A model generated the notes under the pieces. The model did not search any database and was not told where the DNA came from. It was given only the letters and a program-made list of their open reading frames with translations. Position numbers and translations under genes: made by a program. Positions 1 to 64,000 of a stretch of DNA of 64,000 nucleotides are shown piece by piece; position 1 is the stretch's first letter; the number at the start of each line of letters is the position of its first letter. The stretch spans positions 410,508 through 474,507 of the forward strand of contig NZ_LT706951.1 of the NCBI RefSeq assembly GCF_900155525.1, in the 5' to 3' direction. This stretch comes from Mailhella massiliensis (GTDB lineage Bacteria > Desulfobacterota > Desulfovibrionia > Desulfovibrionales > Desulfovibrionaceae).

Positions 1-416
1 GGTTCTCCCATGGGCATGTGGCCGCGCATCTTCCTTCGTGGAGCGACGTGCCCGCGGAGGAGGCGGAGCGGGTATGCGCATGTCTTGAGGATGCCAGAAC
101 GCATGAGCCCGAAAATGTTCAGGAAAACATGAGTCATGTGCTCGTTGCGCTGCATAACGGCTTCTGGCGTCTTCTTCATGCCGGGAATGCCGGAGCCGGT
201 GTGCGCGCCACGGTAATGCGCGGAGGCGACGCCGCAGCCAACGGGGCCGTGGCCGGTGCGCTGCTCGGCGCGGCGCTGGATATCGATTCCTTCCCCCATC
301 AGTGGGCGGACGCCGTGCTTGCCTGTATGCCGAAGGAAGGCCGGGTTGCCCGCCCGAGGCCTGAGGCGTACTGGCCCATGGATTTCATGCCTCTGGCGGA
401 GAAGCTTCTCGGCTGA
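1..416 (+). CDS. ADP-ribosylglycohydrolase family protein, C-terminal part (5' end outside window)
   Basis: The reading frame is open to the left edge, so the GTG at 18 is probably internal and the gene starts outside the window. The visible C-terminus has the MRGGD...GAVAGALLGA block that normally ends the ADP-ribosylglycohydrolase (DraG/ARH) fold. Family members remove ADP-ribose from proteins or small molecules using two Mg ions. In typical members the block reads GGDTDT or GGDSDT; here the two positions after GGD are alanines and the next is Asn, so a metal ligand seems to be missing. Either this is a divergent or inactive member, or the substrate differs. A strong hairpin follows the stop codon. 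Confidence 0.7.
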   Translation, partial: FSHGHVAAHLPSWSDVPAEEAERVCACLEDARTHEPENVQENMSHVLVALHNGFWRLLHAGNAGAGVRATVMRGGDAAANGAVAGALLGAALDIDSFPHQWADAVLACMPKEGRVARPRPEAYWPMDFMPLAEKLLG

Positions 417-467
417 AGAAGTCCTGCTTTCTGATGGAGCCAATGCCTCAGAGAGACATGAAGAACA

Positions 468-510
468 TGCAGAAACGGCGGCGGATGAACCATCCGCCGC
501 CGTTTCTGCA
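468..510. terminator. 20-bp perfect hairpin between convergent genes
   Basis: Arms 468-487 and 491-510 are perfect inverted repeats of 20 bp around the 3-nt loop AAC. The hairpin lies between the stop codons of the convergent genes ending at 416 and 543, where a bidirectional terminator is expected. Neither side has a real T tract, so the role is inferred from position and stem strength. Confidence 0.6.
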
Positions 511-542
511 GAAAATACCCGCATCCGGGAAGGGAACCTTCG

Positions 543-1706
543 TCACCGGCCCTCATGACGGGAATAGAAGAAAAGCAGGAGAAATCCGACGGCGGCTCCC
601 GCTGCTCCCAGACATGCCGTACCGGCATAGCCGAACCCTGCGTCGATGGACAGACCGCCGAGGAAGGCCCCCAGCGCGTTGCCTGTGTTGAAGCCTACCT
701 GCGCCATGGCCGCGCCGAGCATTTCGCCTCCTCTGGCATTCTGCAGCAGAAGCATCTGCTGCGGCGCGGATATGCCGAAGAGGCAGGCCGTGCAGAGGAA
801 CAGAAGGCACAGCGCCGCCGCAAGACCGGTTCCCAGCAGAAAAAGCGCCAGCAGGCTTACGGCCATGACTCCCTGCATCCCCGCCGCTATGACCGCCGGT
901 CTGAAGCGGACGGAAAGCCTGCCGCTCAGAGAATTGCCCAGTACCATGCCCGCCCCGGCAAAAGCCATGACCAGCGTCATCTTTCCCGGTTCCAGACCGG
1001 AAACCCCCGTCAGAAACGGCGAGACATAGCTGTACCAGCAGAACATGCCTCCGTTGCCCAGAACGATGGCCAGAAAGATGAGCCAGGGCTGAACACTGCC
1101 GAGAAAGCGGAACTGTTCGAGAAACCCCGTGTGTTTGAGTCCCGGGAGCTTCGGTACCCAGATAAGCACGCAGATGATGACGACCACGCCCGTGCATGCC
1201 ACGAGCGCATAGGCCATCCGCCACGATACAAGGTGCGTGAGGAGCGTGGAACAGGGGACGCCGCCGAGGTTGGCAATGGTGGCCCCGGCAATGACGATGG
1301 ATACCGCCAGAACGGAAAACGCCTTTTCCACCAGCTTGTCCGCAATAATGGCGGCCACGCCGAAATAGGCTCCGTGGGGCAGGCCCGCGATGAACCGTGC
1401 GGCAAGCATCAGGGAGGGGTGCGTCGCCATCGCGGTCAGCGCGTTGCCCGCGATGAAGAGGAGCATGAGGACCAGAAGTATCCCGCGCAGGGGGCGGGAG
1501 CGTGCCGTCATGACGGTAAGAGGCGCGCCTGCGCATACCCCGAGGGCGTAGGCGGAAATAAAGTGCCCCGCCTCGGGAATACTCACCGCGAGGCTTCCGG
1601 CAACTTCGGGCAGAACGGCCATCATGGAAAATTCCGACATGCACACGCCGAAGGTGCCGAGGGAAAGGGCCAGCAGACTTTTGAAAACGGGATAGCTTAT
1701 CTTCAT
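543..1706 (-). CDS. MFS transporter, drug/sugar-efflux (AraJ/YdhP-like) type
   Basis: A 387-residue hydrophobic protein with about twelve predicted membrane helices. It begins MKISYPVFKSLLALSLGTFG and carries the early 'CMSEFSMMAVLPEVA' segment typical of DHA1-type proton-coupled efflux carriers of the AraJ/YdhP/Bcr group. The frame is open for a further 107 codons upstream, but the start at 1706 was chosen because the first helix and the family N-terminus begin there; the upstream residues are not protein-like. A ribosome site is weak (GGGGCG about 9 nt upstream). The substrate cannot be told from sequence; export of a small metabolite or drug across the inner membrane is likely. Confidence 0.75.
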   Translation of the reverse strand: MKISYPVFKSLLALSLGTFGVCMSEFSMMAVLPEVAGSLAVSIPEAGHFISAYALGVCAGAPLTVMTARSRPLRGILLVLMLLFIAGNALTAMATHPSLMLAARFIAGLPHGAYFGVAAIIADKLVEKAFSVLAVSIVIAGATIANLGGVPCSTLLTHLVSWRMAYALVACTGVVVIICVLIWVPKLPGLKHTGFLEQFRFLGSVQPWLIFLAIVLGNGGMFCWYSYVSPFLTGVSGLEPGKMTLVMAFAGAGMVLGNSLSGRLSVRFRPAVIAAGMQGVMAVSLLALFLLGTGLAAALCLLFLCTACLFGISAPQQMLLLQNARGGEMLGAAMAQVGFNTGNALGAFLGGLSIDAGFGYAGTACLGAAGAAVGFLLLFFYSRHEGR

Positions 1707-2111
1707 GGAATGCGCCCCGGAGCGCGGGGAAAAAGGAAAGAGAACCCCATGGCCTTTGGCCCTGAGGCTGGGCCTGCTGCGGCAATGCCGGTTCGCCGCC
1801 TGCGGGAAAACGCAGACTTCCGGCTGGAGATGATCGGCGGAAAGCCCCTGTTCCTTTTCGGAAAGTTCCAGCAAAAACAGCATGATTTTCCGCGTGAATC
1901 GCCCGGCCTTTGTGTAGTGGGGCAGGGCGCTTTCGTCAAGAGCCGGGATTCCGTTTTTTTCAGGGCGTTTCCCTGCCTTGCGCCGGACAAGGTCTGTCTG
2001 AGCTGCGCAGGCGGCAGGGGAAATCATGGCCGGGGATTTTGTCGCCGTATCCGGGCAGAAAAGACCGGCAGAAGCTTCCGCTGCCGAAAGGCCGTAGCCG
2101 GATGGGGACGC
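1707..2111. other. 405-bp intergenic region, no gene seen
   Basis: This lies between the MFS gene and the secreted hydrolase gene, both on the minus strand. The long reading frames across it have proline/arginine-rich compositions typical of antisense frames in GC-rich DNA. It presumably holds the MFS promoter, but no clear -35/-10 pair was found. Confidence 0.4.
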
Positions 2112-3635
2112 CTACTGGGCGTTTTCCCTGCCCAGCACTCTGTTGAAGAACTCCTGCAGTACGGAGACGAGGCGGGTATGCACGGCCTCTCGCGTTTCCT
2201 GATCCACGCTGTTGCAGAGCGTGGCGAGCGGACCCGCCGGGTCGGAATCGGGGCAGGGGGCCTGAAGCGCCGGTGCGTCGGCATGGTTCAGAAGCATGTA
2301 TTCCGGTCTGTGGCCCAGCATGTCCACAAAGCGTTCCGCCTGTTCCGAAGGTCTGTTCCATCCGTCCAGTTCCGCTCCTATGAACAGGGAAGGCGTACTT
2401 ACTGCGGCCAGACTTTCCCTGCTGAACAGCATGGAGAATCCGGGCGAAACGAAGACCATGGCCTTGAAGCGGGCATCCGCCACGGGGCTGTGATGGGAAA
2501 GCGGCGGCAGAAGGGGCAGCGCTACCGGGGGAGTGGGCAGCGCGTCGGATCTGGCAAGGCGGAGCTGGCGATGATGGCTGCGGGATACGGAATCGGAAAG
2601 ACGGCGGAAAAGCTGACGCCTTGCCTCCACGGCGGTATGCATCATGGCCGTTTTTTCCTCCCTTTCCAGAGAACGATGCTTCATGCTGGCGACAAGCTCG
2701 TTCATTCTGGCGGAAAGATACGGCGAACACCAGGGGCTGTCGGAAGGATGCAGCAGGGAAGCCACGTCCGGCGAAATACCTTCGTCGGCATAGGCGGGAG
2801 TGACCAGAAAGTTCTGCAGAAAGGTGCCGGCGGGCGCATCCGGCGAGGGCGTGTGCTGCGCCGCGGGTCTGAGAGGGACGGCCTGCGGCAGCGATATGGG
2901 CGGTACGGAACCCTCGGGGCGTACATCCTTCTCCACGGCTTCGGGCAGAGTTTCCTCATCCGGCGCAGGTGCGGGAGGAATGTCTTCCTGTACGGGAACG
3001 GCCGCTTCCGCGCCTTCGCAGAAGGAAGGCCATGCATCGGGGGTCAGCTTTCCTCCGGCAAGCAGCAGTCCTGCGGAAGAAGGCATACCGAATCCCAGAA
3101 AGCCTATGCGCGAACGGTCGGCTTCCTTGCCTATCTGGGGATGTTCCAGCACGAGATCCAGCGCGGCCCGGAGCTGGAGCGCCCGTACCGGCAGTTCCCT
3201 GTCGGAAAAGAGCAGGGCCATGTCCTCGCCGTTGTCGTGGTCGTGCGTGGGGGCGGCCACGATGAATCCGCGCGCGGCCAGAGCGGCGGCAATGTCGTGA
3301 TGCGTCCATGCGGAACCCGTGACGTCGTGCGAAAGAACGATGACGGGCCACGGTCCCTGCATGATGGGAGCGTTGCGCGCGGCGCGGAAGGTCCAGTCCC
3401 CCACCTTTACGCTGCCTGCCTTGCGGCGTGTGGGGTACCACACGCCCATGTGTATCATGAGGCGCTGGGCGGGCAGACTGGAGGAAAGGGTACGGTAGCC
3501 TGCATAGACGTTCTGCTTGCTCTGCCTTGCCTCGACGCCGGGGGCGGCAAGGAGCAGGGAAAGGACGAAAACGAAGAGTACGCCGAGCGGCGCACGCAGT
3601 CGGAAGGTATGAAGGAACGGAAAGCGCTCAAGCAT
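2112..3635 (-). CDS. secreted alpha/beta hydrolase, dienelactone-hydrolase/PAF-acetylhydrolase-like
   Basis: A 507-residue protein with an N-terminal signal sequence (basic start, hydrophobic core to about residue 32, AAPGVEA cleavage-like end), so probably periplasmic. The following region matches predicted dienelactone hydrolases and PAF-acetylhydrolase-like lipases: GVWYPTRR, then VIVLSHDVTGSAWTHHDIA, where a Ser would be expected to follow His later in the fold, and the GFLGFGMPSSAGLLLAGG stretch around residues 175-195, where the nucleophile elbow normally lies. The canonical G-x-S-x-G is changed to GFGMPSS, so the exact nucleophile is unclear. A proline-rich insertion (about 225-290) interrupts the fold. 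The substrate is unknown. It has its own transcription context; the cvpA-mazG terminator lies upstream. Confidence 0.6.
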   Translation of the reverse strand: MLERFPFLHTFRLRAPLGVLFVFVLSLLLAAPGVEARQSKQNVYAGYRTLSSSLPAQRLMIHMGVWYPTRRKAGSVKVGDWTFRAARNAPIMQGPWPVIVLSHDVTGSAWTHHDIAAALAARGFIVAAPTHDHDNGEDMALLFSDRELPVRALQLRAALDLVLEHPQIGKEADRSRIGFLGFGMPSSAGLLLAGGKLTPDAWPSFCEGAEAAVPVQEDIPPAPAPDEETLPEAVEKDVRPEGSVPPISLPQAVPLRPAAQHTPSPDAPAGTFLQNFLVTPAYADEGISPDVASLLHPSDSPWCSPYLSARMNELVASMKHRSLEREEKTAMMHTAVEARRQLFRRLSDSVSRSHHRQLRLARSDALPTPPVALPLLPPLSHHSPVADARFKAMVFVSPGFSMLFSRESLAAVSTPSLFIGAELDGWNRPSEQAERFVDMLGHRPEYMLLNHADAPALQAPCPDSDPAGPLATLCNSVDQETREAVHTRLVSVLQEFFNRVLGRENAQ

Positions 3636-3737
3636 ATCCGGCGATGTGATGCGGCATGTCCCTTTGCACCGTGCTCTGTTCGTCGGGCAGAAACGGAAGC
3701 GTCCGTGTGCCGGGCGGGCAGGGGCGACGCAGGGAAA

Positions 3738-3760
3738 GGAACCCCGCAGAGCGGGGTTCC
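3738..3760 (-). terminator. intrinsic terminator of cvpA-mazG
   Basis: Arms 3738-3747 and 3751-3760 are perfect (GGAACCCCGC with its complement) around a 3-nt loop. Reading on the minus strand the stem is followed by TTTCCC. It sits 5 bp after the mazG stop. Confidence 0.75.
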
Positions 3761-3764
3761 AGGA

Positions 3765-4616
3765 TCAGGCTTCGGGGTTTTCGCGCGGAGCGGCGAAGTC
3801 TACGGCGGCTCCGGTTTTCAGTTCAGGTTCGGCGGCCTTGACTTCATTCCAGAGCTCGTCCTTTTCATCGAGGCTGAGGGCCTTGAAATCGAGTCCGCGT
3901 TCCCGGGCCAGGGCTTCCATGGCGTCGAAGCGGGCGCGGAAGCGGTTCGCGGCGAAGTCCACGGCGGCTCCGGCCTTCACGCCCATGCGACGGCCGAGTT
4001 CTACCAGCGTGAATATCATGTCGCCGAGTTCGTGTTCTTTGGCCTCGTCGCTCCCGGAGGCGCGCGCATCCAGCAGTTCCAGCCATTCCGCCTCGACCTG
4101 CCGTTCCACTTCCTCGTCGTCGTCCCAGGTGAATCCTGCGCCGGCGGCCTTGGCGTGCAGGCGGTAGGCCTTGGTGAGCGGCGGCAGGCCGGAAGGCACG
4201 GAAGAGAGGGTGCCCCTGGGTTCCCCGGCCTCGCTTTCCTTTTCCGCCTTCTTGATGGCGGCCCAGTTCTTCATGAGCTGATCGATGCTTTCGCACCCCG
4301 CGTCGCCGAAAACATGGGGGTGGCGGCGGGTCATCTTGTCCGCCCCCATCTTCAGCGCGTCTCCCAGGGAAAACTGCCCGGCAAGTTCAAAGCGGCGCGC
4401 CATGAGCAGCAGAACGAAAAGCAGATCGCCCATTTCATCGCAGGCATGACCGGGTTTGCCGGAGCGGATGGCATCCACCAGTTCGTGGCATTCCTCTATA
4501 AGATATTCGCACATGGAAAGGGGCGTCTGTTCCCTGTCCCAGGGGCACCCCTTTTCCGGGTCGATAAGCTGATTGACGACATTCTGAAAGCGGAGAAGCT
4601 GTTCCTGCTCGTTCAT
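3765..4616 (-). CDS. mazG: nucleoside triphosphate pyrophosphohydrolase MazG
   Basis: A 283-residue MazG, near the usual length of about 265. It hydrolyses NTPs or dNTPs to the monophosphate and pyrophosphate, cleaning aberrant nucleotides and lowering (p)ppGpp stress in other bacteria. The N-terminal module shows CPWDREQT, the metal-binding EECHELVDAI (EExxE) and DEMGDLLFVLL (ExxD) motifs. The second module repeats the fold with EAEWLELLDA and HELGDMIFTLVELGRR. The C-terminal tail contains a short duplication of AAVDFAA, mirrored in DNA. It is cotranscribed behind cvpA with a 38-bp gap. Confidence 0.92.
   Translation of the reverse strand: MNEQEQLLRFQNVVNQLIDPEKGCPWDREQTPLSMCEYLIEECHELVDAIRSGKPGHACDEMGDLLFVLLLMARRFELAGQFSLGDALKMGADKMTRRHPHVFGDAGCESIDQLMKNWAAIKKAEKESEAGEPRGTLSSVPSGLPPLTKAYRLHAKAAGAGFTWDDDEEVERQVEAEWLELLDARASGSDEAKEHELGDMIFTLVELGRRMGVKAGAAVDFAANRFRARFDAMEALARERGLDFKALSLDEKDELWNEVKAAEPELKTGAAVDFAAPRENPEA
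3791..3979 (-). repeat. 30-nt direct duplication inside the 3' end of mazG
   Basis: Positions 3791-3820 and 3950-3979 agree at 27 of 30 bases and in frame encode the repeated peptide around AAVDFAA. The downstream copy forms the last residues of the protein. Confidence 0.8.
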
Positions 4617-4654
4617 GATGGACTCCTGAACATAAAGAGCGCGGGGCGCGCGGA

Positions 4655-5140
4655 TTACATGGGGGGAAGGTGCAGATCAAGGGAACCGGCGAGACTCTGG
4701 ATGAAGCGCATGAGCGGGGGCAGAATCTGCGATTCCTTCACCACCGGCACGTTGGGCAGCAGGCGCACGGCGATATAGCCGATGACACCCGCGAAAATGA
4801 GACCCTTGGCAAGGCCTGCCAGCAGGCCGAGCATACGGTCGATGCCGCCTGCGAAGGCGGATTCGAGCATACGGTGCAGGGCATGGGCCGCAAGCCCCAC
4901 CGCCAGTATGCCCGCCAGGAAAAGGAGGGCCATGGAAAGCATGGGCGCAAAGCCGGGGGAAACGCCGTACTGGGAAAGCACGGGCGCAAACTGGGCGCTG
5001 AATGTCCGCGCGAGCAGAATACCCGCGGCCACGCCGAGCAGCCCGGCCACTTCCTGGACAAGCCCCCGGATCAGACCTTTGACGCTGAAAAAGAGCAGGA
5101 TGATCAGAAGGGCGGTATCAAGCAGGTTGATTTGAAACAT
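4655..5140 (-). CDS. cvpA: CvpA family inner-membrane protein
   Basis: A 161-residue protein with four predicted membrane helices and the CvpA-family start FQINLLDTALLIILLFFSVKG, followed by the conserved GLVQEVAGLLGVAAG. CvpA is needed for colicin V export in E. coli and affects envelope integrity; its molecular activity is not settled. GAGG lies 8 nt before the ATG. It is the first gene of the cvpA-mazG operon, driven by the promoter at 5178-5205. Confidence 0.9.
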   Translation of the reverse strand: MFQINLLDTALLIILLFFSVKGLIRGLVQEVAGLLGVAAGILLARTFSAQFAPVLSQYGVSPGFAPMLSMALLFLAGILAVGLAAHALHRMLESAFAGGIDRMLGLLAGLAKGLIFAGVIGYIAVRLLPNVPVVKESQILPPLMRFIQSLAGSLDLHLPPM

Positions 5141-5177
5141 AGGACCTCAATGGTTCCTCAGGGGAAGGTGTGGCGGT

Positions 5178-5205
5178 ATTGTAGAGGAACGGACGGGAGT
5201 GTCAA
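5178..5205 (-). promoter_or_regulatory. sigma70 promoter of cvpA-mazG
   Basis: Minus strand TTGACA (5200-5205), 16-bp spacer, TACAAT (5178-5183). Transcription would start about 30 bp before the cvpA ATG. Both hexamers are at or one base from consensus. Confidence 0.85.
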
Positions 5206-5445
5206 GAAAAAGCGGGATGCGGGACGCGTCGGACTTCCGGGCGGCGGCAGGAGGCTCTTCATGCGGAATGCGGGGAGGGAGCATACGCCTTCCTTTCGTC
5301 GGAGAACCTGCGGCAGAGTATGGACAAAAGCGTTTTCGGGCATACTTGCATAAAGGAAAAAAAGGGGTGAATCTCATATGGGCCCGGAGGGGAAGGATGT
5401 TCCGCCCCCGACCGGGCACGATATCGCCCGAAAAGGAGAATAGTC
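5206..5445. other. intergenic region between divergent cvpA and nitroreductase
   Basis: Besides the cvpA promoter, this divergent region should carry the nitroreductase promoter, but no convincing -35/-10 pair was found on the plus strand. A purine-rich run (AAAGGAAAAAAAGGGG) lies near 5352-5367. No open frame here looks like a gene. Confidence 0.4.
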
Positions 5446-5967
5446 ATGAAAGAGACGTTGCAGGATATCAGGACCCGCCGCAGCTGCCGTAAGTTCCAGT
5501 CCCGCCAGATAGGCGACGAGGAGCTGAACGCCATTCTTGAAGCCGGAACCTGGGCCCCTACGGGCCGGGGCGCACAGTCTCCCGTCATGGTGGTGGTGCA
5601 GGATAAGGACACCATCGCCAGGCTGTCGAAAATGAATGCCGCCGTTCTCGGCACTTCGGGCGACCCGTTCTACGGCGCGCCCACGGTGGTTGTCGTGCTG
5701 GCCGACAGAACCCGTCCCACCTGTGTGGAAGACGGTTCTCTGGTCATGGGCGATCTCATGCTCGCCGCTCATGCGGTGGGGGTCGCTTCGTGCTGGATTC
5801 ACCGTGCCCGCGAGGTCTTCGACAGCGAGGAAGGCAAAGCTCTGCTCAAGAGCTGGGGCGTGGAAGGCGATTATGTGGGCGTGGGCCACTGTGTGCTGGG
5901 CTATGCCGACGAACAGGGCGAGGCTCCGGCCAAGCCCCGCAAGGAAAACTACGTCATCCGCGTATAG
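5446..5967 (+). CDS. nitroreductase family protein
   Basis: A 173-residue protein of the compact FMN-binding nitroreductase family, which reduces quinones, nitro groups or flavins with NAD(P)H as a dimer. The start RTRRSCRKFQSRQI and the following APTGRGAQS are the phosphate/FMN-binding elements; AAHAVGVASCWIHRAREVF and GVGHCVLGYADE are the conserved C-terminal blocks. AAGGAG lies 8 nt before the ATG. It precedes the hydrogenase maturation genes, but a hairpin with a T tract separates them, so full cotranscription is uncertain. The substrate is unknown. Confidence 0.88.
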   Translation: MKETLQDIRTRRSCRKFQSRQIGDEELNAILEAGTWAPTGRGAQSPVMVVVQDKDTIARLSKMNAAVLGTSGDPFYGAPTVVVVLADRTRPTCVEDGSLVMGDLMLAAHAVGVASCWIHRAREVFDSEEGKALLKSWGVEGDYVGVGHCVLGYADEQGEAPAKPRKENYVIRV

Positions 5968-5996
5968 TTGAAGTTCTGCATGAACTTTTTCCCGTG

Positions 5997-6035
5997 CGGG
6001 GCGGCGCGTTGCCGCGCGTGCCCCGTACGATTTTT
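5997..6035 (+). terminator. intrinsic terminator or attenuator after the nitroreductase gene
   Basis: A GC-rich stem (CGGGGC/GCCCCG plus GCGCG/CGCGC across a small internal loop, 5997-6025) is followed by TACGA and five Ts. It separates the nitroreductase gene from the maturation genes and may only partly stop transcription. Confidence 0.65.
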
Positions 6036-6061
6036 CCTCCATTCCGTTCACGGAGAATAAC

Positions 6062-6310
6062 ATGGGCGAATCACGCATAGGCACGGTGGGCATCGTGGTG
6101 GACAACCCGGAAGCCACGGCCGGCATCAATGCCATTCTTCATGACTATGCCGACATCATCGTCGGCAGGCTGGGCATTCCCTACCGCAGCCGGGGCGTTT
6201 CCATCATCGCGCTTGCCGTGGACGGCAGCATGGACGCCATTTCCGGCATGACGGGGAAAATAGGCAAAATTCAGGGCGTGTCCGTCAAGGCCGCCATTTC
6301 AAGGCGGTGA
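6062..6310 (+). CDS. TM1266-type iron-only hydrogenase system regulator
   Basis: An 82-residue protein with the ACT/NikR-C-like ferredoxin fold of the TM1266 family: RIGTVGIVVDNPEATAGIN at the start, then GRLGIPYRSRGVSIIALAVDG and a final GKLGxxxGVSVK-like strand. These proteins are found beside [FeFe]-hydrogenase and H-cluster maturation genes and are annotated as putative regulators; a ligand has not been defined. GGAG lies 7 nt before the ATG. The stop lies 3 bp before hydE, so the two are translationally close. Confidence 0.88.
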   Translation: MGESRIGTVGIVVDNPEATAGINAILHDYADIIVGRLGIPYRSRGVSIIALAVDGSMDAISGMTGKIGKIQGVSVKAAISRR

Positions 6311-6313
6311 ATC

Positions 6314-7507
6314 ATGGATATGCAGCGCTGTCTTGCGGTTCTTGATACCTTGAGCGAGGGCCGCCTGCCGGAACAGGGAGAAATGGCATCCTTCATCGAT
6401 GCCTGCGCCCCGCAGGCCTTCGCCGGTTCCGTGCCGGAGGAGGCTTCCGAACGGGAAGCGGAGTATCTGGCGCTTGCCGGTCTTTCTTCCGGTCCTGCCG
6501 CAGCCCCGGCGGGGGAACCGCTTTCCGTGGAAGAGGCGGAAGCCGTCCGGGCCGTGCTTTTCGAGCGGGCCAGGGCAAAGGCGCAGGAGCACTTCGGAAC
6601 GAAGATCTACATCCGCGGCCTCATAGAAATTTCCAACATCTGCCGCCAGAACTGCCGCTACTGCGGCATACGTTTTTCCAATACCGAAGCGCAGCGCTAC
6701 CGCCTTTCGCCTGAGGATATTCTGGAATGCTGTGAACACGGCTACGCGCTCGGCTTCCGCACCTTCGTGCTGCAGGGAGGGGAGGATGTGTGGTTCACCG
6801 ACGAGCGGCTTGCGGGCATTGTAGGCGGCATCAAGGCTTCCTGGCCCGATTGCGCCGTGACGCTTTCCGTAGGAGAAAGACCGCTGGAATCCTACCGCCT
6901 TCTCCGCCGCGCCGGGGCCGACCGTTTTCTTCTGCGTCACGAAACCGCCGATCCCGCGCATTATGCGCTGCTGCATCCTGCGGGCCAGCGCTGGCGGAAC
7001 CGCATGGACTGCCTTGATGCGCTCAAGTCGTGTGGCTATCAGACGGGGGCGGGCTTCATGGTGGGGTCTCCCTGGCAGACCTCGGCATGTCTTGAGGAAG
7101 ACGTGCGCTTTCTGTACCGTTTCCAGCCGGAGATGGTGGGGATAGGTCCCTTCATTCCCCATGTCGATACGCCCTTTGCCCGCTTCCCCGCGGGGGATGT
7201 GGAAAGAACGCTGGTCATGGTGGCCATGGTGCGTCTGCTTCTGCCCTTTGCCATGCTTCCTTCCACCACGGCGCTGGGCACGGCCGCAGGAGACGGGCGG
7301 GAACGCGGCATTCTTGCCGGAGCCAATGTGCTTATGCCCAACCTTTCGCCGAAGGAGGCCCGCACCCGTTATCGTCTGTACAACAACAAGCTTTCCGAAG
7401 GTGCGGAATGTGCGGACAATCTTGCGGCGCTGAAGGAGCGCATCCGGGCCATAGGCTACGACATCGTGGTCGACAGAGGCGATTTCTGCCGGGAGGGCGC
7501 GCTTTAG
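6314..7507 (+). CDS. hydE: [FeFe]-hydrogenase H-cluster radical SAM maturase HydE
   Basis: A 397-residue radical SAM enzyme involved in building the dithiolate-bridged diiron subcluster of [FeFe]-hydrogenase. The SAM-cluster motif C-x3-C-x2-C is Cys110, Cys114, Cys117 in NICRQNCRYCGIR. It continues with the HydE-typical GFRTFVLQGGED and GAGFMVGSPWQT blocks and PFIPHVDTPF. The N-terminal 70 residues are longer and more alanine-rich than in many HydEs. HydF follows, but neither HydG nor a hydrogenase catalytic subunit is in the window, so they must lie elsewhere. Confidence 0.93.
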   Translation: MDMQRCLAVLDTLSEGRLPEQGEMASFIDACAPQAFAGSVPEEASEREAEYLALAGLSSGPAAAPAGEPLSVEEAEAVRAVLFERARAKAQEHFGTKIYIRGLIEISNICRQNCRYCGIRFSNTEAQRYRLSPEDILECCEHGYALGFRTFVLQGGEDVWFTDERLAGIVGGIKASWPDCAVTLSVGERPLESYRLLRRAGADRFLLRHETADPAHYALLHPAGQRWRNRMDCLDALKSCGYQTGAGFMVGSPWQTSACLEEDVRFLYRFQPEMVGIGPFIPHVDTPFARFPAGDVERTLVMVAMVRLLLPFAMLPSTTALGTAAGDGRERGILAGANVLMPNLSPKEARTRYRLYNNKLSEGAECADNLAALKERIRAIGYDIVVDRGDFCREGAL

Positions 7508-7589
7508 ATGCACCGCGGGGCTGCTCCGGTCCGCACGCCATGTCTGTCGTGCGCCGAGCAGGGAAGCGCCGCCTTGTTTTCCGATGAAA

Positions 7590-7630
7590 GGCCGCAGCCT
7601 GCTTCTGCAATGTTGCAGAGGGCTGCGGCC
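7590..7630 (+). other. long hairpin in the hydE-hydF intergenic region
   Basis: Outer arms 7590-7599 and 7621-7630 (GGCCGCAGCC with its complement) enclose an inner stem CTGCA/TGCAG. A second hairpin, AGCGCCGT/ACGGCGCT (7739-7756), stands just before the hydF ribosome site. The 271-bp gap is otherwise without a gene, which is unusual inside a maturation operon. These structures could tune or separate hydF expression; no known riboswitch class was recognised. Confidence 0.5.
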
Positions 7631-7778
7631 AGGGGATTCCTGCCTTGCGTAAAGCCGCAGAGGCAGAACCCGGGGCCTGCTTTTGAGCGGCGTGGCCTCC
7701 AGCCGCCTTTCCGTCCAGGGCGGAGGGCGTTCATAAGGAGCGCCGTGTACGGCGCTTCCGGTTCAAAAGGAGAATTTC

Positions 7779-8987
7779 ATGTCCGATACCATCAACGATA
7801 CTCCCCGTTCCGGCCGCCTGCATATAGGTATTTACGGCAGGCGCAATGCGGGAAAATCCTCACTCATCAACGCTGTTACCGGTCATGAAACGGCCATCGT
7901 CTCCGAAAATGCCGGAACCACCACCGATCCCGTGTACAAATCCATGGAGATTCACGGTCTCGGCCCCTGTGTGCTCATCGATACCGCCGGTTTTGACGAC
8001 GTCGGCCCCATGGGCGAACTGCGTGTGGAAAAAACGCGCCTTGCTCTGGAAAAAACGGATATCGCTCTGCTGGTAGTGACCGGAGAAGGGGAACTCGACC
8101 GGGAAAAGGAATGGGTGGCCGCCTTCAAGGCCGGGAAGAAGCCTTTCATCATCGTGCTCAATAAAAAGGATGCGCTGGATGAGCCTCATCTGAAAGAGCG
8201 CGCAGCCTTCATCGAGCATGAACTCGGGCAGGCCCCTGTCGCCGTGAGTGCGGAGCGGCGCCTCAATCTGGACGGGCTGCGCGAGGCCATGCTGCGCCTT
8301 GTTCCTGCGGACTGGGGCAGGAGGGAGATCACCGGCAGCCTGTGCGGAGAGGGGGATGTGGTCATGCTGGTCATGCCGCAGGACATACAGGCCCCGCAGG
8401 GAAGGCTTATTCTTCCTCAGGTGCAGGTGACGCGGGAACTTCTGGACAAGAAGTGCATCATTGCCAGTTGCACGGCGGACAAGATCGCACAGACGCTGGA
8501 GGCGCTTGCGCGGCCGCCGCATCTCATCATCACCGATTCGCAGGTGTTCGGCGAGGTATGGAAGCTGAAGCCTGCGGAAAGTATGCTTACCTCGTTTTCC
8601 ATTCTCATGGCGGGCTGGAAAGGCGATATCGAGGAGTTCATCCGAGGGGCGGAAGCCATCGACCGCCTCACTCCCCATTCCCGCGTGCTCATTGCCGAAG
8701 CCTGCACCCATGCCCCTCTGGCCGAGGATATAGGACGCGAAAAGATTCCCCGCCGTCTGCGCGCCCGTTTCGGCGAAAGTCTGGACATCACCATCGTAAG
8801 CGGAACGGACTTTCCTGCCGATCTTACGCCTTACGACCTTGTCATTCATTGCGGGGCGTGCATGTTCAACCGTACCTACATGATGTCCCGCGTGAAAAAG
8901 GCCAGGGAACAGGGGGTGCCCATGTGCAACTACGGTGTGGCCCTGGCCAAGCTTACCGGTATTCTCGACAAGGTGGAACACGCCTGA
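7779..8987 (+). CDS. hydF: [FeFe]-hydrogenase H-cluster maturation GTPase HydF
   Basis: A 402-residue scaffold GTPase that carries the diiron precursor and delivers it to the apo-hydrogenase. The G1 loop GRRNAGKS is at residues 20-27, DTAG at 68-71 and NKKD at 128-131. The C-terminal iron-sulfur motif C-x-H-x45-H-C-x2-C is complete: Cys309, His311, His357, Cys358, Cys361. AAAGGAG stands 8 nt before the ATG. The long leader with two hairpins suggests separate control from hydE. Confidence 0.95.
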   Translation: MSDTINDTPRSGRLHIGIYGRRNAGKSSLINAVTGHETAIVSENAGTTTDPVYKSMEIHGLGPCVLIDTAGFDDVGPMGELRVEKTRLALEKTDIALLVVTGEGELDREKEWVAAFKAGKKPFIIVLNKKDALDEPHLKERAAFIEHELGQAPVAVSAERRLNLDGLREAMLRLVPADWGRREITGSLCGEGDVVMLVMPQDIQAPQGRLILPQVQVTRELLDKKCIIASCTADKIAQTLEALARPPHLIITDSQVFGEVWKLKPAESMLTSFSILMAGWKGDIEEFIRGAEAIDRLTPHSRVLIAEACTHAPLAEDIGREKIPRRLRARFGESLDITIVSGTDFPADLTPYDLVIHCGACMFNRTYMMSRVKKAREQGVPMCNYGVALAKLTGILDKVEHA

Positions 8988-9391
8988 AACCGGCGAGAGA
9001 CCGGTATGCCGAGGCAGCCGTAGGCATTCTGTTTTTTCTGTGCCTGTGGAAGCAGGCGGGCAGGAAAAGATGCCTTGCGGGCTGTGAGCCCTTCATTGCC
9101 GGGGAAGGCGATGCAGGTTGTGCGGGTGCTGCTGGAAGAATGTGACGCTGCCTGTCAGAAGATGCGTTTTTTCCTCCGCTCATGACGGCGTCTCCCCGGG
9201 GGGACGCCCTTGACGCGTAGCATCCCGCTCTTCGGACAGAGGAGAGAAACGGGCGGAATCGTCTCACGGAACCGCCGTTTTTTTCCGCGGAGATGCCGGC
9301 GGGATTCCCTGCATTTTTCGTGACCGGGGCCGTGTCGCGAAACTTTCTGCAGGAAAGATGCATCTTTTCCTGAAATCAGGAAAGAAAAAGC
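8988..9391. other. 404-bp gap between hydF and tRNA-Pro
   Basis: No gene is seen. It contains a GC hairpin at 9187-9208, the weak terminator at 9252-9283, and a perfect small hairpin (CTTTTCCTGA AA TCAGGAAAG, 9364-9384) just upstream of the tRNA promoter. Confidence 0.4.
9252..9283 (+). terminator. probable terminator downstream of hydF
   Basis: A short stem GGCGG/CCGCC (9252-9256 with 9272-9276) is followed by G and seven Ts. The stem is only 5 bp, so confidence is moderate. Confidence 0.4.
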
Positions 9392-9420
9392 TTGCCTTTT
9401 AGGTCGGGTCCGGCTATAGT
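9392..9420 (+). promoter_or_regulatory. sigma70 promoter of tRNA-Pro
   Basis: TTGCCT (9392-9397), 17-bp spacer, TATAGT (9415-9420), 12 bp before the tRNA 5' end. Confidence 0.75.
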
Positions 9421-9432
9421 GCCTTTCGTTGT

Positions 9433-9509
9433 CGGGATGTGGCTCAGTTTGGTAGAGTACAGCGTTCGGGACGCTGGGGTCGCTGGTTCAAATCCTGCCA
9501 TCCCGACCA
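9433..9509 (+). tRNA. tRNA-Pro, anticodon CGG
   Basis: A 77-nt cloverleaf with encoded CCA. The acceptor arm CGGGATG pairs with CATCCCG; the anticodon stem CAGCG/CGCTG encloses TTCGGGA, giving anticodon CGG. The T stem is GCTGG against CCTGC, so the middle pair (51:63) is a U-U mismatch where this tRNA normally has A-U. A strong terminator follows, so the gene is transcribed alone. Confidence 0.92.
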
Positions 9510-9523
9510 TGTTATAAAGGCAT

Positions 9524-9568
9524 AAGCCGCATAAGGAATCACAACTCCTTATGCGGCTTTACTTTTTT
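9524..9568 (+). terminator. intrinsic terminator of tRNA-Pro
   Basis: A 14-bp perfect stem (9524-9537 with 9546-9559), an 8-nt loop, then six Ts (9563-9568). Confidence 0.9.
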
Positions 9569-10375
9569 CTCTCCCTCTCCTGTTCTCCCAGGATTTCCTG
9601 TACAGGACGGCGAAAAGGTATCCTTTTCGGCGCCCTGTTTTTTATTTTTCCGGCAATACAGGAGCAGATGGCGCCACGGACGGGGGAGACTGTGGCACGG
9701 ACTCCGCCTTGCGCGGCCTGCATGGGCGGGTGAAGAAGGGCGCAAAGGCGCCCATGAAGTCCGACAGCGAGGCCGGTACGTTCTGGACGGAAATATCGGC
9801 GTCTCTTCTGTCGTTTTGCCGGAAAGCGGAATTCCCTTGGCTTTGGCATAGTTCCTGAAGTCTTTCTCAAGCCGGTCCGGCAGGCGAGGGATGGAGCGCG
9901 GGAGCTTCCGGCGCAGGGCATAGCCCGGGCGAAGAGAGGAAGGCGGGCAGGGGCGGAACGGATGGAACAGGTGCGCACCTTCCAGACTGTGGCTCTGACG
10001 GGCGGAAACAGACGACCAGACACAACATGGGGGTATGGCTCCTGCGGGGCTATGTGAAATATCGGCTGCCGTCATACATGCGGCCGTCGTGGGCGCGGCC
10101 ATTGCGGCAGAAGGAGAAGGGAAAGGAAGGCTCGGGCGGCATCTGCCCGGGAAGATGCCGGTACCGGGAGTGTTGCCGGATAAAAATCCGGCCGGAGAAT
10201 ATTTTCCCCGGCCGGAGATATGTTGAGGCGCGTTTTCCAAGAGTACGTCCCGGAAGGCGACGTCGCATTGCAAGGCCGCGGAAGCGCCATGAAGGGGACC
10301 TCTCCGGGCGGGAGTGATGCGTCCGCCCGCCGGAAAAAAGAACGTTTTTGAGCGGAAAGGCTTCCTGGAGGAAGA
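9569..10375. other. 807-bp gap after tRNA-Pro, no supported gene
   Basis: A minus-strand frame (to 10273) is open and has one protein-like stretch near 9820-9900 (RLEKDFRNYAKAKGIPLSG), but the rest is proline/arginine/serine-rich like an antisense frame and no start with a ribosome site was found. It could be a decayed gene next to a tRNA, a common integration site; no integrase or att repeat is visible. Confidence 0.35.
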
Positions 10376-10753
10376 CTACAGCCAGCTCGGCTTGTTCCTG
10401 GAAATCACGCCGTCCTGCATGGTGAAGCCTTCCAGACTTCCGGCCTTGACCTGTATGCAGAGGAAGCGGATGGGGCTGTCTTTCGCGGCGCATACGCAGC
10501 GGGCTCCCGCAGGAGCGATGCGGAAGCAGTCGCCTGCCTTCAGGGGAAGTTCCTCTCCGTCGATGTACAGTTTGCCCGCGCCGTCCAGCACGATATAGAG
10601 TTCTTCGTTCTGCGTGTGGGTATGGACAAAGGGAACGGATATTCCGGCAGGCAGGTTGTTGAGGGAAACTTCCGCTCCGGTAAGGTTCAGCAGATCGTGC
10701 AGTTCGCTGCGGGCGGCCGAGAAATCGAGATGGGCGAGAGTGCAGTTTTTCAT
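10376..10753 (-). CDS. small cupin-domain protein
   Basis: A 125-residue single cupin barrel. Motif 1 is PFVHTHTQNEELYIVLDGAG (metal ligands His, His, Glu), and motif 2 is LPLKAGDCFRIAPAGARC, where the usual motif-2 His is replaced (PAGAR instead of P-x-x-x-H), so the metal site may be altered. The activity is unknown; such cupins are often isomerases, dioxygenases or sensors. GGAG lies 9 nt before the start. Its upstream region carries the same 19-bp motif as the marR gene that follows on the same strand, suggesting it belongs to that regulator's regulon. Confidence 0.85.
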   Translation of the reverse strand: MKNCTLAHLDFSAARSELHDLLNLTGAEVSLNNLPAGISVPFVHTHTQNEELYIVLDGAGKLYIDGEELPLKAGDCFRIAPAGARCVCAAKDSPIRFLCIQVKAGSLEGFTMQDGVISRNKPSWL

Positions 10754-10770
10754 GGAAAACTCCTTTTTTG

Positions 10771-10789
10771 ATTCGTTATCGAACTAAAT
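10771..10789. promoter_or_regulatory. candidate MarR operator upstream of the cupin gene
   Basis: Its reverse complement matches the element at 11305-11323 at 17 of 19 positions (ATTTAGTT.GATA.CGAAT). It lies 18 bp before the cupin start. Confidence 0.7.
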
Positions 10790-10858
10790 GGTGAAAAATA
10801 TTGCGTCATGCCGGAACCTTCGACACGACGCGGTTAAATGAGGATGCCGGAGAACGGT

Positions 10859-11296
10859 TCAGCATTTTCCGTCCGCGTGTTTTTCCACACAGGCGGCAAG
10901 GAGCTGTTCCAGTTTCAGGGCCTCTTCCTCGCTGAGCCGGTCGGTAATGATGGCCTGCAGACCTTTGGAAATAGCATCGAAGGCGGGTTTGAGGGCCCGT
11001 CCTTTTTCCGTGAGGCGTACTTTTACTCCGCGTGAGTCCTCAGGATCGGGAATGCGTTCCACATAGCCGTTTTTCTCCAGCTTGGTCACCAGAGCCGTTA
11101 CGGTCGACTTGGTGCGGTGGGCATGAAACGCCAGTTCGCTCATGTTGCGGGAATCGCAGGTGAGCAACTGGCCCAGCACGTCGCCGTGACTGGGCGCAAT
11201 GTCGCGCAGACCGGCCTTTTCGAGCTCGGCGAGAATGAACGTATTGCCGATTTCACGCAGTCGGCTGGCGTAATTGAAAATGGCGAGCTGTTTCAT
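10859..11296 (-). CDS. MarR family transcriptional regulator
   Basis: A 145-residue winged-helix dimer. The recognition helix is in NMSELAFHAHRTKSTVTALVTKLEKNGYVER, followed by the wing DPEDSRGVKVRLTEKG. It likely represses itself and the cupin gene through the shared 19-bp motif; in its own promoter the motif fills the space between -35 and -10. The inducer is unknown. Confidence 0.9.
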   Translation of the reverse strand: MKQLAIFNYASRLREIGNTFILAELEKAGLRDIAPSHGDVLGQLLTCDSRNMSELAFHAHRTKSTVTALVTKLEKNGYVERIPDPEDSRGVKVRLTEKGRALKPAFDAISKGLQAIITDRLSEEEALKLEQLLAACVEKHADGKC

Positions 11297-11303
11297 GACC
11301 TTC

Positions 11304-11332
11304 TATTTAGTTTGATATCGAATTTTTGTCAA
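11304..11332 (-). promoter_or_regulatory. marR promoter with overlapping operator
   Basis: Minus strand TTGACA (11327-11332), 17-bp spacer, TAAATA (11304-11309). The operator-like element 11305-11323 (core TTTGATATCGAA, nearly palindromic) covers the -10 and most of the spacer, which fits autorepression. Confidence 0.8.
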
Positions 11333-11368
11333 GAAAAAAGATCACGGCTCGTGGTTCCGGCCGTGATC
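11333..11368 (-). terminator. intrinsic terminator of the pstSCA transcript
   Basis: A 9-bp perfect stem GATCACGGC/GCCGTGATC (11340-11348 with 11360-11368) is followed on the minus strand by TTTTTTC. It ends immediately at the marR -35 box, insulating the two units. A second hairpin (11424-11446) lies nearer pstA. Confidence 0.85.
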
Positions 11369-11491
11369 GGAACGGCGCGCTGCGAGGAGGCGGCAGACGC
11401 CGTGTTTTCTCTTCCTCCGCAGGCCTGCCGGAACAGGTCCGGCAGGAGAAAGCGGCGGTAAAGAGGAAGGAATGTGCGGGAAGAGGCCCGT

Positions 11492-12364
11492 TTACTGTTT
11501 GTTGCGGTTCTGCAGCCTGTCGCGCAGGATGATGGCCAGAAGGTTCATGCCCACCACGAGGAAGATGAGCATGAGCGCCGTGCCGTACTGCAGGGGCAGG
11601 GTTTTTTCGATGTCCGTGCCGGAGGTGGCGAGAATGTACATGTGATACGGCAGCGACATGACGGGGCTCAGGATGGAGTCGGGCATATGCGGGGTGAAGT
11701 ACACGGCGGCCGTGAACATGATGGCGCCGGTTTCGCCCGCAGCGCGGGCGAGGCCCAGAATGCAGCCGGTGAGCATACCGGGAAAGGCGGCGGGAATGAC
11801 CACGCGAAGTATGGTCTGCACCTTGGTGGCGCCCATGGCCAGGGAGGCTTCGCGCCAGGAATCGGGCACGCGGCGGAGGGATTCTTCGGCGGTGTTGATG
11901 ATGATGGGCAGAGTGAGGATGGAAAGGGTGAGGATGCCGGAAAGCAGGCTTACCCCGAGTCCGAGGAAGGTGACGAAGAAGGAAAGTCCGAACAGGCCGA
12001 AAACAATGGATGGCACGCCCGCAAGGTTGTTGATGCCGAAGCGTATGTAGTAGGTGAGGCGCGAATGGCGGCTGTACTCATGCAGATACACGGCCGTGGC
12101 CACACCGATGGGGAAAACGATGATCATGGAGCCGAAGGCCAGCAGGAAGGTGCCTACGATGCAGGGCATGATGCCGCCTTCCGTCATCATGTTCTTGGGA
12201 TAGGCGGTGAGAAATTCCCAGGAAAGGGAGGAAATCCCGTTGAGGGCAAGGTAGAGGCATACGCCGGAAAGCGCCAGCACATTGATGGCGGCGGAGGCAT
12301 GGAGCAGCCCGAACATCAGTTTCTGAAGGCGCAGGCGGTATTTGTTGCGAGTGGCGCTGTTCAT
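11492..12364 (-). CDS. pstA: phosphate ABC transporter permease PstA
   Basis: A 290-residue inner-membrane permease with six expected helices. It carries the ABC EAA loop EESLRRVPDSWREASLAMGATKVQT that contacts PstB, and the PstA landmarks FLTAYPKN, PSIVFGLFG and RAAGETGAIMFTA. The start at 12364 (MNSATRNKYRL) was preferred over the longer frame because AGGAG lies 6 nt upstream. It follows pstC by about 110 bp. Confidence 0.94.
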   Translation of the reverse strand: MNSATRNKYRLRLQKLMFGLLHASAAINVLALSGVCLYLALNGISSLSWEFLTAYPKNMMTEGGIMPCIVGTFLLAFGSMIIVFPIGVATAVYLHEYSRHSRLTYYIRFGINNLAGVPSIVFGLFGLSFFVTFLGLGVSLLSGILTLSILTLPIIINTAEESLRRVPDSWREASLAMGATKVQTILRVVIPAAFPGMLTGCILGLARAAGETGAIMFTAAVYFTPHMPDSILSPVMSLPYHMYILATSGTDIEKTLPLQYGTALMLIFLVVGMNLLAIILRDRLQNRNKQ

Positions 12365-12473
12365 GGAATCTCCTGAAAGGGATGATGCCGGCCTTGCGGC
12401 CGGAGCGCATACGGAAGGGGAGGAACTTGCGGGAAGAGTCGCCGTACGCGGTGAAAGACGGAGCGAGGACATA

Positions 12474-13352
12474 TCAGCAGCCTATGCCGGAATTGCGCTT
12501 TTCCGCGATGCGGAAGGCGGTGGCGTTGAAGATGAGCGTGAAGATGATGAGCACGATGCCGGTGGCGAACAGGGCGAAATAATGTTCGCTGTGGAAGGGG
12601 GCCTCCGCCATTTCCGCAGCAATGGAGGCGGGAATGGGGCGCACGGAATCGAACAGCGAGGTGGGAATGACGGCCGCGCCGCCGGCCACCATGAGCACGA
12701 CCATGGTTTCGCCTATGGAGCGGGACATCCCCAGCATGACGGCAGTACCTATGCCGGAACTGGCGGCGGGGAGCACCACGCGGATGAGCGTTTCCCATTT
12801 GGTGGCGCCGAGGGAGAGCGAGGCTTCGCGCAGTTCGCGCGGGACGGAGTAGATGGCGTCCTCGGCCACGGAGCAGATGATGGGCACGCTCATGAAGGCC
12901 AGCATGAGTCCGGCGTTGAGCAGGTTGAGGCCGGAAGCGGCCCCGAAATAGTTCTGAAGGAAGGGAGCTACGACCACCATGCCGAAGAAGCCGATGACCA
13001 CGGAGGGCAGGGCGGCGAGCAGTTCCACGAAGGGCTTGACGATACGGCGCATACCGGGCTTCGCCACTTCCGCAAGATAGATGGCCGTGGCCACGCCGAG
13101 GGGAACCGCAATGACGGTGGCCAGCAGCATGACGGTGAAGGAACCGGCGATGAGGGGAAGTATGCCGAATTCCATGGGCTCGTCGGTGGGGTACCAGCCC
13201 AGACCGAACAGGAAGTCGAAGAGGGGATAATCCTTGAAGAAGGGGAGGCCGTCCAGCAGCAGAAAGAGAACGATGCCCGCCATGGAAAGGATGGAAAGCG
13301 TCGATATGCCGGCCAGCAGCCATTGAATGAGTCGTTCCTTGCGAGTGTTCAT
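12474..13352 (-). CDS. pstC: phosphate ABC transporter permease PstC
   Basis: A 292-residue permease that pairs with PstA to form the phosphate channel. It has the PstC landmarks EFGILPLIAGS, ELLAALPSVVIGFFGM and MSRSIGETMVVLMVAGG, and the EAA loop EDAIYSVPRELREASLSLGATKWET. It lies between pstS and pstA on the minus strand. Confidence 0.94.
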   Translation of the reverse strand: MNTRKERLIQWLLAGISTLSILSMAGIVLFLLLDGLPFFKDYPLFDFLFGLGWYPTDEPMEFGILPLIAGSFTVMLLATVIAVPLGVATAIYLAEVAKPGMRRIVKPFVELLAALPSVVIGFFGMVVVAPFLQNYFGAASGLNLLNAGLMLAFMSVPIICSVAEDAIYSVPRELREASLSLGATKWETLIRVVLPAASSGIGTAVMLGMSRSIGETMVVLMVAGGAAVIPTSLFDSVRPIPASIAAEMAEAPFHSEHYFALFATGIVLIIFTLIFNATAFRIAEKRNSGIGC

Positions 13353-13529
13353 GCCGTTATCCGTGGAATACGAAAAAAGGGGGAATTCCCCCGTGTTGTC
13401 GGCCTCCGGGAAGCGTCCGCCGGACTTTCAGCCTCCGGCGGAGCTTCTGGGGAGCCCGATCTCGTGACATGCCTCCGTACGCGGCGGGGCGCTTTTTCCC
13501 GCCCGGGTGCCGCGTCGAAAGGAGGAATG

Positions 13530-14348
13530 CTACTTTCCGAGCGGGATATAGCCCGCCTTCAGGACATCCTGCTGGCCGAGCTTGGGATCAAGCATGAAAT
13601 CCATGAACTTGCCGGTGTTGCCCGCAGGCTTGCCGTTGGTGAAGAGATACAGTTCGCGGGAGAGGGGCCACTTCTTGGCAAGGGCGGTTTCGGCGGAAGC
13701 CTCGACGCCGCCGATGGTGAGGCCCTTGACGTTGTCGTTCAGATATCCCATACCGATATAACCGATGGCGTTGGGATTGGTGGCCACGTTCTGGGCGACG
13801 CCGCCGTTGCTGGCCTGGGTGAGGGCCTTGGGCATGACCCGGGCGTCCTTCATCACGAGTTCCTTCCAGCATTCGTAGGTGCCGGAGGAGTTGTCGCGGT
13901 TGACGACCACGATGACGGCGTCGTTGCCGCCCAATTCCTTCCAGTTGGTGATCTTTCCGGCGAAGATGTCGCGCAGCTTTTCAATGGAAAGATCCTTGAC
14001 GGGGTTCTTGGTGTTGACGATGGGCACCAGGGCGTCCACGCCGATGACGGTGCGGGTGAGTTCCATCTTCTTGTCGGCGGCGAGCTTGGTTTCGCTGGAC
14101 TTGACGTCGCGGGAAGACATGGCCACGTCGGTGATGCCGTCAAGAAGGGACTTGATGCCCGTACCGGAACCGCCGCCGGAAAGGACGATGGAAATGTCGG
14201 GGTAGCTCGCCATGAAGTGTTCGGAGGCCTTCTGAATGATGGGCAGCACGGTGGTGGAACCGTTGATGGTGATGGATTCGGCCGCAGCGGCGGGGGAAAC
14301 CGCAGAGAGGGCGAGCAGGGCGCTCATGACGATGCTTTTGATTTTCAT
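13530..14348 (-). CDS. pstS: periplasmic phosphate-binding protein PstS
   Basis: A 272-residue substrate-binding protein with a type I signal peptide (hydrophobic core then SPAAAAES). Phosphate-binding loops are ITINGSTTVLPI, LSGGGSGTGIKSL and VNRDNSSGTYECW, the second and third being the T-x-S and S-G-T loops that cage phosphate. It is the first gene of the minus-strand pst arm. A TATACT -10-like box lies upstream on the minus strand (about 14427-14432). The pstC start is 180 bp downstream of its stop. Confidence 0.94.
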   Translation of the reverse strand: MKIKSIVMSALLALSAVSPAAAAESITINGSTTVLPIIQKASEHFMASYPDISIVLSGGGSGTGIKSLLDGITDVAMSSRDVKSSETKLAADKKMELTRTVIGVDALVPIVNTKNPVKDLSIEKLRDIFAGKITNWKELGGNDAVIVVVNRDNSSGTYECWKELVMKDARVMPKALTQASNGGVAQNVATNPNAIGYIGMGYLNDNVKGLTIGGVEASAETALAKKWPLSRELYLFTNGKPAGNTGKFMDFMLDPKLGQQDVLKAGYIPLGK

Positions 14349-14551
14349 GGATCAGACTCCTTGTGTTTTTCCGGCGGATCATCCCGCCGGACAGAATGCA
14401 AACTAGAAAGCGATTGTTGCGGCAGTATATCCCGGATATTAATTTTTTGTATCGCTTCAACATGCCGTCCTTTCATGATATTTTTATAGGAATGTAACAC
14501 TGGCTTCATACTGCGAAGCTACACAGATCAGAAACCGAAAGGGGAAACATC
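14349..14551. promoter_or_regulatory. divergent pstS/phoB control region
   Basis: This 203-bp AT-richer region must contain both divergent promoters. A TATACT box for pstS is visible without a matching -35, as in activator-dependent promoters. A perfect pair of E. coli-type Pho boxes was not found; TGTAACA-N4-CTTCATA at 14492-14509 is the nearest match and is weak. A small hairpin (GCTTC/GAAGC) overlaps it. Confidence 0.5.
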
Positions 14552-15241
14552 GTGGACAACAAACAGCCTGTCATACTTGTTGTGGAGGACGACGACGATA
14601 TCCGTGAGCTGGTGGCTTTTTCTCTGGAAGAGGAAGGTTACCATGTCGAACAGGCCGCCGACGGTCTTCGCGGGCAGGAAATGGCCGAGACCCTCAAGCC
14701 GGATCTCATCATCCTCGATCTCATGCTGCCCGGAAGGGACGGGCTTTCCGTGTGCCGCGAGCTCAACAGGCACGCTGCGGAAAGTATGCCCTGTCCCATA
14801 CTCATGCTCACGGCGAGGGGCGAGGAAATGGACCGCATCATCGGCTTTGAATACGGAGCCGACGATTATGTGGTTAAACCTTTTAATATCCGTGAACTGA
14901 TGCTGCGCGTCAAGGCCATCCTGCGCCGCCGCAGCATGGATACCGGGAAAAAGGTCGTCGTGCGGCACGGCGTCAGCCTCGATCAGCAGGGCCGCCGTGT
15001 GTCCATCGACGGCCGCACGCTGGAACTGACCGCGCTGGAATACCGCATTTTTGAGGATTTCTTCCTCAACGCCGGCCGCATACGCACGCGTGAAGAGCTT
15101 CTTTCCTCCGTGTGGGGCTACCAGTTCGAGGGATATGAACGCACGGTCGACGTGCATATCGCCCGCCTGCGCCGCAAGCTCGGAGACGCCGCCCAGTACC
15201 TGGAGACGGTACGCGGCATGGGCTATCGCTATAAGGAATAG
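14552..15241 (+). CDS. phoB: phosphate regulon response regulator PhoB
   Basis: A 229-residue OmpR/PhoB-class regulator starting at GTG with a GAAAGGGG ribosome site. The receiver has acidic pocket EDDDD, phospho-Asp in LIILDLMLPGRDG and the conserved Lys in DYVVKPF. The C-terminal winged helix has LTALEYRIFEDFFLNAG and RTVDVHIARLRRKLGD. It is divergent from pstS, as expected for its main target, and separated from phoR by 2 bp. Confidence 0.92.
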   Translation: MDNKQPVILVVEDDDDIRELVAFSLEEEGYHVEQAADGLRGQEMAETLKPDLIILDLMLPGRDGLSVCRELNRHAAESMPCPILMLTARGEEMDRIIGFEYGADDYVVKPFNIRELMLRVKAILRRRSMDTGKKVVVRHGVSLDQQGRRVSIDGRTLELTALEYRIFEDFFLNAGRIRTREELLSSVWGYQFEGYERTVDVHIARLRRKLGDAAQYLETVRGMGYRYKE

Positions 15242-15243
15242 CC

Positions 15244-17019
15244 ATGAAGAACACCACGTTTTCCATCAAGATATTTTTCTGTTTCTGTGTCGTCATTCTG
15301 TTTTCCGTGCTGGTGCCGTGCGGATATTTTCTGCACAGCATCAAGCAGGAAAGCATTGATCTCTCGCGGGAGGAGGCCTTCCGCGAGGTATCCTTCGTGC
15401 AGACCTGCATTCTGGACGAGGTGAAGAAGGCGGGAGGCTCGCCGAAGAGCGTCCTGCCGGAAATGCTGAAGAATTTCTACTCCGGCGGGGAACACCGCGT
15501 GACGCTTATCGACGCCGAGGGCGTGGTGCTGTACGATTCCTTTGCCGAAAACGTCGCCGAGCTGGAAAATCACCGTTATCATGAGGAAGTGGCCCTTGCC
15601 TTCGCTCATGGAGAAGGCTCCAGCGTAAGGCACAGCGCAAGCCTCGATACGCCGTTCGTCTACGCCGCAAAGCGCGTCGCCATACCGGGAACGTCCATCA
15701 ACGTCATCCGCGTGGCCGCGCCGCTTTCCCTGGTGGAAACTCATGCCGCCGACAGAAGCCGTGCGCTCATGGCGGGCGCCGTGGCGGCGCTGATCTTTGC
15801 CGTGGGCTTTGCCGCCTTCATGTCCATGCGCTTCCGCCGTTCCCTGCAGCTCATGATCACTTCGGTGGAAAACCTGGCCACTCCCGGCAGCCGCAGCGGC
15901 CGCATCAGCCTGAGAGCGTTGCCCGGCGACGAATTCGCGCCGCTGGCCTCCGCCGTCAATTCCATGGCCCAGCGCATGGAAGTGCAGGTGAATCATATTC
16001 TCGCCCAGAAGGCCCAGCTCGACGCCGTGCTCAACAGTATCGCCGAGGGCGTGCTCGTGGTGGATCACGAAGGCTGCGTGCGCAGCGTCAACGCCACTCT
16101 GGTACGTCTCTTCCCCCGCGCTGCCCATGCCGAGGGCCTGCAGCCCGTGGAAGTGATTCCTTCTCCCGAACTGCAGAAGGGGATAGAATCGCTCAAGCAT
16201 GAAGTGCCGGAAAAGCCCGTGCAGTTTGAAATGGACAACATGTCGGGCCGCAAGCTTCAGGTGCTGATCTGCCCCATTGTGGGAGAAAGCAAGCTGCTCA
16301 TGGCCGTGGCCGTGTTCCACGATATTACGGAAATGTCTGTACTCATGGACATGCGGCGGGATTTCGTGGCCAACGTTTCCCACGAACTGCGCACTCCTCT
16401 GACGGCCATCATGGGTTATGCCGAAAGTCTGAAGCGCTACGTCACGGAAAAAAGGGCGCTGCATTTTCTGGAAGTCATCGACCGCAATTCCCAGTACATG
16501 GCTACCATGGTCAAGGATCTGCTCCAGCTCTCCAGCATAGAGAACGGTTCCATTCCCATGGATATCAAGCCCATATCCGCATCCTCCATCATTCATGGCG
16601 GTATGGATCTGTGCCGCACCTCGGCGGAAGCCAAGCGGCTGGAATTTCATGAAGAACTCAAGGAAGGCGATTTTCCCGTCAATGCCGATGCGGAATATCT
16701 GACAAGAGTGGTCCGCAATCTGCTGGAAAACGCCTGCCGCTACGCGCCCGAAGGTTCCCGCATCGTGATTTCCGTGGAGCCGGACAGGGAATCGGGCATG
16801 GCCGTGTTCCGCGTTGCAGACAGCGGGCCGGGCATTCCGCCGGAACTGCGCGTGCGGGTATTCGAACGCTTTTACCGGGTGGAAAAGCACAGGGGCGGTC
16901 AGGTTTCCACGGGCCTCGGCCTTGCCATCTGCAAGCATGTCGTGGAAAGGCACGGCGGCTGCATAGGCGTTGAGGACGGCCCCGGCTGCATCATGCGCTT
17001 CACCATTCCCCTTGCCTGA
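15244..17019 (+). CDS. phoR: phosphate regulon sensor histidine kinase PhoR
   Basis: A 591-residue membrane kinase. An N-terminal helix, an extracytoplasmic domain of about 130 residues, and a second helix near 175-195 precede a HAMP-like linker and a PAS domain ([14 protein letters not shown]). HisKA has the phospho-His in [19 protein letters not shown]; the ATPase domain has N-box [18 protein letters not shown] and [16 protein letters not shown]. Unlike the short E. coli PhoR it has a sizeable sensor domain, which is common in other phyla. It lies between phoB and pstB. Confidence 0.9.
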
Positions 17020-17053
17020 ACCATCCGTCAGTTTTTTCAAGGAGTTTCTCCCC

Positions 17054-17812
17054 ATGCAGAATGTCAAGATGGAGACGGTGTCGCTGAACTTCTTTTACGG
17101 AGCAAAGCAGGCGCTGAAGAATATCAGTCTCCGTTTTCCCGAAAAAAAGGTAACGGCGCTCATCGGTCCTTCCGGCTGCGGCAAGAGTACCTATCTGCGC
17201 TGTCTGAACCGCATGAACGATCTTGTGGCCGGCAGCAGGGCGGAAGGTGCCATCCTGCTGGACGGCCAGGATATCAATACCCGCGAATGCGATGTGGTTT
17301 CCCTGCGCCGGAGGGTGGGCATGGTGTTCCAGCGCCCCACCTCCTTCCCCAAGAGCATTTTTGAAAACGTGGCCTACGGCTTGCGTGTGAACGGAGAAAA
17401 GTCGGAATCCGTCATTGCCGCAAAGGTGGAAGAGAGCCTGAAGCGGGCGGCCCTGTGGGGCGAAGTGAAGGATCGTCTTTCCGATTCCGCGCTGGCGCTT
17501 TCCGGCGGTCAGCAGCAGCGTCTCTGCATAGCCCGCGCCCTTGCCGTGGAGCCGGAAATACTGCTCATGGACGAACCCACCTCCGCGCTGGACCCCATCG
17601 CCACGCAGCAGATAGAGGAAGGTATCGGCCAGCTCAAGGAACAGCTCACCGTCATCATCGTTACGCACAACATGCAGCAGGCGGCCCGCGTTTCCGATTA
17701 TACGGCCTTCTTCTACATGGGCGATCTCATAGAGTCCGGTGAAACGGACATGATGTTTACCCGTCCCCGCCTGAAACAGACGGAAGATTACATCACGGGG
17801 CGCTTCGGATAG
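17054..17812 (+). CDS. pstB: phosphate ABC transporter ATP-binding protein PstB
   Basis: A 252-residue ATPase that powers PstSCA. Walker A is GPSGCGKST, the signature is [16 protein letters not shown], Walker B is [13 protein letters not shown], with the PstB-specific [19 protein letters not shown]. The start at 17054 has AAGGAG 10 nt upstream; the longer frame overlaps phoR and was rejected. It is physically separated from pstSCA and grouped with phoBR, so the transporter depends on two divergent transcripts. Confidence 0.94.
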
Positions 17813-18152
17813 CAGACGGCATGTGCCGCAGGCATGACGGGCCGTCCGGTCACGCATGGGCACGGAGTTTTGCTCCGGTTCATGCGGAAGGGCGCGGCAG
17901 GCAGGGCCTGCTGTGGGCATGTGGACTTCCGGCAGAACCGTGAGCGGTGTTTTCCGACCGCATTGCGGGTGTTCCGTATGAGGCGAGGCGGCCCGAAAAG
18001 GCGCAAGGATGCGCGGCACGGTTTTTTCTGCGGACGGCGCCGCGTGCGTGATGTTTACGGAACAACCCGCTCTTCACAACATTATCGGTCGCAGGCGATT
18101 TTTCCGCACGGTTTTTCCGCGCAGGGACGGCTGCGGCCTCAAGAGGTAGATT
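17813..18152. other. 340-bp pstB-phoU gap, no gene seen
   Basis: No open frame has coding character. A small GGAG/CTCC hairpin occurs near 17862-17876. PhoU is usually close behind PstB, so this gap is longer than expected and may hold a promoter for phoU; none was clearly seen. Confidence 0.4.
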
Positions 18153-18833
18153 ATGAAGGATCAGATGTACGCATCTCCCGCGCTTCGCGGCTTGAGAACG
18201 GAACTGCTCACCATGGGCAGCCTGGTGCAGATGGCCTACAGCAAGGCCCGCACCGCCCTTTTGCTCCGTGATGTCGCCGCCGCCGAAGATGTGGTGAAAA
18301 GCGACGATGCCATCGACGAGATGGAACTGGAGCTGGATGAAAAGTGCACCAGCATCATCGCGCGTACGCAGCCTGTGGCCAGAGACCTGCGCTTCATTCT
18401 TACCGCGGTTCGCATGGTGCTCGATCTTGAGCGCATCGCCGACGAATCCGTGACCATAGGCCGCCAGATTCCTCTTCTGCCGGAATCGTTTTCTCCCGAA
18501 CTGGAAAAGGATCTGGCCCGTTATCTTCAGCTTGCCTTCGATATGCTGGATACGGCGCTGGACGCTTTCCGCAAGGAAGACGTGCCCCACGGTATGCAGG
18601 TGTTCCAGCACTCGGAGGAAAGCGTACGCCTTCTTCTTTCCATGTATGAAAAACTGATGGTGGACGTGCGCGCCTCCGTGGTCGATCCTTCCGCCGCCGT
18701 GCCGCTTATTCTTGTGGTACGTTCCGTGGATCGTATCTGCCGCCGTTCGGAAAATATCGTGGAGCACCTGTGCTTCATGTGCGACGGCATTACCGTGAAG
18801 CATCGTGTGAAACTCTCCGGCATGGATGCCTGA
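18153..18833 (+). CDS. phoU: phosphate signalling regulator PhoU
   Basis: A 226-residue all-helical protein with the two tandem PhoU three-helix repeats, each with the E/DxxxD metal motif region (DDAIDEMELELDEKC and VRSVDRICRRSENIVEHL). PhoU links the transport state of PstSCAB to the PhoR kinase and keeps the regulon off when phosphate is plentiful. It is the last gene of the phoBR-pstB-phoU arm and is followed by strong terminators. Confidence 0.92.
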   Translation: MKDQMYASPALRGLRTELLTMGSLVQMAYSKARTALLLRDVAAAEDVVKSDDAIDEMELELDEKCTSIIARTQPVARDLRFILTAVRMVLDLERIADESVTIGRQIPLLPESFSPELEKDLARYLQLAFDMLDTALDAFRKEDVPHGMQVFQHSEESVRLLLSMYEKLMVDVRASVVDPSAAVPLILVVRSVDRICRRSENIVEHLCFMCDGITVKHRVKLSGMDA

Positions 18834-18845
18834 TCGGAATCTGAA

Positions 18846-18898
18846 GGCAATGCCCCCGCAGAACATGCCGTACTGCGGGGGCATTGCCGTTTTTTTTC
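18846..18898 (+). terminator. strong intrinsic terminator after phoU
   Basis: A 15-bp perfect stem (18846-18860 with 18874-18888), a 13-nt loop, then G and eight Ts. Confidence 0.95.
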
Positions 18899-18906
18899 TG
18901 CTGCAT

Positions 18907-18929
18907 CGCGACCTCATGGTCGCGTTTTT
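18907..18929 (+). terminator. second, tandem terminator after phoU
   Basis: A 7-bp perfect stem CGCGACC/GGTCGCG around TCAT, then five Ts. It immediately backs up the first terminator. Confidence 0.75.
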
Positions 18930-19566
18930 GCGTTAAACGCCGTGAGACCGGGCGGAAGAAAATCTTCCGTGTGGAAGAAAAATTCCTTTTGACAGGGGAA
19001 GAGTCCCTCCGTCAGCATGTTCGTACAGGCCGTTTTCAGGGGCGGCTGAACCGGTTAAAAAGAAGAGACAGGGGGCGCATGAAACATCCTGCGTAGAGGA
19101 AAAGGCGCTTTTTCTATCCCATGCCCTGAGAAGCCCGCCCGGGCCTTATGTTCCGTACCTGAAATCCCTTTGCCGGGGCGGTAACGGCAGGGCCCTGCGC
19201 GAACGTCTGCGCTCATATCGGGCAGGAGCTTTACGGCATAAAAGAAGCTCCACCGCATTCCGGCAGGGACTTTTGTCTGCCAGGGGAGAGGCGTTTTTCC
19301 GCGGGGATATATCTTCGGGAGATGGCGTGTATTCAGGCATTGACGTTTTTCGGCGGCAAGTTTTTCAGAGAAAGGAAGTTCCGGGGGCGTGGCGGTGTCG
19401 TCGGTGGAGCATTCCGGCAGGGGCTATGCTGTTTCCGGCGGTCGTTATGTCTTTTTCTTTCATGGCGGAAACGTTTCCTGCGGCGTTCAGGGGAATTCGA
19501 TGTTTGAAGTGGCCCCCGGCTATGGCTGCGGAAGGTGGTACGATGCCCGTATTCCGCGTTCGGAAT
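18930..19566. other. 637-bp gap, no gene seen
   Basis: Several short frames exist but none has a ribosome site with coding-like composition. A TTGACA occurs at 18999-19004 without a good -10 partner. No known RNA family was recognised. Confidence 0.35.
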
Positions 19567-19599
19567 AAAAAAAAGACGCCGGTCTTTGCGATCGGCGCC
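19567..19599 (-). terminator. intrinsic terminator of the uracil permease gene
   Basis: Stem GACGCCGG/TCGGCGCC (19575-19582 with 19592-19599, one mismatch and one wobble) is followed on the minus strand by eight Ts (19567-19574). Confidence 0.8.
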
Positions 19600-19651
19600 C
19601 TGTGAAGACGTCAGGAAGTCGACGGGCCGCCCTGCGGAGGCCGGGGAAAGA

Positions 19652-20902
19652 TCAGTCCTTTCTCAGCAGATGGAACTTGTCGAAGAGCTTGAAGCCCAGG
19701 CTCATGATGATGGCGATAATGGTGGCGAGCACCATGCCCTGAATGGTGATGGAACCGAAGCTGAGCTTGGCTCCGCTCAGACCGATGATCATGATGACGG
19801 AAGTCATGACAAGGTTGGAAGATTTGCTGTAATCCACCTTGCGTTCCACCAGTACACGCAGGCCCGAAGCCGCGATGACGCCGAACAGCAGCAGACATAC
19901 GCCGCCCATGACCGGCACGGGAATGCCCCGGATGAGTTCGGAAAGCTTGCCGACGAAGGAAAGCAGAATGGCCATGACCGCCGCACCGCCGAGCACCCAT
20001 ACGCTGTACACGCGGGTAATGGCCATGACGCCGATGTTTTCGCCGTAGGTGGTGTTGGGCGTCGCGCCGAAGAAGCCGGAAAGAATGTTGGAGCATCCGT
20101 CGGCGAACAGGGAGCGGGAAAGACCGGGGTCCTTGATGAGGTCGCGTCCGACCACGTTGCCGGTAACGAGAAGATGACCGATATGTTCGGCCAGCACCAC
20201 GAGGGCCGCCGGAGCGATGATGAGAATGGCGTTGAGGTCGAAGGTGGGCGCGTAGAATTCCGGCAGCTGGAACCAGGGGGCTTCCCTTACGGGCGTCAGA
20301 TCCACCATGCCCATGAAGAAGGCGAAAACATACCCGCAGATGACGCCGAACAGCACCGGAATGATGGCAAGAAAGCCGCGGAATGCCACGGAGCCGATGA
20401 CGGTGACGGCCAGCGTGAACATGGAAACCATCACGTTGTCCATGTTGATGTTGTCTCCCGTGAGTCCCGCCATGGAAGCTGCGGTGGGAGCAAGTTCCAG
20501 GCCTATGACGGCGATGATGGAACCCATGGCTGCGGGCGGGAAGATGACGTCGATCCATTTCGTCCCCACGGCCCGGATGAGCGCGGCGAACAGAATGAAG
20601 AGCAGGCCGAACACGATGAAGCCCGACTGTGCCGAGGAATAGCTGCTTGCCGCCATGATGGCCAGCACCGGGGAAATGAAGGCGAAGCTGGAACCGAGGT
20701 AGGAGGGAATTTTACCCCTGGTGAGGAAAAGATACAGCAATGTGCCTATGCCGTTCATGAACAGGCAGGTGGTGGGGTTTACCTTGAACAGGAAGGGCAC
20801 GAGCACGGTGGAGCCGAACATGGCGAACAGGTGCTGTATGCTCAGGGGGATGTTCAGAAGGAGCGGCGGGCGTTCCTCAACCTGGATGACATGGTGTTCC
20901 AC
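19652..20902 (-). CDS. uraA: uracil/xanthine permease (NCS2 family)
   Basis: A 416-residue, 14-helix proton symporter of the NCS2 family. UraA-typical features are the start NIPLSIQHLFAMFGSTVLVPFL, the QSGFIVFG stretch, the substrate loop ALVVLAEHIGHLLVTGNV with its conserved Glu, and TPNTTYGENIGVMAITRVYS (NTTY-x-ENIG is the uracil-permease form). It imports uracil for salvage. No pyrimidine gene is adjacent, and no PyrR-type attenuator was recognised upstream. Confidence 0.9.
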   Translation of the reverse strand: MEHHVIQVEERPPLLLNIPLSIQHLFAMFGSTVLVPFLFKVNPTTCLFMNGIGTLLYLFLTRGKIPSYLGSSFAFISPVLAIMAASSYSSAQSGFIVFGLLFILFAALIRAVGTKWIDVIFPPAAMGSIIAVIGLELAPTAASMAGLTGDNINMDNVMVSMFTLAVTVIGSVAFRGFLAIIPVLFGVICGYVFAFFMGMVDLTPVREAPWFQLPEFYAPTFDLNAILIIAPAALVVLAEHIGHLLVTGNVVGRDLIKDPGLSRSLFADGCSNILSGFFGATPNTTYGENIGVMAITRVYSVWVLGGAAVMAILLSFVGKLSELIRGIPVPVMGGVCLLLFGVIAASGLRVLVERKVDYSKSSNLVMTSVIMIIGLSGAKLSFGSITIQGMVLATIIAIIMSLGFKLFDKFHLLRKD

Positions 20903-21167
20903 GGTGATATCCTCGCTGGAAAAGTATGTATGAGTCGCGCTTCGGCATGTTCCGAAGTGCCGGTTCCCGGTGGACGCTTTCCGGCGCAGCGCCGGGCGGC
21001 GGCTTCCGCTCTGGTGCCGTGCGGCGGATGTTGCGAAAAAAGCTGATATTCCGGTGTGCTGTGTAAAAGGTTTTTCTGAGACGGGACTGCCTCAGGCTGC
21101 ACCTCCGCGGGCAGAGAAACACCGGGACATGTCTTGTATGGGGCGGATTCAGGGCATGAACGTTGCT

Positions 21168-21815
21168 TCAGGCCTGCTCCTTCATAAGAGCGAGCCTGCG
21201 GCCCATGTCGAAGGCTTTCCGGCAGTCTTCGGGGAAGACTTCGTCATGGTATTTCTTTTTTTCCGCAGGGTCGTAGCGGTCGGCCTCGTAAAGGCTGTAG
21301 TCGCTGAACTGCCAGGCGTTGGCGCTGTAGCAGATTTCGCTCTTCACGCCCAGCATTTCGCCCATGCGGGCGTGTATCGTGGCAAAGCGGCCGACGACGG
21401 AATCCGCAAGGTCCGCGGTCACCCCGAAGGTGTAGACGAAGGCTGAGGGAATCCTGCGGGGAAACACCCAGCGGTTTTCCCTGTTGTAGAGCATGTGGCT
21501 GAACAGAAAGCGGTGTTCCAGGGCGAGAAGCTCGGGCGTCACGTCGCCGTAGTAGACGGGGGAGCCGAAAATAATCCCGTCGGCCTCCTCCATCATGTCG
21601 AGAAAGGGAGAAAGTTCGTCTCTCATGGCACAGTGCCCGTGCCTTCCCGATTTGAGCTTGCAGGAAAAGCAGCTGACGCAGCCTTTGTATTTCAGAGGAT
21701 AAAGCTGGACAAGGCGTGTCCTGGCTCCTGCCGACTCAGCTCCGTCCAGAGCGGCCTGCAGCATGGTTGCGGTGTTGCCGCAGGCTCTGGGGCTGCCGTT
21801 GAACGCAAGTATCAT
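21168..21815 (-). CDS. flavodoxin-fold NAD(P)H-dependent oxidoreductase
   Basis: A 215-residue member of the NADPH-dependent FMN reductase / iron-sulfur flavoprotein (WrbA-like) group. The N-terminal FMN phosphate loop is FNGSPRACGNTATML, then GCVSCFSCK...GHCAMRDEL, a Cys arrangement like that which binds a [4Fe-4S] in archaeal Isf proteins, and GIIFGSPVYYGDV for the flavin ring. It is probably cytoplasmic; electron acceptor unknown. It is transcribed divergently from trmO, with a perfect 14-bp palindrome between them. Confidence 0.82.
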   Translation of the reverse strand: MILAFNGSPRACGNTATMLQAALDGAESAGARTRLVQLYPLKYKGCVSCFSCKLKSGRHGHCAMRDELSPFLDMMEEADGIIFGSPVYYGDVTPELLALEHRFLFSHMLYNRENRWVFPRRIPSAFVYTFGVTADLADSVVGRFATIHARMGEMLGVKSEICYSANAWQFSDYSLYEADRYDPAEKKKYHDEVFPEDCRKAFDMGRRLALMKEQA

Positions 21816-21866
21816 GGAAGCTCTCCTGTAGGTGGGGCGGAAGAAAAAGGTATGCTTTCGGCAAGC

Positions 21867-21880
21867 ATTCTCATGAGAAT
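21867..21880. promoter_or_regulatory. perfect 14-bp palindrome between divergent genes
   Basis: ATTCTCATGAGAAT is fully self-complementary and lies 52 bp before the flavoprotein gene. Its halves resemble Fur/PerR-type half sites. The regulator is not known. Confidence 0.5.
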
Positions 21881-21970
21881 AAAGCGGAACATTTTCTCTT
21901 GCAAGTTGAAATCGCTCCGTCGTTCCGGCTGCGCCTTGCCTGATGCGGACGCTTCCGTTATGGTTCGGGC

Positions 21971-22645
21971 ATGGATATCATTGCCCGTATACATACCGAT
22001 CTGCCGTCGAAGTTCGGCGTGCCCCGTCAGAGCGGCCTTGTGCAGGAGCTGAAGGGGCGTATCGTGTTCACTCCCGAGTACAGAGACCCCGAGGCCCTGC
22101 GCGGAATGGAGGATTTTTCCCATATCTGGCTTATCTGGGAGTTTTCCGAAGCCCGCTGCGAGCGCTGGTCGCCCACGGTAAGACCTCCGCGCCTCGGCGG
22201 CAACATACGGCTCGGCGTGTTTGCCACTCGTTCCCCCTTCCGGCCGAACAGCATGGGGCTTTCCTGCGTGCGCCTGGAAAAGGTGGTGCTGCACGGGGAG
22301 GAAGGGCCGGAGCTGCATGTTTCCGGCATAGACCTCATGGACGGTACGCCCATTTTCGATATCAAGCCCTATATTCCTTATGCCGATTGCCATCCCGAAG
22401 CTACGGGCGGCTTTACGACGACGCTTGCCGATGTCACTCTTGAGGTGGATTTTCCCGAAAAATGGCGGGCGCTGTTCAGTGTGGAGCAGCAGGCCTCCAT
22501 TACGGGCATACTTTCGCGCGATCCGCGTCCCCATTATCACCGCGATCCCGGCAGAATATACGGTATGCCCTTTGCGGGAAGGGATATCCGTTTCCGCGTC
22601 CGGGACGGCGTGGCGGAAGTGGTGGATGTGGCAACGGAAGGATAA
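21971..22645 (+). CDS. trmO: tRNA (N6-threonylcarbamoyladenosine(37)-N6)-methyltransferase TrmO
   Basis: A 224-residue TrmO/YaeB (UPF0066) protein that methylates t6A37 in Thr tRNAs using SAM. It shows IARIHTDLPSKFGVPRQSGLV, then EDFSHIWLIWEFSE, the SAM-binding RPPRLGGNIRLGVFATRSPFRPNSMGLS region, and GIDLMDGTPIFDIKPYIPYAD. The C-terminal domain has the DPRP...YGMPF block. A usual full-length form. Confidence 0.93.
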   Translation: MDIIARIHTDLPSKFGVPRQSGLVQELKGRIVFTPEYRDPEALRGMEDFSHIWLIWEFSEARCERWSPTVRPPRLGGNIRLGVFATRSPFRPNSMGLSCVRLEKVVLHGEEGPELHVSGIDLMDGTPIFDIKPYIPYADCHPEATGGFTTTLADVTLEVDFPEKWRALFSVEQQASITGILSRDPRPHYHRDPGRIYGMPFAGRDIRFRVRDGVAEVVDVATEG

Positions 22646-22990
22646 CCGGAGGCGCTTTTCATGGCTGCACGGCGGCGGAGGGGCTTTTTCCTTCGCCGTT
22701 TTTCATCGGGAGAAGCTGCGGAGCCCGGCCGTTTGAGAATATGCGGCAGGGACGTGAATACCGTTCTCCCGGAAAAGCCTGCGGAATTTTCCTCACGGGC
22801 CGGGGCCGCCGTGCGCATTCGCGGGAAGCGCCATGCTTTTTTCCGATGATTGCCGCAGAGGGGCATGGAGATCCGAAACTTCCTTCGGGAAAGGCGTATT
22901 CCGTCGGAGAATCCTGCTTGCCGGTTCGGCACGGGGGCCGTACCTGCGGAGAAGAGTATTTTTATATGATTCTCGTCATGACGGCAGTTT
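22646..22990. other. 345-bp gap between convergent trmO and TauE genes, no gene seen
   Basis: Open frames here are short and low-complexity. No clear terminator hairpin with a T tract was found for either flanking gene. Confidence 0.35.
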
Positions 22991-23728
22991 TCAGGCGAGG
23001 GCCTTATACAGGAGCATCACGGCGGACAGACTGAGAAAGATGAGAAGCAGCCGGATGAATACGCGCTGGTTCAGATACCGTCCTATGATATATCCCAGCT
23101 TCTGGCCGATGAAGACTGCGGCGATGCCCACAGCGGCGAGTTTGAAGAATTCCGGGCGGTACAGGCCGGCAAACCACTGACCGGCCAGCGTGGCCCATCC
23201 GCTCACAAGAAAGAGCATGGCCATGGTGCTTCTCGCCCTGTCAGGCTGCCAGTCCTTGAACAGAAGAAAAATGCCTATGGGCACGCCGCCTACGGAAACG
23301 GAGGAATTGGCAAAACCGCTGGCAAGTCCCGTAACGAGCAGCGAAGCGGCGGAATCCTTGATACGGAACGTCGCGTTTTTTTTGATGAGCTGCAACACGA
23401 CGAAACAGGCGATCATGAGGCTTATGCCTATCTGCAACCACTGTATGGGCACGACCTTGAGCGCGAGAGCCCCCAGAAAGCATCCCGGAACACAGCTTGC
23501 CCAGAGCCACAATACATCCGTCCAGACAAGTCCCTTTCGGTACAGCCAGGCGAGCTGCGTGCTGCCCGGCGCGCCGATGATGCAGCAGGTCAGTATGGCA
23601 TCCGTAACAGGCATACCGAGCAGAACGACGGGCAGGGCCGCCATCATGCCGCCGATTCCCGCGATGCCGCTCACAAGTCCGCCGAAAAGCCATCCGAAGA
23701 AAATATAGACATAGGTTGCAGTGATCAT
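22991..23728 (-). CDS. TauE/SafE family sulfite/sulfonate exporter-like permease
   Basis: A 245-residue protein with about eight helices and the family repeats GLVSGIAGIGGMMAALPVVLLGMP (half one) and GLASGFANSSVSVGGVPIGIFL (half two). TauE/SafE proteins move sulfite, sulfoacetate, thiosulfate or other organosulfur anions. TGGAGG lies 6 nt before the ATG. It follows the SLC13 gene on the same strand after hairpins, so it may be a separate unit of the same functional cluster. A sulfur-anion cargo is inference only. Confidence 0.82.
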   Translation of the reverse strand: MITATYVYIFFGWLFGGLVSGIAGIGGMMAALPVVLLGMPVTDAILTCCIIGAPGSTQLAWLYRKGLVWTDVLWLWASCVPGCFLGALALKVVPIQWLQIGISLMIACFVVLQLIKKNATFRIKDSAASLLVTGLASGFANSSVSVGGVPIGIFLLFKDWQPDRARSTMAMLFLVSGWATLAGQWFAGLYRPEFFKLAAVGIAAVFIGQKLGYIIGRYLNQRVFIRLLLIFLSLSAVMLLYKALA

Positions 23729-23875
23729 CGCAGGCCTCCAGAATTTGTGCCGATCACATCCCCTGTACGGGCGAAGCCGACCTTAGAATATTTTCGTATC
23801 CTTGAAAAGGTATCATTTCCGCATGTTGTCGAAGGCCGCCCCCGTTTTTTCCGGCACAGGACGGGCAGAAAAAAC

Positions 23876-23957
23876 GCTCACCGGCAAGGGGGGGACGAGT
23901 CCGTGCCGATGAGCGGTGAGGGGCCGGGCATCCGTTCCGGCATGGAGGATGCCCGGC
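23876..23957 (-). terminator. paired hairpins at the end of the SLC13 gene
   Basis: An 11-bp perfect stem (23923-23933 with 23947-23957) is followed, on the minus strand, by a long-loop stem CTCACCG/CGGTGAG that ends in CGTTTTTTC. The second is the likelier terminator. Confidence 0.55.
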
Positions 23958-23969
23958 GTTTCGGGGGCG

Positions 23970-25433
23970 CTACAGGAAGATTTTCCCCGTCAGTATGACG
24001 ACGGCGGTCACGATGCACAGGGAGGCGACAACGAGAATCGGCGCCGTCCGCCAGATGGCTCTGGTCGTTATCCAGTCGTTGCCGTGGAGCATGGCGGCGG
24101 TCGAGCTTGCGGCGGGGGTGAGGAAGGCAAGGCAGCAAGCCACGGTCACCAGAATGACGGGCTGTTCGGCAAGCATGCCGTTTGCCGTGCAGTAGGAGAA
24201 TATGACGGGCATGAGGGCTACGGAAATGGCCGTATTATTGATGAACTGCGTGAGTATGACGCCTACGATGCCGATGCATATCAGGAACTTGATGCCGGAG
24301 CCCGTACCGAAGAAGGGCGTCAGTATTTCCAGCATGAAGGCCGTAATGCCGCTTCTGGGGTCGGATATGGGGCCGGAAAGCGGCAGAACGAAGGCCAGAA
24401 TGAAGATGATGGGCCAGGCCACGCCTTCATTGACCATGGCCCGCCACGGGCAGAGCGCTTTGCCGTTGACTTTTATGGCCGCAAGCAGCGCCACCAGAAG
24501 AACGCACACGCCGGTATTGCCGATTTTTTTGAAGAACACCGCAACGGCGAGATCCCTGGGAAGAAATCCCGGGAGCATCATGAACAGTATAAGGGCGATG
24601 AGGAAGGCGAAAAGGAGCTTCTGCACGCCGGACAGCTTCATGTCCTCATCGGTGATGAGAGTTTTGATGTCCAGACCGGTAAGCTTGCTCAGATCCGGCC
24701 GGAGCAGAAACTTGCCGATGAGAATGAACGCCAGCAGGCAGAGCAGGCAGGACAGGAAGGAGGCGAACATGTAGATGGTGTAGTTGACGGTGGCGCCGGA
24801 AAGGCCTTCATAAGCGCTTATGGCGACCAGCGGGAGCGATTTGAAGGGGATGAGCGCCATGCCGAGCTGACTGGCGAAGACGGCGCCGATCACCATCATC
24901 ATGGGGTAGCCCTCATGCTTTTCATAACCGCAGAATTTGAACATGCCGTACATCAGGCTCCAGCCGATGACACATGCGGGCGTGGCGCTGGACAGGCCTC
25001 CGAGAACGGATATGGCCAGAAGCAGGGCGAAACTCAGCAGCCACGGCCTTCCCTTCACGCATCTGCGGCTTACGAACCACATGGAAATCCACCTCGTCAC
25101 GCCGTAACTGTCGAGAACCGTGCTGAAGACGAAGATGAATATCATCATGACGACGGTCGGGTCGCCGAAACCCTTGTTGAAGAGGGTGTTGATGGGCATG
25201 ATGTCCAAGAGACCTATGGCGAGGAGTCCTATCATGCTGGGCCAGATGACGTCTATGAAGATCCATGCGTACACGACGCCGATGAGCGCGCCGAGCACAT
25301 TCATGCCGTAGGGGGTCAAAGGAGGTGTCGGGTCCAGCCTGCCGAAGAAGAAGGTGATGGCAAGAAAGACGGCGATATGGAAACAGCGCTTCACGTCTAT
25401 GGAAGCTTTTGCGGTACGTTCCGGGGCGGCCAT
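23970..25433 (-). CDS. SLC13 (DASS)-family sodium/anion symporter
   Basis: A 487-residue membrane protein, about 11-12 helices. The SLC13 signature halves are visible: an SNT-like segment near SSATPACVIGW in half one and FINNTAISVALMPVIFSYC (NNTA with following S/T) in half two, plus TPAASSTAAMLHG, a second clamp. Family cargos are di- and tricarboxylates, sulfate and related anions. The start at 25433 was chosen because GAGAGG lies 6 nt upstream. It follows the ferredoxin gene but is separated by a terminator-like hairpin. Confidence 0.85.
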   Translation of the reverse strand: MAAPERTAKASIDVKRCFHIAVFLAITFFFGRLDPTPPLTPYGMNVLGALIGVVYAWIFIDVIWPSMIGLLAIGLLDIMPINTLFNKGFGDPTVVMMIFIFVFSTVLDSYGVTRWISMWFVSRRCVKGRPWLLSFALLLAISVLGGLSSATPACVIGWSLMYGMFKFCGYEKHEGYPMMMVIGAVFASQLGMALIPFKSLPLVAISAYEGLSGATVNYTIYMFASFLSCLLCLLAFILIGKFLLRPDLSKLTGLDIKTLITDEDMKLSGVQKLLFAFLIALILFMMLPGFLPRDLAVAVFFKKIGNTGVCVLLVALLAAIKVNGKALCPWRAMVNEGVAWPIIFILAFVLPLSGPISDPRSGITAFMLEILTPFFGTGSGIKFLICIGIVGVILTQFINNTAISVALMPVIFSYCTANGMLAEQPVILVTVACCLAFLTPAASSTAAMLHGNDWITTRAIWRTAPILVVASLCIVTAVVILTGKIFL

Positions 25434-25455
25434 GCGGTCCTCTCTGTAATCAGGT

Positions 25456-25488
25456 GGCAAAAAGGGAAGAGCCGCAGGAGCTCTTCCC
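25456..25488 (-). terminator. terminator-like hairpin between ferredoxin and permease genes
   Basis: A 9-bp perfect stem GGGAAGAGC/GCTCTTCCC (25464-25472 with 25480-25488), a 7-nt loop, then TTTTTGCC on the minus strand. It would let the enzyme genes be expressed more strongly than the permease from the shared promoter. Confidence 0.75.
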
Positions 25489-25502
25489 GGGATCAGGGCC
25501 GT

Positions 25503-25715
25503 TCAATACGGCAGGGGGGTAGGTCTGTTTCTGATGGTGTCGACCTTGATGGCGTCCTTCGGGCAGTAGATCTGACAGAGGAAGCACGACTGGCAGTCTT
25601 CGCGATAGCAGATTTCCGGCACGGTCTCACCGGCGCGAAACACGTCGAGAGGGCAGATTTTCACACAGGTTCCGCAGTTGACGCACTTTTCCGAATCAAT
25701 GGTAAAAACAGGCAT
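25503..25715 (-). CDS. small 2[4Fe-4S] ferredoxin-type subunit
   Basis: A 70-residue protein with two cluster motifs, C-x2-C-x2-C-x3-C-P in EKCVNCGTCVKICPLDV and again in DCQSCFLCQIYCPKDAI. The length is that of a dedicated ferredoxin subunit, comparable to the beta subunit pairing seen with AprA-type flavoproteins but shorter than AprB. It lies 33 bp downstream of the FAD oxidoreductase gene and is presumed to pass electrons to or from it. Confidence 0.9.
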   Translation of the reverse strand: MPVFTIDSEKCVNCGTCVKICPLDVFRAGETVPEICYREDCQSCFLCQIYCPKDAIKVDTIRNRPTPLPY

Positions 25716-25748
25716 GGAGCACTCCGTAATCAGGTATGGGCAGGGCGG

Positions 25749-27434
25749 TTAGAGCGGATAGACGGGGAGCCCGTAGCGCTCGAATTTTTCCGTCTGAACA
25801 GGTTCTCTGGTAATCTCGATTTTGCCGTCCTTCAGCTTCGACTTGAGCCACACGTTCCATTCCTTCTTCATTTCGGGGTAGTCCGTGCGGTAGTGGGAAC
25901 CGCGGCTTTCCTTTCTTTCCAGTGCGCTGGTGAAGGTCAGCCGGGCCGTCGTCAGCATTCCGCAGAGTTCATGATACAGCATGAGCTCGTGCGTATTGCG
26001 GACGATGATTTCGTTTTCAATATCTTCTTCAATCCGGTCAAGCGCAGTCAGCGCTTCCTTCAGGTTTTCCCCGCTGCGGATGATGTTGTATTTCGCGGGA
26101 ATCACGCAGGACTGAATACGGTAGATGGCTTCGTCGATGGAAAGACGGCCTTCATGTCCGAGCTTGGCGAAGGTCTTTTTTCTGACGGCCTCCACCTGTT
26201 CCTCATCAAGGGGCAGAAGTTCCGTGCCTTCGCAGGCTTTGGCGGCTCCCTCACCGGCACGGAAACCGGAGATGCAGGCCCAGCCGAGATGAACGGCTCC
26301 TGCGCCTGCAATGGAACCGATGAGCAGTCCCTGATTGGCCATGTCGCCGGAAGCGAAGAGGCGGGGTACCGTGGTATCGCAGGCAAAGGATTTCAGCGTG
26401 AGTCCGCTTCCTGAACTTGTGGACCCCATGAATCCGGGAATCCATTCGACGGAATCCTCGAACGGATCTATGCCGCAGCTTTTGCAGGCAGCAAAGAAGG
26501 TGGGAACGATGCGGTAGCTGAGTTCGCGGTCTTCCGCGCTCATGTTTTTTAGGTTGAAGTATATGGGGCCGCGTCCTTCGTTCACTTCCGTGGTCATGGC
26601 GCGTACGAGAATGTGCAGAAGGGCGCCGTCCTTGTTTACAGGGTCGTACCTGTCCATGAACGCTTCCCCCAGAGCGTTGGTGAATCTGCCGCCGAGCCTT
26701 TGGAAGCGGCTCATGCCGCAGATGTCGAAATCCCTGGCCGTGGAGTTGTAGCAGTTGGAAAATTCCATGTTGGTGAATTCCGCTCCTGCCCGAAGAGCCA
26801 TGGTGTTGCCTTCGCCGGATTCCATGTCCTGACCGTGATACTGCCCCTTGAAGCTGCAGCTGCCGGTGCTGAGGATGGTGTTCTTGGCATGAAAGATATG
26901 GAACTGCCCTGTGCGGACATGGAATCCGGTCGCTCCGACGACTTCGCCGCTGTTCGTGAGCAGATCGGTGACCTGCACGCGGTCGACAATGGTCACCCCC
27001 AGTTTTTCCAGCCTGGCGCGGAGTTTTCTCATCATTTTGAATCCGGGGAAGACGACGGCGTGATTGTGGCCGCGGCCGGGCTTGCGTTTGAACCTGCCGT
27101 CGGCATCCTTTTCAAAATCCATGCCCCAGGTGTTCATCATGTTGATGATTTCCGTGGAACTTTTCGCGTACCATTCCATCCACTCCGGGTCGAACATGCC
27201 GTTGCCGTTTCTGTTCCAGCGTTCCAGCCATTCCTGAAGACTGTCCTGTTCTGGATCGAAATACAGCATGTCTCCGGCGGCAAAGCAGCTTTCGCCGCTG
27301 CCTCCCACCCATGCCTTGTCGACAAGAACGACGCTGCGGCCCGCCATGGCCGCAGCGCAGGCCCCCATGCATCCGGCCATGCCGCCGCCGAGAACCAGAA
27401 CGTCCGCGCTTTTCTGTTCAGTTTTGGGAATCAT
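25749..27434 (-). CDS. FAD-dependent oxidoreductase, fumarate-reductase/AprA superfamily
   Basis: A 561-residue cytoplasmic flavoprotein, no signal peptide. The dinucleotide site is VLVLGGGMAGCMGACAAAMAG with the acidic LVDKAW end; then GGSGESCFAAGD, the second FAD segment LFASGDMANQGLLIGSIAGAGAVHLG, and the succinate dehydrogenase/AprA-type C-terminal helices ending RKESRGSHYRTDYPEM. It does not carry the covalent-His motif of classical FrdA/SdhA, and with a small ferredoxin partner it looks like an AprBA-style two-subunit enzyme. The substrate is unknown. AAGGAG lies 7 nt before the ATG, and a sigma54 promoter lies upstream. Confidence 0.82.
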   Translation of the reverse strand: MIPKTEQKSADVLVLGGGMAGCMGACAAAMAGRSVVLVDKAWVGGSGESCFAAGDMLYFDPEQDSLQEWLERWNRNGNGMFDPEWMEWYAKSSTEIINMMNTWGMDFEKDADGRFKRKPGRGHNHAVVFPGFKMMRKLRARLEKLGVTIVDRVQVTDLLTNSGEVVGATGFHVRTGQFHIFHAKNTILSTGSCSFKGQYHGQDMESGEGNTMALRAGAEFTNMEFSNCYNSTARDFDICGMSRFQRLGGRFTNALGEAFMDRYDPVNKDGALLHILVRAMTTEVNEGRGPIYFNLKNMSAEDRELSYRIVPTFFAACKSCGIDPFEDSVEWIPGFMGSTSSGSGLTLKSFACDTTVPRLFASGDMANQGLLIGSIAGAGAVHLGWACISGFRAGEGAAKACEGTELLPLDEEQVEAVRKKTFAKLGHEGRLSIDEAIYRIQSCVIPAKYNIIRSGENLKEALTALDRIEEDIENEIIVRNTHELMLYHELCGMLTTARLTFTSALERKESRGSHYRTDYPEMKKEWNVWLKSKLKDGKIEITREPVQTEKFERYGLPVYPL

Positions 27435-27470
27435 AGTGTCTCCTTGCGGTAAGATGTTTCCTCCTGCAAA

Positions 27471-27486
27471 GCAAAATTTGTGCCAA
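27471..27486 (-). promoter_or_regulatory. sigma54 (-24/-12) promoter of the flavoprotein operon
   Basis: The minus strand reads TTGGCACAAATTTTGC: GG and GC are separated by exactly 10 nt and the match to TGGCAC-N5-TTGC is nearly perfect. Transcription would start about 25 bp before the ATG. It faces the PrpR-like sigma54 activator gene. Confidence 0.9.
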
Positions 27487-27548
27487 TATATTTAATATGT
27501 TGATTTAAAAGAGTATTGCCTTTTTCGTCGTTTTTTCTGTCTTTTGTT

Positions 27549-27600
27549 TTTGTTGCATTATGAAACAAAATGTTGCATCTGTTTAAATACTCATGAAACA
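27549..27600. promoter_or_regulatory. paired inverted repeats, candidate activator sites
   Basis: Site one (27549-27569) is TTTGTTGCAT-T-ATGAAACAAA, a 10-bp inverted repeat with one mismatch. Site two (27571-27600) uses the same half sites, TGTTGCAT and ATGAAACA, spaced by 14 nt. They lie 65-120 bp upstream of the sigma54 promoter, the usual place for enhancer sites, and just before the regulator gene, allowing autoregulation. Confidence 0.8.
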
Positions 27601-27633
27601 AAAAGTCCTTTCCGGGGGCACAGGCGGTTTTTT

Positions 27634-29520
27634 ATGAAGGACGTTTTTATTCTCGCCACACATCGGTCGCTGGTACAGAAAGCGGAAAGCCTCATTGCCG
27701 GGGGCGGACTTGAGCGGATTGATGTCGTCTTCTGCAAAACGGTGAAGGAAATACTTGCGTTCGTGACGGAGGATCTTCCGGGAACGGCGGAGGTCCTCCT
27801 CACCATGCCCGGACCGGCGCTGCTTGTGGAAGGTGTCCTTCAGGACAGGATTCCCATTCTGTCCATAGAATACAATAACATCGACATCATCCGAGGCCTT
27901 TGCGGCGCGCTTTCCGTCTGCCCGGGAAGCGTGGCGCTCGGCCATTATAAGGAAGAGAATCCCCGCATCGGAGATATCCGGGAAATGGTCGGTCGCCCGT
28001 TCATGAATTTTCTTTTCGGCGACGACGACAACGCCAACAGAAATATTCTCCGGCAGGTCAAAGAGCAGGGCGTTACGGCCGTGGTCGGAGGAGGCTATAT
28101 CTGCAATATTGCGCAGGAGATGGGGCTTTCCGTCTTTCCGCTGGAAGTCAACCTCGCCACACTGCGGAAAACCATACGAAATGCGCTTTCCATTGCCGAT
28201 ACAAGACGATTCGCCCGCTACTCCCGGCGCAATACCGACATGATTCTGAAGTATCAGGCGGAAGCCGTCATGACGGTCAACAGCGAAAACAGGGTGACAT
28301 TCTTCAACAAGAGTGCCGAACACATATTCGGTATGGCCGGTGAAACGGCGCTCGGGAAGCTTTCCACACAGGTGCTTCCCGACAACCGTTTCGCGGAAGT
28401 GCTGGCGGACCGGTCCCCTGTGGAAAACTTTCTTCATGCGCTGCCGCACATGGATATTCTCGGTGATTACCGGCCGGTGCTGGATAACGGCATCGTTATC
28501 GGAGCTGTGGGAACCTTCAGTCCCATGACGGAAATTCAGAAGAAAGAGGAACTCGTCAGAAAATACTACACGCCGAAAAACGCGGGGCCGCGCTTTTCAT
28601 TCGATGATTTTCAGGGCGATACTCCCCGCTTTCGTGCGCTGCTGGACAAAGCCCGCTGCTTTGCCCTGACGGATGAAACGGTTCTCATTACAGGGGAAAG
28701 CGGTACGGGCAAGGAGGTGATGGCCAGCAGCATACATAACGCCAGCAGGCGGCATGACAAGCCTTTTCTTGCCATCAACTGCGCGTCTATTCCCGCAACG
28801 CTTATGGAAAGCGAGTTGTTCGGCTATGAACCCGGAGCCTTTACCGGCGGCAGAAAAAACGGCGCGCCCGGCATGTTCGAGTCGGCTCACGGCGGAACGC
28901 TGTTCCTTGACGAAATAGGAGAAATGCCCTTTGAGCTTCAGGCAAAGCTGCTGCGCGTCATTCAGGAACGAAGGGTGCGCAGGATAGGTTCATCGCGGGA
29001 ACTCCCTGTTGATGTCCGTATCGTCGCCGCCACCAACAAGATTCTGGAACATGAGGTGGCGCAGCACAGATTCAGAGTCGATCTGTACTACAGGCTGAAT
29101 ATTCTTCATATTCACATGCTGCCTTTGCGTGACTATGCCGACAATATAAGCGATATTGCCGGAAACATGCTTTCCCGGCTGGCTCCGGAGTCTTCCTATG
29201 CCGATCAGAAGCATTTGCGGAACCTGCTGAAAAAGCTGAATTCCTACGACTGGCCCGGAAATATGCGGGAACTTGAGAATATGGTGCGGCGTTATGCGGC
29301 GCTCAGCCCCTACCTGAGGCGTCCCGTCAGCCTCGGCGATATCTTTACCCGACCCGACCTTCAGGAAAAAACGATCGGCTCCGTGTCTTCCCGCAAGGAT
29401 CAGGAACTGCAGAGAATACGGGAAGCCTTCGACAGACTGCACGGAAACAGAACACAGATAGCCCGGGAACTGGGGATTTCCCGCTCCACGCTCTGGAGAA
29501 AACTGAAGATGCTTCATTGA
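27634..29520 (+). CDS. PrpR-like sigma54-dependent transcriptional activator
   Basis: A 628-residue activator. Residues 1-185 look like the PrpR N-terminal sensor domain (ligand-binding, type I periplasmic-like); 200-300 is a PAS domain (QAEAVMTVNSENRVTFFN); the AAA+ core has Walker A GESGTGKE and Walker B GGTLFLDEIGE; a Fis-type helix-turn-helix closes the protein (NRTQIARELGISRSTLWRKLKML). The sigma54-contact loop reads GAFTGG rather than GAFTGA. The start at 27634 fits the domain; the frame is open 30 codons further up. It is divergent from the flavoprotein operon and presumably activates it on sensing the substrate. Confidence 0.9.
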   Translation: MKDVFILATHRSLVQKAESLIAGGGLERIDVVFCKTVKEILAFVTEDLPGTAEVLLTMPGPALLVEGVLQDRIPILSIEYNNIDIIRGLCGALSVCPGSVALGHYKEENPRIGDIREMVGRPFMNFLFGDDDNANRNILRQVKEQGVTAVVGGGYICNIAQEMGLSVFPLEVNLATLRKTIRNALSIADTRRFARYSRRNTDMILKYQAEAVMTVNSENRVTFFNKSAEHIFGMAGETALGKLSTQVLPDNRFAEVLADRSPVENFLHALPHMDILGDYRPVLDNGIVIGAVGTFSPMTEIQKKEELVRKYYTPKNAGPRFSFDDFQGDTPRFRALLDKARCFALTDETVLITGESGTGKEVMASSIHNASRRHDKPFLAINCASIPATLMESELFGYEPGAFTGGRKNGAPGMFESAHGGTLFLDEIGEMPFELQAKLLRVIQERRVRRIGSSRELPVDVRIVAATNKILEHEVAQHRFRVDLYYRLNILHIHMLPLRDYADNISDIAGNMLSRLAPESSYADQKHLRNLLKKLNSYDWPGNMRELENMVRRYAALSPYLRRPVSLGDIFTRPDLQEKTIGSVSSRKDQELQRIREAFDRLHGNRTQIARELGISRSTLWRKLKMLH

Positions 29521-29525
29521 GCCGG

Positions 29526-29682
29526 GCATCATGCATCGCTCATACCATGATGAGCATGGTTGATGCGGATATGCTGCCGGGAAAATGCCGTCCGGTTCTT
29601 GATCGCCGGATATGATTTTCAGAAAAGGATACTTCTCTGGTATGCCGTCATGCAACCGGTACATACTGTACCGGTTGCATGA
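29526..29682 (+). terminator. two hairpins after the activator gene
   Basis: The first (about 29526-29567, core GCTCAT/ATGAGC) follows the stop codon. The second is a 16-bp perfect inverted repeat (29648-29663 with 29667-29682) with a 3-nt loop. Neither has a T tract; a terminator or protein-binding role is inferred from position. Confidence 0.45.
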
Positions 29683-29956
29683 GAAGAAACGGCTGAAAGC
29701 ATGAGATATGCGGCCATGCCGCAGGGAGAAAAGTTTTTTTGAGAAGCGGTATGCTCCGCAGTCATTCACGCAAAGGAACCTTTTTGTGAGAATGACGTAT
29801 GGACTGGCTCCCTTGTACGCACGGCCTGCGGCATACAGGGAAGGCGTTTCTTTCGGCTTGTTCCGGCCGGCGGGGAGAAACGGGCGGAGATGAGGGGGAA
29901 ATGTTCTGATACATTACTAATATATTATATAATAACAGCGTATTGCATCATGTTTG

Positions 29957-30690
29957 CACCTCAAAAACTTTTTAAAAGTTTTTGAGGTGTTGTTTAAGAT
30001 TGAAAACTCCCCGCTATGCGGGGAGTTCCAAAAAGGCGAAGCCTTTACATAAGTTAAAAAAGGGGTTCCTTTGTGCGATAACCAGTTGTCTCGACTCGAA
30101 ATCTATACACAAAGAAACCCAATAATGAATGACCAGAGTTTAAACCATACCCGTTGGAGCTGCAAGTATCACATTGTTTTCGCTCCGAAATTCAGACGCA
30201 AGCTGGTATACGGAAGGTATCGCAGAACGATCGGCGAAATTCCGAGAAAACTGTGTGAATACAAAGGAATAGAGATAGTGGAAGCAAATGCGTGTGTGGA
30301 CCATATTCATATGTGCGTCAAGATTCCGCCCAAGTATAGCGTGGCGCAGATCATGGGGTATTTGAAAGGGAAGAGTTCTTTGATGATATTCGAGAGTTTT
30401 CCGCATCTGCGCTACAAGTTCGGCAATCGCCATTTCTGGTGTACCGGTTATTTTGTCAGCACGGTGGGAGTAAATGAGGCGACCATCATCAAATATGTGA
30501 GGGAGCAGGAAGAACGAGACAAAATAACAGACCAGTATAGCCTGGTAGAACGGCCCGTCAGCTCGTTTACGAGCAGCAGAAAATAACTCTTCGGCAAGAG
30601 TCGAGACAGAGCCCTCTTAAGAGGGCAGCCGGGTAACAGACCCTTATAGGGTCAAATCAAACCGCCCCTTGAAGGGGCGGTCCTGACTGT
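29957..30690 (+). mobile_element. IS200/IS605-family insertion sequence (IS200-like)
   Basis: A single-gene element: a Y1 transposase flanked by subterminal hairpins instead of inverted repeats. On the left are hairpins at 29957-29989 (16-bp stem) and 30005-30027 (AACTCCCCGC/GCGGGGAGTT); on the right at 30611-30626, 30639-30653 and 30661-30681 (10-bp stem, ACCGCCCCTT). No TnpB/IscB and no omega-RNA-like region is attached. Exact cleavage ends cannot be fixed from one copy. Confidence 0.8.
30125..30586 (+). CDS. tnpA: IS200-type Y1 transposase TnpA
   Basis: A 153-residue HUH transposase that works on single-stranded DNA as a dimer. It begins NHTRWSCKYHIVFAPKFRRKL, the usual IS200 start; the HUH motif is DHIHM; the catalytic Tyr is in NEATIIKYVREQE. 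The start at 30125 (ATG) was preferred to the upstream GTG at 30071 because the family begins here. The ORF is full length and not interrupted, so the copy may be active. Confidence 0.92.
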   Translation: MNDQSLNHTRWSCKYHIVFAPKFRRKLVYGRYRRTIGEIPRKLCEYKGIEIVEANACVDHIHMCVKIPPKYSVAQIMGYLKGKSSLMIFESFPHLRYKFGNRHFWCTGYFVSTVGVNEATIIKYVREQEERDKITDQYSLVERPVSSFTSSRK

Positions 30691-31025
30691 TTGTCAAAAA
30701 CACAAGGGGAAAAGAAGAAAAAGCAGTTCCGTTTTGTTGTATAAAAACATATAAAAATCAATAAAAACAATATGTTATGCTGAATTTTCTTGCCATGGAA
30801 AGACTCGTGTGCTACACCTTGAGCACGCGGAAAGAGATTCTGCGCGAGCCGCTGTGACCTCATGCAGACCGTGGCGAAGCAGGCAGGGTGGAGTAGTCAG
30901 CTTTGCGCTGTGAAGTAGCTGTGGGATAGTGAAATGAGGAAAGTCCCGCCTTTCCTTGGGCCGGGCATGAGGGCGGCCGGAGACGGCCGCCCCGTCAGCA
31001 ACATTCTGCCAAAAGGAGTCAGACC
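30691..31025 (+). other. AT-rich stretch and structured leader before the 126-aa orphan gene
   Basis: 30691-30790 is very AT-rich. 30800-31010 contains three hairpins: CGTGTGCT/AGCACGCG (30806-30829), AGGAAAG/CTTTCCT (30937-30956) and the 9-bp GGGCGGCCG/CGGCCGCCC with a GAGA tetraloop (30971-30992). It may be a long structured 5' leader or a small RNA; it does not match a family I recognise. Confidence 0.45.
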
Positions 31026-31406
31026 GTGGAAGATAGGGAAGTTATGGAAATATGGAGTGAAATCAAGAAGTTCGTCGAACAGAATCCTGGCATATACACG
31101 ACGCGGTGGAAAAACGGTCGCGAGGGAGTCCGTTTCAGGGCAGAAAATATCCGGGGTGATATTTATATCTCCGTTCAGGAACATAAGGGCGGAAACACCT
31201 CCGGGGCGGAGAGTGAAACGGCACCGGACTACAGATGTATCGGGCGACTGAAGAATGAAGACTTTCCGGCCCTGTATTCCCTTTATCTGCGCAGAGAGAA
31301 GGGGGAAGCGGTCAGCCGGGAAGCCGGCAAGGTAAACAGACGTCCGATTTATTTCTGGGGGCTTATTTACTGGGCATACGAAAAGAAAAAGAAGCCTCAG
31401 CTGTAA
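31026..31406 (+). CDS. hypothetical protein, 126 aa
   Basis: Not recognised. The start is GTG with AAGGAG spaced 7 nt, which supports translation. The protein is highly charged at the N-terminus (MEDREVMEIWSEIKKFVEQN), has alternating strand-like segments (RGDIYISVQEH), and ends with an aromatic, basic tail (RPIYFWGLIYWAYEKKKK). No signal peptide and no membrane helix are apparent. It lies downstream of the IS200 copy in the accessory region, with a structured leader upstream. Confidence 0.65.
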   Translation: MEDREVMEIWSEIKKFVEQNPGIYTTRWKNGREGVRFRAENIRGDIYISVQEHKGGNTSGAESETAPDYRCIGRLKNEDFPALYSLYLRREKGEAVSREAGKVNRRPIYFWGLIYWAYEKKKKPQL

Positions 31407-31713
31407 AAGCCGGGCAGCTCATGGGAGGCGGTATGCCTTCCGAGAGGGGCCGGTCTTCCGTCATGCCATTTTCGTATCGGCAAAACAGGCGATGTACGAA
31501 ATTTGCGTCAACTCATGGCGTTATTTCGGTGTCGTCTGCGACGGTGAAGGTTTTGCGTGTTTCGTATGCTTTCATCAGGAAGGGGGAGAACAGAGTCAGG
31601 AAACTGCACATGCCGTGCGAGGTGTGAACATGCTCTGGACTTCCTCCTTCGTTTTTCGACTGGGGGAGAGGCCGGGGCGCGGGCGTTTTCCACGGTGCTG
31701 CGGAGTTTGTTTC
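31407..31713. other. 307-bp gap, no firmly supported gene
   Basis: An ATG frame from 31492 has a protein-like, Cys-rich start (MYEICVNSWRYFGVVCDGEG) but runs antisense into the DUF1653 gene and lacks a spaced ribosome site. It could be a decayed or very short gene. Confidence 0.35.
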
Positions 31714-32001
31714 TCAGTCCATGCGTTCAAAACGATACCGCTGTCTGACATCTGGATACTTTGTTTTATCCACCTCAGACATGAACATATCGAGAGGCCT
31801 TGCAAAAACCTTGAGAGCGTCGTTTTCTTTCAGGTCATAGCGGGCTTCATAGATCACCAGCGTTTCCCTCGTTTCGGAATGCGTGGCAAAGCCCAGTATT
31901 TTATAGGTGTACATGGGGGAATCGGCGGGGCAGCGTTCGTGCTTGAAGTGGCGGACGATGTCACCGGCCTTGAAGGGCGGGCGGGGATTGAATTCTGACA
32001 T
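31714..32001 (-). CDS. DUF1653 domain protein
   Basis: A 95-residue protein that is essentially one DUF1653 domain: GDIVRHFKHE, then YTYKILGFATHSETRETLVIYEARY and the closing FARPLDMFMSEVD. The family is small and widespread in bacteria, with no settled function; the pattern 'current status of a commodity plus period' suggested in some annotations is not evidence. The start at 32001 has CAGGAG 7 nt upstream; the longer frame upstream is AT-rich and was rejected. Confidence 0.85.
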   Translation of the reverse strand: MSEFNPRPPFKAGDIVRHFKHERCPADSPMYTYKILGFATHSETRETLVIYEARYDLKENDALKVFARPLDMFMSEVDKTKYPDVRQRYRFERMD

Positions 32002-32351
32002 GCCGGTCTCCTGAAAGAAATTGTTTCTGTGGCCGGATGAGCGCTGCCGTATGTTGTTGCGGCGCAGCCATGACCGTTGCTGAGAAGAAAGTGGTCGATA
32101 CACCCTGGTCATCAGTGGCCTTGGGATATCAGGGGAAAATGCAACTGGCAAGGGCGGAAACGCGGACATAGGGTTGAATCCTCGGCGGGAAGAGGGCCGG
32201 CATGATATTTCAAAACAGGGGGTATTTTTTTGTAGATAACTATAACTTGTTGATAATAAATAAAAATAAAAAAATGAACCATTGCCGGAATCTGGAACGA
32301 TGTCTTGATAGCCAGTCCTTGTGAAAACATGGGAGGAGGTATCGCAGATAT
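32002..32351. other. 350-bp AT-rich divergent region
   Basis: This lies between the DUF1653 gene and the AAA+ gene. It is strongly AT-rich at 32225-32275 (TAAATAAAAATAAAAAAATG). It likely carries both promoters; several -10-like boxes are present and no single pair can be chosen. Confidence 0.4.
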
Positions 32352-34565
32352 ATGTTCCTTGAAGGTGCAGATCAAATCCAGTCCGCAGACAGCCCTGAAG
32401 CCATGTATGCCAGGCGCAGGGCCGCACATTGGATTCTTAATATGGCGGAGGAATCGCCGGTTCTTGATACCGCTCTTTTTCGATGTGTGCATTGGATATG
32501 CGGAAGTCTTCGATCCGTTCTCGAAGATGTGGAGAGACGAATTTCAACGCTCGAAAGCAGGGCGGGCAGAGCCGCACATCATGCCGTTCTGGAAGAACTC
32601 GGCAAGGATGCACATCATCATGTGGAAGGGTGCAGCATTCTTGCGGATGAACATCCGTATGTCTGTTCGTACTGCTGGGAGCAGATTCAAAAGCAATGTC
32701 GTCACGTTGCAGAGAACAGGAATGTTTCTCTGGCTGTGGAATATATTGTGGCGGGAAACGAACTGAATCGGGTATTCGGTCTTGATGAAGATGGCATCGC
32801 TGTTTGCGAGTTTGCGTTTATTCTTCAACATTTTCCTGAGCTTAAAATGTATTTTGCTGCCGGTCTTGGCATATTCGGGCCGGGCGGCCTCCGGCTGATG
32901 GCACAGATGTTGAGCATGTCACAGGATATCCTGTCGGATCATCTTGGTATGTTGCTTTGTTTTGGCATACTCGAGTATGATAAAGATCGTTCTTTTCATC
33001 TGATACCGGCGGTCAGTGCCTTCTGGTCGTCACGGTTTTCTGTGGACGCTTCCTTCTTCTGCAGCGCCTTCAAAGACGATCTGCTGCCGCTTAAGTCTTT
33101 CCGCGTTCCCGGTGAAGAAGTGCGTCATGTATGCCGTTTATTGAAAGAGCACGTTGATTTTTCAGTGAATATTCTGCTTTATGGTCCATCAGGATCCGGT
33201 AAAAAGACATTTGCGCACAGTCTGGCAAAAAATATTGGAATGAAGGTCTGCCTTGTCAGCAGCCGAGGAAAAAACAGCGAGGGGGAATGCCGGGCTTCGT
33301 TTCTGGCCTGCCTGCATAGGGCGTCTTTGCAGAAGGGAACCCTTATTGTCGTGGATGGCGCTGAACGACTGCTCAGTACGGATTTTGATGTTGAGGGTGT
33401 TTCCGGTAGTCAAAGAAAAAATACAGCGGATATGATCTTCGCTTTTGAGAAGTCCGGCCAGAAAATAGTGTGGATTACAGATGATGTGGAGAAAATTGAG
33501 CCGTCGGTCAGACGTCGTTTCATATACAGTATACATTTTGAGTCGCTGGGGGTACGGGAACGCGTAGAGATGTGGCGCCATGTACTGAAAAGGCAGGGGT
33601 TGTCCCGGCGTTTTGATAAATCATACATGACAGGCCTTGCCATGAAATATCCTGTACAGGCAGAAGTCGTACAGAGCGCTATTATACAGGCATCTTCCTT
33701 GTATCCTTCAGGAAATAGATTTTATACTGCGCTTGATCGCATTCTTAAAGCGCATCTTGCTCTGCAACATGGAGGAAGGCTTTCTTCAAAAAAAGTATAC
33801 GGAGCCGTTTCTGATTTTACATTAAATGGCGTATGTATGGAGGAAAATATTTCTGTATTCATGGAGCGCTGTCAGCGTATGGATGCAGCCATGCGTTCTG
33901 GCAAAGTGCTGCGTCCGGGATGCGGAACCATGCTTTTCTATGGTCCGCCCGGTACGGGGAAGACGGCACTGGCCCGTTTTGTTGCGGAAACCTTGAATCG
34001 TGAATGTATCGTGAAGCGTGCCAGCGATCTGTTAAGTCCTTTTGTCGGAGTGAGTGAACAGCAGGTGGCGGAAGTTTTTGGCGAAATGGAAAAAAACGGT
34101 GCCGTGCTGGTCATAGATGAGGTGGATTCGTTTCTTTATTCGCGTGACGGAGTACACCATTCCTGGGAAATTACCCTGGTCAACGAGTTTCTTACTTCAT
34201 TGGAGGAGTGCCATGGCTTTTGCATATGCACTACGAACAGGAGAGAGTATCTCGATAAGGCGGCAATGCGGAGATTTTCGTATAAATTAAAGTTCTGCTA
34301 TGCTGATTTTTCCCGCGTGAAAGCTCTGTACCGCAAACTTCTTGCTCCTTTGTGTAAAGCACCGATGTCCGAAGCTCTTTGGCTGAGGCTCTCAAACATG
34401 CGATACCTTACCCCCGGCGACTTTCATGCCGTACGGGCAAAATATGATCCCCTTTTTACAAAACCGGAAGAGATTACTCATGAACTTCTTGTACAGGCGC
34501 TCTCTCATGAGATGTCTCTGAAAATGGATTCAAAAGAGCAGACTTTGGACATTGTCATTGATTAA
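32352..34565 (+). CDS. tandem AAA+ ATPase with a long N-terminal domain (function unknown)
   Basis: A 737-residue protein. Residues 1-260 form a helical region with no recognised enzyme motif, ending in a winged-helix-like segment. The first AAA+ module (about 260-480) has Walker A GPSGSGKKT (residues 278-286) with Lys where Thr/Ser normally coordinates Mg, and Walker B LIVVDGAERL where the catalytic Glu is Gly, so it looks non-hydrolysing. The second module (about 510-720) is intact: GPPGTGKTA (531-539), VLVIDEVDSF (near 588), sensor CTTNR, and arginine finger MRRFSYKL. GC content and codon use are lower than in the neighbours, indicating transfer. GGAGGAGG lies 12 nt before the ATG, a long spacing. 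It stands between an IS200 copy and a tRNA-Ser gene. Confidence 0.85.
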   Translation: MFLEGADQIQSADSPEAMYARRRAAHWILNMAEESPVLDTALFRCVHWICGSLRSVLEDVERRISTLESRAGRAAHHAVLEELGKDAHHHVEGCSILADEHPYVCSYCWEQIQKQCRHVAENRNVSLAVEYIVAGNELNRVFGLDEDGIAVCEFAFILQHFPELKMYFAAGLGIFGPGGLRLMAQMLSMSQDILSDHLGMLLCFGILEYDKDRSFHLIPAVSAFWSSRFSVDASFFCSAFKDDLLPLKSFRVPGEEVRHVCRLLKEHVDFSVNILLYGPSGSGKKTFAHSLAKNIGMKVCLVSSRGKNSEGECRASFLACLHRASLQKGTLIVVDGAERLLSTDFDVEGVSGSQRKNTADMIFAFEKSGQKIVWITDDVEKIEPSVRRRFIYSIHFESLGVRERVEMWRHVLKRQGLSRRFDKSYMTGLAMKYPVQAEVVQSAIIQASSLYPSGNRFYTALDRILKAHLALQHGGRLSSKKVYGAVSDFTLNGVCMEENISVFMERCQRMDAAMRSGKVLRPGCGTMLFYGPPGTGKTALARFVAETLNRECIVKRASDLLSPFVGVSEQQVAEVFGEMEKNGAVLVIDEVDSFLYSRDGVHHSWEITLVNEFLTSLEECHGFCICTTNRREYLDKAAMRRFSYKLKFCYADFSRVKALYRKLLAPLCKAPMSEALWLRLSNMRYLTPGDFHAVRAKYDPLFTKPEEITHELLVQALSHEMSLKMDSKEQTLDIVID

Positions 34566-34843
34566 CTAATTGATTTTTATATAATTAAATAGCATGAGGC
34601 CTGTGAAAAAACTTTGCAACAAGTTTTGTCCTTTCAGGATATATTCATTCTGCGGCAGTGTGCGGCGTCAACAAAGTCCATGCTCCTCAAGGGGTAGTTG
34701 CGGATGCCCGGGCAACTGCTTTTTATGCGCCATGAGCGAAACGTTGTTCCGGGAATTTTCGGTGATACCGGAAAGCTCATGGCATATCCCGGGAATGTAT
34801 CCAAGCTGCGCATCCAGTACGAACAAGCCGCGATTAAAAGAAA
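34566..34843. other. 278-bp gap with a possible decayed coding end
   Basis: One plus-strand frame reads GYIHSAAVCGVNKVHAPQG and stops near 34732 without a start or ribosome site. It looks like the tail of a lost gene, but is too short to assign. Confidence 0.3.
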
Positions 34844-34868
34844 AACCCACTGTAAAAAACAGCGGGTT
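34838..34868 (-). terminator. terminator of tRNA-Ser copy 1
   Basis: Stem AACCC.CTG/CAG.GGGTT (34844-34852 with 34860-34868) is followed on the minus strand by TTTCTTTT. Confidence 0.75.
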
Positions 34869-34877
34869 ATAAATATC

Positions 34878-34968
34878 TGGCGGAGAGGAAGAGATTTGAA
34901 CTCTTGGTACCTTTCGGGTACACACGATTTCCAATCGTGCTCCTTAAGCCGGGCTCGGAAACCTCTCC
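34878..34968 (-). tRNA. tRNA-Ser, anticodon GGA (copy 1)
   Basis: A 91-nt class II tRNA with encoded CCA. The acceptor GGAGAGG pairs with CCTCTCC; anticodon stem CACGA/TCGTG around TTGGAAA gives GGA; the long variable arm GTACC...GGTAC is present. It is identical to the copy at 38571-38661. A promoter lies upstream (TTGACG at 35005-35010, TAGAAA at 34981-34986). Confidence 0.95.
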
Positions 34969-34980
34969 GCGGCGGAAGTC

Positions 34981-35010
34981 TTTCTAGTATAGAAAGGGGA
35001 TGCTCGTCAA
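34981..35010 (-). promoter_or_regulatory. promoter of tRNA-Ser copy 1
   Basis: Minus strand TTGACG, 18-bp spacer, TAGAAA. The block CTATACTAGAAA around the -10 is shared with copy 2. Confidence 0.6.
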
Positions 35011-35302
35011 GTCATTTTGGAGTATGAAAAAAGTTGAATAAATACATATAAATAAAATTATAATAAAGATGCTTGGATAAAAATTTTTCCACCGGCTCGG
35101 ATGGGACCATCCTGTCAGTAAAATCTGCAGAAACGGATGGAGTGCTCCGTTCTATTTTTTTCGTGCTTCCAACGCTTCCAATTTTGACGGAACGTGTCTT
35201 CGCTTATGCGGAGGCGGGCACACCTTTTTGGGGAAGTCAGAATTTCCATCAGGCGTTTCTCTTGTCACCGCGAAAATGGTGCTGGACTTTCGGGATAAAA
35301 AA
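35011..35302. other. 292-bp gap, no gene seen
   Basis: AT-rich at 35030-35085 (poly-A/T tracts), otherwise without coding character. Confidence 0.35.
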
Positions 35303-35327
35303 GCCCCGCCTGATTTTCAGACGGGGC
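35303..35327 (-). terminator. terminator of the Fic gene
   Basis: An 11-position stem with one mismatch (35303-35313 with 35317-35327), then TTTTTTATC on the minus strand. Confidence 0.8.
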
Positions 35328-35354
35328 AATATTGAGGATATCTGCGAAAGAGGG

Positions 35355-36095
35355 TTAGTCCTTCAGCAGCCGCAGGTATTCTTTTTGAGCTTCAATCTGG
35401 CAGCGGCAGAGGAACAGGATGAAAGGCGTCATGTGTCGGTGGGACGTTTCCAGAGTCTCAATGTATTCCGAGCGGAGCACAGGGGGAATGACTGTGACCA
35501 GATGGCCGCTCTGAAGCAGCGCCAGATTCATGAGCAGCCTTGCTACTCGACCGTTGCCGTCAACAAAAGGATGGATGGCCACAAGCCGCTGATGAAGGCG
35601 AGCTGCGTATTCGACAGGATGATACATCTCCCTCCATCGCGGCGCCTGCTCCACGAATTCCTTCATGAGAGCCGGCACTTCTTCGGGACTCGGAAACTTG
35701 TGGGCAGAGCCCGTCACGAAGATGCGGCTTCCTCTGTAGACACCGGCCTGTTCTTCCTGAATTTTGCAGAAAAACAGCCGGTGCAGGGTGAGAATATCCT
35801 GTTCGGAGAATCCCGTGCTGCGTTGGAGCGAGCAGACGTAGTCAAAGGCGGCGGCATGGCCGACGGCTTCAAGATGATCGCGCAGCGGCCTCCCGCCAAT
35901 GGTGAGGCCGTCTTCCAGAACCACCTTGGTTTCCGACTCAGTGAGCGTGTTGCCTTCCAGTGCGTTGCTGCTGTAGGTGAGGCCTATTTTGTAGTATTCG
36001 CGCAGAGAGGCAGCTTCTGCTTCGTTCAGAGGCCTCAGACTGTTGATCTGCGTCTGAAGTTCGTCGATCCGAGAGAGTGATTCCGTCAGTGACAT
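35355..36095 (-). CDS. Fic domain protein with N-terminal inhibitory helix (class II)
   Basis: A 246-residue Fic protein. The catalytic motif HPFVDGNGRVAR is complete (residues 175-186), so it can in principle transfer AMP or another NMP group to a hydroxyl on a target protein. The inhibitory motif [S/T]-x3-E-[G/N] is present near the N-terminus (Ser43...Glu47-Gly48, in SSNALEGN), which blocks ATP gamma-phosphate binding until relieved, so it is self-regulated without a separate antitoxin. The start at 36095 was chosen because the fold begins there; the frame is open to 36512 but upstream residues are not protein-like. It lies between the two tRNA-Ser copies. Confidence 0.88.
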   Translation of the reverse strand: MSLTESLSRIDELQTQINSLRPLNEAEAASLREYYKIGLTYSSNALEGNTLTESETKVVLEDGLTIGGRPLRDHLEAVGHAAAFDYVCSLQRSTGFSEQDILTLHRLFFCKIQEEQAGVYRGSRIFVTGSAHKFPSPEEVPALMKEFVEQAPRWREMYHPVEYAARLHQRLVAIHPFVDGNGRVARLLMNLALLQSGHLVTVIPPVLRSEYIETLETSHRHMTPFILFLCRCQIEAQKEYLRLLKD

Positions 36096-36600
36096 GAGAT
36101 GCTCCACCAGTATGTTCTGCTCAGAAATAGCAGGGGAAAACATGACTGGCAAGAACTGGTAGGGACAAGAGCCGGACTGACCGGATTGTTTCCTGGGTGA
36201 TGAACTTTGACCGTGGAGTATTCCAGCTGATGTGTCAGTCTTGATGAATGATCCACAGGCCGTATTTCTCGGCGGCCATGTGTTCGAGGATACATCCTTG
36301 CGCATAACGTCAACCTTCCATAAAATTATGGCATCGGTCTTGTTTATTGCCTCGGAAGATTTTACGAATCGATACAGCAGACAAAACAGGAAGCAAGCAT
36401 CCGTTGGGAAAGTCTGACAGGCCGTTGAATATTCCAATATGCTTGGAGTCCGCTTATGGGCATCCGGTAGCAGAAATTCAGATATTGGATGTTTATACAC
36501 CTTTCTGAACACGAATGGTAAGTAAACATTACAGGTTCACAAGAGGAACTACCGGCTCGGCAGTATTCTTTATCGCGCTGACGTAAACGCGTTAAAAAAA
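36096..36600. other. 505-bp gap upstream of the Fic gene
   Basis: Lower GC than the flanks. Short minus-strand stretches in different frames look protein-like (for example ILEHMAAEKYGLWIIHQD, then a stop), as in a decayed gene with frameshifts, but no family can be assigned. Confidence 0.3.
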
Positions 36601-36629
36601 GAAAGGCCCGGATTCCGGGCCTTTCTTTT
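36594..36629. terminator. bidirectional terminator between Fic-side gap and ggt
   Basis: An 11-bp perfect stem GAAAGGCCCGG/CCGGGCCTTTC (36601-36611 with 36615-36625), flanked by seven As on the left and TTTTA on the right. It serves ggt on the minus strand. Confidence 0.9.
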
Positions 36630-36634
36630 ACGGG

Positions 36635-38329
36635 TTACCAGGTGGCTACGCAGCCGTCAGTACGGGATTCGGTACCGCCTGCAAGGGTACCGTCTTCCAT
36701 GCGCCAGATAATTTCGCCTCGACCGAAGTCACCGGCCAGAGTATCATAGCTGATATCGTGTCCCATGCGTTCGAGCTTGCGGAGGTCTTCCACAGGGTAG
36801 CTTCCTTCCACCACAACCTTCTTGTCGCGCATCCACTGCCAGCGGGGTGCGTCGAGGGCCTGCTGGGGATTCATGCCGAAGTCGATGCAGTTCATGAGAA
36901 CCTGCACATGCCCCTGAGGCTGCATGAAGCCGCCCATGACGCCGAAAGGACCGACAGCCTTGCCGTCCTTGGTGACAAAGCCGGGGATAATGGTGTTGTA
37001 GGGGCGCTTTTCCGGCGCCACGGCATTGGGATGCTTGGGATCAAGGGAGAAGCTGCACCCGCGGTTGTTCAGAGAGATGCCGGTGCCGGGAACGACCACG
37101 CCGGAACCGAAGCCGCCGTAGTTGCTCTGAATGAAGGATACCATGTTGCCTTCGCCGTCGGCGGTGCACAGGTACACGGTACCGCTCTGCTTGAAGTCCC
37201 CGGCTACGGGCTGCTGAGCCTTGTCGGTAATGAGAGCGCGTCTCTTGGCGGCGTATTCGGTGGAGAGCATTTCCTTCACGGGAACCTTGCTCACGCGGGG
37301 ATCGGCGACGTACTTCAGGGTATCGGCAAACGCCAGTTTCATGGCTTCAATCTGCACATGAGCGGTTTCGGGGCCGCGATGGTCGAAATGATACCCGTTG
37401 AGAATGTTCAGCGCCATGAGGGCGGTAATGCCCTGTCCGTTCGGGGGCAGTTCCCATACGTCATAGCCGTGGTAGTTGACGCTGAGGGGTTCCACCCATT
37501 CGGGATCTACGGCCGCGAGGTCTTCAGCAGTGATATAGCCGCCGGTGGCCTTGGAGAATTCCACAATTTTCTTTGCGATTTCTCCGGTATAAAAGGCTTC
37601 GGCGTTGGTTTTTCCGATAAGCTCGAGCGTGCGGGCATGATCGGGCAGTTTCCAGAGTTCACCGGCCTTGGGCAGCTTGCCGTTTTTGGAGAAGGTATCC
37701 TTCCAGCCCTGGAACTGGGGATCCTTCTGCGCGATATACATGGGGCCTCTCAGATTCCAGAACTGCGCCACCGTGGGCTGGACGGTGAAGCCGTCGCGGG
37801 CATAGCTTATTGCAGGGGCCAGAGATTCGGAGAGCGGGAGCTTGCCGAACTTCTTCGCCAGAACGGCCCACGTCTTCGGGGCTGCGGGGACGGTTACGGC
37901 CTTCCAGCCGAGGGTGGAAATCTTCTTTTCACCTTTGAACACGTCGAGGTTCATGGCTTTGGGAGAGCGGCCGCTGCCGTTGATGCCGTACATCTTTCCG
38001 TTCACCCAGAGGATGGAGAAGTTGTCGCTTCCTATGCCGTTGCTGGTGGGCTCGACAACCGTCAGGGCCGCGGCCGTGGCGATGGCCGCATCCACGGCGT
38101 TGCCACCTTTTTTCAGCACTTCAAGGCCGGCCTGCGCGGCAAGAGGATTGGAAGTGGCGACCATGCCCCTGGACCCGTAAACGACATTTCTCTGTGCCGG
38201 ATAGGGATAATAGAGCGGGTCAAAAGATCTCAGCGGATCCTGAGCGGCGGAAGCGACCGAACAGGTTCCCATGCAGAGAGCCATCACGGCAAGCTTCAGC
38301 GCACCGCAGGGTTTGGAGAGTGAAAACAT
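36635..38329 (-). CDS. ggt: gamma-glutamyltransferase (glutathione hydrolase), periplasmic
   Basis: A 564-residue precursor of an Ntn-type enzyme that cleaves gamma-glutamyl bonds such as in glutathione. A signal peptide (LKLAVMALCMGTCSVASAAQ) directs it to the periplasm. The GGNAVDAAIATAAALTVVEP region and the autoprocessing site are visible: catalytic Thr in KQSGTVYLCTADGEGN begins the small subunit, then SNYGGFGSGVVVPGTGI and RPYNTIIPGFV. The family's oxyanion-type GG pair is present in GVMGGFMQPQGH. GGAG lies 7 nt upstream. It may supply cysteine for sulfide production; this is inference. Confidence 0.92.
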   Translation of the reverse strand: MFSLSKPCGALKLAVMALCMGTCSVASAAQDPLRSFDPLYYPYPAQRNVVYGSRGMVATSNPLAAQAGLEVLKKGGNAVDAAIATAAALTVVEPTSNGIGSDNFSILWVNGKMYGINGSGRSPKAMNLDVFKGEKKISTLGWKAVTVPAAPKTWAVLAKKFGKLPLSESLAPAISYARDGFTVQPTVAQFWNLRGPMYIAQKDPQFQGWKDTFSKNGKLPKAGELWKLPDHARTLELIGKTNAEAFYTGEIAKKIVEFSKATGGYITAEDLAAVDPEWVEPLSVNYHGYDVWELPPNGQGITALMALNILNGYHFDHRGPETAHVQIEAMKLAFADTLKYVADPRVSKVPVKEMLSTEYAAKRRALITDKAQQPVAGDFKQSGTVYLCTADGEGNMVSFIQSNYGGFGSGVVVPGTGISLNNRGCSFSLDPKHPNAVAPEKRPYNTIIPGFVTKDGKAVGPFGVMGGFMQPQGHVQVLMNCIDFGMNPQQALDAPRWQWMRDKKVVVEGSYPVEDLRKLERMGHDISYDTLAGDFGRGEIIWRMEDGTLAGGTESRTDGCVATW

Positions 38330-38532
38330 AAAACTCCTCCTTTTCCAACCGGACTTTTATCAACCAGGCAGGAGGGCCTGCATCTGTTCCTCACATCATG
38401 CGGAACAGTCCATTCCGCGGCGTCCGGTTTTTCCACGGGATGGAAATATTGTCGACAATGAAGATGCATTGCCGAATGAAATTCAGCTTTATCACCAATT
38501 GAAGCGCCAGTCATGGAATTTTAACCAACAAA

Positions 38533-38562
38533 AAAGGGTTACATTTTTCAATGTAACCCTTT
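38533..38562 (-). terminator. terminator of tRNA-Ser copy 2
   Basis: Stem AAAGGGTTACAT/ATGTAACCCTTT (12 bp, 38533-38544 with 38551-38562) is followed on the minus strand by TTTTG. Confidence 0.85.
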
Positions 38563-38570
38563 GAAATGTC

Positions 38571-38661
38571 TGGCGGAGAGGAAGAGATTTGAACTCTTGG
38601 TACCTTTCGGGTACACACGATTTCCAATCGTGCTCCTTAAGCCGGGCTCGGAAACCTCTCC
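38571..38661 (-). tRNA. tRNA-Ser, anticodon GGA (copy 2)
   Basis: Identical in all 91 nt to the copy at 34878-34968, in the same orientation 3.7 kb away. Its own promoter (TTGACG 38697-38702, 17-bp spacer, TAGAAA 38674-38679) and its own, different terminator show both copies are functional genes. Confidence 0.95.
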
Positions 38662-38673
38662 GCGACAGGAGTG

Positions 38674-38702
38674 TTTCTAGTATAGAAGCACTCCTTCGTC
38701 AA
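38674..38702 (-). promoter_or_regulatory. promoter of tRNA-Ser copy 2
   Basis: Minus strand TTGACG, 17-bp spacer, TAGAAA; the CTATACTAGAAA block matches copy 1. Confidence 0.65.
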
Positions 38703-38733
38703 GCAAAAAAACGGCTTTTTTCCACTTTTTTGC

Positions 38734-39891
38734 TCAGTGGATGTTTTTCAGAAGAATTTCACCGAATTTCGAGCAGGATACGGCCTGAGCGCCGGGCATT
38801 TCGGCGGCGAGGTCGGGGGTTACGGTTTTGGAGGCGATGGCCGCGAGGATGGCGGAACGCACCTTGTCGGCCGCTTCGGCAAAGCCCATATGTTCCAGCA
38901 TGAGAGCGCCGGAAAGCAGAAGACTTCCGGGGTTGGCGATATCCTTGCCTGCCGCGGTAGGAGCCGTGCCGTGGGTGGCCTCAAAGAGTGCCAGCCTGTC
39001 GGACATGTTGACGCCGGGAGCCATCCCCAGTCCGCCGACCTGCGCGGCGAGGGCATCGGAAATGTAGTCGCCGTTCAGGTTGGGCAGCGCAAGAACGCTG
39101 TACTGGTCGGGGTGGAGCAGGGCTTCCTGGAACATGGCATCGGCGATGCGGTCCTTGATGATGATCTTTCCCCTGCTGTTTTCGGGAGTGGCTTCCTTTT
39201 CAGGAATGGTGATGTCGCCGAATTCCTCCCTGGCCACCTCATAACCCCAGGCACGGAAGCCGCCTTCCGTGAATTTCATGATGTTGCCCTTGTGTACAAG
39301 GGTGACGCTGGGAAGCTTGTGATCGATGGCGTACCGGATGGCGCTGCGGACAAGGCGCTTGGAGCAGAAGGCCGACATGGGCTTGATGCCCAGAGCGGAA
39401 CCTTCCCGGACTTTCGCTCCGAATTCGCTGCGGAGAAATGCTCCCAGCTTTTCCGCTTCCGGGGTACCGGCCTGGTATTCAATGCCTGCGTACACGTCTT
39501 CGGTATTTTCACGGAAAATGACCATATTGACCAGTTCAGGGTGCTTCACCGGAGTGCTGATTCCCTGGAACCAGCTTACCGGACGGATGCAGGCATAAAG
39601 GTCAAAGGCCTGACGCATGGCCACGTTGAGACTGCGGATACCGCCGCCCACGGGCGTTCCCAGTGGTCCCTTGATGGCGACGGAAGCCCTGCCCAGCGTG
39701 TCGAGAGTTTCCTGGGGCAGGGGGGAACCCGTCTTCTTCATGGCCTTTTCGCCTGCCAGAAGTTCGATCCATTCTATTTCGTGTTCGCCGCTGGTGGCTG
39801 CCTTCATGGCGGCATCCAGCACGGGACGGGTCACATTCCATATTTCCGGGCCTATGCCGTCGCCTTCAATCCAGTAAACCGTGTGTTTCAT
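38734..39891 (-). CDS. icd: isocitrate dehydrogenase, short bacterial type
   Basis: A 385-residue homodimer-type enzyme converting isocitrate to 2-oxoglutarate and CO2. The substrate phosphorylation/binding loop is complete: IRSLNVAMR, with Ser87, Asn89, Arg93. The coenzyme residues are unusual: where NADP enzymes have Lys-Tyr and NAD enzymes Asp-Ile, this has Thr312-Ala313 (HGTAPTAAG), and the later Tyr/Arg pair is Pro359/Ala363, so cofactor preference is uncertain. AAGAAGG lies 6 nt upstream; it is 11 bp downstream of mutY, so they share a transcript. Confidence 0.9.
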   Translation of the reverse strand: MKHTVYWIEGDGIGPEIWNVTRPVLDAAMKAATSGEHEIEWIELLAGEKAMKKTGSPLPQETLDTLGRASVAIKGPLGTPVGGGIRSLNVAMRQAFDLYACIRPVSWFQGISTPVKHPELVNMVIFRENTEDVYAGIEYQAGTPEAEKLGAFLRSEFGAKVREGSALGIKPMSAFCSKRLVRSAIRYAIDHKLPSVTLVHKGNIMKFTEGGFRAWGYEVAREEFGDITIPEKEATPENSRGKIIIKDRIADAMFQEALLHPDQYSVLALPNLNGDYISDALAAQVGGLGMAPGVNMSDRLALFEATHGTAPTAAGKDIANPGSLLLSGALMLEHMGFAEAADKVRSAILAAIASKTVTPDLAAEMPGAQAVSCSKFGEILLKNIH

Positions 39892-39902
39892 GATGGCCTT
39901 CT

Positions 39903-41027
39903 TTATAGAGGAAGTTGTTCCGCCGCAGGGCGGGGTTTTCTGAGAAAATAGCGCTCGGCCATTTTCCTGTGATGAGCCGGCATGGCAAGGGATTCCGTTT
40001 CGTTCCAGAGGACGAAACGGTGAGAAATGTCGCCGAGAAGAGCGGAAAGTTCTTTCACGGTGAGTTCCTGCTCCGCCGCCACGCGGAAGAAATGGGCCGT
40101 AAGCCTGTGATTGGTATAGTTATGCCTTACTTCGCCCAGAGGCGCGAGGATTTCTGCAGCAATACCCATTCCGGCAAGCCGCTGCAGCAGGGTTTCCTGC
40201 GGAGTGGAGGTCTGTACCACGGCGCCGGGAAATTCCCACATGTTGCCCCACAGGCCGCCCGAAGGGCGCTGAACAAGGAGCACATGCTTCTGACAGAGCA
40301 GTATGCCGTGGGCGGAACTCACAGGAATGACGGCGCTCTTTTTTTCCGCAACGGGGCGTTCCCTGGCAAGGCCCAGTCTGTGGGCCTCGCACCATCGTGC
40401 CAGAGGACAGAGCGCACATCGCGGCGCTTTTCCGCAGATCAGCGCTCCCAGTTCCATAAGCGCCTGGTTGTAGAGTCTGGCCTGCCCGGAGGGAAGAAAA
40501 CGCCGGACTTCCTGTCTGATGAAGGCGGCCGCAGGATGTTTTTTCACGGGAGTGTCGATATTGAGCAGACGGGAGAACACCCGTTCCACGTTGGCGTCGA
40601 TGGTGACGATGTCCTGTTCGTAGGCAATGCCGAGAATGGCCGCCACCGTGTATTCTCCCAGTCCGGGAAGGGAGGAAAGCTCCTCCTGGGTGGAGGGAAC
40701 CTCGCCGCCATGTCGTTCCACCATGGCCTTGGCGGCCTGATGGAGGAAGCGGGCCCGACGGTAGTAACCGAGACCTTCCCAATAGCGCAGGATTTCTTCT
40801 TCCGGCGCTTCGGCCACATCGCTGACGCAGGGAAAGCGCTTCATCCAGCGCTGGAAGTAGGAAACGCCCCGTTCCATCTGCGTCTGCTGGAGCATGACCT
40901 CGGAAATCCAGACCTCATAGGGCGTGTAATGAACACGCCACGGCAGGGGGCGTTTGTGCGCCACGAACCAGTCAAGCAGCGCTTCTGTCAGCGCGGTGAC
41001 GTCACTTTGGGAAAATACCTGAAACAT
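39903..41027 (-). CDS. mutY: A/G-specific adenine DNA glycosylase MutY
   Basis: A 374-residue MutY that removes adenine opposite 8-oxoguanine. The catalytic Glu is in WISEVMLQQTQ; the helix-hairpin-helix is LPGLGEYTVAAILG; the catalytic Asp is in TIDANVERVFSR. The iron-sulfur Cys set is CGKAPRCALCPLARWC; the first spacing is x5, one residue shorter than the usual C-x6-C-x2-C-x5-C. The C-terminal MutT-like 8-oxoG recognition domain follows (GILLCQKHVLLVQRPSGGLWGNMWEFPG). The start at 41027 was chosen by fold; the ribosome site is poor. Confidence 0.9.
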   Translation of the reverse strand: MFQVFSQSDVTALTEALLDWFVAHKRPLPWRVHYTPYEVWISEVMLQQTQMERGVSYFQRWMKRFPCVSDVAEAPEEEILRYWEGLGYYRRARFLHQAAKAMVERHGGEVPSTQEELSSLPGLGEYTVAAILGIAYEQDIVTIDANVERVFSRLLNIDTPVKKHPAAAFIRQEVRRFLPSGQARLYNQALMELGALICGKAPRCALCPLARWCEAHRLGLARERPVAEKKSAVIPVSSAHGILLCQKHVLLVQRPSGGLWGNMWEFPGAVVQTSTPQETLLQRLAGMGIAAEILAPLGEVRHNYTNHRLTAHFFRVAAEQELTVKELSALLGDISHRFVLWNETESLAMPAHHRKMAERYFLRKPRPAAEQLPL

Positions 41028-41216
41028 TGGGGCAGTATATACGGCAAGCACGGGGCTTACAAGGGCGTGACGGAAAGTTTTAAAAGAAATCCCCGTGCAT
41101 ATGGGGAAGCGGAAGAAACATGTTGAAAGCAAGGGCGGGAAAGGGGATTTCCGCAGGGGAGTAGGGATTTTTTCGTTCCGATGACGGCGGAATTCCCGGA
41201 GGGCGTCGAGGAACGA

Positions 41217-41245
41217 TTGCTTTTTATGGTGTAGTGCTTCATAAT
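41217..41245 (+). promoter_or_regulatory. sigma70 promoter of the ATP-grasp/esterase operon
   Basis: TTGCTT (41217-41222), 17-bp spacer, CATAAT (41240-41245), about 65 bp before the ATG. Confidence 0.7.
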
Positions 41246-41311
41246 AAGCAGACTGTACCAGTTGCCTGTTTGAGCATACGGGCGGAAGTATCGTCCGCAG
41301 AGAGGATCGTT

Positions 41312-42502
41312 ATGAATTTTGTTTTTATTTCTCCACAGTTTCCCCAGTCATACTGGAATTTTTGCGATCGCCTGAAGGCTCGCGGCGTGAATGTCCTCGG
41401 CATAGGCGATACGGCCTATGACGCTCTCTCCCCGGAGCTTCGGGCGTGCCTTACGGAATATTATCGTGTGGACTCCCTTGAGGACTACGATCAGGTGTAC
41501 CGTGCCATGGCCTTTCTTACCTTCAAGCACGGGCGTATCGACTGGGTGGAAAGCAATAATGAGTACTGGCTCAGTCAGGATGCCCGCCTGCGTGACGACT
41601 TCAATATACGAACCGGCATGAGCAGAGCGGAAGTGGCCAATGTACGTCGCAAGTCGGCCATGAAGAAATTCTATCAGGAGGCCGGAGTCCCGACGGCGCG
41701 CTGGCATCTCATCGACGATCTTGAGGACGGCAAGAATTTTGCCCACGAGGTGGGTTATCCCGTGTTTGTGAAGCCGGACGGCGGCATGGGCGCTTCGGGC
41801 AGCTACAAGATTTCCAGCGATGAGGAAATGGAGCGCTTCTATGCGGGCAAGGAAAACGTGCCCTATATCATGGAAGAATACCTCAGCGGAGATATCTGGT
41901 CGTATGACGGCATTTCCGATTCCGGGGCCAACGTCATTTTCGAGACCTGTACTTCCTGGCCGCCCTCCATTGCCGATATCGTGAACAACAAGGATCATCT
42001 TGCCTACTACACGGCCAGCAATCTGCCCGACGATCTCAGACTTGCGGGCCGCAATACCATCAAGGCTTTCAATGTCCGCAGCCGTTTTTTCCATCTGGAG
42101 TTTTTCCGGCTCAGGGAGGATAAGCCCGGCCTTGCGAAAAAGGGCGAACTTGTGGCGCTTGAGGTGAACATGCGTCCTGCGGGCGGCTGGACGCCGGATA
42201 TGTTCAACTATGCCAACAGCGTGGATGTATATTCCATCTGGGCCGACATGGTGACCCATGACAAGACGTTTGTGGATCTGGACAGACAGAAGTTCTTCGC
42301 CGTGTATGCGGGCAGGCGCGACGGCAAGCCCTATGCGCACACGCCGGAGGAAATCCGTTCCCGCTATGCAGGCCGCATCGTGATGGATCTGGATATTCCC
42401 GAGGCCATTTCCGGCGCCATGGGCAACCATCAGTGGACGGCCATTCTGGATACCGCCGAGCAGAAGGATGAATTCATCCGTTTCGTGCAGGAGACCTGCT
42501 GA
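41312..42502 (+). CDS. ATP-grasp carboxylate-amine ligase family protein
   Basis: A 396-residue ATP-grasp enzyme. The N-terminal Rossmann-like domain is MNFVFISPQFPQSYWNFCDRL; the ATP-binding region has FAHEVGYPVFVKPDGGMGASG and PYIMEEYLSG; the metal loop is VALEVNMRPAGGW. Such enzymes ligate a carboxylate to an amine or thiol through an acyl phosphate; the substrates here are unknown. GAGG lies 6 nt upstream. The stop codon overlaps the start of the esterase gene by 1 nt, so the two are translated together. Confidence 0.85.
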   Translation: MNFVFISPQFPQSYWNFCDRLKARGVNVLGIGDTAYDALSPELRACLTEYYRVDSLEDYDQVYRAMAFLTFKHGRIDWVESNNEYWLSQDARLRDDFNIRTGMSRAEVANVRRKSAMKKFYQEAGVPTARWHLIDDLEDGKNFAHEVGYPVFVKPDGGMGASGSYKISSDEEMERFYAGKENVPYIMEEYLSGDIWSYDGISDSGANVIFETCTSWPPSIADIVNNKDHLAYYTASNLPDDLRLAGRNTIKAFNVRSRFFHLEFFRLREDKPGLAKKGELVALEVNMRPAGGWTPDMFNYANSVDVYSIWADMVTHDKTFVDLDRQKFFAVYAGRRDGKPYAHTPEEIRSRYAGRIVMDLDIPEAISGAMGNHQWTAILDTAEQKDEFIRFVQETC

Positions 42503-43239
42503 TGGAATACAGGCGTCACAGCCAGTACAGCCGTATTCTGGGTCGGGAACTGCCGTTTGTGGTGTTCGGACGTACGGGCAGGCCGGTCATGGTTTTTCCT
42601 ACGCAGAACGGGCGTTGCACCGATTTTCATGAATTCGGTATGCCTGAAACCGTGGCGGAGCATATAGAAGCCGGTCGCGTTCAGCTTTTCTGCATGGATT
42701 CCATTGACAAAGAAACCTGGTCCGACAGGGACGGCGACAAAGGCCGCCGGGCCTGGCTTCAGGAATTGTGGTTCCGTTACTGTACGGAAGAATTCACGCC
42801 CCTCATGCTTCAGATGAACGGTACGCATCAGGCTCCCATTACCATGGGATGCAGCATGGGGGCCACCCATGCGCTCAATACCTTTCTGCGGCGTCCGGAT
42901 CTGTTCCACGGGGTCATCGCCCTGAGCGGCGCGTATGATGCGCGCTACTTCTTCGGCGATTACATGGATTCCAACCTCTACAACAACTCCATTGTGGATT
43001 ATATGGCAGGGATTGCGCTGGATCATGCCTATATTCCCATGTTCAATGCCCGCGCCATCTATGTGTGCACGGGACAGGGGGCCTGGGAGGAGGAAATGAT
43101 CCGCACCACGACCATGGTACGGAAGATTTTTGAAGAAAAAGGCATACGCGCCTTCATCGACTTCTGGGGCCGTGACGTGGATCATGACTGGCCCTGGTGG
43201 CGCAGGCAGTTCCCTTATTTTCTGAACAAGATACTGTGA
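42502..43239 (+). CDS. alpha/beta-hydrolase esterase, enterochelin-esterase/EstD-like
   Basis: A 245-residue esterase. The nucleophile elbow is G116-C-S118-M-G120 (TMGCSMGATHALN), and the catalytic His is His228 in DVDHDWPWWRRQ, the typical esterase-D end. The acid is expected near residue 196 in the ARAIYVCTGQGAWEEE region. No signal peptide, so cytoplasmic. It overlaps the ATP-grasp gene by 1 nt; the pair may form and hydrolyse the same acyl compound or act in sequence. A terminator follows. Confidence 0.85.
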   Translation: MEYRRHSQYSRILGRELPFVVFGRTGRPVMVFPTQNGRCTDFHEFGMPETVAEHIEAGRVQLFCMDSIDKETWSDRDGDKGRRAWLQELWFRYCTEEFTPLMLQMNGTHQAPITMGCSMGATHALNTFLRRPDLFHGVIALSGAYDARYFFGDYMDSNLYNNSIVDYMAGIALDHAYIPMFNARAIYVCTGQGAWEEEMIRTTTMVRKIFEEKGIRAFIDFWGRDVDHDWPWWRRQFPYFLNKIL

Positions 43240-43275
43240 AGACATCCGTCGGAATGGCGGTCGTTTTCCCATACG

Positions 43276-43310
43276 GAAAGCCGGGCGTATGAAGCGTCCG
43301 GCTTTCTCTG
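43276..43310 (+). terminator. terminator of the ATP-grasp/esterase operon
   Basis: Stem GAAAGCCGG/CCGGCTTTC (43276-43284 with 43298-43306) and a T-rich tail. Confidence 0.75.
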
Positions 43311-43654
43311 TTCTTCTTTCCGTCCTTTCTGTGTTCCGCCGTCTGTGAACTCCTGCGGAGTGCTCCGGCGTAGGCTCGTTTTCCCCATAGCTTCGGGACA
43401 ACTTGTCCCGAAATCGTTTGCTGTGTTTTTCTCCGGCCGGGATGCTTCGTTTCGGCAGGTTATTCGTTTTTCAATGTGCCGCCCGGTGCTGAACTACCTT
43501 GGGTCTACAGCTGAATAACCGTTCGTTTCGCATATCCGCATATCCGAAAGAAGGAAACTTCAGTAAAAAAACAGGCAGTTTCCGGCATTCGGATTGTGGT
43601 GGAATGGAAGAATCGGACTTTTCGGAGGTTTCTGTATCATGATAAACTAGGATA
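43311..43654. other. 344-bp gap with a 21-bp palindromic element
   Basis: TTCGGGACA-ACT-TGTCCCGAA (43392-43412) is a perfect 9-bp inverted repeat with a 3-nt centre, like a repressor site or small hairpin. No gene is seen. Confidence 0.4.
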
Positions 43655-43852
43655 ATGTCCATAACTGATTATGAAAAAATATATGATTTATGGGTCAATA
43701 TTCCAGGAATGGGATTAAATTCAACGGATGACAGTAGAGAATATATTGAAAAGTATTAAAAACGCAATCCAACATCAAGTTTTGTGGTAGAGTGTAATGG
43801 AAATATAAACTGGAATAGATATATGATTTTCATAATATATGGAAATTGTTAA
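43655..43852 (+). pseudogene. remnant of a GNAT-family N-acetyltransferase
   Basis: The frame begins MSITDYEKIYDLWVNIPGMG, the standard N-terminus of a common GNAT acetyltransferase family, continues through LNSTDDSREYIEKY, hits TAA at 43757-43759 where the family has a residue before KRNP, then resumes KRNPTSSFVVECNGNI before losing similarity and ending at 43852. About two thirds of the normal gene (the acetyl-CoA loop onward) is missing. It is about one third GC, far below its neighbours, so it was acquired and has since decayed. Confidence 0.8.
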
Positions 43853-44692
43853 ATCCTAGGGCTGACAAGGAGGGGATGAACGAAACTGTCCCTTCAAAAG
43901 GCAACAGGGGAGCAGATTCCTGCCGGGCAAACGAAAAACGTCCGACGGGACCACGGGGTCGGATGAAAGGGCATGTCTCTGATCAATCGCGGGGCGGAAA
44001 GGGAGAAAATAAGGCGTGGGGGCAGGAAAACGGACGTATCCTTCCCTTGGAGAGGCTCTTTGCAACGGCAATCCCTTCTTCGCGAGGTTTTTCTGGACTC
44101 CCGGCATTCCATGATGCGAAGGAAAGCGTCGGAACCGGACGGAAGCGGATGACGCCGTGCGGCGATGATATGTACGGTGGAAAGGGGGAATACTTCCGCT
44201 CTGGAGGAAACGAAACTTTTTTGACGGGGCTCCGGCGGCACTGTTTGCGCCATGCCGCGTGAACGAAATGGAGTGTTGCACTCCCCGGAGAAGATTCCTG
44301 ACCGTAACGCTGATGCGACATGGCTGGCACGGCGGTCGGCAGGTACTCTTTTGCCTGCATCAAGCGTAAACGCCGTGCGATTTGTTCTTGCGAAAGATGG
44401 TCGTGGGGGGTCGGGAAAAAGCGTGACTTTTCAACAAAAGATGTTCAACACGGAAGAATGAGTTTGTACGGTCGTTCCCGGGGGAAAAGAAAGGTGAAAA
44501 ATACCTACGCCGTCCGTACACGGAGAGCGTTTTCCTCAGCAGAATCCGTTTTCCCGAGGAACAGGAATTTCCGGGAAAAACGATGTCGAAGAAAGCCGGA
44601 GGGATCGGCTTTGCAGATTCGGGGAAAAGTCTCCGGGCGCGGACGGCGTCGCAGAAGTCGGCGCGGGACAGGCCCGCGCCGGAAAGAAAGCA
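43853..44692. other. 840-bp gap, no supported gene
   Basis: Frames open on both strands have biased compositions; the best candidate (MNETVPSKG, from 43876) has a ribosome site too close to its ATG. A 9-bp perfect hairpin (44659-44667 with 44673-44681) follows the rubrerythrin gene end on the minus strand and is its likely terminator, without a T tract. Confidence 0.4.
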
Positions 44693-45238
44693 TTAGAAGT
44701 AGCGCTTCAGCAGGCCGGCGAAACCGGCGCCGTGGCGGGCTTCGTCCTTGGCCATTTCATGCACGGTGTCGTGGATGGCGTCGTAGCCCTTGGCCTTGGC
44801 CTTGCGGGCGGTTTCCATCTTACCGGCGCAGGCGCCGGCTTCGGCTTCGGCACGCATCTTCACATTGGTCTTGGTGCAGGGCACGAGCACTTCGCCGAGC
44901 AGTTCGGCGAACTTGGCGGCGTGTTCGGCTTCTTCAAAGGCATAGCGCTTGAAGGCGTCGGCGATTTCGGGATAGCCTTCACGTTCAGCCTGGCGGCTCA
45001 TGGCAAGGTACATGCCCACTTCGGTGCATTCACCGGTGAAGTTGGCGCGCAGTTCTTCCATGATGTCGGCGTCTTCCACCTTGCCGTCACCCACATGGTG
45101 TTCCGTCACGAAGCCGGCGTTGCCTTCTTCCACGCGGAATTTGGAGCCGGGGGCCTTGCACTGGGGGCACACGAAACCTTCGGGGAGGCTTTCCGCTTCA
45201 ACGGTATAGCCGCAGACAGGGCAGACATACTTTTTCAT
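44693..45238 (-). CDS. reverse rubrerythrin (rubredoxin-ferritin-like peroxidase)
   Basis: A 181-residue protein with the domains in reverse order to classical rubrerythrin: an N-terminal rubredoxin knuckle (VCPVCGY and [13 protein letters not shown]) then a ferritin-like diiron domain ([49 protein letters not shown] with the Glu/His ligands). Such proteins reduce hydrogen peroxide using NADH via an oxidoreductase and are part of anaerobe oxidative-stress defence. The start at 45238 has GGAG 8 nt upstream; the ATG at 45244 is too close to it. Confidence 0.92.
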
Positions 45239-45324
45239 GATCATATCTCCTGGTGGGATGAGAAGGGGCGCAGGGCCCCGATTGCCGGAGGGGAAAAGTT
45301 CTTCCGCCCGGCATAAAACGCAGA

Positions 45325-45351
45325 GGGGGCGGAAAGAATCTCTCCGCCCCC
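45325..45351 (-). terminator. terminator of the PFOR gene
   Basis: A 9-bp stem GGGGGCGGA/TCCGCCCCC (45325-45333 with 45343-45351), 11 bp after the PFOR stop; the tail is CTCTGCGTTTTA on the minus strand. Confidence 0.7.
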
Positions 45352-45361
45352 GGTTTTCAGA

Positions 45362-49050
<3,689 letters not shown>

Positions 49051-49233
49051 CCGTTTTTCCTCTCCCAAGATATCAAAAAACTCATGTTCCGTAAAGATGG
49101 CCGGGCGTCCGGGGGAAGAATAAAAAACGAAATTATCATTTACCGGTACCCCGGAAAGAGGCAAGGATGGAGGGGCGGGCCTGCTTGCGGGCGAAAAATC
49201 TCTGCGGGCGTTGCGTCCGCTCAAGGGGGAAAC

Positions 49234-49671
49234 ATGGATTACAGCGATTCCGTCGATAGGCTCAGCCGGATTCTTGTCCGGGCACATCGCATCATTCAGC
49301 TGGAACTGCTCCGGCAGGGAGTGGACGATCTGGTCCCCTCCCACGGGGCCGTGCTGGAACATCTGCATCAGGCTGGCATGGCACAGCCCGTGACGGAGCT
49401 GGTGGTTGCCCTTAAAAGACCCAAGTCCTCCATCACCAAGGCGACGGACAGTCTGGAAAAGGGCGGTTACGTCTTCAAAAAGCCCAATCCCGGCGACGGC
49501 CGGAGCTATCTTGTGGGGCTTACCCCGGCGGGCAGCGACGCGCTTCTGCAGTTCCGCAAGGCCTACGCCGTGATGGAGAAGCGGCTCTTTGCCGCCATAT
49601 CGGAAGACCGGAGGGAAGCCTGTATGCAGGTTCTGGCGGAAATGGAAGGCAATCTGGAAAGGTATCTGTAG
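49234..49671 (+). CDS. MarR family transcriptional regulator next to PFOR
   Basis: A 145-residue winged-helix regulator. The DNA-binding core is QPVTELVVALKRPKSSITKATDSLEKGGYVFKK with the wing PGDGRSYLVGLTPAG. CAAGGGGGA lies before the ATG at 49234. It is divergent from PFOR, with the palindrome 190 bp away in the PFOR promoter, suggesting control of PFOR and perhaps itself. The ligand is unknown; a redox or organic-acid signal is possible. Confidence 0.88.
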   Translation: MDYSDSVDRLSRILVRAHRIIQLELLRQGVDDLVPSHGAVLEHLHQAGMAQPVTELVVALKRPKSSITKATDSLEKGGYVFKKPNPGDGRSYLVGLTPAGSDALLQFRKAYAVMEKRLFAAISEDRREACMQVLAEMEGNLERYL

Positions 49672-50116
49672 GAGGGAGCGGAGTCCCGGAACAGGCCGCG
49701 CGGGCAGCCTGAAACGGGCTTTCTCCGGTCCGCCCCGGTGCGGCATCCGTGAAGCGCAGGGGCCGGGACAGCTTTTCTTCCCGGTGGTACGTCATGTTTC
49801 CCCACAGTGTCTGCGGGAGGAGAGAACCCGCACGGGAAGCGGGAAGAGGCGTATCCGGCACGGAATTCCGCTTTGCCCGCAGGTCTGCTCCTGCCTGCGG
49901 ATATGAAGGAGGCTGAGGGCGGAGCGTGGAAGGCGGGGAAGTGTTCCGTTCGAGGAGATGATGCGGGGCGGCTGCGCGTTTCTGTACCTGTCGTGTACGG
50001 AAAAACCTGGTTCGGAAACGGGCCGGGGATGATTGAAAGGGGAAATCGTGCCTGCCCTGAGGCCGGGGCACATGCTGCGGCGCCGGTTCCGCCGTCAGCC
50101 GTCCCCGGCCTTCAGG
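49672..50116. other. 445-bp gap, no gene seen
   Basis: This lies between the marR gene and the agmatinase gene, convergent. A hairpin CCGCAGG/CCTGCGG (about 49879-49902) is the only clear structure. Confidence 0.35.
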
Positions 50117-50992
50117 TCACTTTCTGCGGGAACGTTCCGCAATGCCCATAAGGGCGTAGGTCAGGCTTGCGGCGGCGAAGTCCGAAACGATGTGACCTTC
50201 CCGCGGCGCAAGTTCCACCACGTCGAAGCCCAGAAGATTGCGCCCGGCCACGGCTTTTTCCGCAAGATCCAGGGCCTGATACCAGCCGAGCCCTCCGGGA
50301 ACGGGAGTGCCCGTTTCCGGGAGGATGGAAGGATCGAGTCCGTCCACGTCGAAGGTGATGAAGATGTTTTCAGGAAAGCCGTCGGGCAGGATTTTTTCGG
50401 GGATGCCCCTGCGGCAGAGCAGCGGGGCGTCCCAGGCAACGACGCCGTGCTTTTTGCGCGCCGCCATTTCCTCACTGCAGAAAATGCGGTTGCCGAGCTG
50501 CACGAGGGGCAGCTCAAGATCCGCCACGGCCCGCCGCATGACGGAGGCGTGACTCCAGCGGCTTCCCTCATAGCTGTCTCTGAGGTCGGCATGGGCATCG
50601 AACTGCACCACGCCGAAGGTGCCGAAACGCTCCTTCAGAGCAACCATTTCCCCGTAGGTGAGGGAATGTTCCCCGCCGAGCACCACGGGCATGGCACCCG
50701 CATCCAGCGCCGCAAGCACGGCGCGGCGTACGTTTTCCATGACCTCTTCCGGCCTGCCGGAGCAGTCCACGGGATGCTGGGTGAAGATGCCGCCTTCTCC
50801 GGGGAAGCTCGTGCCGTCATACAGCTCCAGCTGGTCGGAGGCTTCGAGAATGGCTTCCGGGCCGCGGGCCGTGCCGCCCGCGTAGCTTACCGTGGCCTCA
50901 TAGGGCACGGGAATGACGTGAAAGCGCGCCTTGTCGGCGGGAACGGCGGGAACTTCCGAGGAAAGGAAGCGGTTTTCGTATTCTTTCAGCAT
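50117..50992 (-). CDS. speB: agmatinase/arginase/formimidoylglutamase-family hydrolase
   Basis: A 291-residue ureohydrolase. The binuclear Mn ligands are visible: GGEHSLT (His), QFDAHADLRD (Asp, His, Asp) and ITFDVDGLDPS (Asp, Asp). Length and motifs fit agmatinase, which makes putrescine and urea from agmatine, but arginase or guanidine hydrolases share them. CAGGAG lies 6 nt before the ATG at 50992. No other polyamine gene is in the window. Confidence 0.8.
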   Translation of the reverse strand: MLKEYENRFLSSEVPAVPADKARFHVIPVPYEATVSYAGGTARGPEAILEASDQLELYDGTSFPGEGGIFTQHPVDCSGRPEEVMENVRRAVLAALDAGAMPVVLGGEHSLTYGEMVALKERFGTFGVVQFDAHADLRDSYEGSRWSHASVMRRAVADLELPLVQLGNRIFCSEEMAARKKHGVVAWDAPLLCRRGIPEKILPDGFPENIFITFDVDGLDPSILPETGTPVPGGLGWYQALDLAEKAVAGRNLLGFDVVELAPREGHIVSDFAAASLTYALMGIAERSRRK

Positions 50993-51081
50993 GAGAACTC
51001 CTGAAGCTTGTTGACGGTGGGGAAACGGCGGAGCATGGCCGCGCCGTTCTTCCGTTTTGTCCGGGGGGGCCGCGTTCCGCC

Positions 51082-54000
51082 TTACTGTTCCTGTGCGGCA
51101 AGACTCTTGCGGAAGATGCGGCGCATGTGGCGGCTTACCCATTTTCCGAGGTTGTCGAGGTACACATAGTACACCGGGGTGATGTAGAGCGTGACGAGCT
51201 GCGAGAACACAAGGCCGCCGGCCACGCAGATACCTATGGGCTGACGGGCTTCCGCACCGGTGGCGCCGATGCCGAAGGCCAGGGGAAGCGCGCCCATGAC
51301 GGCCGCAAGCGTGGTCATGAGAATGGGCCGGAAGCGGATGAGGCAGCCCTGCACGATGGACTCTTCCGTCCCCATGGAACCGCTTCTTTCCGCGGCGAGG
51401 GCGAAGTCCAGCACCATGATGGCATTCTTCTTCACGATGCCGATGAGCATGATGATGCCCACGAAGGCCGTCATGTTCAGTTCCGAATCGAAGAGCCAGA
51501 GACAGAACAGCGCGCCGAATCCGGCGGAAGGCAGACCGGAAAGAATGGTGATGGGGTGTATGAAGCTTTCATACAGAATGCCGAGCACGATGTAGATGAG
51601 GATGAGCGCCACGATGATGATGAGTATCATGTCGCGCACGGAATCCTGGAAGTCCTGCGCCGTACCGGTAAGGCTGCCGGACACGGAGGCGGGCAGAAGT
51701 TCGCCTGCCACACGTTCCACATCGGCCATGGCTTCGCCCATGGCATAGCCTGCGGCCACGTTGAAGGAAATGCTCACGGCCGGGAACTGTCCTCTGTGGT
51801 TCACGGAAAGGGGGCCTGCTTCGAACTGACGGGTGACCAGCGTTTCCAGAGGCACCAGTTTGCCCTTGCTGGAGCGCAGGTAGATGCCGTCCAGAATACT
51901 GGCGCTGTCCTGAAGCTCGCGCAGCACTTCCATTTTCACGGTGTAGTCGCTCACGTCCGTGTAGATGGTGGAGATTTCGCGGGTACCGAAGGCGGAATAG
52001 AGGGCGTTTTCAATCTGCGAGAGCGTCACCCCCAGCATGGTGGCCTTGTCTCTGTCCACGATGAGACGGATGGAAGGGTTCATGAGCTGGAGGTCGGAAC
52101 CGATATCGCGCACGCTTTTGACATGGTGCAGGGCTTCTTCCACTTCGCGGGCGGCGTCGTAGAGTTTCTGAGTGTTGCTGCCCACCAGAGTGTAGGTATA
52201 TATGCCGGTGCTGCTGCCGCCCGCTCCCTGCATGTTGGCGTTTCTCAGGGAAACCATGAGGGTGGGGTTGTTGCCGAGCGCCTTTCTGAGGCGTTCGATG
52301 ACCACGTTGATGTTTTCGCGTTCGGACACGGGCTTCAGGCGCACCATGATGTTGGCGGTGTTGGTGTCGGCTCTGGTGCCGCCGCCTATGGTGGTGGTGA
52401 AGCTGCGTACCGCGGGATCGGCCAGAATGATGGGATGCAGCTGCTGTACCGCGCGCGTCAGCGCTTCGAAGGAAATGGACTCCTCGGCCTTGGCGAAAAC
52501 GCGGATACGGCCGCCGTCGATGGCGGGGAAATAGCCCGTAGGCACCAGGGTGGAAAGCCACCAGGTGGCCCCGATGAGCGCAAGCGACCCCAGGAAGGTG
52601 AGGAACTTGTGCCGCATCACGCAGTAAAGACTGCGGGAATACAGGGAAAGCAGCCCGAGAAAGACATGCTCCATGGCGGCCTTGAAGCCCGAATGCTTGA
52701 GATGCACCGACTGATCCGTAAGGAAGATGGCGCTCATCATGGGCGTGAGGCTGATGGAAATGAAGAAGGAAATGGAAATGGCGATGATGATGACGGCCGC
52801 AAATTCAAAGAACATGCGGCCTGCGGTGCCGGGCAGAAAGAGCAGCGGAATGAACACCGCGCCCAGGGAGACGGTCATGGAAAGGATGGTGAAGCCTATT
52901 TCCCCCGCGCCGTCCATGGCGGCCGTCAGGGGGGATTTGCCCATTTCTCTGTGTCGTATGATGTTTTCCAGCATGACGATGGCGTCGTCCACCACGAATC
53001 CCACCACCAGAATGAGGGCCATGAGCGACATGTTGTCGAGGCTGAATCCGGCGAAGAACATGAGCGGGAAGGTGGCCACCACGGAAAGCGGCAGCGCAAG
53101 GCTGGGAATGATGGTGGCCATGCCGTCGCGCAGGAAGAGGTAAATGACCAGAACCACCAGGAGTATGGTCAGAAGAAGGGTGAACTCCACTTCTTCCACG
53201 GATTCCTTGATGGGAATGGAGGTGTCTTCCACCACGGCCATGTCGATGGAGGGGGGCAGGGTGCTTTCGATGTCGGCAAGCAGGTCGAGAATATCGCTTA
53301 CGATCTGCACGGTGTTGCCGCCGGGCTGGCGCGTCACCTGCACGATGACGCCCGGATCGCCGCTGATGAAGCTGGCCTGGTTGGTTTCCTCCACGCCTTC
53401 CTCCACGTCGGCCACGTCGCTCAGGCGCACGGGCGCGCCGTTGCGCCATGCCACCACGATTTTCGCGAAATCCTCGGCCCTGACCAGCGAACCGTTGTCC
53501 TTGATGTTGCGGATGCGGTCTCTGCCTTCCAGCTTGCCGGTGGGAAGCGTGACGTTGGCCGCGTCTATGCCGTTGCGTATTTCTTCCGCGCTTACGTCGC
53601 GGGCCTGCATGAGGTCGGGCCTGAGGTTCACGCGCACGGCATAGCGCTTCGCGCCGCGCACGTCGGATTTGGAAACGCCCGCCACCATGGAAAGACGCTG
53701 GGAAACGTAGTTTTCCGCGTAGTCGGTAAGCTGCTGCCGGGTAAGAGTGTTGGAGGTGAGCGCTATCTGTATGACGGGCAGGGAGTCCGGGTCCAGCTTC
53801 ATGAAGCGGGGCATCTGCGTCATGGTTTCCGGCATACGGGAATAGGCAATGGAAATGGCCGACTGCACGTCGAGCGCCGCGCCGTCGATATCGCGGTCAA
53901 GTTCGAACTCCACGCGGACCATGGTGCGCCCGAGCTTGTTGGTGGAGGTCATGTTCTTGACGCTGGAAATGGTGGAAATCTGCTTTTCCAGCGGTTTGGC

Positions 54001-54189
54001 CACGGAGGTTGCCATGGTTTCCGGCGAAGCGCCGCTCAGCGTGGCGGAAACGATGATGACGGGGTAGTCGATATTGGGGTTTTCGCTCAGCGGCAGGCGC
54101 AGATAGCTCATCCAGCCGAAGATGAGTATGCCCATCATGAGCAGCGTGGTGGCCACGGGCCTTTTGATGAACAGCGTCGACATGTTCAT
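51082..54189 (-). CDS. RND-family multidrug efflux transporter (HAE1/AcrB type)
   Basis: A 1035-residue inner-membrane pump with 12 helices and two large periplasmic loops. The start MNMSTLFIKRPVATTLLMMGILIFG, the proton-relay GFVVDDAIVMLENI with its Asp-Asp pair, and the SFMISLTPM-like helix end are typical. It pairs with the adaptor gene, overlapping its stop by a few bases (ATGA). No outer-membrane channel gene is present, so a TolC-type protein must be encoded elsewhere. Confidence 0.93.
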   Translation of the reverse strand: MNMSTLFIKRPVATTLLMMGILIFGWMSYLRLPLSENPNIDYPVIIVSATLSGASPETMATSVAKPLEKQISTISSVKNMTSTNKLGRTMVRVEFELDRDIDGAALDVQSAISIAYSRMPETMTQMPRFMKLDPDSLPVIQIALTSNTLTRQQLTDYAENYVSQRLSMVAGVSKSDVRGAKRYAVRVNLRPDLMQARDVSAEEIRNGIDAANVTLPTGKLEGRDRIRNIKDNGSLVRAEDFAKIVVAWRNGAPVRLSDVADVEEGVEETNQASFISGDPGVIVQVTRQPGGNTVQIVSDILDLLADIESTLPPSIDMAVVEDTSIPIKESVEEVEFTLLLTILLVVLVIYLFLRDGMATIIPSLALPLSVVATFPLMFFAGFSLDNMSLMALILVVGFVVDDAIVMLENIIRHREMGKSPLTAAMDGAGEIGFTILSMTVSLGAVFIPLLFLPGTAGRMFFEFAAVIIIAISISFFISISLTPMMSAIFLTDQSVHLKHSGFKAAMEHVFLGLLSLYSRSLYCVMRHKFLTFLGSLALIGATWWLSTLVPTGYFPAIDGGRIRVFAKAEESISFEALTRAVQQLHPIILADPAVRSFTTTIGGGTRADTNTANIMVRLKPVSERENINVVIERLRKALGNNPTLMVSLRNANMQGAGGSSTGIYTYTLVGSNTQKLYDAAREVEEALHHVKSVRDIGSDLQLMNPSIRLIVDRDKATMLGVTLSQIENALYSAFGTREISTIYTDVSDYTVKMEVLRELQDSASILDGIYLRSSKGKLVPLETLVTRQFEAGPLSVNHRGQFPAVSISFNVAAGYAMGEAMADVERVAGELLPASVSGSLTGTAQDFQDSVRDMILIIIVALILIYIVLGILYESFIHPITILSGLPSAGFGALFCLWLFDSELNMTAFVGIIMLIGIVKKNAIMVLDFALAAERSGSMGTEESIVQGCLIRFRPILMTTLAAVMGALPLAFGIGATGAEARQPIGICVAGGLVFSQLVTLYITPVYYVYLDNLGKWVSRHMRRIFRKSLAAQEQ

Positions 54190-55298
54190 GAGCGTTCTCC
54201 CCCGGCGGGCACGAGTGCGGGTTCCTGCAGACGTACGGGCATACCGTCCTTCAGGCGGACATGGCCTTCAAGAACCACGGATTCTCCCTGGACAAGGCCG
54301 CTGGAAATGACGGTGACGCCCTCGTTTTCCACGTCCGTAGTCACCAGCCGGATGCGGGCGATGCGGTCGTCCCCCACCACATAGACGAAGGGGCCGTCCG
54401 GCCCGAGAAGCACGGCGCGGCTCGGAACGGTGACGGCGTTTTTTCTCGTGTCGAGCGTCAGGCCCACGCGGAGAAATTCTCCGGGCCACAGCGATACGTC
54501 TTCGTTGGCGAAACGGGCCTTCAGGGGCACGGTACCGGTATCGGGGTCCACATTGCCCACGAAGATGACGTCGCCCTGAAGGGGCTTGCCGTCCTTGCTT
54601 GCGGCGGAAACCCGGAGCCCCGTTTCACGCACGTTGCGCCGCACCAGAGGAAGGTGCTTTTCCGGGATGCTGAAGGTGATGTCTGCAGGCTGGAAGGCGT
54701 CCAGCACGACAAGGAGCGTCTGCGCGGTGAGCACGTTGCCCGTATCCACCTTGACGTCGCCCGCTCTTCCGCTCATGGGAGCGCGGACTTCGCAGTAGGA
54801 AAGGTCGAGTTCGGCCTTTTCCAGCGCAGCCTCGTCTTCCCGCACGTCGGCCTGCGCGCTGACCATGGTCACGCGGGAGGCATCGGCCTCCGCCGCGCTG
54901 GAAAATCCGCCTTTTTTCATCTTCAGGGCGCGGGCGTAGTCGTCTTTGGCCTTGGCAAGTTTGGCCCTGTCGCTTTCCAGTCTCGCCTGCGCCTGATGAA
55001 GCGCAATTTCATACGGCTCCTTTTCAATGACGAAAAGAAGCTGCCCCTCCTGCACCCGCTCGCCGTCCTTGATGAGCGCCTGCTGAAGCTCTCCGCCCGT
55101 ACGGGAAACGATGTTTACCGTTGCGGAAGGTTCCACCGTACCTACGGCCTCTATTCTGTAGGGCACGTCCCGTATTTCGGATACGGCAAGCGTGACCAGC
55201 GCCGTGCGCACCGCCGGTTTTTTGGCTTCCTTATTTTCACCGGAACATGCGGAAAGCAGCACGGCACAGACGAGGCAGAGGAAAATTCGAGCGGACAT
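54186..55298 (-). CDS. RND efflux periplasmic adaptor (membrane fusion lipoprotein)
   Basis: A 370-residue MFP. The lipobox is LLSAC with Cys18, so it is anchored by lipid. The beta-barrel and lipoyl parts (GTVEPSATVNIVSRTGGELQ and EVRAPMSGRAGDVKVDTGNVL) flank a coiled-coil hairpin rich in Ala, Lys and Glu (EIALHQAQARLESDRAKLAKAKDD). AGGAG lies 5 nt before the ATG at 55298; an upstream GTG is inside the ribosome site. It is the first gene of the efflux operon. Confidence 0.92.
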   Translation of the reverse strand: MSARIFLCLVCAVLLSACSGENKEAKKPAVRTALVTLAVSEIRDVPYRIEAVGTVEPSATVNIVSRTGGELQQALIKDGERVQEGQLLFVIEKEPYEIALHQAQARLESDRAKLAKAKDDYARALKMKKGGFSSAAEADASRVTMVSAQADVREDEAALEKAELDLSYCEVRAPMSGRAGDVKVDTGNVLTAQTLLVVLDAFQPADITFSIPEKHLPLVRRNVRETGLRVSAASKDGKPLQGDVIFVGNVDPDTGTVPLKARFANEDVSLWPGEFLRVGLTLDTRKNAVTVPSRAVLLGPDGPFVYVVGDDRIARIRLVTTDVENEGVTVISSGLVQGESVVLEGHVRLKDGMPVRLQEPALVPAGGERS

Positions 55299-55339
55299 GG
55301 GCACTCCTGGCGAACTTTTACTGGTATGACTCTATCACT

Positions 55340-55369
55340 TGTATACGAAGAGAGAATTTTTCCTGTCAA
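55340..55369 (-). promoter_or_regulatory. sigma70 promoter of the RND efflux operon
   Basis: Minus strand TTGACA (55364-55369), 18-bp spacer, TATACA (55340-55345), about 45 bp before the ATG. Confidence 0.8.
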
Positions 55370-55512
55370 GGAAGAGGAGTATGATGCGCTTCGCGGCACA
55401 TGCCGCGTCCTTTTTCCCGGCGCGCCGCGGGAACGCGGGCGGCCGGAGGGGAATCCGGCCCGGACCCGTTTCCCGACCCGAGGGCTTTTCCGGGTTCCGG
55501 CAGGCTCTGCGG

Positions 55513-56286
55513 TCAGTTCTTCTTTTCCCCGGCCTTGTGCGCAAGATGCGCCATCTGGCGGCAGATGCCCATGAAGATGTCCATTTCGTGGCGGCGCAGA
55601 TCCGCCCTGTCGAAAAAGCGGGCCAGGGGCAGGAAGAAATGCTCGGGGTTGTCTCTGGGAATGGTGCCTATGTCCATGAGCATGTTCTTGAACGCATGGA
55701 AGAAGAATTCCCTCTCCTCGCTGGTGACGCGGCGCGACAGGTTGGGGTGGCTGTCGATTTTCGCGGTATCGGGCAGAGCCAGATAGCATTCATAAATCAT
55801 GAGCAGCACGGCCTGCGCGAGGTTCAGGGAGGAGGCATCGGGCGCGGTGGGGATGGAAACGAGCCTGCCGCAGTGTTCCAGATCTTCGTTGCTGAGACCT
55901 CTGTCTTCCGGGCCGAACATGATGGCCACTTCTTCCCCCAGGGCGAGACGCCGGGCTATTTCCGCGGCAGCCTGCCGGGGCATGATGAGCTGCTGCCTTG
56001 CTCCGCCGGTGCGGGCCGTGGTGCCGATGACCAGCGTGCACGGAGCCACCGCATCGTGCACGGAGGAGGTGACGGTAATGGAATCGAGCAGCGGGCGACC
56101 CTGACTGGTGGCGGTGGGCAGAGCCTTTTCATAATCCCAGCGGCGAGGTTCGGCGAGATAGAGGGGGGAATGCCCGAAGTTGGCCGAGGCCCGGGCGGCC
56201 ATGCCGATGTTTTCCGGGAAGTTGGTACGCACCAGAACAAGGCGCAGTTTCTGCATCATGGCAAAGATTTCAGGAGACTGTTTCAT
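55513..56286 (-). CDS. trmJ: tRNA (cytidine/uridine-2'-O-)-methyltransferase TrmJ (SPOUT)
   Basis: A 257-residue SpoU/TrmH-class SPOUT enzyme that methylates the ribose of residue 32 in some tRNAs. The family start LRLVLVRTNFPENIGMAARASANFGHS, the knot segments VAIMFGPEDRGLSNEDL and SIPTAPDASSLNLAQAVLLMIYE are clear. The C-terminal helical extension is that of TrmJ rather than TrmL. The start may be 56286 or the internal Met-Met 9 residues later, closer to the family N-terminus. Confidence 0.9.
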   Translation of the reverse strand: MKQSPEIFAMMQKLRLVLVRTNFPENIGMAARASANFGHSPLYLAEPRRWDYEKALPTATSQGRPLLDSITVTSSVHDAVAPCTLVIGTTARTGGARQQLIMPRQAAAEIARRLALGEEVAIMFGPEDRGLSNEDLEHCGRLVSIPTAPDASSLNLAQAVLLMIYECYLALPDTAKIDSHPNLSRRVTSEEREFFFHAFKNMLMDIGTIPRDNPEHFFLPLARFFDRADLRRHEMDIFMGICRQMAHLAHKAGEKKN

Positions 56287-56354
56287 GGCGTTGTCGGGCA
56301 GGAAGGCCCGCTCCTTTTATGAATGAAGGTATCGTGCGCCTCCCGGCGCGCGGT

Positions 56355-56870
56355 TTAGATATTCGTGGGCCAGACATGGGAGGCGGTAAGCGCCAGCATG
56401 GCCATGCCGAGGCCGAATTTGATGACCATGCCGAGGAATCTGCCTACGAACGCCCCCTGTGCGGCGCGCATGGCCAGCGGATACGGCTGGCGGCGCAGAA
56501 GAAGCTCGGCCAGAAGGCAGCCCGCCCATGCGCCGAAGAGCGCGCCGAAAACGGCTCCCAGCCCGAAGAGGAAGGGGGCGCCCAGCATGGCGCCTGCGAT
56601 GGTGCCGATCATGCCCGCGACTGTGGAGACTTTGGAGGAGCCGTATTTTTTCGCTCCCCAGAGCTGCGCGCCGAATTCCACGGCTTCTCCGGCCACGGCA
56701 AGGCCGATGAACGGGATGAAGAAGGCCGCGCCCATGCCGCTGTCCGGGACAAGCAGCGCCCACGCCGTCACAAGGGCCACCATGGCCCAGTTGCCGGGCA
56801 GGGTGATGAGGTTGAGCAGAACGCACACGCCGAGCGCCAGCAGAAGAAGGGCGGCGAAAAAGAAGCTCAT
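56355..56870 (-). CDS. DUF456 family membrane protein
   Basis: A 171-residue hydrophobic protein with about five helices and the DUF456 glycine-rich repeats: LPGNWAMVALVTAWAL near the start and SKVSTVAGMIGTIAGAMLGAPFLFG in the middle. Its function is unknown. Its start codon overlaps the stop of the upstream DUF1786-like gene (ATGA), so the two are translationally coupled. Confidence 0.82.
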   Translation of the reverse strand: MSFFFAALLLLALGVCVLLNLITLPGNWAMVALVTAWALLVPDSGMGAAFFIPFIGLAVAGEAVEFGAQLWGAKKYGSSKVSTVAGMIGTIAGAMLGAPFLFGLGAVFGALFGAWAGCLLAELLLRRQPYPLAMRAAQGAFVGRFLGMVIKFGLGMAMLALTASHVWPTNI

Positions 56871-57685
56871 GCCCGTTCTCTGCGCGTAAGGCCGAAAAGC
56901 AGACCGAAGCAGCGCTCATAGCCTTCTGCTTCGGACGTGAACAGCCTGCCCATGCCCTGCAGGGAACGGCGTTCCGGTCCCAGTATCCATGTGGGACGGA
57001 ACCCTTCCGCTTCGGCGGGAAAATCGCCGCAGATGCAGCCGTGGCCGCCTTCCGCGCGCACTTTTTCATCGGGAAGCCAGTTCAGGCGCAGGTCGTTCAG
57101 GTCGGCAAGGAGCGCATCGCGGCGTATGCCCGTATGCTGTTCATACAGTCCGAGCAGCTTTTCCTGATAGATCATGAAGGCCTGTATATGCCTTTCCCCC
57201 GCCCAGAGCACGGTTACTCCTTCCTGCCAGGAGCGGTCGCGGACTTTTTCAAGACTCAGGGCAAAAAGCACGGCGGCCATGCCGCCGTCCGCGCCGAGAA
57301 CCGTTCCAAAGGTCTTTTTCGCTTCGGCCATGAGGGGGAAGACCTCCCAGCCGGGCAGTTCCTCCCTGAGAAAGAGTTCCGTGTTTCCGCCGGTGCGGCG
57401 AAGCTCATCTCTCCAGCGCGTCATGCGCGCCCCCCGGGCTTCTTCTTCCCCGGAGGCGGCGTTCATGCCGCACACGAGCGTGAGTTCCGGCATGGGCAGG
57501 CGGGAGGAGTTCAGAAATTCCAGAGCGCCGTCCACAGGATGCCCGGAAACAAGCATGGTCCGCGGCCATGCGGAGGGGGCCGTCCCCGGCAGAGCCAGAA
57601 GAACCGCCGTGCGGCGGCTTCCGTTGTCCAGTAAAAGAGTCGGCCCCGTAAGGGGCGCGTCGTTCATCATGGAAAAGTCAGACAT
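56867..57685 (-). CDS. DUF1786-like protein
   Basis: A 272-residue protein resembling DUF1786 (sometimes labelled pyruvate formate-lyase-activating-like, without evidence of radical chemistry): an early TLLLDNGSRRTAVLL strand-turn-strand like the sugar kinase/Hsp70 fold start, LGADGGMAAVLFAL in the middle, then KLLGLYEQHTGIRRDALLADLNDLRL and the conserved GGHGC. No radical-SAM Cys motif is present. It heads a two-gene operon with DUF456. Confidence 0.65.
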   Translation of the reverse strand: MSDFSMMNDAPLTGPTLLLDNGSRRTAVLLALPGTAPSAWPRTMLVSGHPVDGALEFLNSSRLPMPELTLVCGMNAASGEEEARGARMTRWRDELRRTGGNTELFLREELPGWEVFPLMAEAKKTFGTVLGADGGMAAVLFALSLEKVRDRSWQEGVTVLWAGERHIQAFMIYQEKLLGLYEQHTGIRRDALLADLNDLRLNWLPDEKVRAEGGHGCICGDFPAEAEGFRPTWILGPERRSLQGMGRLFTSEAEGYERCFGLLFGLTRRERA

Positions 57686-57930
57686 GGTTTTCTATGCGCG
57701 GCCGGGGGGCCGAGCCTCCGTTTGCGGGAAGAGTCCGTTCTGCGGTCTCCCGGAAGAAGAATGCGGTATGCTGCCGGCAGGTCCCGCGCTGCGGGAAGAG
57801 AAGCGGCGCTTCGTGCCTTTGGGGCGGGGAGCCATGCCGGAAGGAAGCCGGCGGCTTCTGTAAGGGAATGTTCCTGCACGGAATCTGCCCCGGGCGCAGG
57901 GAAGGGAGGCATACCGCCTGAACGCGAGAA

Positions 57931-57954
57931 GCCGTGCCGGTTGCCCGGCACGGC
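57931..57954 (-). terminator. hairpin after the U32 peptidase gene
   Basis: A 10-bp perfect stem GCCGTGCCGG/CCGGCACGGC around TTGC, 15 bp after the stop. Tail TTCTCGCGTTC on the minus strand, so a moderate terminator. Confidence 0.6.
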
Positions 57955-57968
57955 ATGAGAATGCGTTG

Positions 57969-59981
57969 TTACAGCAGCGAACCGTTCCAGTTGAATTCGC
58001 TGGTACGTCTGAGCGGCGGCAGATTCGGCGGAAGGCTCTCCTCCAGACGGGCGAAGAAGGCGTAGCCTGCGCCTTCCAGTTCCTGCCTGTGGGCGGAGAG
58101 ATCCATGGGCCAGGCGGGATAGATCCACAGGTTGTGCCCGTAGTTGCGCGACCAGAAGGCTTCGCCCTTGGGACTGAAGAAGGCCTCGTTCGCGCGGGCC
58201 TGATTCATGCCGTGACGGGATATTCCCACCGGCCAGTAGCCGGAAAGCACCATGCCCATGGGCAGGCAGCACTGACGCGGCAGGGAGAGGTAATCCTCGC
58301 CGGACAGTTCGGGGCTGGCGAAGGCGGCCTCAAAACCCATGCCGGCAAGAACGGCCACCGCCGCCGGGTTGGAGATGTTGCAGAACGGCCCGGCCGTGAG
58401 GTGGGGTCTGCGCTTGTCCGCATCCATGGGAAAGAGTCCGATCTGCCACGGCGCGTTGCACACGAAATGCGTGGCTCCTCCGCGCAGGGCCTCCACGATG
58501 AGGCGCTGCCACAGCGCGCTTTCATCCGGCCAGATGACGGGGGGCAGCCACCACGAGATGCGCGGCATGACCGTGCGGGACACGGCGCGCAGAGCGTTGG
58601 CGGACATCCACAGCGCCGTCATCACGGAGCGGGAGGAGCGCGTTTCACGGCCCTGGGGCAGGCTGGAGCGCACCAGATAATCCTGCTGACGTCGGGCGCG
58701 GACGGGGCGGGGCAGGTGCGGCGTCCATTCCACAAGGGGGCTTTCCACCTTGCGGCATTTTTCCAGCTTCTTTTCCCATTCCTGAAGAATATGCACAAGC
58801 TCCGGTTCCCTGCGGTCGATGAGGAAGACGGGAACGCCGGCCTTCGGCATCTTGTGGCGGGCGAGGCGCAGCGTGCAGGTGCCCGCCTTGGGGGTGCGCC
58901 GCGTCACGGGTACGGTGTCGTGCCAGGGTTCGTCTTCATAGCCTATGCGCAGCAGGTCCTTGGGCAGCAGTTCCAGCCGCGGCTTGATGAAGGGCAGGGA
59001 GGGCGCGCCGTTTTTCTTTTCAAACTGAATCTTGCCCACCAGCATACCGGAACTTGTGGGTTCGTCGGGCGTGGAAATCTGTGCATCCCTCTGCGGCAGA
59101 AAACGCGCACGGGTGACGGGACGGCCCAGCGCCATTTCCAGAAGGGATTCGGCGTCCTTCTTGGCCTGGGGCCAGTCGGGCGTGCCCAGAGCGTCGAGCA
59201 GCATACGGTAGGCCGCCACCACATGGTAGACATAGTGGGGGCCTTTTTTGCGGCCTTCTATCTTCAGGCTGCGGATATGGGGTATTTCCGCCAGAGTCTT
59301 GACCAGCACGTCGAGGGAAAAATCCTGACAGGAGAAGAAGCGGCCTTCGCGGCTTTTCTGCCTGTAGATGCGGCGGCAGGGCTGCACGCAGCGGCCGCGC
59401 AGACCGCTTTTGCCCCCGAGATAGCTCGACCAGTAGCAGCGGCCGGAAACGCACCAGCAAAGAGCCCCGTGAATGAACATTTCAAAGTCCATGTCTTCGG
59501 GGGCCTCCTCGTTCATCAGGCGGATTTCGTCGATGGAAAGCTCGCGCGGCAGCACCACGCGCTGCACGCCGAGCTTCTTCACGGCCGGCAGGTCGCGGGG
59601 ATGGGAAATATTGGCGAGGGTGGAAAGATGCAGTTCTCCCTCGAACCCCGCCTGACGCGCCACCTCGATGAGCCCTATGTCCTGAATGATGAGACCGTGG
59701 GGCTGGGCGTCGCGCTGGAGTCTCTTGATGAGTCTTCCGGCGGAAAGAACGTCGCTCCCCTTGATGAGGGAGTTGAAGGCCACATAGATTCTGCGGCCGT
59801 TCTGGTTGGCCAGATCCACCATGCGCGCAAGTTCGGTGGTGCTGAAGTTTTCCGCCCCCGCGCGGGCGGAGAAGTTCTTGAGGCCGAGGTAGGCGGCATC
59901 CGCGCCGGCGGCCATGCCTGCCAGAAAGCAGGACATGTCGCCGGCGGGAGCCAGGAGTTCAGGCAAAGTGCTTTGTATCAT
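57969..59981 (-). CDS. peptidase U32 family protein
   Basis: A 670-residue U32 protein. The N-terminal barrel starts PELLAPAGDMSCFLAGMAAGADAAYLG, and the family signature is complete in EMFIHGALCWCVSGRC, continuing YWSSYLGGKSGLRGRC. U32 proteins include collagenases and tRNA or ubiquinone-hydroxylating enzymes with iron-sulfur clusters; the many Cys in this stretch suggest a cluster-bearing type. A long C-terminal extension (about 320-670) follows. It starts 6 bp after the stop of the activase gene, so the two are in one operon. Function not assigned. Confidence 0.85.
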   Translation of the reverse strand: MIQSTLPELLAPAGDMSCFLAGMAAGADAAYLGLKNFSARAGAENFSTTELARMVDLANQNGRRIYVAFNSLIKGSDVLSAGRLIKRLQRDAQPHGLIIQDIGLIEVARQAGFEGELHLSTLANISHPRDLPAVKKLGVQRVVLPRELSIDEIRLMNEEAPEDMDFEMFIHGALCWCVSGRCYWSSYLGGKSGLRGRCVQPCRRIYRQKSREGRFFSCQDFSLDVLVKTLAEIPHIRSLKIEGRKKGPHYVYHVVAAYRMLLDALGTPDWPQAKKDAESLLEMALGRPVTRARFLPQRDAQISTPDEPTSSGMLVGKIQFEKKNGAPSLPFIKPRLELLPKDLLRIGYEDEPWHDTVPVTRRTPKAGTCTLRLARHKMPKAGVPVFLIDRREPELVHILQEWEKKLEKCRKVESPLVEWTPHLPRPVRARRQQDYLVRSSLPQGRETRSSRSVMTALWMSANALRAVSRTVMPRISWWLPPVIWPDESALWQRLIVEALRGGATHFVCNAPWQIGLFPMDADKRRPHLTAGPFCNISNPAAVAVLAGMGFEAAFASPELSGEDYLSLPRQCCLPMGMVLSGYWPVGISRHGMNQARANEAFFSPKGEAFWSRNYGHNLWIYPAWPMDLSAHRQELEGAGYAFFARLEESLPPNLPPLRRTSEFNWNGSLL

Positions 59982-59987
59982 GCTGTC

Positions 59988-62900
59988 CTATGCTGACGGC
60001 TGACCTCCGGCGCATGTCTGCCTGGCCACGGCCATCATGAGTTTTATCCGGTTTATCTGGTTCACTTCGCTCGCGCCGGGGTCGTAGTCCACGGCGGCGA
60101 TGTTGGCTTCCGGGAAGCGGCGCTTGAGTTCCTTGATCACGCCCTTGCCGGTGATGTGGTTGGGCAGACAGCCGAAGGGCTGCATACAGAGGATGTTGCG
60201 TATGCGTCCGTGCAGAAGCTCCATCATCTCCGCGGTGAGCAGCCAGCCTTCGCCGGTCTGCTGCCCGAGGGAAACCACGCCGTTCACCTGTTCGCGCAGT
60301 TTGCGGAAGGGAAGCGGGGGAGAGAATCTCCTGCTTCTCGCAAGCACGAACCTGAGAGGCAGCCGCAATGTCAGAAGGGTGCGCAGGAGCAGGTTGCTCA
60401 TCGTGGCGCGGCCCATGCTGCCGTTGTGGTGCCGCCAACGATACACTTCATCGTACAGTCCGTACAGAATAAAATCGGTGAAGTCGGGCATGACGGCCTC
60501 GCCGCCTTCGGCTTCCACGACCTTGACCGCGTTGTTGTTGGCGTCGGGATGATACTTCAAAAGGATTTCTCCCACAAGTCCGACGCGGGGCCTGCGGGGT
60601 TCATCCCTGAGAGGCAGGGCGTCGAACTCGCGCACAAGCTCGCCCAGATGCCTGTAGGTGCTGCGCAGCGCGCCGTCGCGGATGTCCTTGTCCAGAACGT
60701 CCGCCCATCGGGCCGCCAGCGCTTCCGCGCTGCCTTTCACGCTTTCATAGGGTCTTGTGCGGTACAGAAGGCGCATGAGCGTATCGCCGCATAAAAGCGC
60801 CTGCACGCCGCGAAGCAGCATACGCCCGGTGACGCGGAAGCCGGGGTTGCGTCCGAGTCCCGCAAGGTTGAAGGATATCACGGGAATGTCGGTCAGGCCG
60901 CATTCCCTGAGCGCCTTGTACAGAAAACCTATGTAGTTGGTGGCGCGGCAGCCGCCGCCCGTCTGGGAAAGGATGAGGGCTATGCGGTGCCTGTCGTATT
61001 TGCCGCTCTGAATGGCGTGCAGGAGCTGACCGATCACGGTGATGGCCGGGTAGCAGGCGTCGTTGTTCACATGGCGCAGGCCTTCTTCCACGGCTTCTCT
61101 GGAAACGGAATGCAGAAGCTCCGCCTTGTAGCCGCAGGCGTGCAGCATGGAGGGCAGGAACTGGAAGTGTATGGGGGACATCTGCGGAATGAGGATGGTG
61201 TGGGTCTTCCTCATGTCTTCCGTAAAGTCCGGGGGCGTCCAGTCGTCTTCTTCCACGGGAGCCATGGGCAGAAGGGTGGCGAATTCCGGCAGGGCCGCCT
61301 GCGCGCGGTTGTGCCGGCGTTCCTTCATGGTGGCAAGCAGCGAACGCACGCGGATGCGCGCCGCGCCGAGGTTGGCGCCTTCGTCGATCTTGATCTGCGT
61401 GTAGAGCCTGCCGGAACCGGCGAGAATTTCCTCCACCTGGTCGGCAGTCACGGCATCGAGTCCGCAGCCGAAGGACACGAGCTGCACGAGGGAAACCTGA
61501 TCGGACTGCGCGGCATAGGCGGCGGCGCGGTACAGCCTCGCATGGAAGGTCCACTGGTCCACCACGCGCAGCCGCCCCGGATCGGGCATGAGGTGGGCCA
61601 CGGAATCTTCGGTGAGCACCGCAAGGCCTGCGGCCGTGATGAGATCGGGAATGCCGTGATGGACTTCCGGGTCCACATGATAGGGGTGCCCGGCAAGAAT
61701 AATGCCCATCTTGCCCGTCTTTTTAAGGAAGTCCAGTACTTCCCGGCCCTTTTCCTTCAAGTCATCCTTGAACTTTTTCTTTTCGCGGAAGGCGTCTTCC
61801 AGGGCTTCCTGAAGCTCCGCGCGGGGGATGCTGCGGAAAAGGTCGAGCTGAAGGAGCATGTTGAGGAGCCCGTCCAGCTCCACGGGCAGGAAGGGGCAGA
61901 TGAGTTCCACCCCCTGTTCCCGCAGCTTTTCCACATTGTTCTTCAGAAGTTCGGGGTAACCGCCCACCACAGGGCAGTTGTAGCGGTTGTCCTGCGTGAA
62001 GAATTCCTTTCTTTCAAAGGCGATGCAGGGGTAGAAGATACGGTGCACGTCCTTCTGGAGAAGGTCCATGATGTGGCCGTGGCTGAGCTTGGCAGGATAG
62101 CACACCGTCTGCGAAGGTATGGTGGCCATGCCCTTGGCGAACATCTTCTTGGAGGAGGGGGCGGAAAGCACCACGCGGAAGCCCAGCTTCGTGAACAGCG
62201 TGAACCACATGGGGTAGTCCTCGTACATGTTCAGCACGCGGGGAATGCCTATGGTGCCGCGCGGAGCCTTGTCGGGAGCAAGCGGGGTATAGTGGGCGAA
62301 CAGCCTCTTGTACTTGTAGTCGAAGAGGTTGGGCAGGCTTTCATCCGAGGCGCTTCTGCCCGCGCCGCGTTCGCAGCGGTTGCCGGACACGAAGCGCGAA
62401 CCGTCGGAGAATCTGTTCACGGTAAGCAGGCAGTGGTTGGAACAGCCCTTGCACCGGGTTACGTTGCGCTCGGCCTGGAAGGAGGCGAGCTCCTCGCGGG
62501 AAAGCAGGGTGGAACCCTCGGGAGATTCGTTCTCTCTGGCAATGAGGGCCGCGCCGAAGGCGCCCATGAGACCGGCGATGTCCAGCCGCAGCACCTCGCG
62601 GCCGAGACTGAGTTCCAGGGCGCGCAGCAGCGCGTCGTTCTTGAAGGAACCGCCCTGGGCGATGACATGTTCGCCGAGTTCCTCGGGGCTGGATATCTTG
62701 ATGACCTTGTAAAGGGCGTTCTTCACCACGGAATAGGAAAGCCCGGCGGCGATGTCGCCTACGGAACGGCCTTCCTTCTGCGCCTGCTTGACGCGGGAGT
62801 TCATGAATACGGTACAGCGCGTACCGAGATCCACGGGCTTTGCGGCGTGCAGCGCCTCATCCACGAAGGAGGGCAGATCCATGCCGAGGGATTTGGCGAA

Positions 62901-64000
62901 GGTTTCGATGAAGGAGCCGCAGCCCGCCGAACAGGCCTCGTTGAGCTGGATGCGGTCCACCATGCCGTCCTTCACATGGAGGCACTTGATGTCCTGTCCG
63001 CCGATGTCGAGCACGAAGGAGACTTCCGGCAAAAAGAACTGCGCGGCCTTGCAGTGCGCCAGCGTTTCCACTTCGTCCACGTCGGCGTGAAGCCCCGCGC
63101 GGATGAGTCCGCCGCCGTAGCCGGTGACGCCCGCTGCGGCGATGCGCGCATGGGCGGGCAGCATGGCGTAGACGTCCTTGAGAATCTGCACCGCGGCTTC
63201 GAGCGGGCGGCCCTGGCTCGGCGCATAGGTGTGGTAGAGAATGCGGCCCTTCTCGTCGGTCAGCACGGATTTGATGGTGGTGGAACCGGCGTCGATGCCG
63301 AGGTACACCCGCGCGGGGTGTTCCGCGCTTCCTTCAAGCTCGGAAAGCGAGGCGCGTTCGGCGATATGCCTGTCGTGTCTTTCGCGGAAGGCGCGCAGTT
63401 CTTCATCATTGCGGAAAAGCGGCGGCAGGGAAACTTCATCGGAGACGTGGGCGCCCGTCGTCAGTTTTTCAGCAAGAGCCGACAGCTCTTCGGCTGTCCA
63501 TACACGCTCTCCAACCTGCTGCTCGTCGCCGGGAAGCTCGTGCTGAAAAACGGAATGCATGGCCGTCCCCATGGCCACGAAGTATTCCGCATAAGGCGGG
63601 AAGACGGCATTTTCTTCCGAAAGGGCCAGAGTTTCCACAAAGCGCTGCCGCAGACTGCCGAGGAAGGCCAGGGGGCCGCCAAGGAAGGCCACCTTGCCTT
63701 CTATGGCGCGGCCGCAGGCAAGGCCGCTCACGGCCTGCTCCACCACGGCCTGGAAAATGGAGGCGGCGATATCCTCCCGCGCGCATCCTTCATTAAGGAG
63801 GGGGAGAATGTCCGTTTTGGCGAACACCCCGCAGCGCGAAGCGATGGGATAAATGGTGCGGCTTCGCGCGGCGAGTTCGTTGAGCCCCGCGGCGTCGGTG
63901 TTGAGGAAAGCCGCCATCTGATCGATGAAGGCGCCCGTGCCCCCGGCGCAGGTTTCGTTCATGCGCTGTTCCACGCCGCCGGTGAAGAAGGTGATTTTCG
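59988..64000 (-). CDS. double BcrAD/BadFG activase fused to DUF2229/HgdB-like dehydratase domains (5' end outside window)
   Basis: At least 1328 residues are visible and the frame runs to the right edge, so the start is missing. There are two ASKHA activase units: the first ends with NETCAGGTGAFIDQM, the second has GIDAGSTTIKSVL, DIGGQDIKCL and the cluster loop NEACSAGCGSFIETF. A DUF2229 region follows (GIPRVLNMYEDYPMWFTLF, VCYPAKLSHGH) and a C-terminal dehydratase-like region (QTGGGCRATNYIGF). Such fusions resemble 2-hydroxyacyl-CoA dehydratase activators, which use ATP to drive very low potential electrons; a role here is unproven. Confidence 0.88.
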   Translation of the reverse strand, partial: KITFFTGGVEQRMNETCAGGTGAFIDQMAAFLNTDAAGLNELAARSRTIYPIASRCGVFAKTDILPLLNEGCAREDIAASIFQAVVEQAVSGLACGRAIEGKVAFLGGPLAFLGSLRQRFVETLALSEENAVFPPYAEYFVAMGTAMHSVFQHELPGDEQQVGERVWTAEELSALAEKLTTGAHVSDEVSLPPLFRNDEELRAFRERHDRHIAERASLSELEGSAEHPARVYLGIDAGSTTIKSVLTDEKGRILYHTYAPSQGRPLEAAVQILKDVYAMLPAHARIAAAGVTGYGGGLIRAGLHADVDEVETLAHCKAAQFFLPEVSFVLDIGGQDIKCLHVKDGMVDRIQLNEACSAGCGSFIETFAKSLGMDLPSFVDEALHAAKPVDLGTRCTVFMNSRVKQAQKEGRSVGDIAAGLSYSVVKNALYKVIKISSPEELGEHVIAQGGSFKNDALLRALELSLGREVLRLDIAGLMGAFGAALIARENESPEGSTLLSREELASFQAERNVTRCKGCSNHCLLTVNRFSDGSRFVSGNRCERGAGRSASDESLPNLFDYKYKRLFAHYTPLAPDKAPRGTIGIPRVLNMYEDYPMWFTLFTKLGFRVVLSAPSSKKMFAKGMATIPSQTVCYPAKLSHGHIMDLLQKDVHRIFYPCIAFERKEFFTQDNRYNCPVVGGYPELLKNNVEKLREQGVELICPFLPVELDGLLNMLLQLDLFRSIPRAELQEALEDAFREKKKFKDDLKEKGREVLDFLKKTGKMGIILAGHPYHVDPEVHHGIPDLITAAGLAVLTEDSVAHLMPDPGRLRVVDQWTFHARLYRAAAYAAQSDQVSLVQLVSFGCGLDAVTADQVEEILAGSGRLYTQIKIDEGANLGAARIRVRSLLATMKERRHNRAQAALPEFATLLPMAPVEEDDWTPPDFTEDMRKTHTILIPQMSPIHFQFLPSMLHACGYKAELLHSVSREAVEEGLRHVNNDACYPAITVIGQLLHAIQSGKYDRHRIALILSQTGGGCRATNYIGFLYKALRECGLTDIPVISFNLAGLGRNPGFRVTGRMLLRGVQALLCGDTLMRLLYRTRPYESVKGSAEALAARWADVLDKDIRDGALRSTYRHLGELVREFDALPLRDEPRRPRVGLVGEILLKYHPDANNNAVKVVEAEGGEAVMPDFTDFILYGLYDEVYRWRHHNGSMGRATMSNLLLRTLLTLRLPLRFVLARSRRFSPPLPFRKLREQVNGVVSLGQQTGEGWLLTAEMMELLHGRIRNILCMQPFGCLPNHITGKGVIKELKRRFPEANIAAVDYDPGASEVNQINRIKLMMAVARQTCAGGQPSA

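Follow-up and report, generated by a model that had tools for sequence, protein, structure and literature searches.

AsfA and AsfB, encoded by the asfRABC genes for arylsulfonate use, are named relatives of the flavoprotein–ferredoxin pair considered here. The available part of the Cupriavidus metallidurans CH34 genome paper places asfRAB on the replicon where we find such a pair and presents AsfA/AsfB as a reductase and its ferredoxin (PMC2864759). In the accessible part of a review, asfA mutants of Pseudomonas putida S-313 are reported to lose the use of aromatic sulfonates and to keep that of aliphatic ones, and AsfA/AsfB are described as an electron transport chain for the oxygenation of the C-S bond (PMC4267179). 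Concerning Mailhella itself, one species likely respires isethionate via IslAB/HpsGH and DsrAB, according to the extract available of a third paper (PMC13219744).

Here, we analyzed a stretch of 64,000 nucleotides from Mailhella massiliensis (hereafter, the window), which carries a cassette joining a pair of this type to a carrier and a sensor. By means of this cassette, M. massiliensis, a sulfite-reducing type of gut bacterium, probably takes up an organic anion and alters it with the flavoprotein and the ferredoxin. The cassette itself was not found described in the literature that we searched, where the coverage of subscription journals is thin.

A Four-Gene Unit and Its Surroundings

The five genes listed by the initial annotation of this DNA are all present at their positions, as judged from ORFs and Pfam. 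The operon begins with the flavoprotein gene (25749–27434, minus strand), continues with that of a 2[4Fe-4S] ferredoxin (25503–25715, minus), and ends with that of an SLC13-type permease (23970–25433, minus); the gene of a sigma-54 activator with a PrpR_N sensor (27634–29520, plus) faces it divergently, as first proposed. These four genes (23970–29520) are the real unit. It is found in 4 of the 19 genomes of the genus, i.e., the window genome (G000, 3.47 Mb), G089, G138, and G156, with the same layout in the three other copies, whose identity to the window is 63–77% for the activator, 87–91% for the flavoprotein, 91–93% for the ferredoxin, and 81–87% for the permease. The regulated carrier and the two-subunit redox enzyme are indeed kept together in several genomes, as had been supposed.

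The fifth gene, tauE (22991–23728, minus; ORF and Pfam), is a neighbor and not a member of the unit. Its product had been taken for the exporter of the set, a role that is ruled out by the lack of any TauE match beside the three other copies and by its being a backbone gene in G127, a cassette-less genome that holds its closest orthologue (82%) and no flavoprotein orthologue (best match 33%). Since no exporter belongs to the unit, the complete pathway that the initial annotation saw in the five genes does not hold, and the search for conservation of that neighborhood returned the four genes in three further genomes and not the set with TauE. G127 is collinear with window positions 10376–23728 gene by gene (81–99% identity) with one exception, a small gene (window 31714–32001) that sits between trmO and tauE in G127, which carries a second copy of it further on. 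The genes following tauE in G127 differ from those of the window, where the cassette sits in a variable segment bounded by tauE and a Fic gene. Between the permease gene and tauE, prediction without shuffle control gives two GC-rich hairpins, with six T directly after the second.

Beyond the unit, the comparison of 47 window genes with the stretches around the three other copies gave only a response regulator (55%) and a transposase fragment (45%), matches of less than half length or less than 45% identity being excluded. Outside the genus, no orthologous flavoprotein was found among the 149 family, 297 class, and 395 phylum genomes sampled, and no relative exceeded 36% identity in the class and phylum samples. 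A pattern scan of a genome contig collection, which detects close relatives only, yielded two relatives among 88 matched stretches, both from Mailhella (Desulfovibrionaceae).

Several observations bear on mobility. A block of 7,163 bp that covers the unit is common to G138 and G156, with 98.9% DNA identity; it continues for about 1.2 kb beyond the activator and includes an IS4/5-type transposase fragment (PF13340). The flanks of these two loci (54 and 29 kb compared) gave no further long DNA match. The cassette moves between genomes, because this 98.9% shared copy has unlike flanks, and the simplest explanation is that it passed recently between G138 and G156, judged against a background of only three other common stretches (85, 75, and 93% identical). 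The G089 copy matches the others by blastn within the unit only, and in the window an IS200-type transposase lies 0.6 kb past the activator.

A Flavoprotein Lineage Within a Clade Shared with AsfA

The flavoprotein (561 aa) combines FAD_binding_2 (3.2e-34) and Succ_DH_flav_C in Pfam, shows no signal peptide by eye, and reaches the cut-off of no NCBIfam model, the best being PRK08275 (211.5 of 587 bits). We placed it with three trees, which contain three of its four orthologues. From the first tree, 8 of 66 rows were dropped (six apparent wrong-strand ORFs, one wrong-frame AprA, and one truncated sequence); from the second, 21 of 66 (the rejects of the first and near duplicates), with 10 added; and from the third, 19 of 55, with 4 added. 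A 33-row clade including the window flavoprotein and AsfA stands apart from SDH/FRD and AprA in two trees (support 100/99 and 95/90), a split for which the tree-building tool warns of long branches meeting. This clade brings together the window lineage, an SSS/TRAP lineage, the AsfA lineage, Ilyobacter proteins, and an SLC13/TRAP lineage; its internal branching is a polytomy, and joining the window lineage to the AsfA lineage is neither supported nor rejected (p-AU 0.464). On sequence grounds, the flavoprotein is a lineage of its own within a clade shared with AsfA, and its family is widespread and little studied. A structure predicted from the window protein and two loci was uninformative (mean pLDDT 35.4).

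The assignment to the fumarate-reductase/AprA superfamily made in the initial annotation stands as far as the two domains go, and the tree that it called for puts the flavoprotein in neither of these clades but with AsfA. Its statement that no named pathway has this exact set agrees with the NCBIfam results and has to be qualified by the named relative AsfA/AsfB. Because the pair is related to AsfA/AsfB, the sulfonate that it suggested also keeps its place among the candidate substrates.

By tblastn, the flavoprotein matches 151 plasmid records, all below 60% identity, the plasmid relatives being at best 34% identical. We picked eight of these regions by hand, seven of them annotated. A ferredoxin gene adjoins the flavoprotein gene in all seven, ABC transport genes lie beside it in six, and in four its neighbors include genes whose names refer to sulfur use (SsuA-type, SfnB, TauD, cysE). 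The eighth, without annotation, is that of C. metallidurans CH34, where a ferredoxin frame follows the flavoprotein, at one such place on the record. We presume this flavoprotein to be AsfA because the genome paper, in its available part, puts asfRAB on this replicon (PMC2864759).

Ferredoxin, Carrier, and Related Loci

The ferredoxin (70 aa) contains, by alignment, a C-x2-C-x2-C-x3-CP motif and a DCQ-x-CF-x-C-x3-CP motif. The latter (DCQSCFLCQIYCP) is of AsfB type, and the second motif of AprB is absent; identity to the C. metallidurans ferredoxin is 43% over 54 aa. The permease (487 aa) is an SLC13/CitMHS protein (PF03600, 71.8 bits for a cut-off of 31.9) that scores 57.1 bits with the NCBIfam DASS model TIGR00785, below the cut-off of 198.6. 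Two SNT motifs form the carboxylate motif of SLC13/DASS carriers; when the permease is aligned, weakly, with VcINDY (E 0.0097), its counterparts read SAT and NNT. Between the two genes, a terminator-like hairpin with a T-run is predicted (25464–25488, minus), in a region where 15 such sites are found for 7.3 expected. The hairpin is present in the four cassette copies, three of which have the T-run.

Among Desulfovibrionaceae loci, which were selected by similarity to the window flavoprotein and include near copies, so that these fractions are no census, all 25 clade members examined have a ferredoxin-like stretch beside them, which in some loci corresponds to the N-terminal region of a larger oxidoreductase. 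Carriers lie near 19 of the 25 (9 SLC13, 6 SSS, and 4 TRAP); for the other six, the carrier types sought are absent within 4.5 kb, some loci ending early. In the SLC13 cases, the nearest matched stretch is within 0.6 kb of the clade member, and the SLC13 carriers of six members in other lineages are 47–53% identical to the window permease. In another class of Desulfobacterota, all four clade members have a ferredoxin directly beside them and TRAP-TAXI binding proteins (Pfam), with a DctM gene in the two long loci.

The Control Region

The activator (628 aa) has the PrpR domain set, i.e., PrpR_N, the sigma-54 domain, and HTH_8, plus a weak PAS match. It scores 342.6 bits with the PrpR equivalog, below the cut-off of 499.2; its sensor matches the solved domains 2q5c (1.8e-5) and PrpR 2pju (3.5e-4), and its C-terminal end aligns with E. 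coli PrpR, recognition helix included. Upstream of the operon, a pattern match identifies a putative -24/-12 type promoter (TTGGCACAAATTTTGCT, 27470–27486, minus). The pattern TTGGCAY-N5-TTGCW has one exact match in the 64 kb, and two matches with up to one mismatch for 1.32 expected. In aligned relatives, the site is kept in two and its -12 element is altered in L009 (TTGA). Upstream of this promoter, a palindrome (TGTTGCATTATGAAACA, 27551–27567) is proposed as the activator site; its pattern, derived from the site itself, has a single match with up to two mismatches for 0.05 expected, and the block that holds it is partly conserved in relatives. A second pair of half-sites, TGTTGCAT and ATGAAACA (27571–27600), was recognized from sequence and alignment. 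Promoter, upstream half-sites, and pre-permease hairpin all recur among the copies.

Possible Roles of the Cassette

We tentatively favor, as a reading just short of even, a sensed four-gene module for the import and reduction of an organic anion, which probably serves as an electron sink. The activator would sense a small organic anion inside the cell and switch on the operon from its -24/-12 type promoter. The SLC13-type carrier would bring in the anion, perhaps swapping it for the product, and the AsfA-like flavoprotein would reduce it in the cytoplasm with electrons from the 2[4Fe-4S] ferredoxin of the unit, this reduction being most likely an electron sink for anaerobic growth. Sulfate is unlikely to be that sink, because the genus has DsrA without AprA. 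Partial read-through of the ferredoxin–permease hairpin would hold the level of the enzyme above that of the carrier, and the unit, as the DNA comparison supports, travels as a cassette between related genomes. Three points weigh on this reading: the cassette is present in only 4 of 19 genomes of the genus; the catalytic residues of fumarate-reductase type are gone, with at best a putative replacement; and near 6 of the 25 clade members, no carrier of the types sought lies within 4.5 kb. AsfA kinship and the sulfur profile of the genus would favor a sulfonate as substrate, and SLC13 and PrpR a carboxylate.

Reductive desulfonation, in which the AsfAB-type pair would cleave or activate an imported sulfonate and release sulfite for DsrAB, is an unlikely rival. 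The clade shared with the presumed AsfA, the AsfB-type motif of the ferredoxin, and the sulfur-use genes beside four of the seven annotated plasmid relatives argue for it, as does the sulfur metabolism of the genus. AprA is over its cut-off in none of the 19 genomes of the genus, of which 11 reach 90% completeness or more, and in 7 of 7 hand-picked other genomes of the family; DsrA is over its cut-off in 12 of the 19. This profile fits the likely isethionate respiration reported in the available extract on Mailhella (PMC13219744). Among the cassette genomes, however, DsrA is present in G000, G089, and G138 and was not detected in G156 (100% complete), which speaks against a fixed link between cassette and sulfite. 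Moreover, that extract proposes IslA/HpsG-type lyases for sulfonate cleavage in Mailhella (PMC13219744), and the review, in its accessible part, casts AsfA/AsfB as helpers of an oxygenation (PMC4267179). The unit itself contains no sulfur gene, TauE is not linked to it, and the lineages nearest by score have SSS or TRAP carriers.

The enzymes of this flavoprotein superfamily work in both directions, and PrpR and SLC13 proteins are characteristic of the catabolism of carboxylates. Both facts would suit an oxidative use of the cassette, where the flavoprotein would dehydrogenate an imported organic acid and pass the electrons to the ferredoxin, the anion being the donor. The flavoprotein does match the model of the tricarballylate dehydrogenase TcuA, but at 61 bits, far under the cut-off of 369, and the four copies are not accompanied by any recurring catabolic gene. 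We consider this use unlikely.

It is very improbable that the flavoprotein works like a fumarate reductase on a di- or tricarboxylate. Succ_DH_flav_C and the match to TIGR01812 (179.8 bits, cut-off 567) recall such enzymes. Using the E. coli K-12 record for SdhA and FrdA, we compared H242, T254, E255, R286, H354, and R399 of SdhA, which we take to be the active-site residues. The columns of the first five hold Y229, M241, S242, L273, and M336 in the flavoprotein, and that of R399 holds I375 (G in a second alignment). These differences at six of six residues, together with the position outside the FrdA/SdhA clade, rule out a fumarate reductase identity. Besides, the column of the FAD-linking H45 holds G47, and the first carboxylate motif of the carrier reads SAT instead of SNT in the weak alignment. 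The column after R286 holds a histidine in the flavoprotein (H274) and in 13 of 13 members of the SLC13/TRAP lineage; our guess is that H274 might take over proton transfer. The AsfA lineage has R (6 of 7) at the 286 column and E (7 of 7) at the 354 column, where the window flavoprotein has L and M.

An APS or PAPS reductase has a negligible probability: the PAPS reductase alpha subunit 8a8o is the closest solved structure (121.8 bits), but AprA identity is ruled out by residues, by the separate clade in the trees, and by 91 bits with the equivalog TIGR02061 (cut-off 641.75), and the second AprB motif is missing from the ferredoxin.

Returning to the import-and-reduce reading, a wider proposal, rather improbable as it stands, would make AsfA/AsfB-type pairs reductases acting on substrates and not helpers of oxygenases. 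Anaerobic gut bacteria would then carry sets of them, every pair having its carrier and its sensor, and would respire organic anions or sulfonates through them; the cassette would be an oxygen- and radical-independent route of anion reduction or desulfonation, spread by transfer. In any case, the cassette connects compact modules of carrier and enzyme in anaerobes with a family that we found in print only under asfA, a sulfonate gene of soil bacteria. As it possesses its own sensor, promoter, carrier, and enzyme, its substrate could be found by an induction screen, and knowing it would inform studies of related modules in gut and other Desulfobacterota.

Comparison with Known Systems

Outside the orthologues, the top scores belong to the SSS- or TRAP-linked flavoprotein–ferredoxin pairs of Desulfobacterota (33–35% identity, up to 314.5 bits), among which we found no characterized member. 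Their ferredoxins carry the DCQSCF motif, like that of the window, but they have other carriers and form their own clade (100/100). Fumarate reductase and succinate dehydrogenase share the superfamily and the C-terminal domain with the flavoprotein, whereas the unit contains no gene for an FrdB-type or membrane subunit. AprAB and the Methanothermococcus PAPS reductase are also made of an FAD subunit and a 2[4Fe-4S] ferredoxin-like subunit, as stated in the available part of the source (PMC10322725); their flavoproteins fall in a separate clade, and the ferredoxin of the unit, with 70 aa, lacks the AprB tail.

On the regulatory side, PrpR of the propionate operon resembles the activator by PrpR_N, sigma-54, and HTH_8 domains, by a similar recognition helix, and by the divergent layout. 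It differs in size (528 versus 628 aa), and no methylcitrate gene lies in the unit. The propionate system and the window share the 12-mer TTGTTTCATAAT, a length reached by 15 of 1000 shuffles; this 12-mer is absent in the three relatives, and it gives a weak indication of a PrpR-like operator in the control region.

Finally, the AsfA/AsfB pair of C. metallidurans CH34 and P. putida S-313 belongs to the same flavoprotein clade, the presumed AsfA of C. metallidurans being 30% identical to the window flavoprotein, and it shares with the unit the ferredoxin frame directly after the flavoprotein and the type of the second cluster motif. The asf system, as the accessible parts of the sources present it, uses a LysR regulator and ABC/binding-protein transport, whereas the unit combines a PrpR_N/sigma-54 activator with an SLC13 carrier in a genome from a family of anaerobes.

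A Variable Stretch around the Cassette

In the window, the cassette lies in a variable stretch (23800-35300), bounded by tauE and a Fic gene, along which the GC content drops. Besides the cassette, this stretch carries a transposase of the IS200 type at 30125-30586 and, at 32352-34565, an AAA ATPase. In G127, a genome of the genus without the cassette, different genes occupy this place. Two tRNA-Ser(gga) genes (34878-34968 and 38571-38661 of the window) are found on the same strand with a spacing of about 3.7 kb, and are separated by the Fic gene and a gene for a 564-aa protein.

The region beyond the activator in G138 (L043:11900-13665), at the border of the block common with G156, contains a fragment of an IS4/5-type transposase and a gene of the ERF family, a family of phage-type recombination.

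Related Flavoproteins in the Same Genome

The M. massiliensis genome alone encodes 11 flavoproteins of the cassette flavoprotein's superfamily, that of the window included (contigs C13, C16, C19, C27, and C28; loci L044-L053); the search returned 14 matches, the other three being one NadB-like protein and two short fragments. By eye, ferredoxins or GltD-like Fe-S oxidoreductases, together with TRAP, TTT, or SLC13 carriers, adjoin most of them. At L051:6633-10755, a paralogous flavoprotein is adjoined by an Amidohydro_2 protein, whose N-terminal start resembles resorcylate decarboxylases, and by a Na_sulph_symp carrier; this gene group is perhaps a phenolic-acid module.

AprA and DsrA in the Genus

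DsrA is present in 12 of the 19 genus genomes; AprA scored above its cut-off in none of the 19. A shorter AprA-like protein, found in G151, G040, and G029 (L088, L096), scores 381-386 bits, under the AprA cut-off, and is placed by the tree as sister to true AprA.
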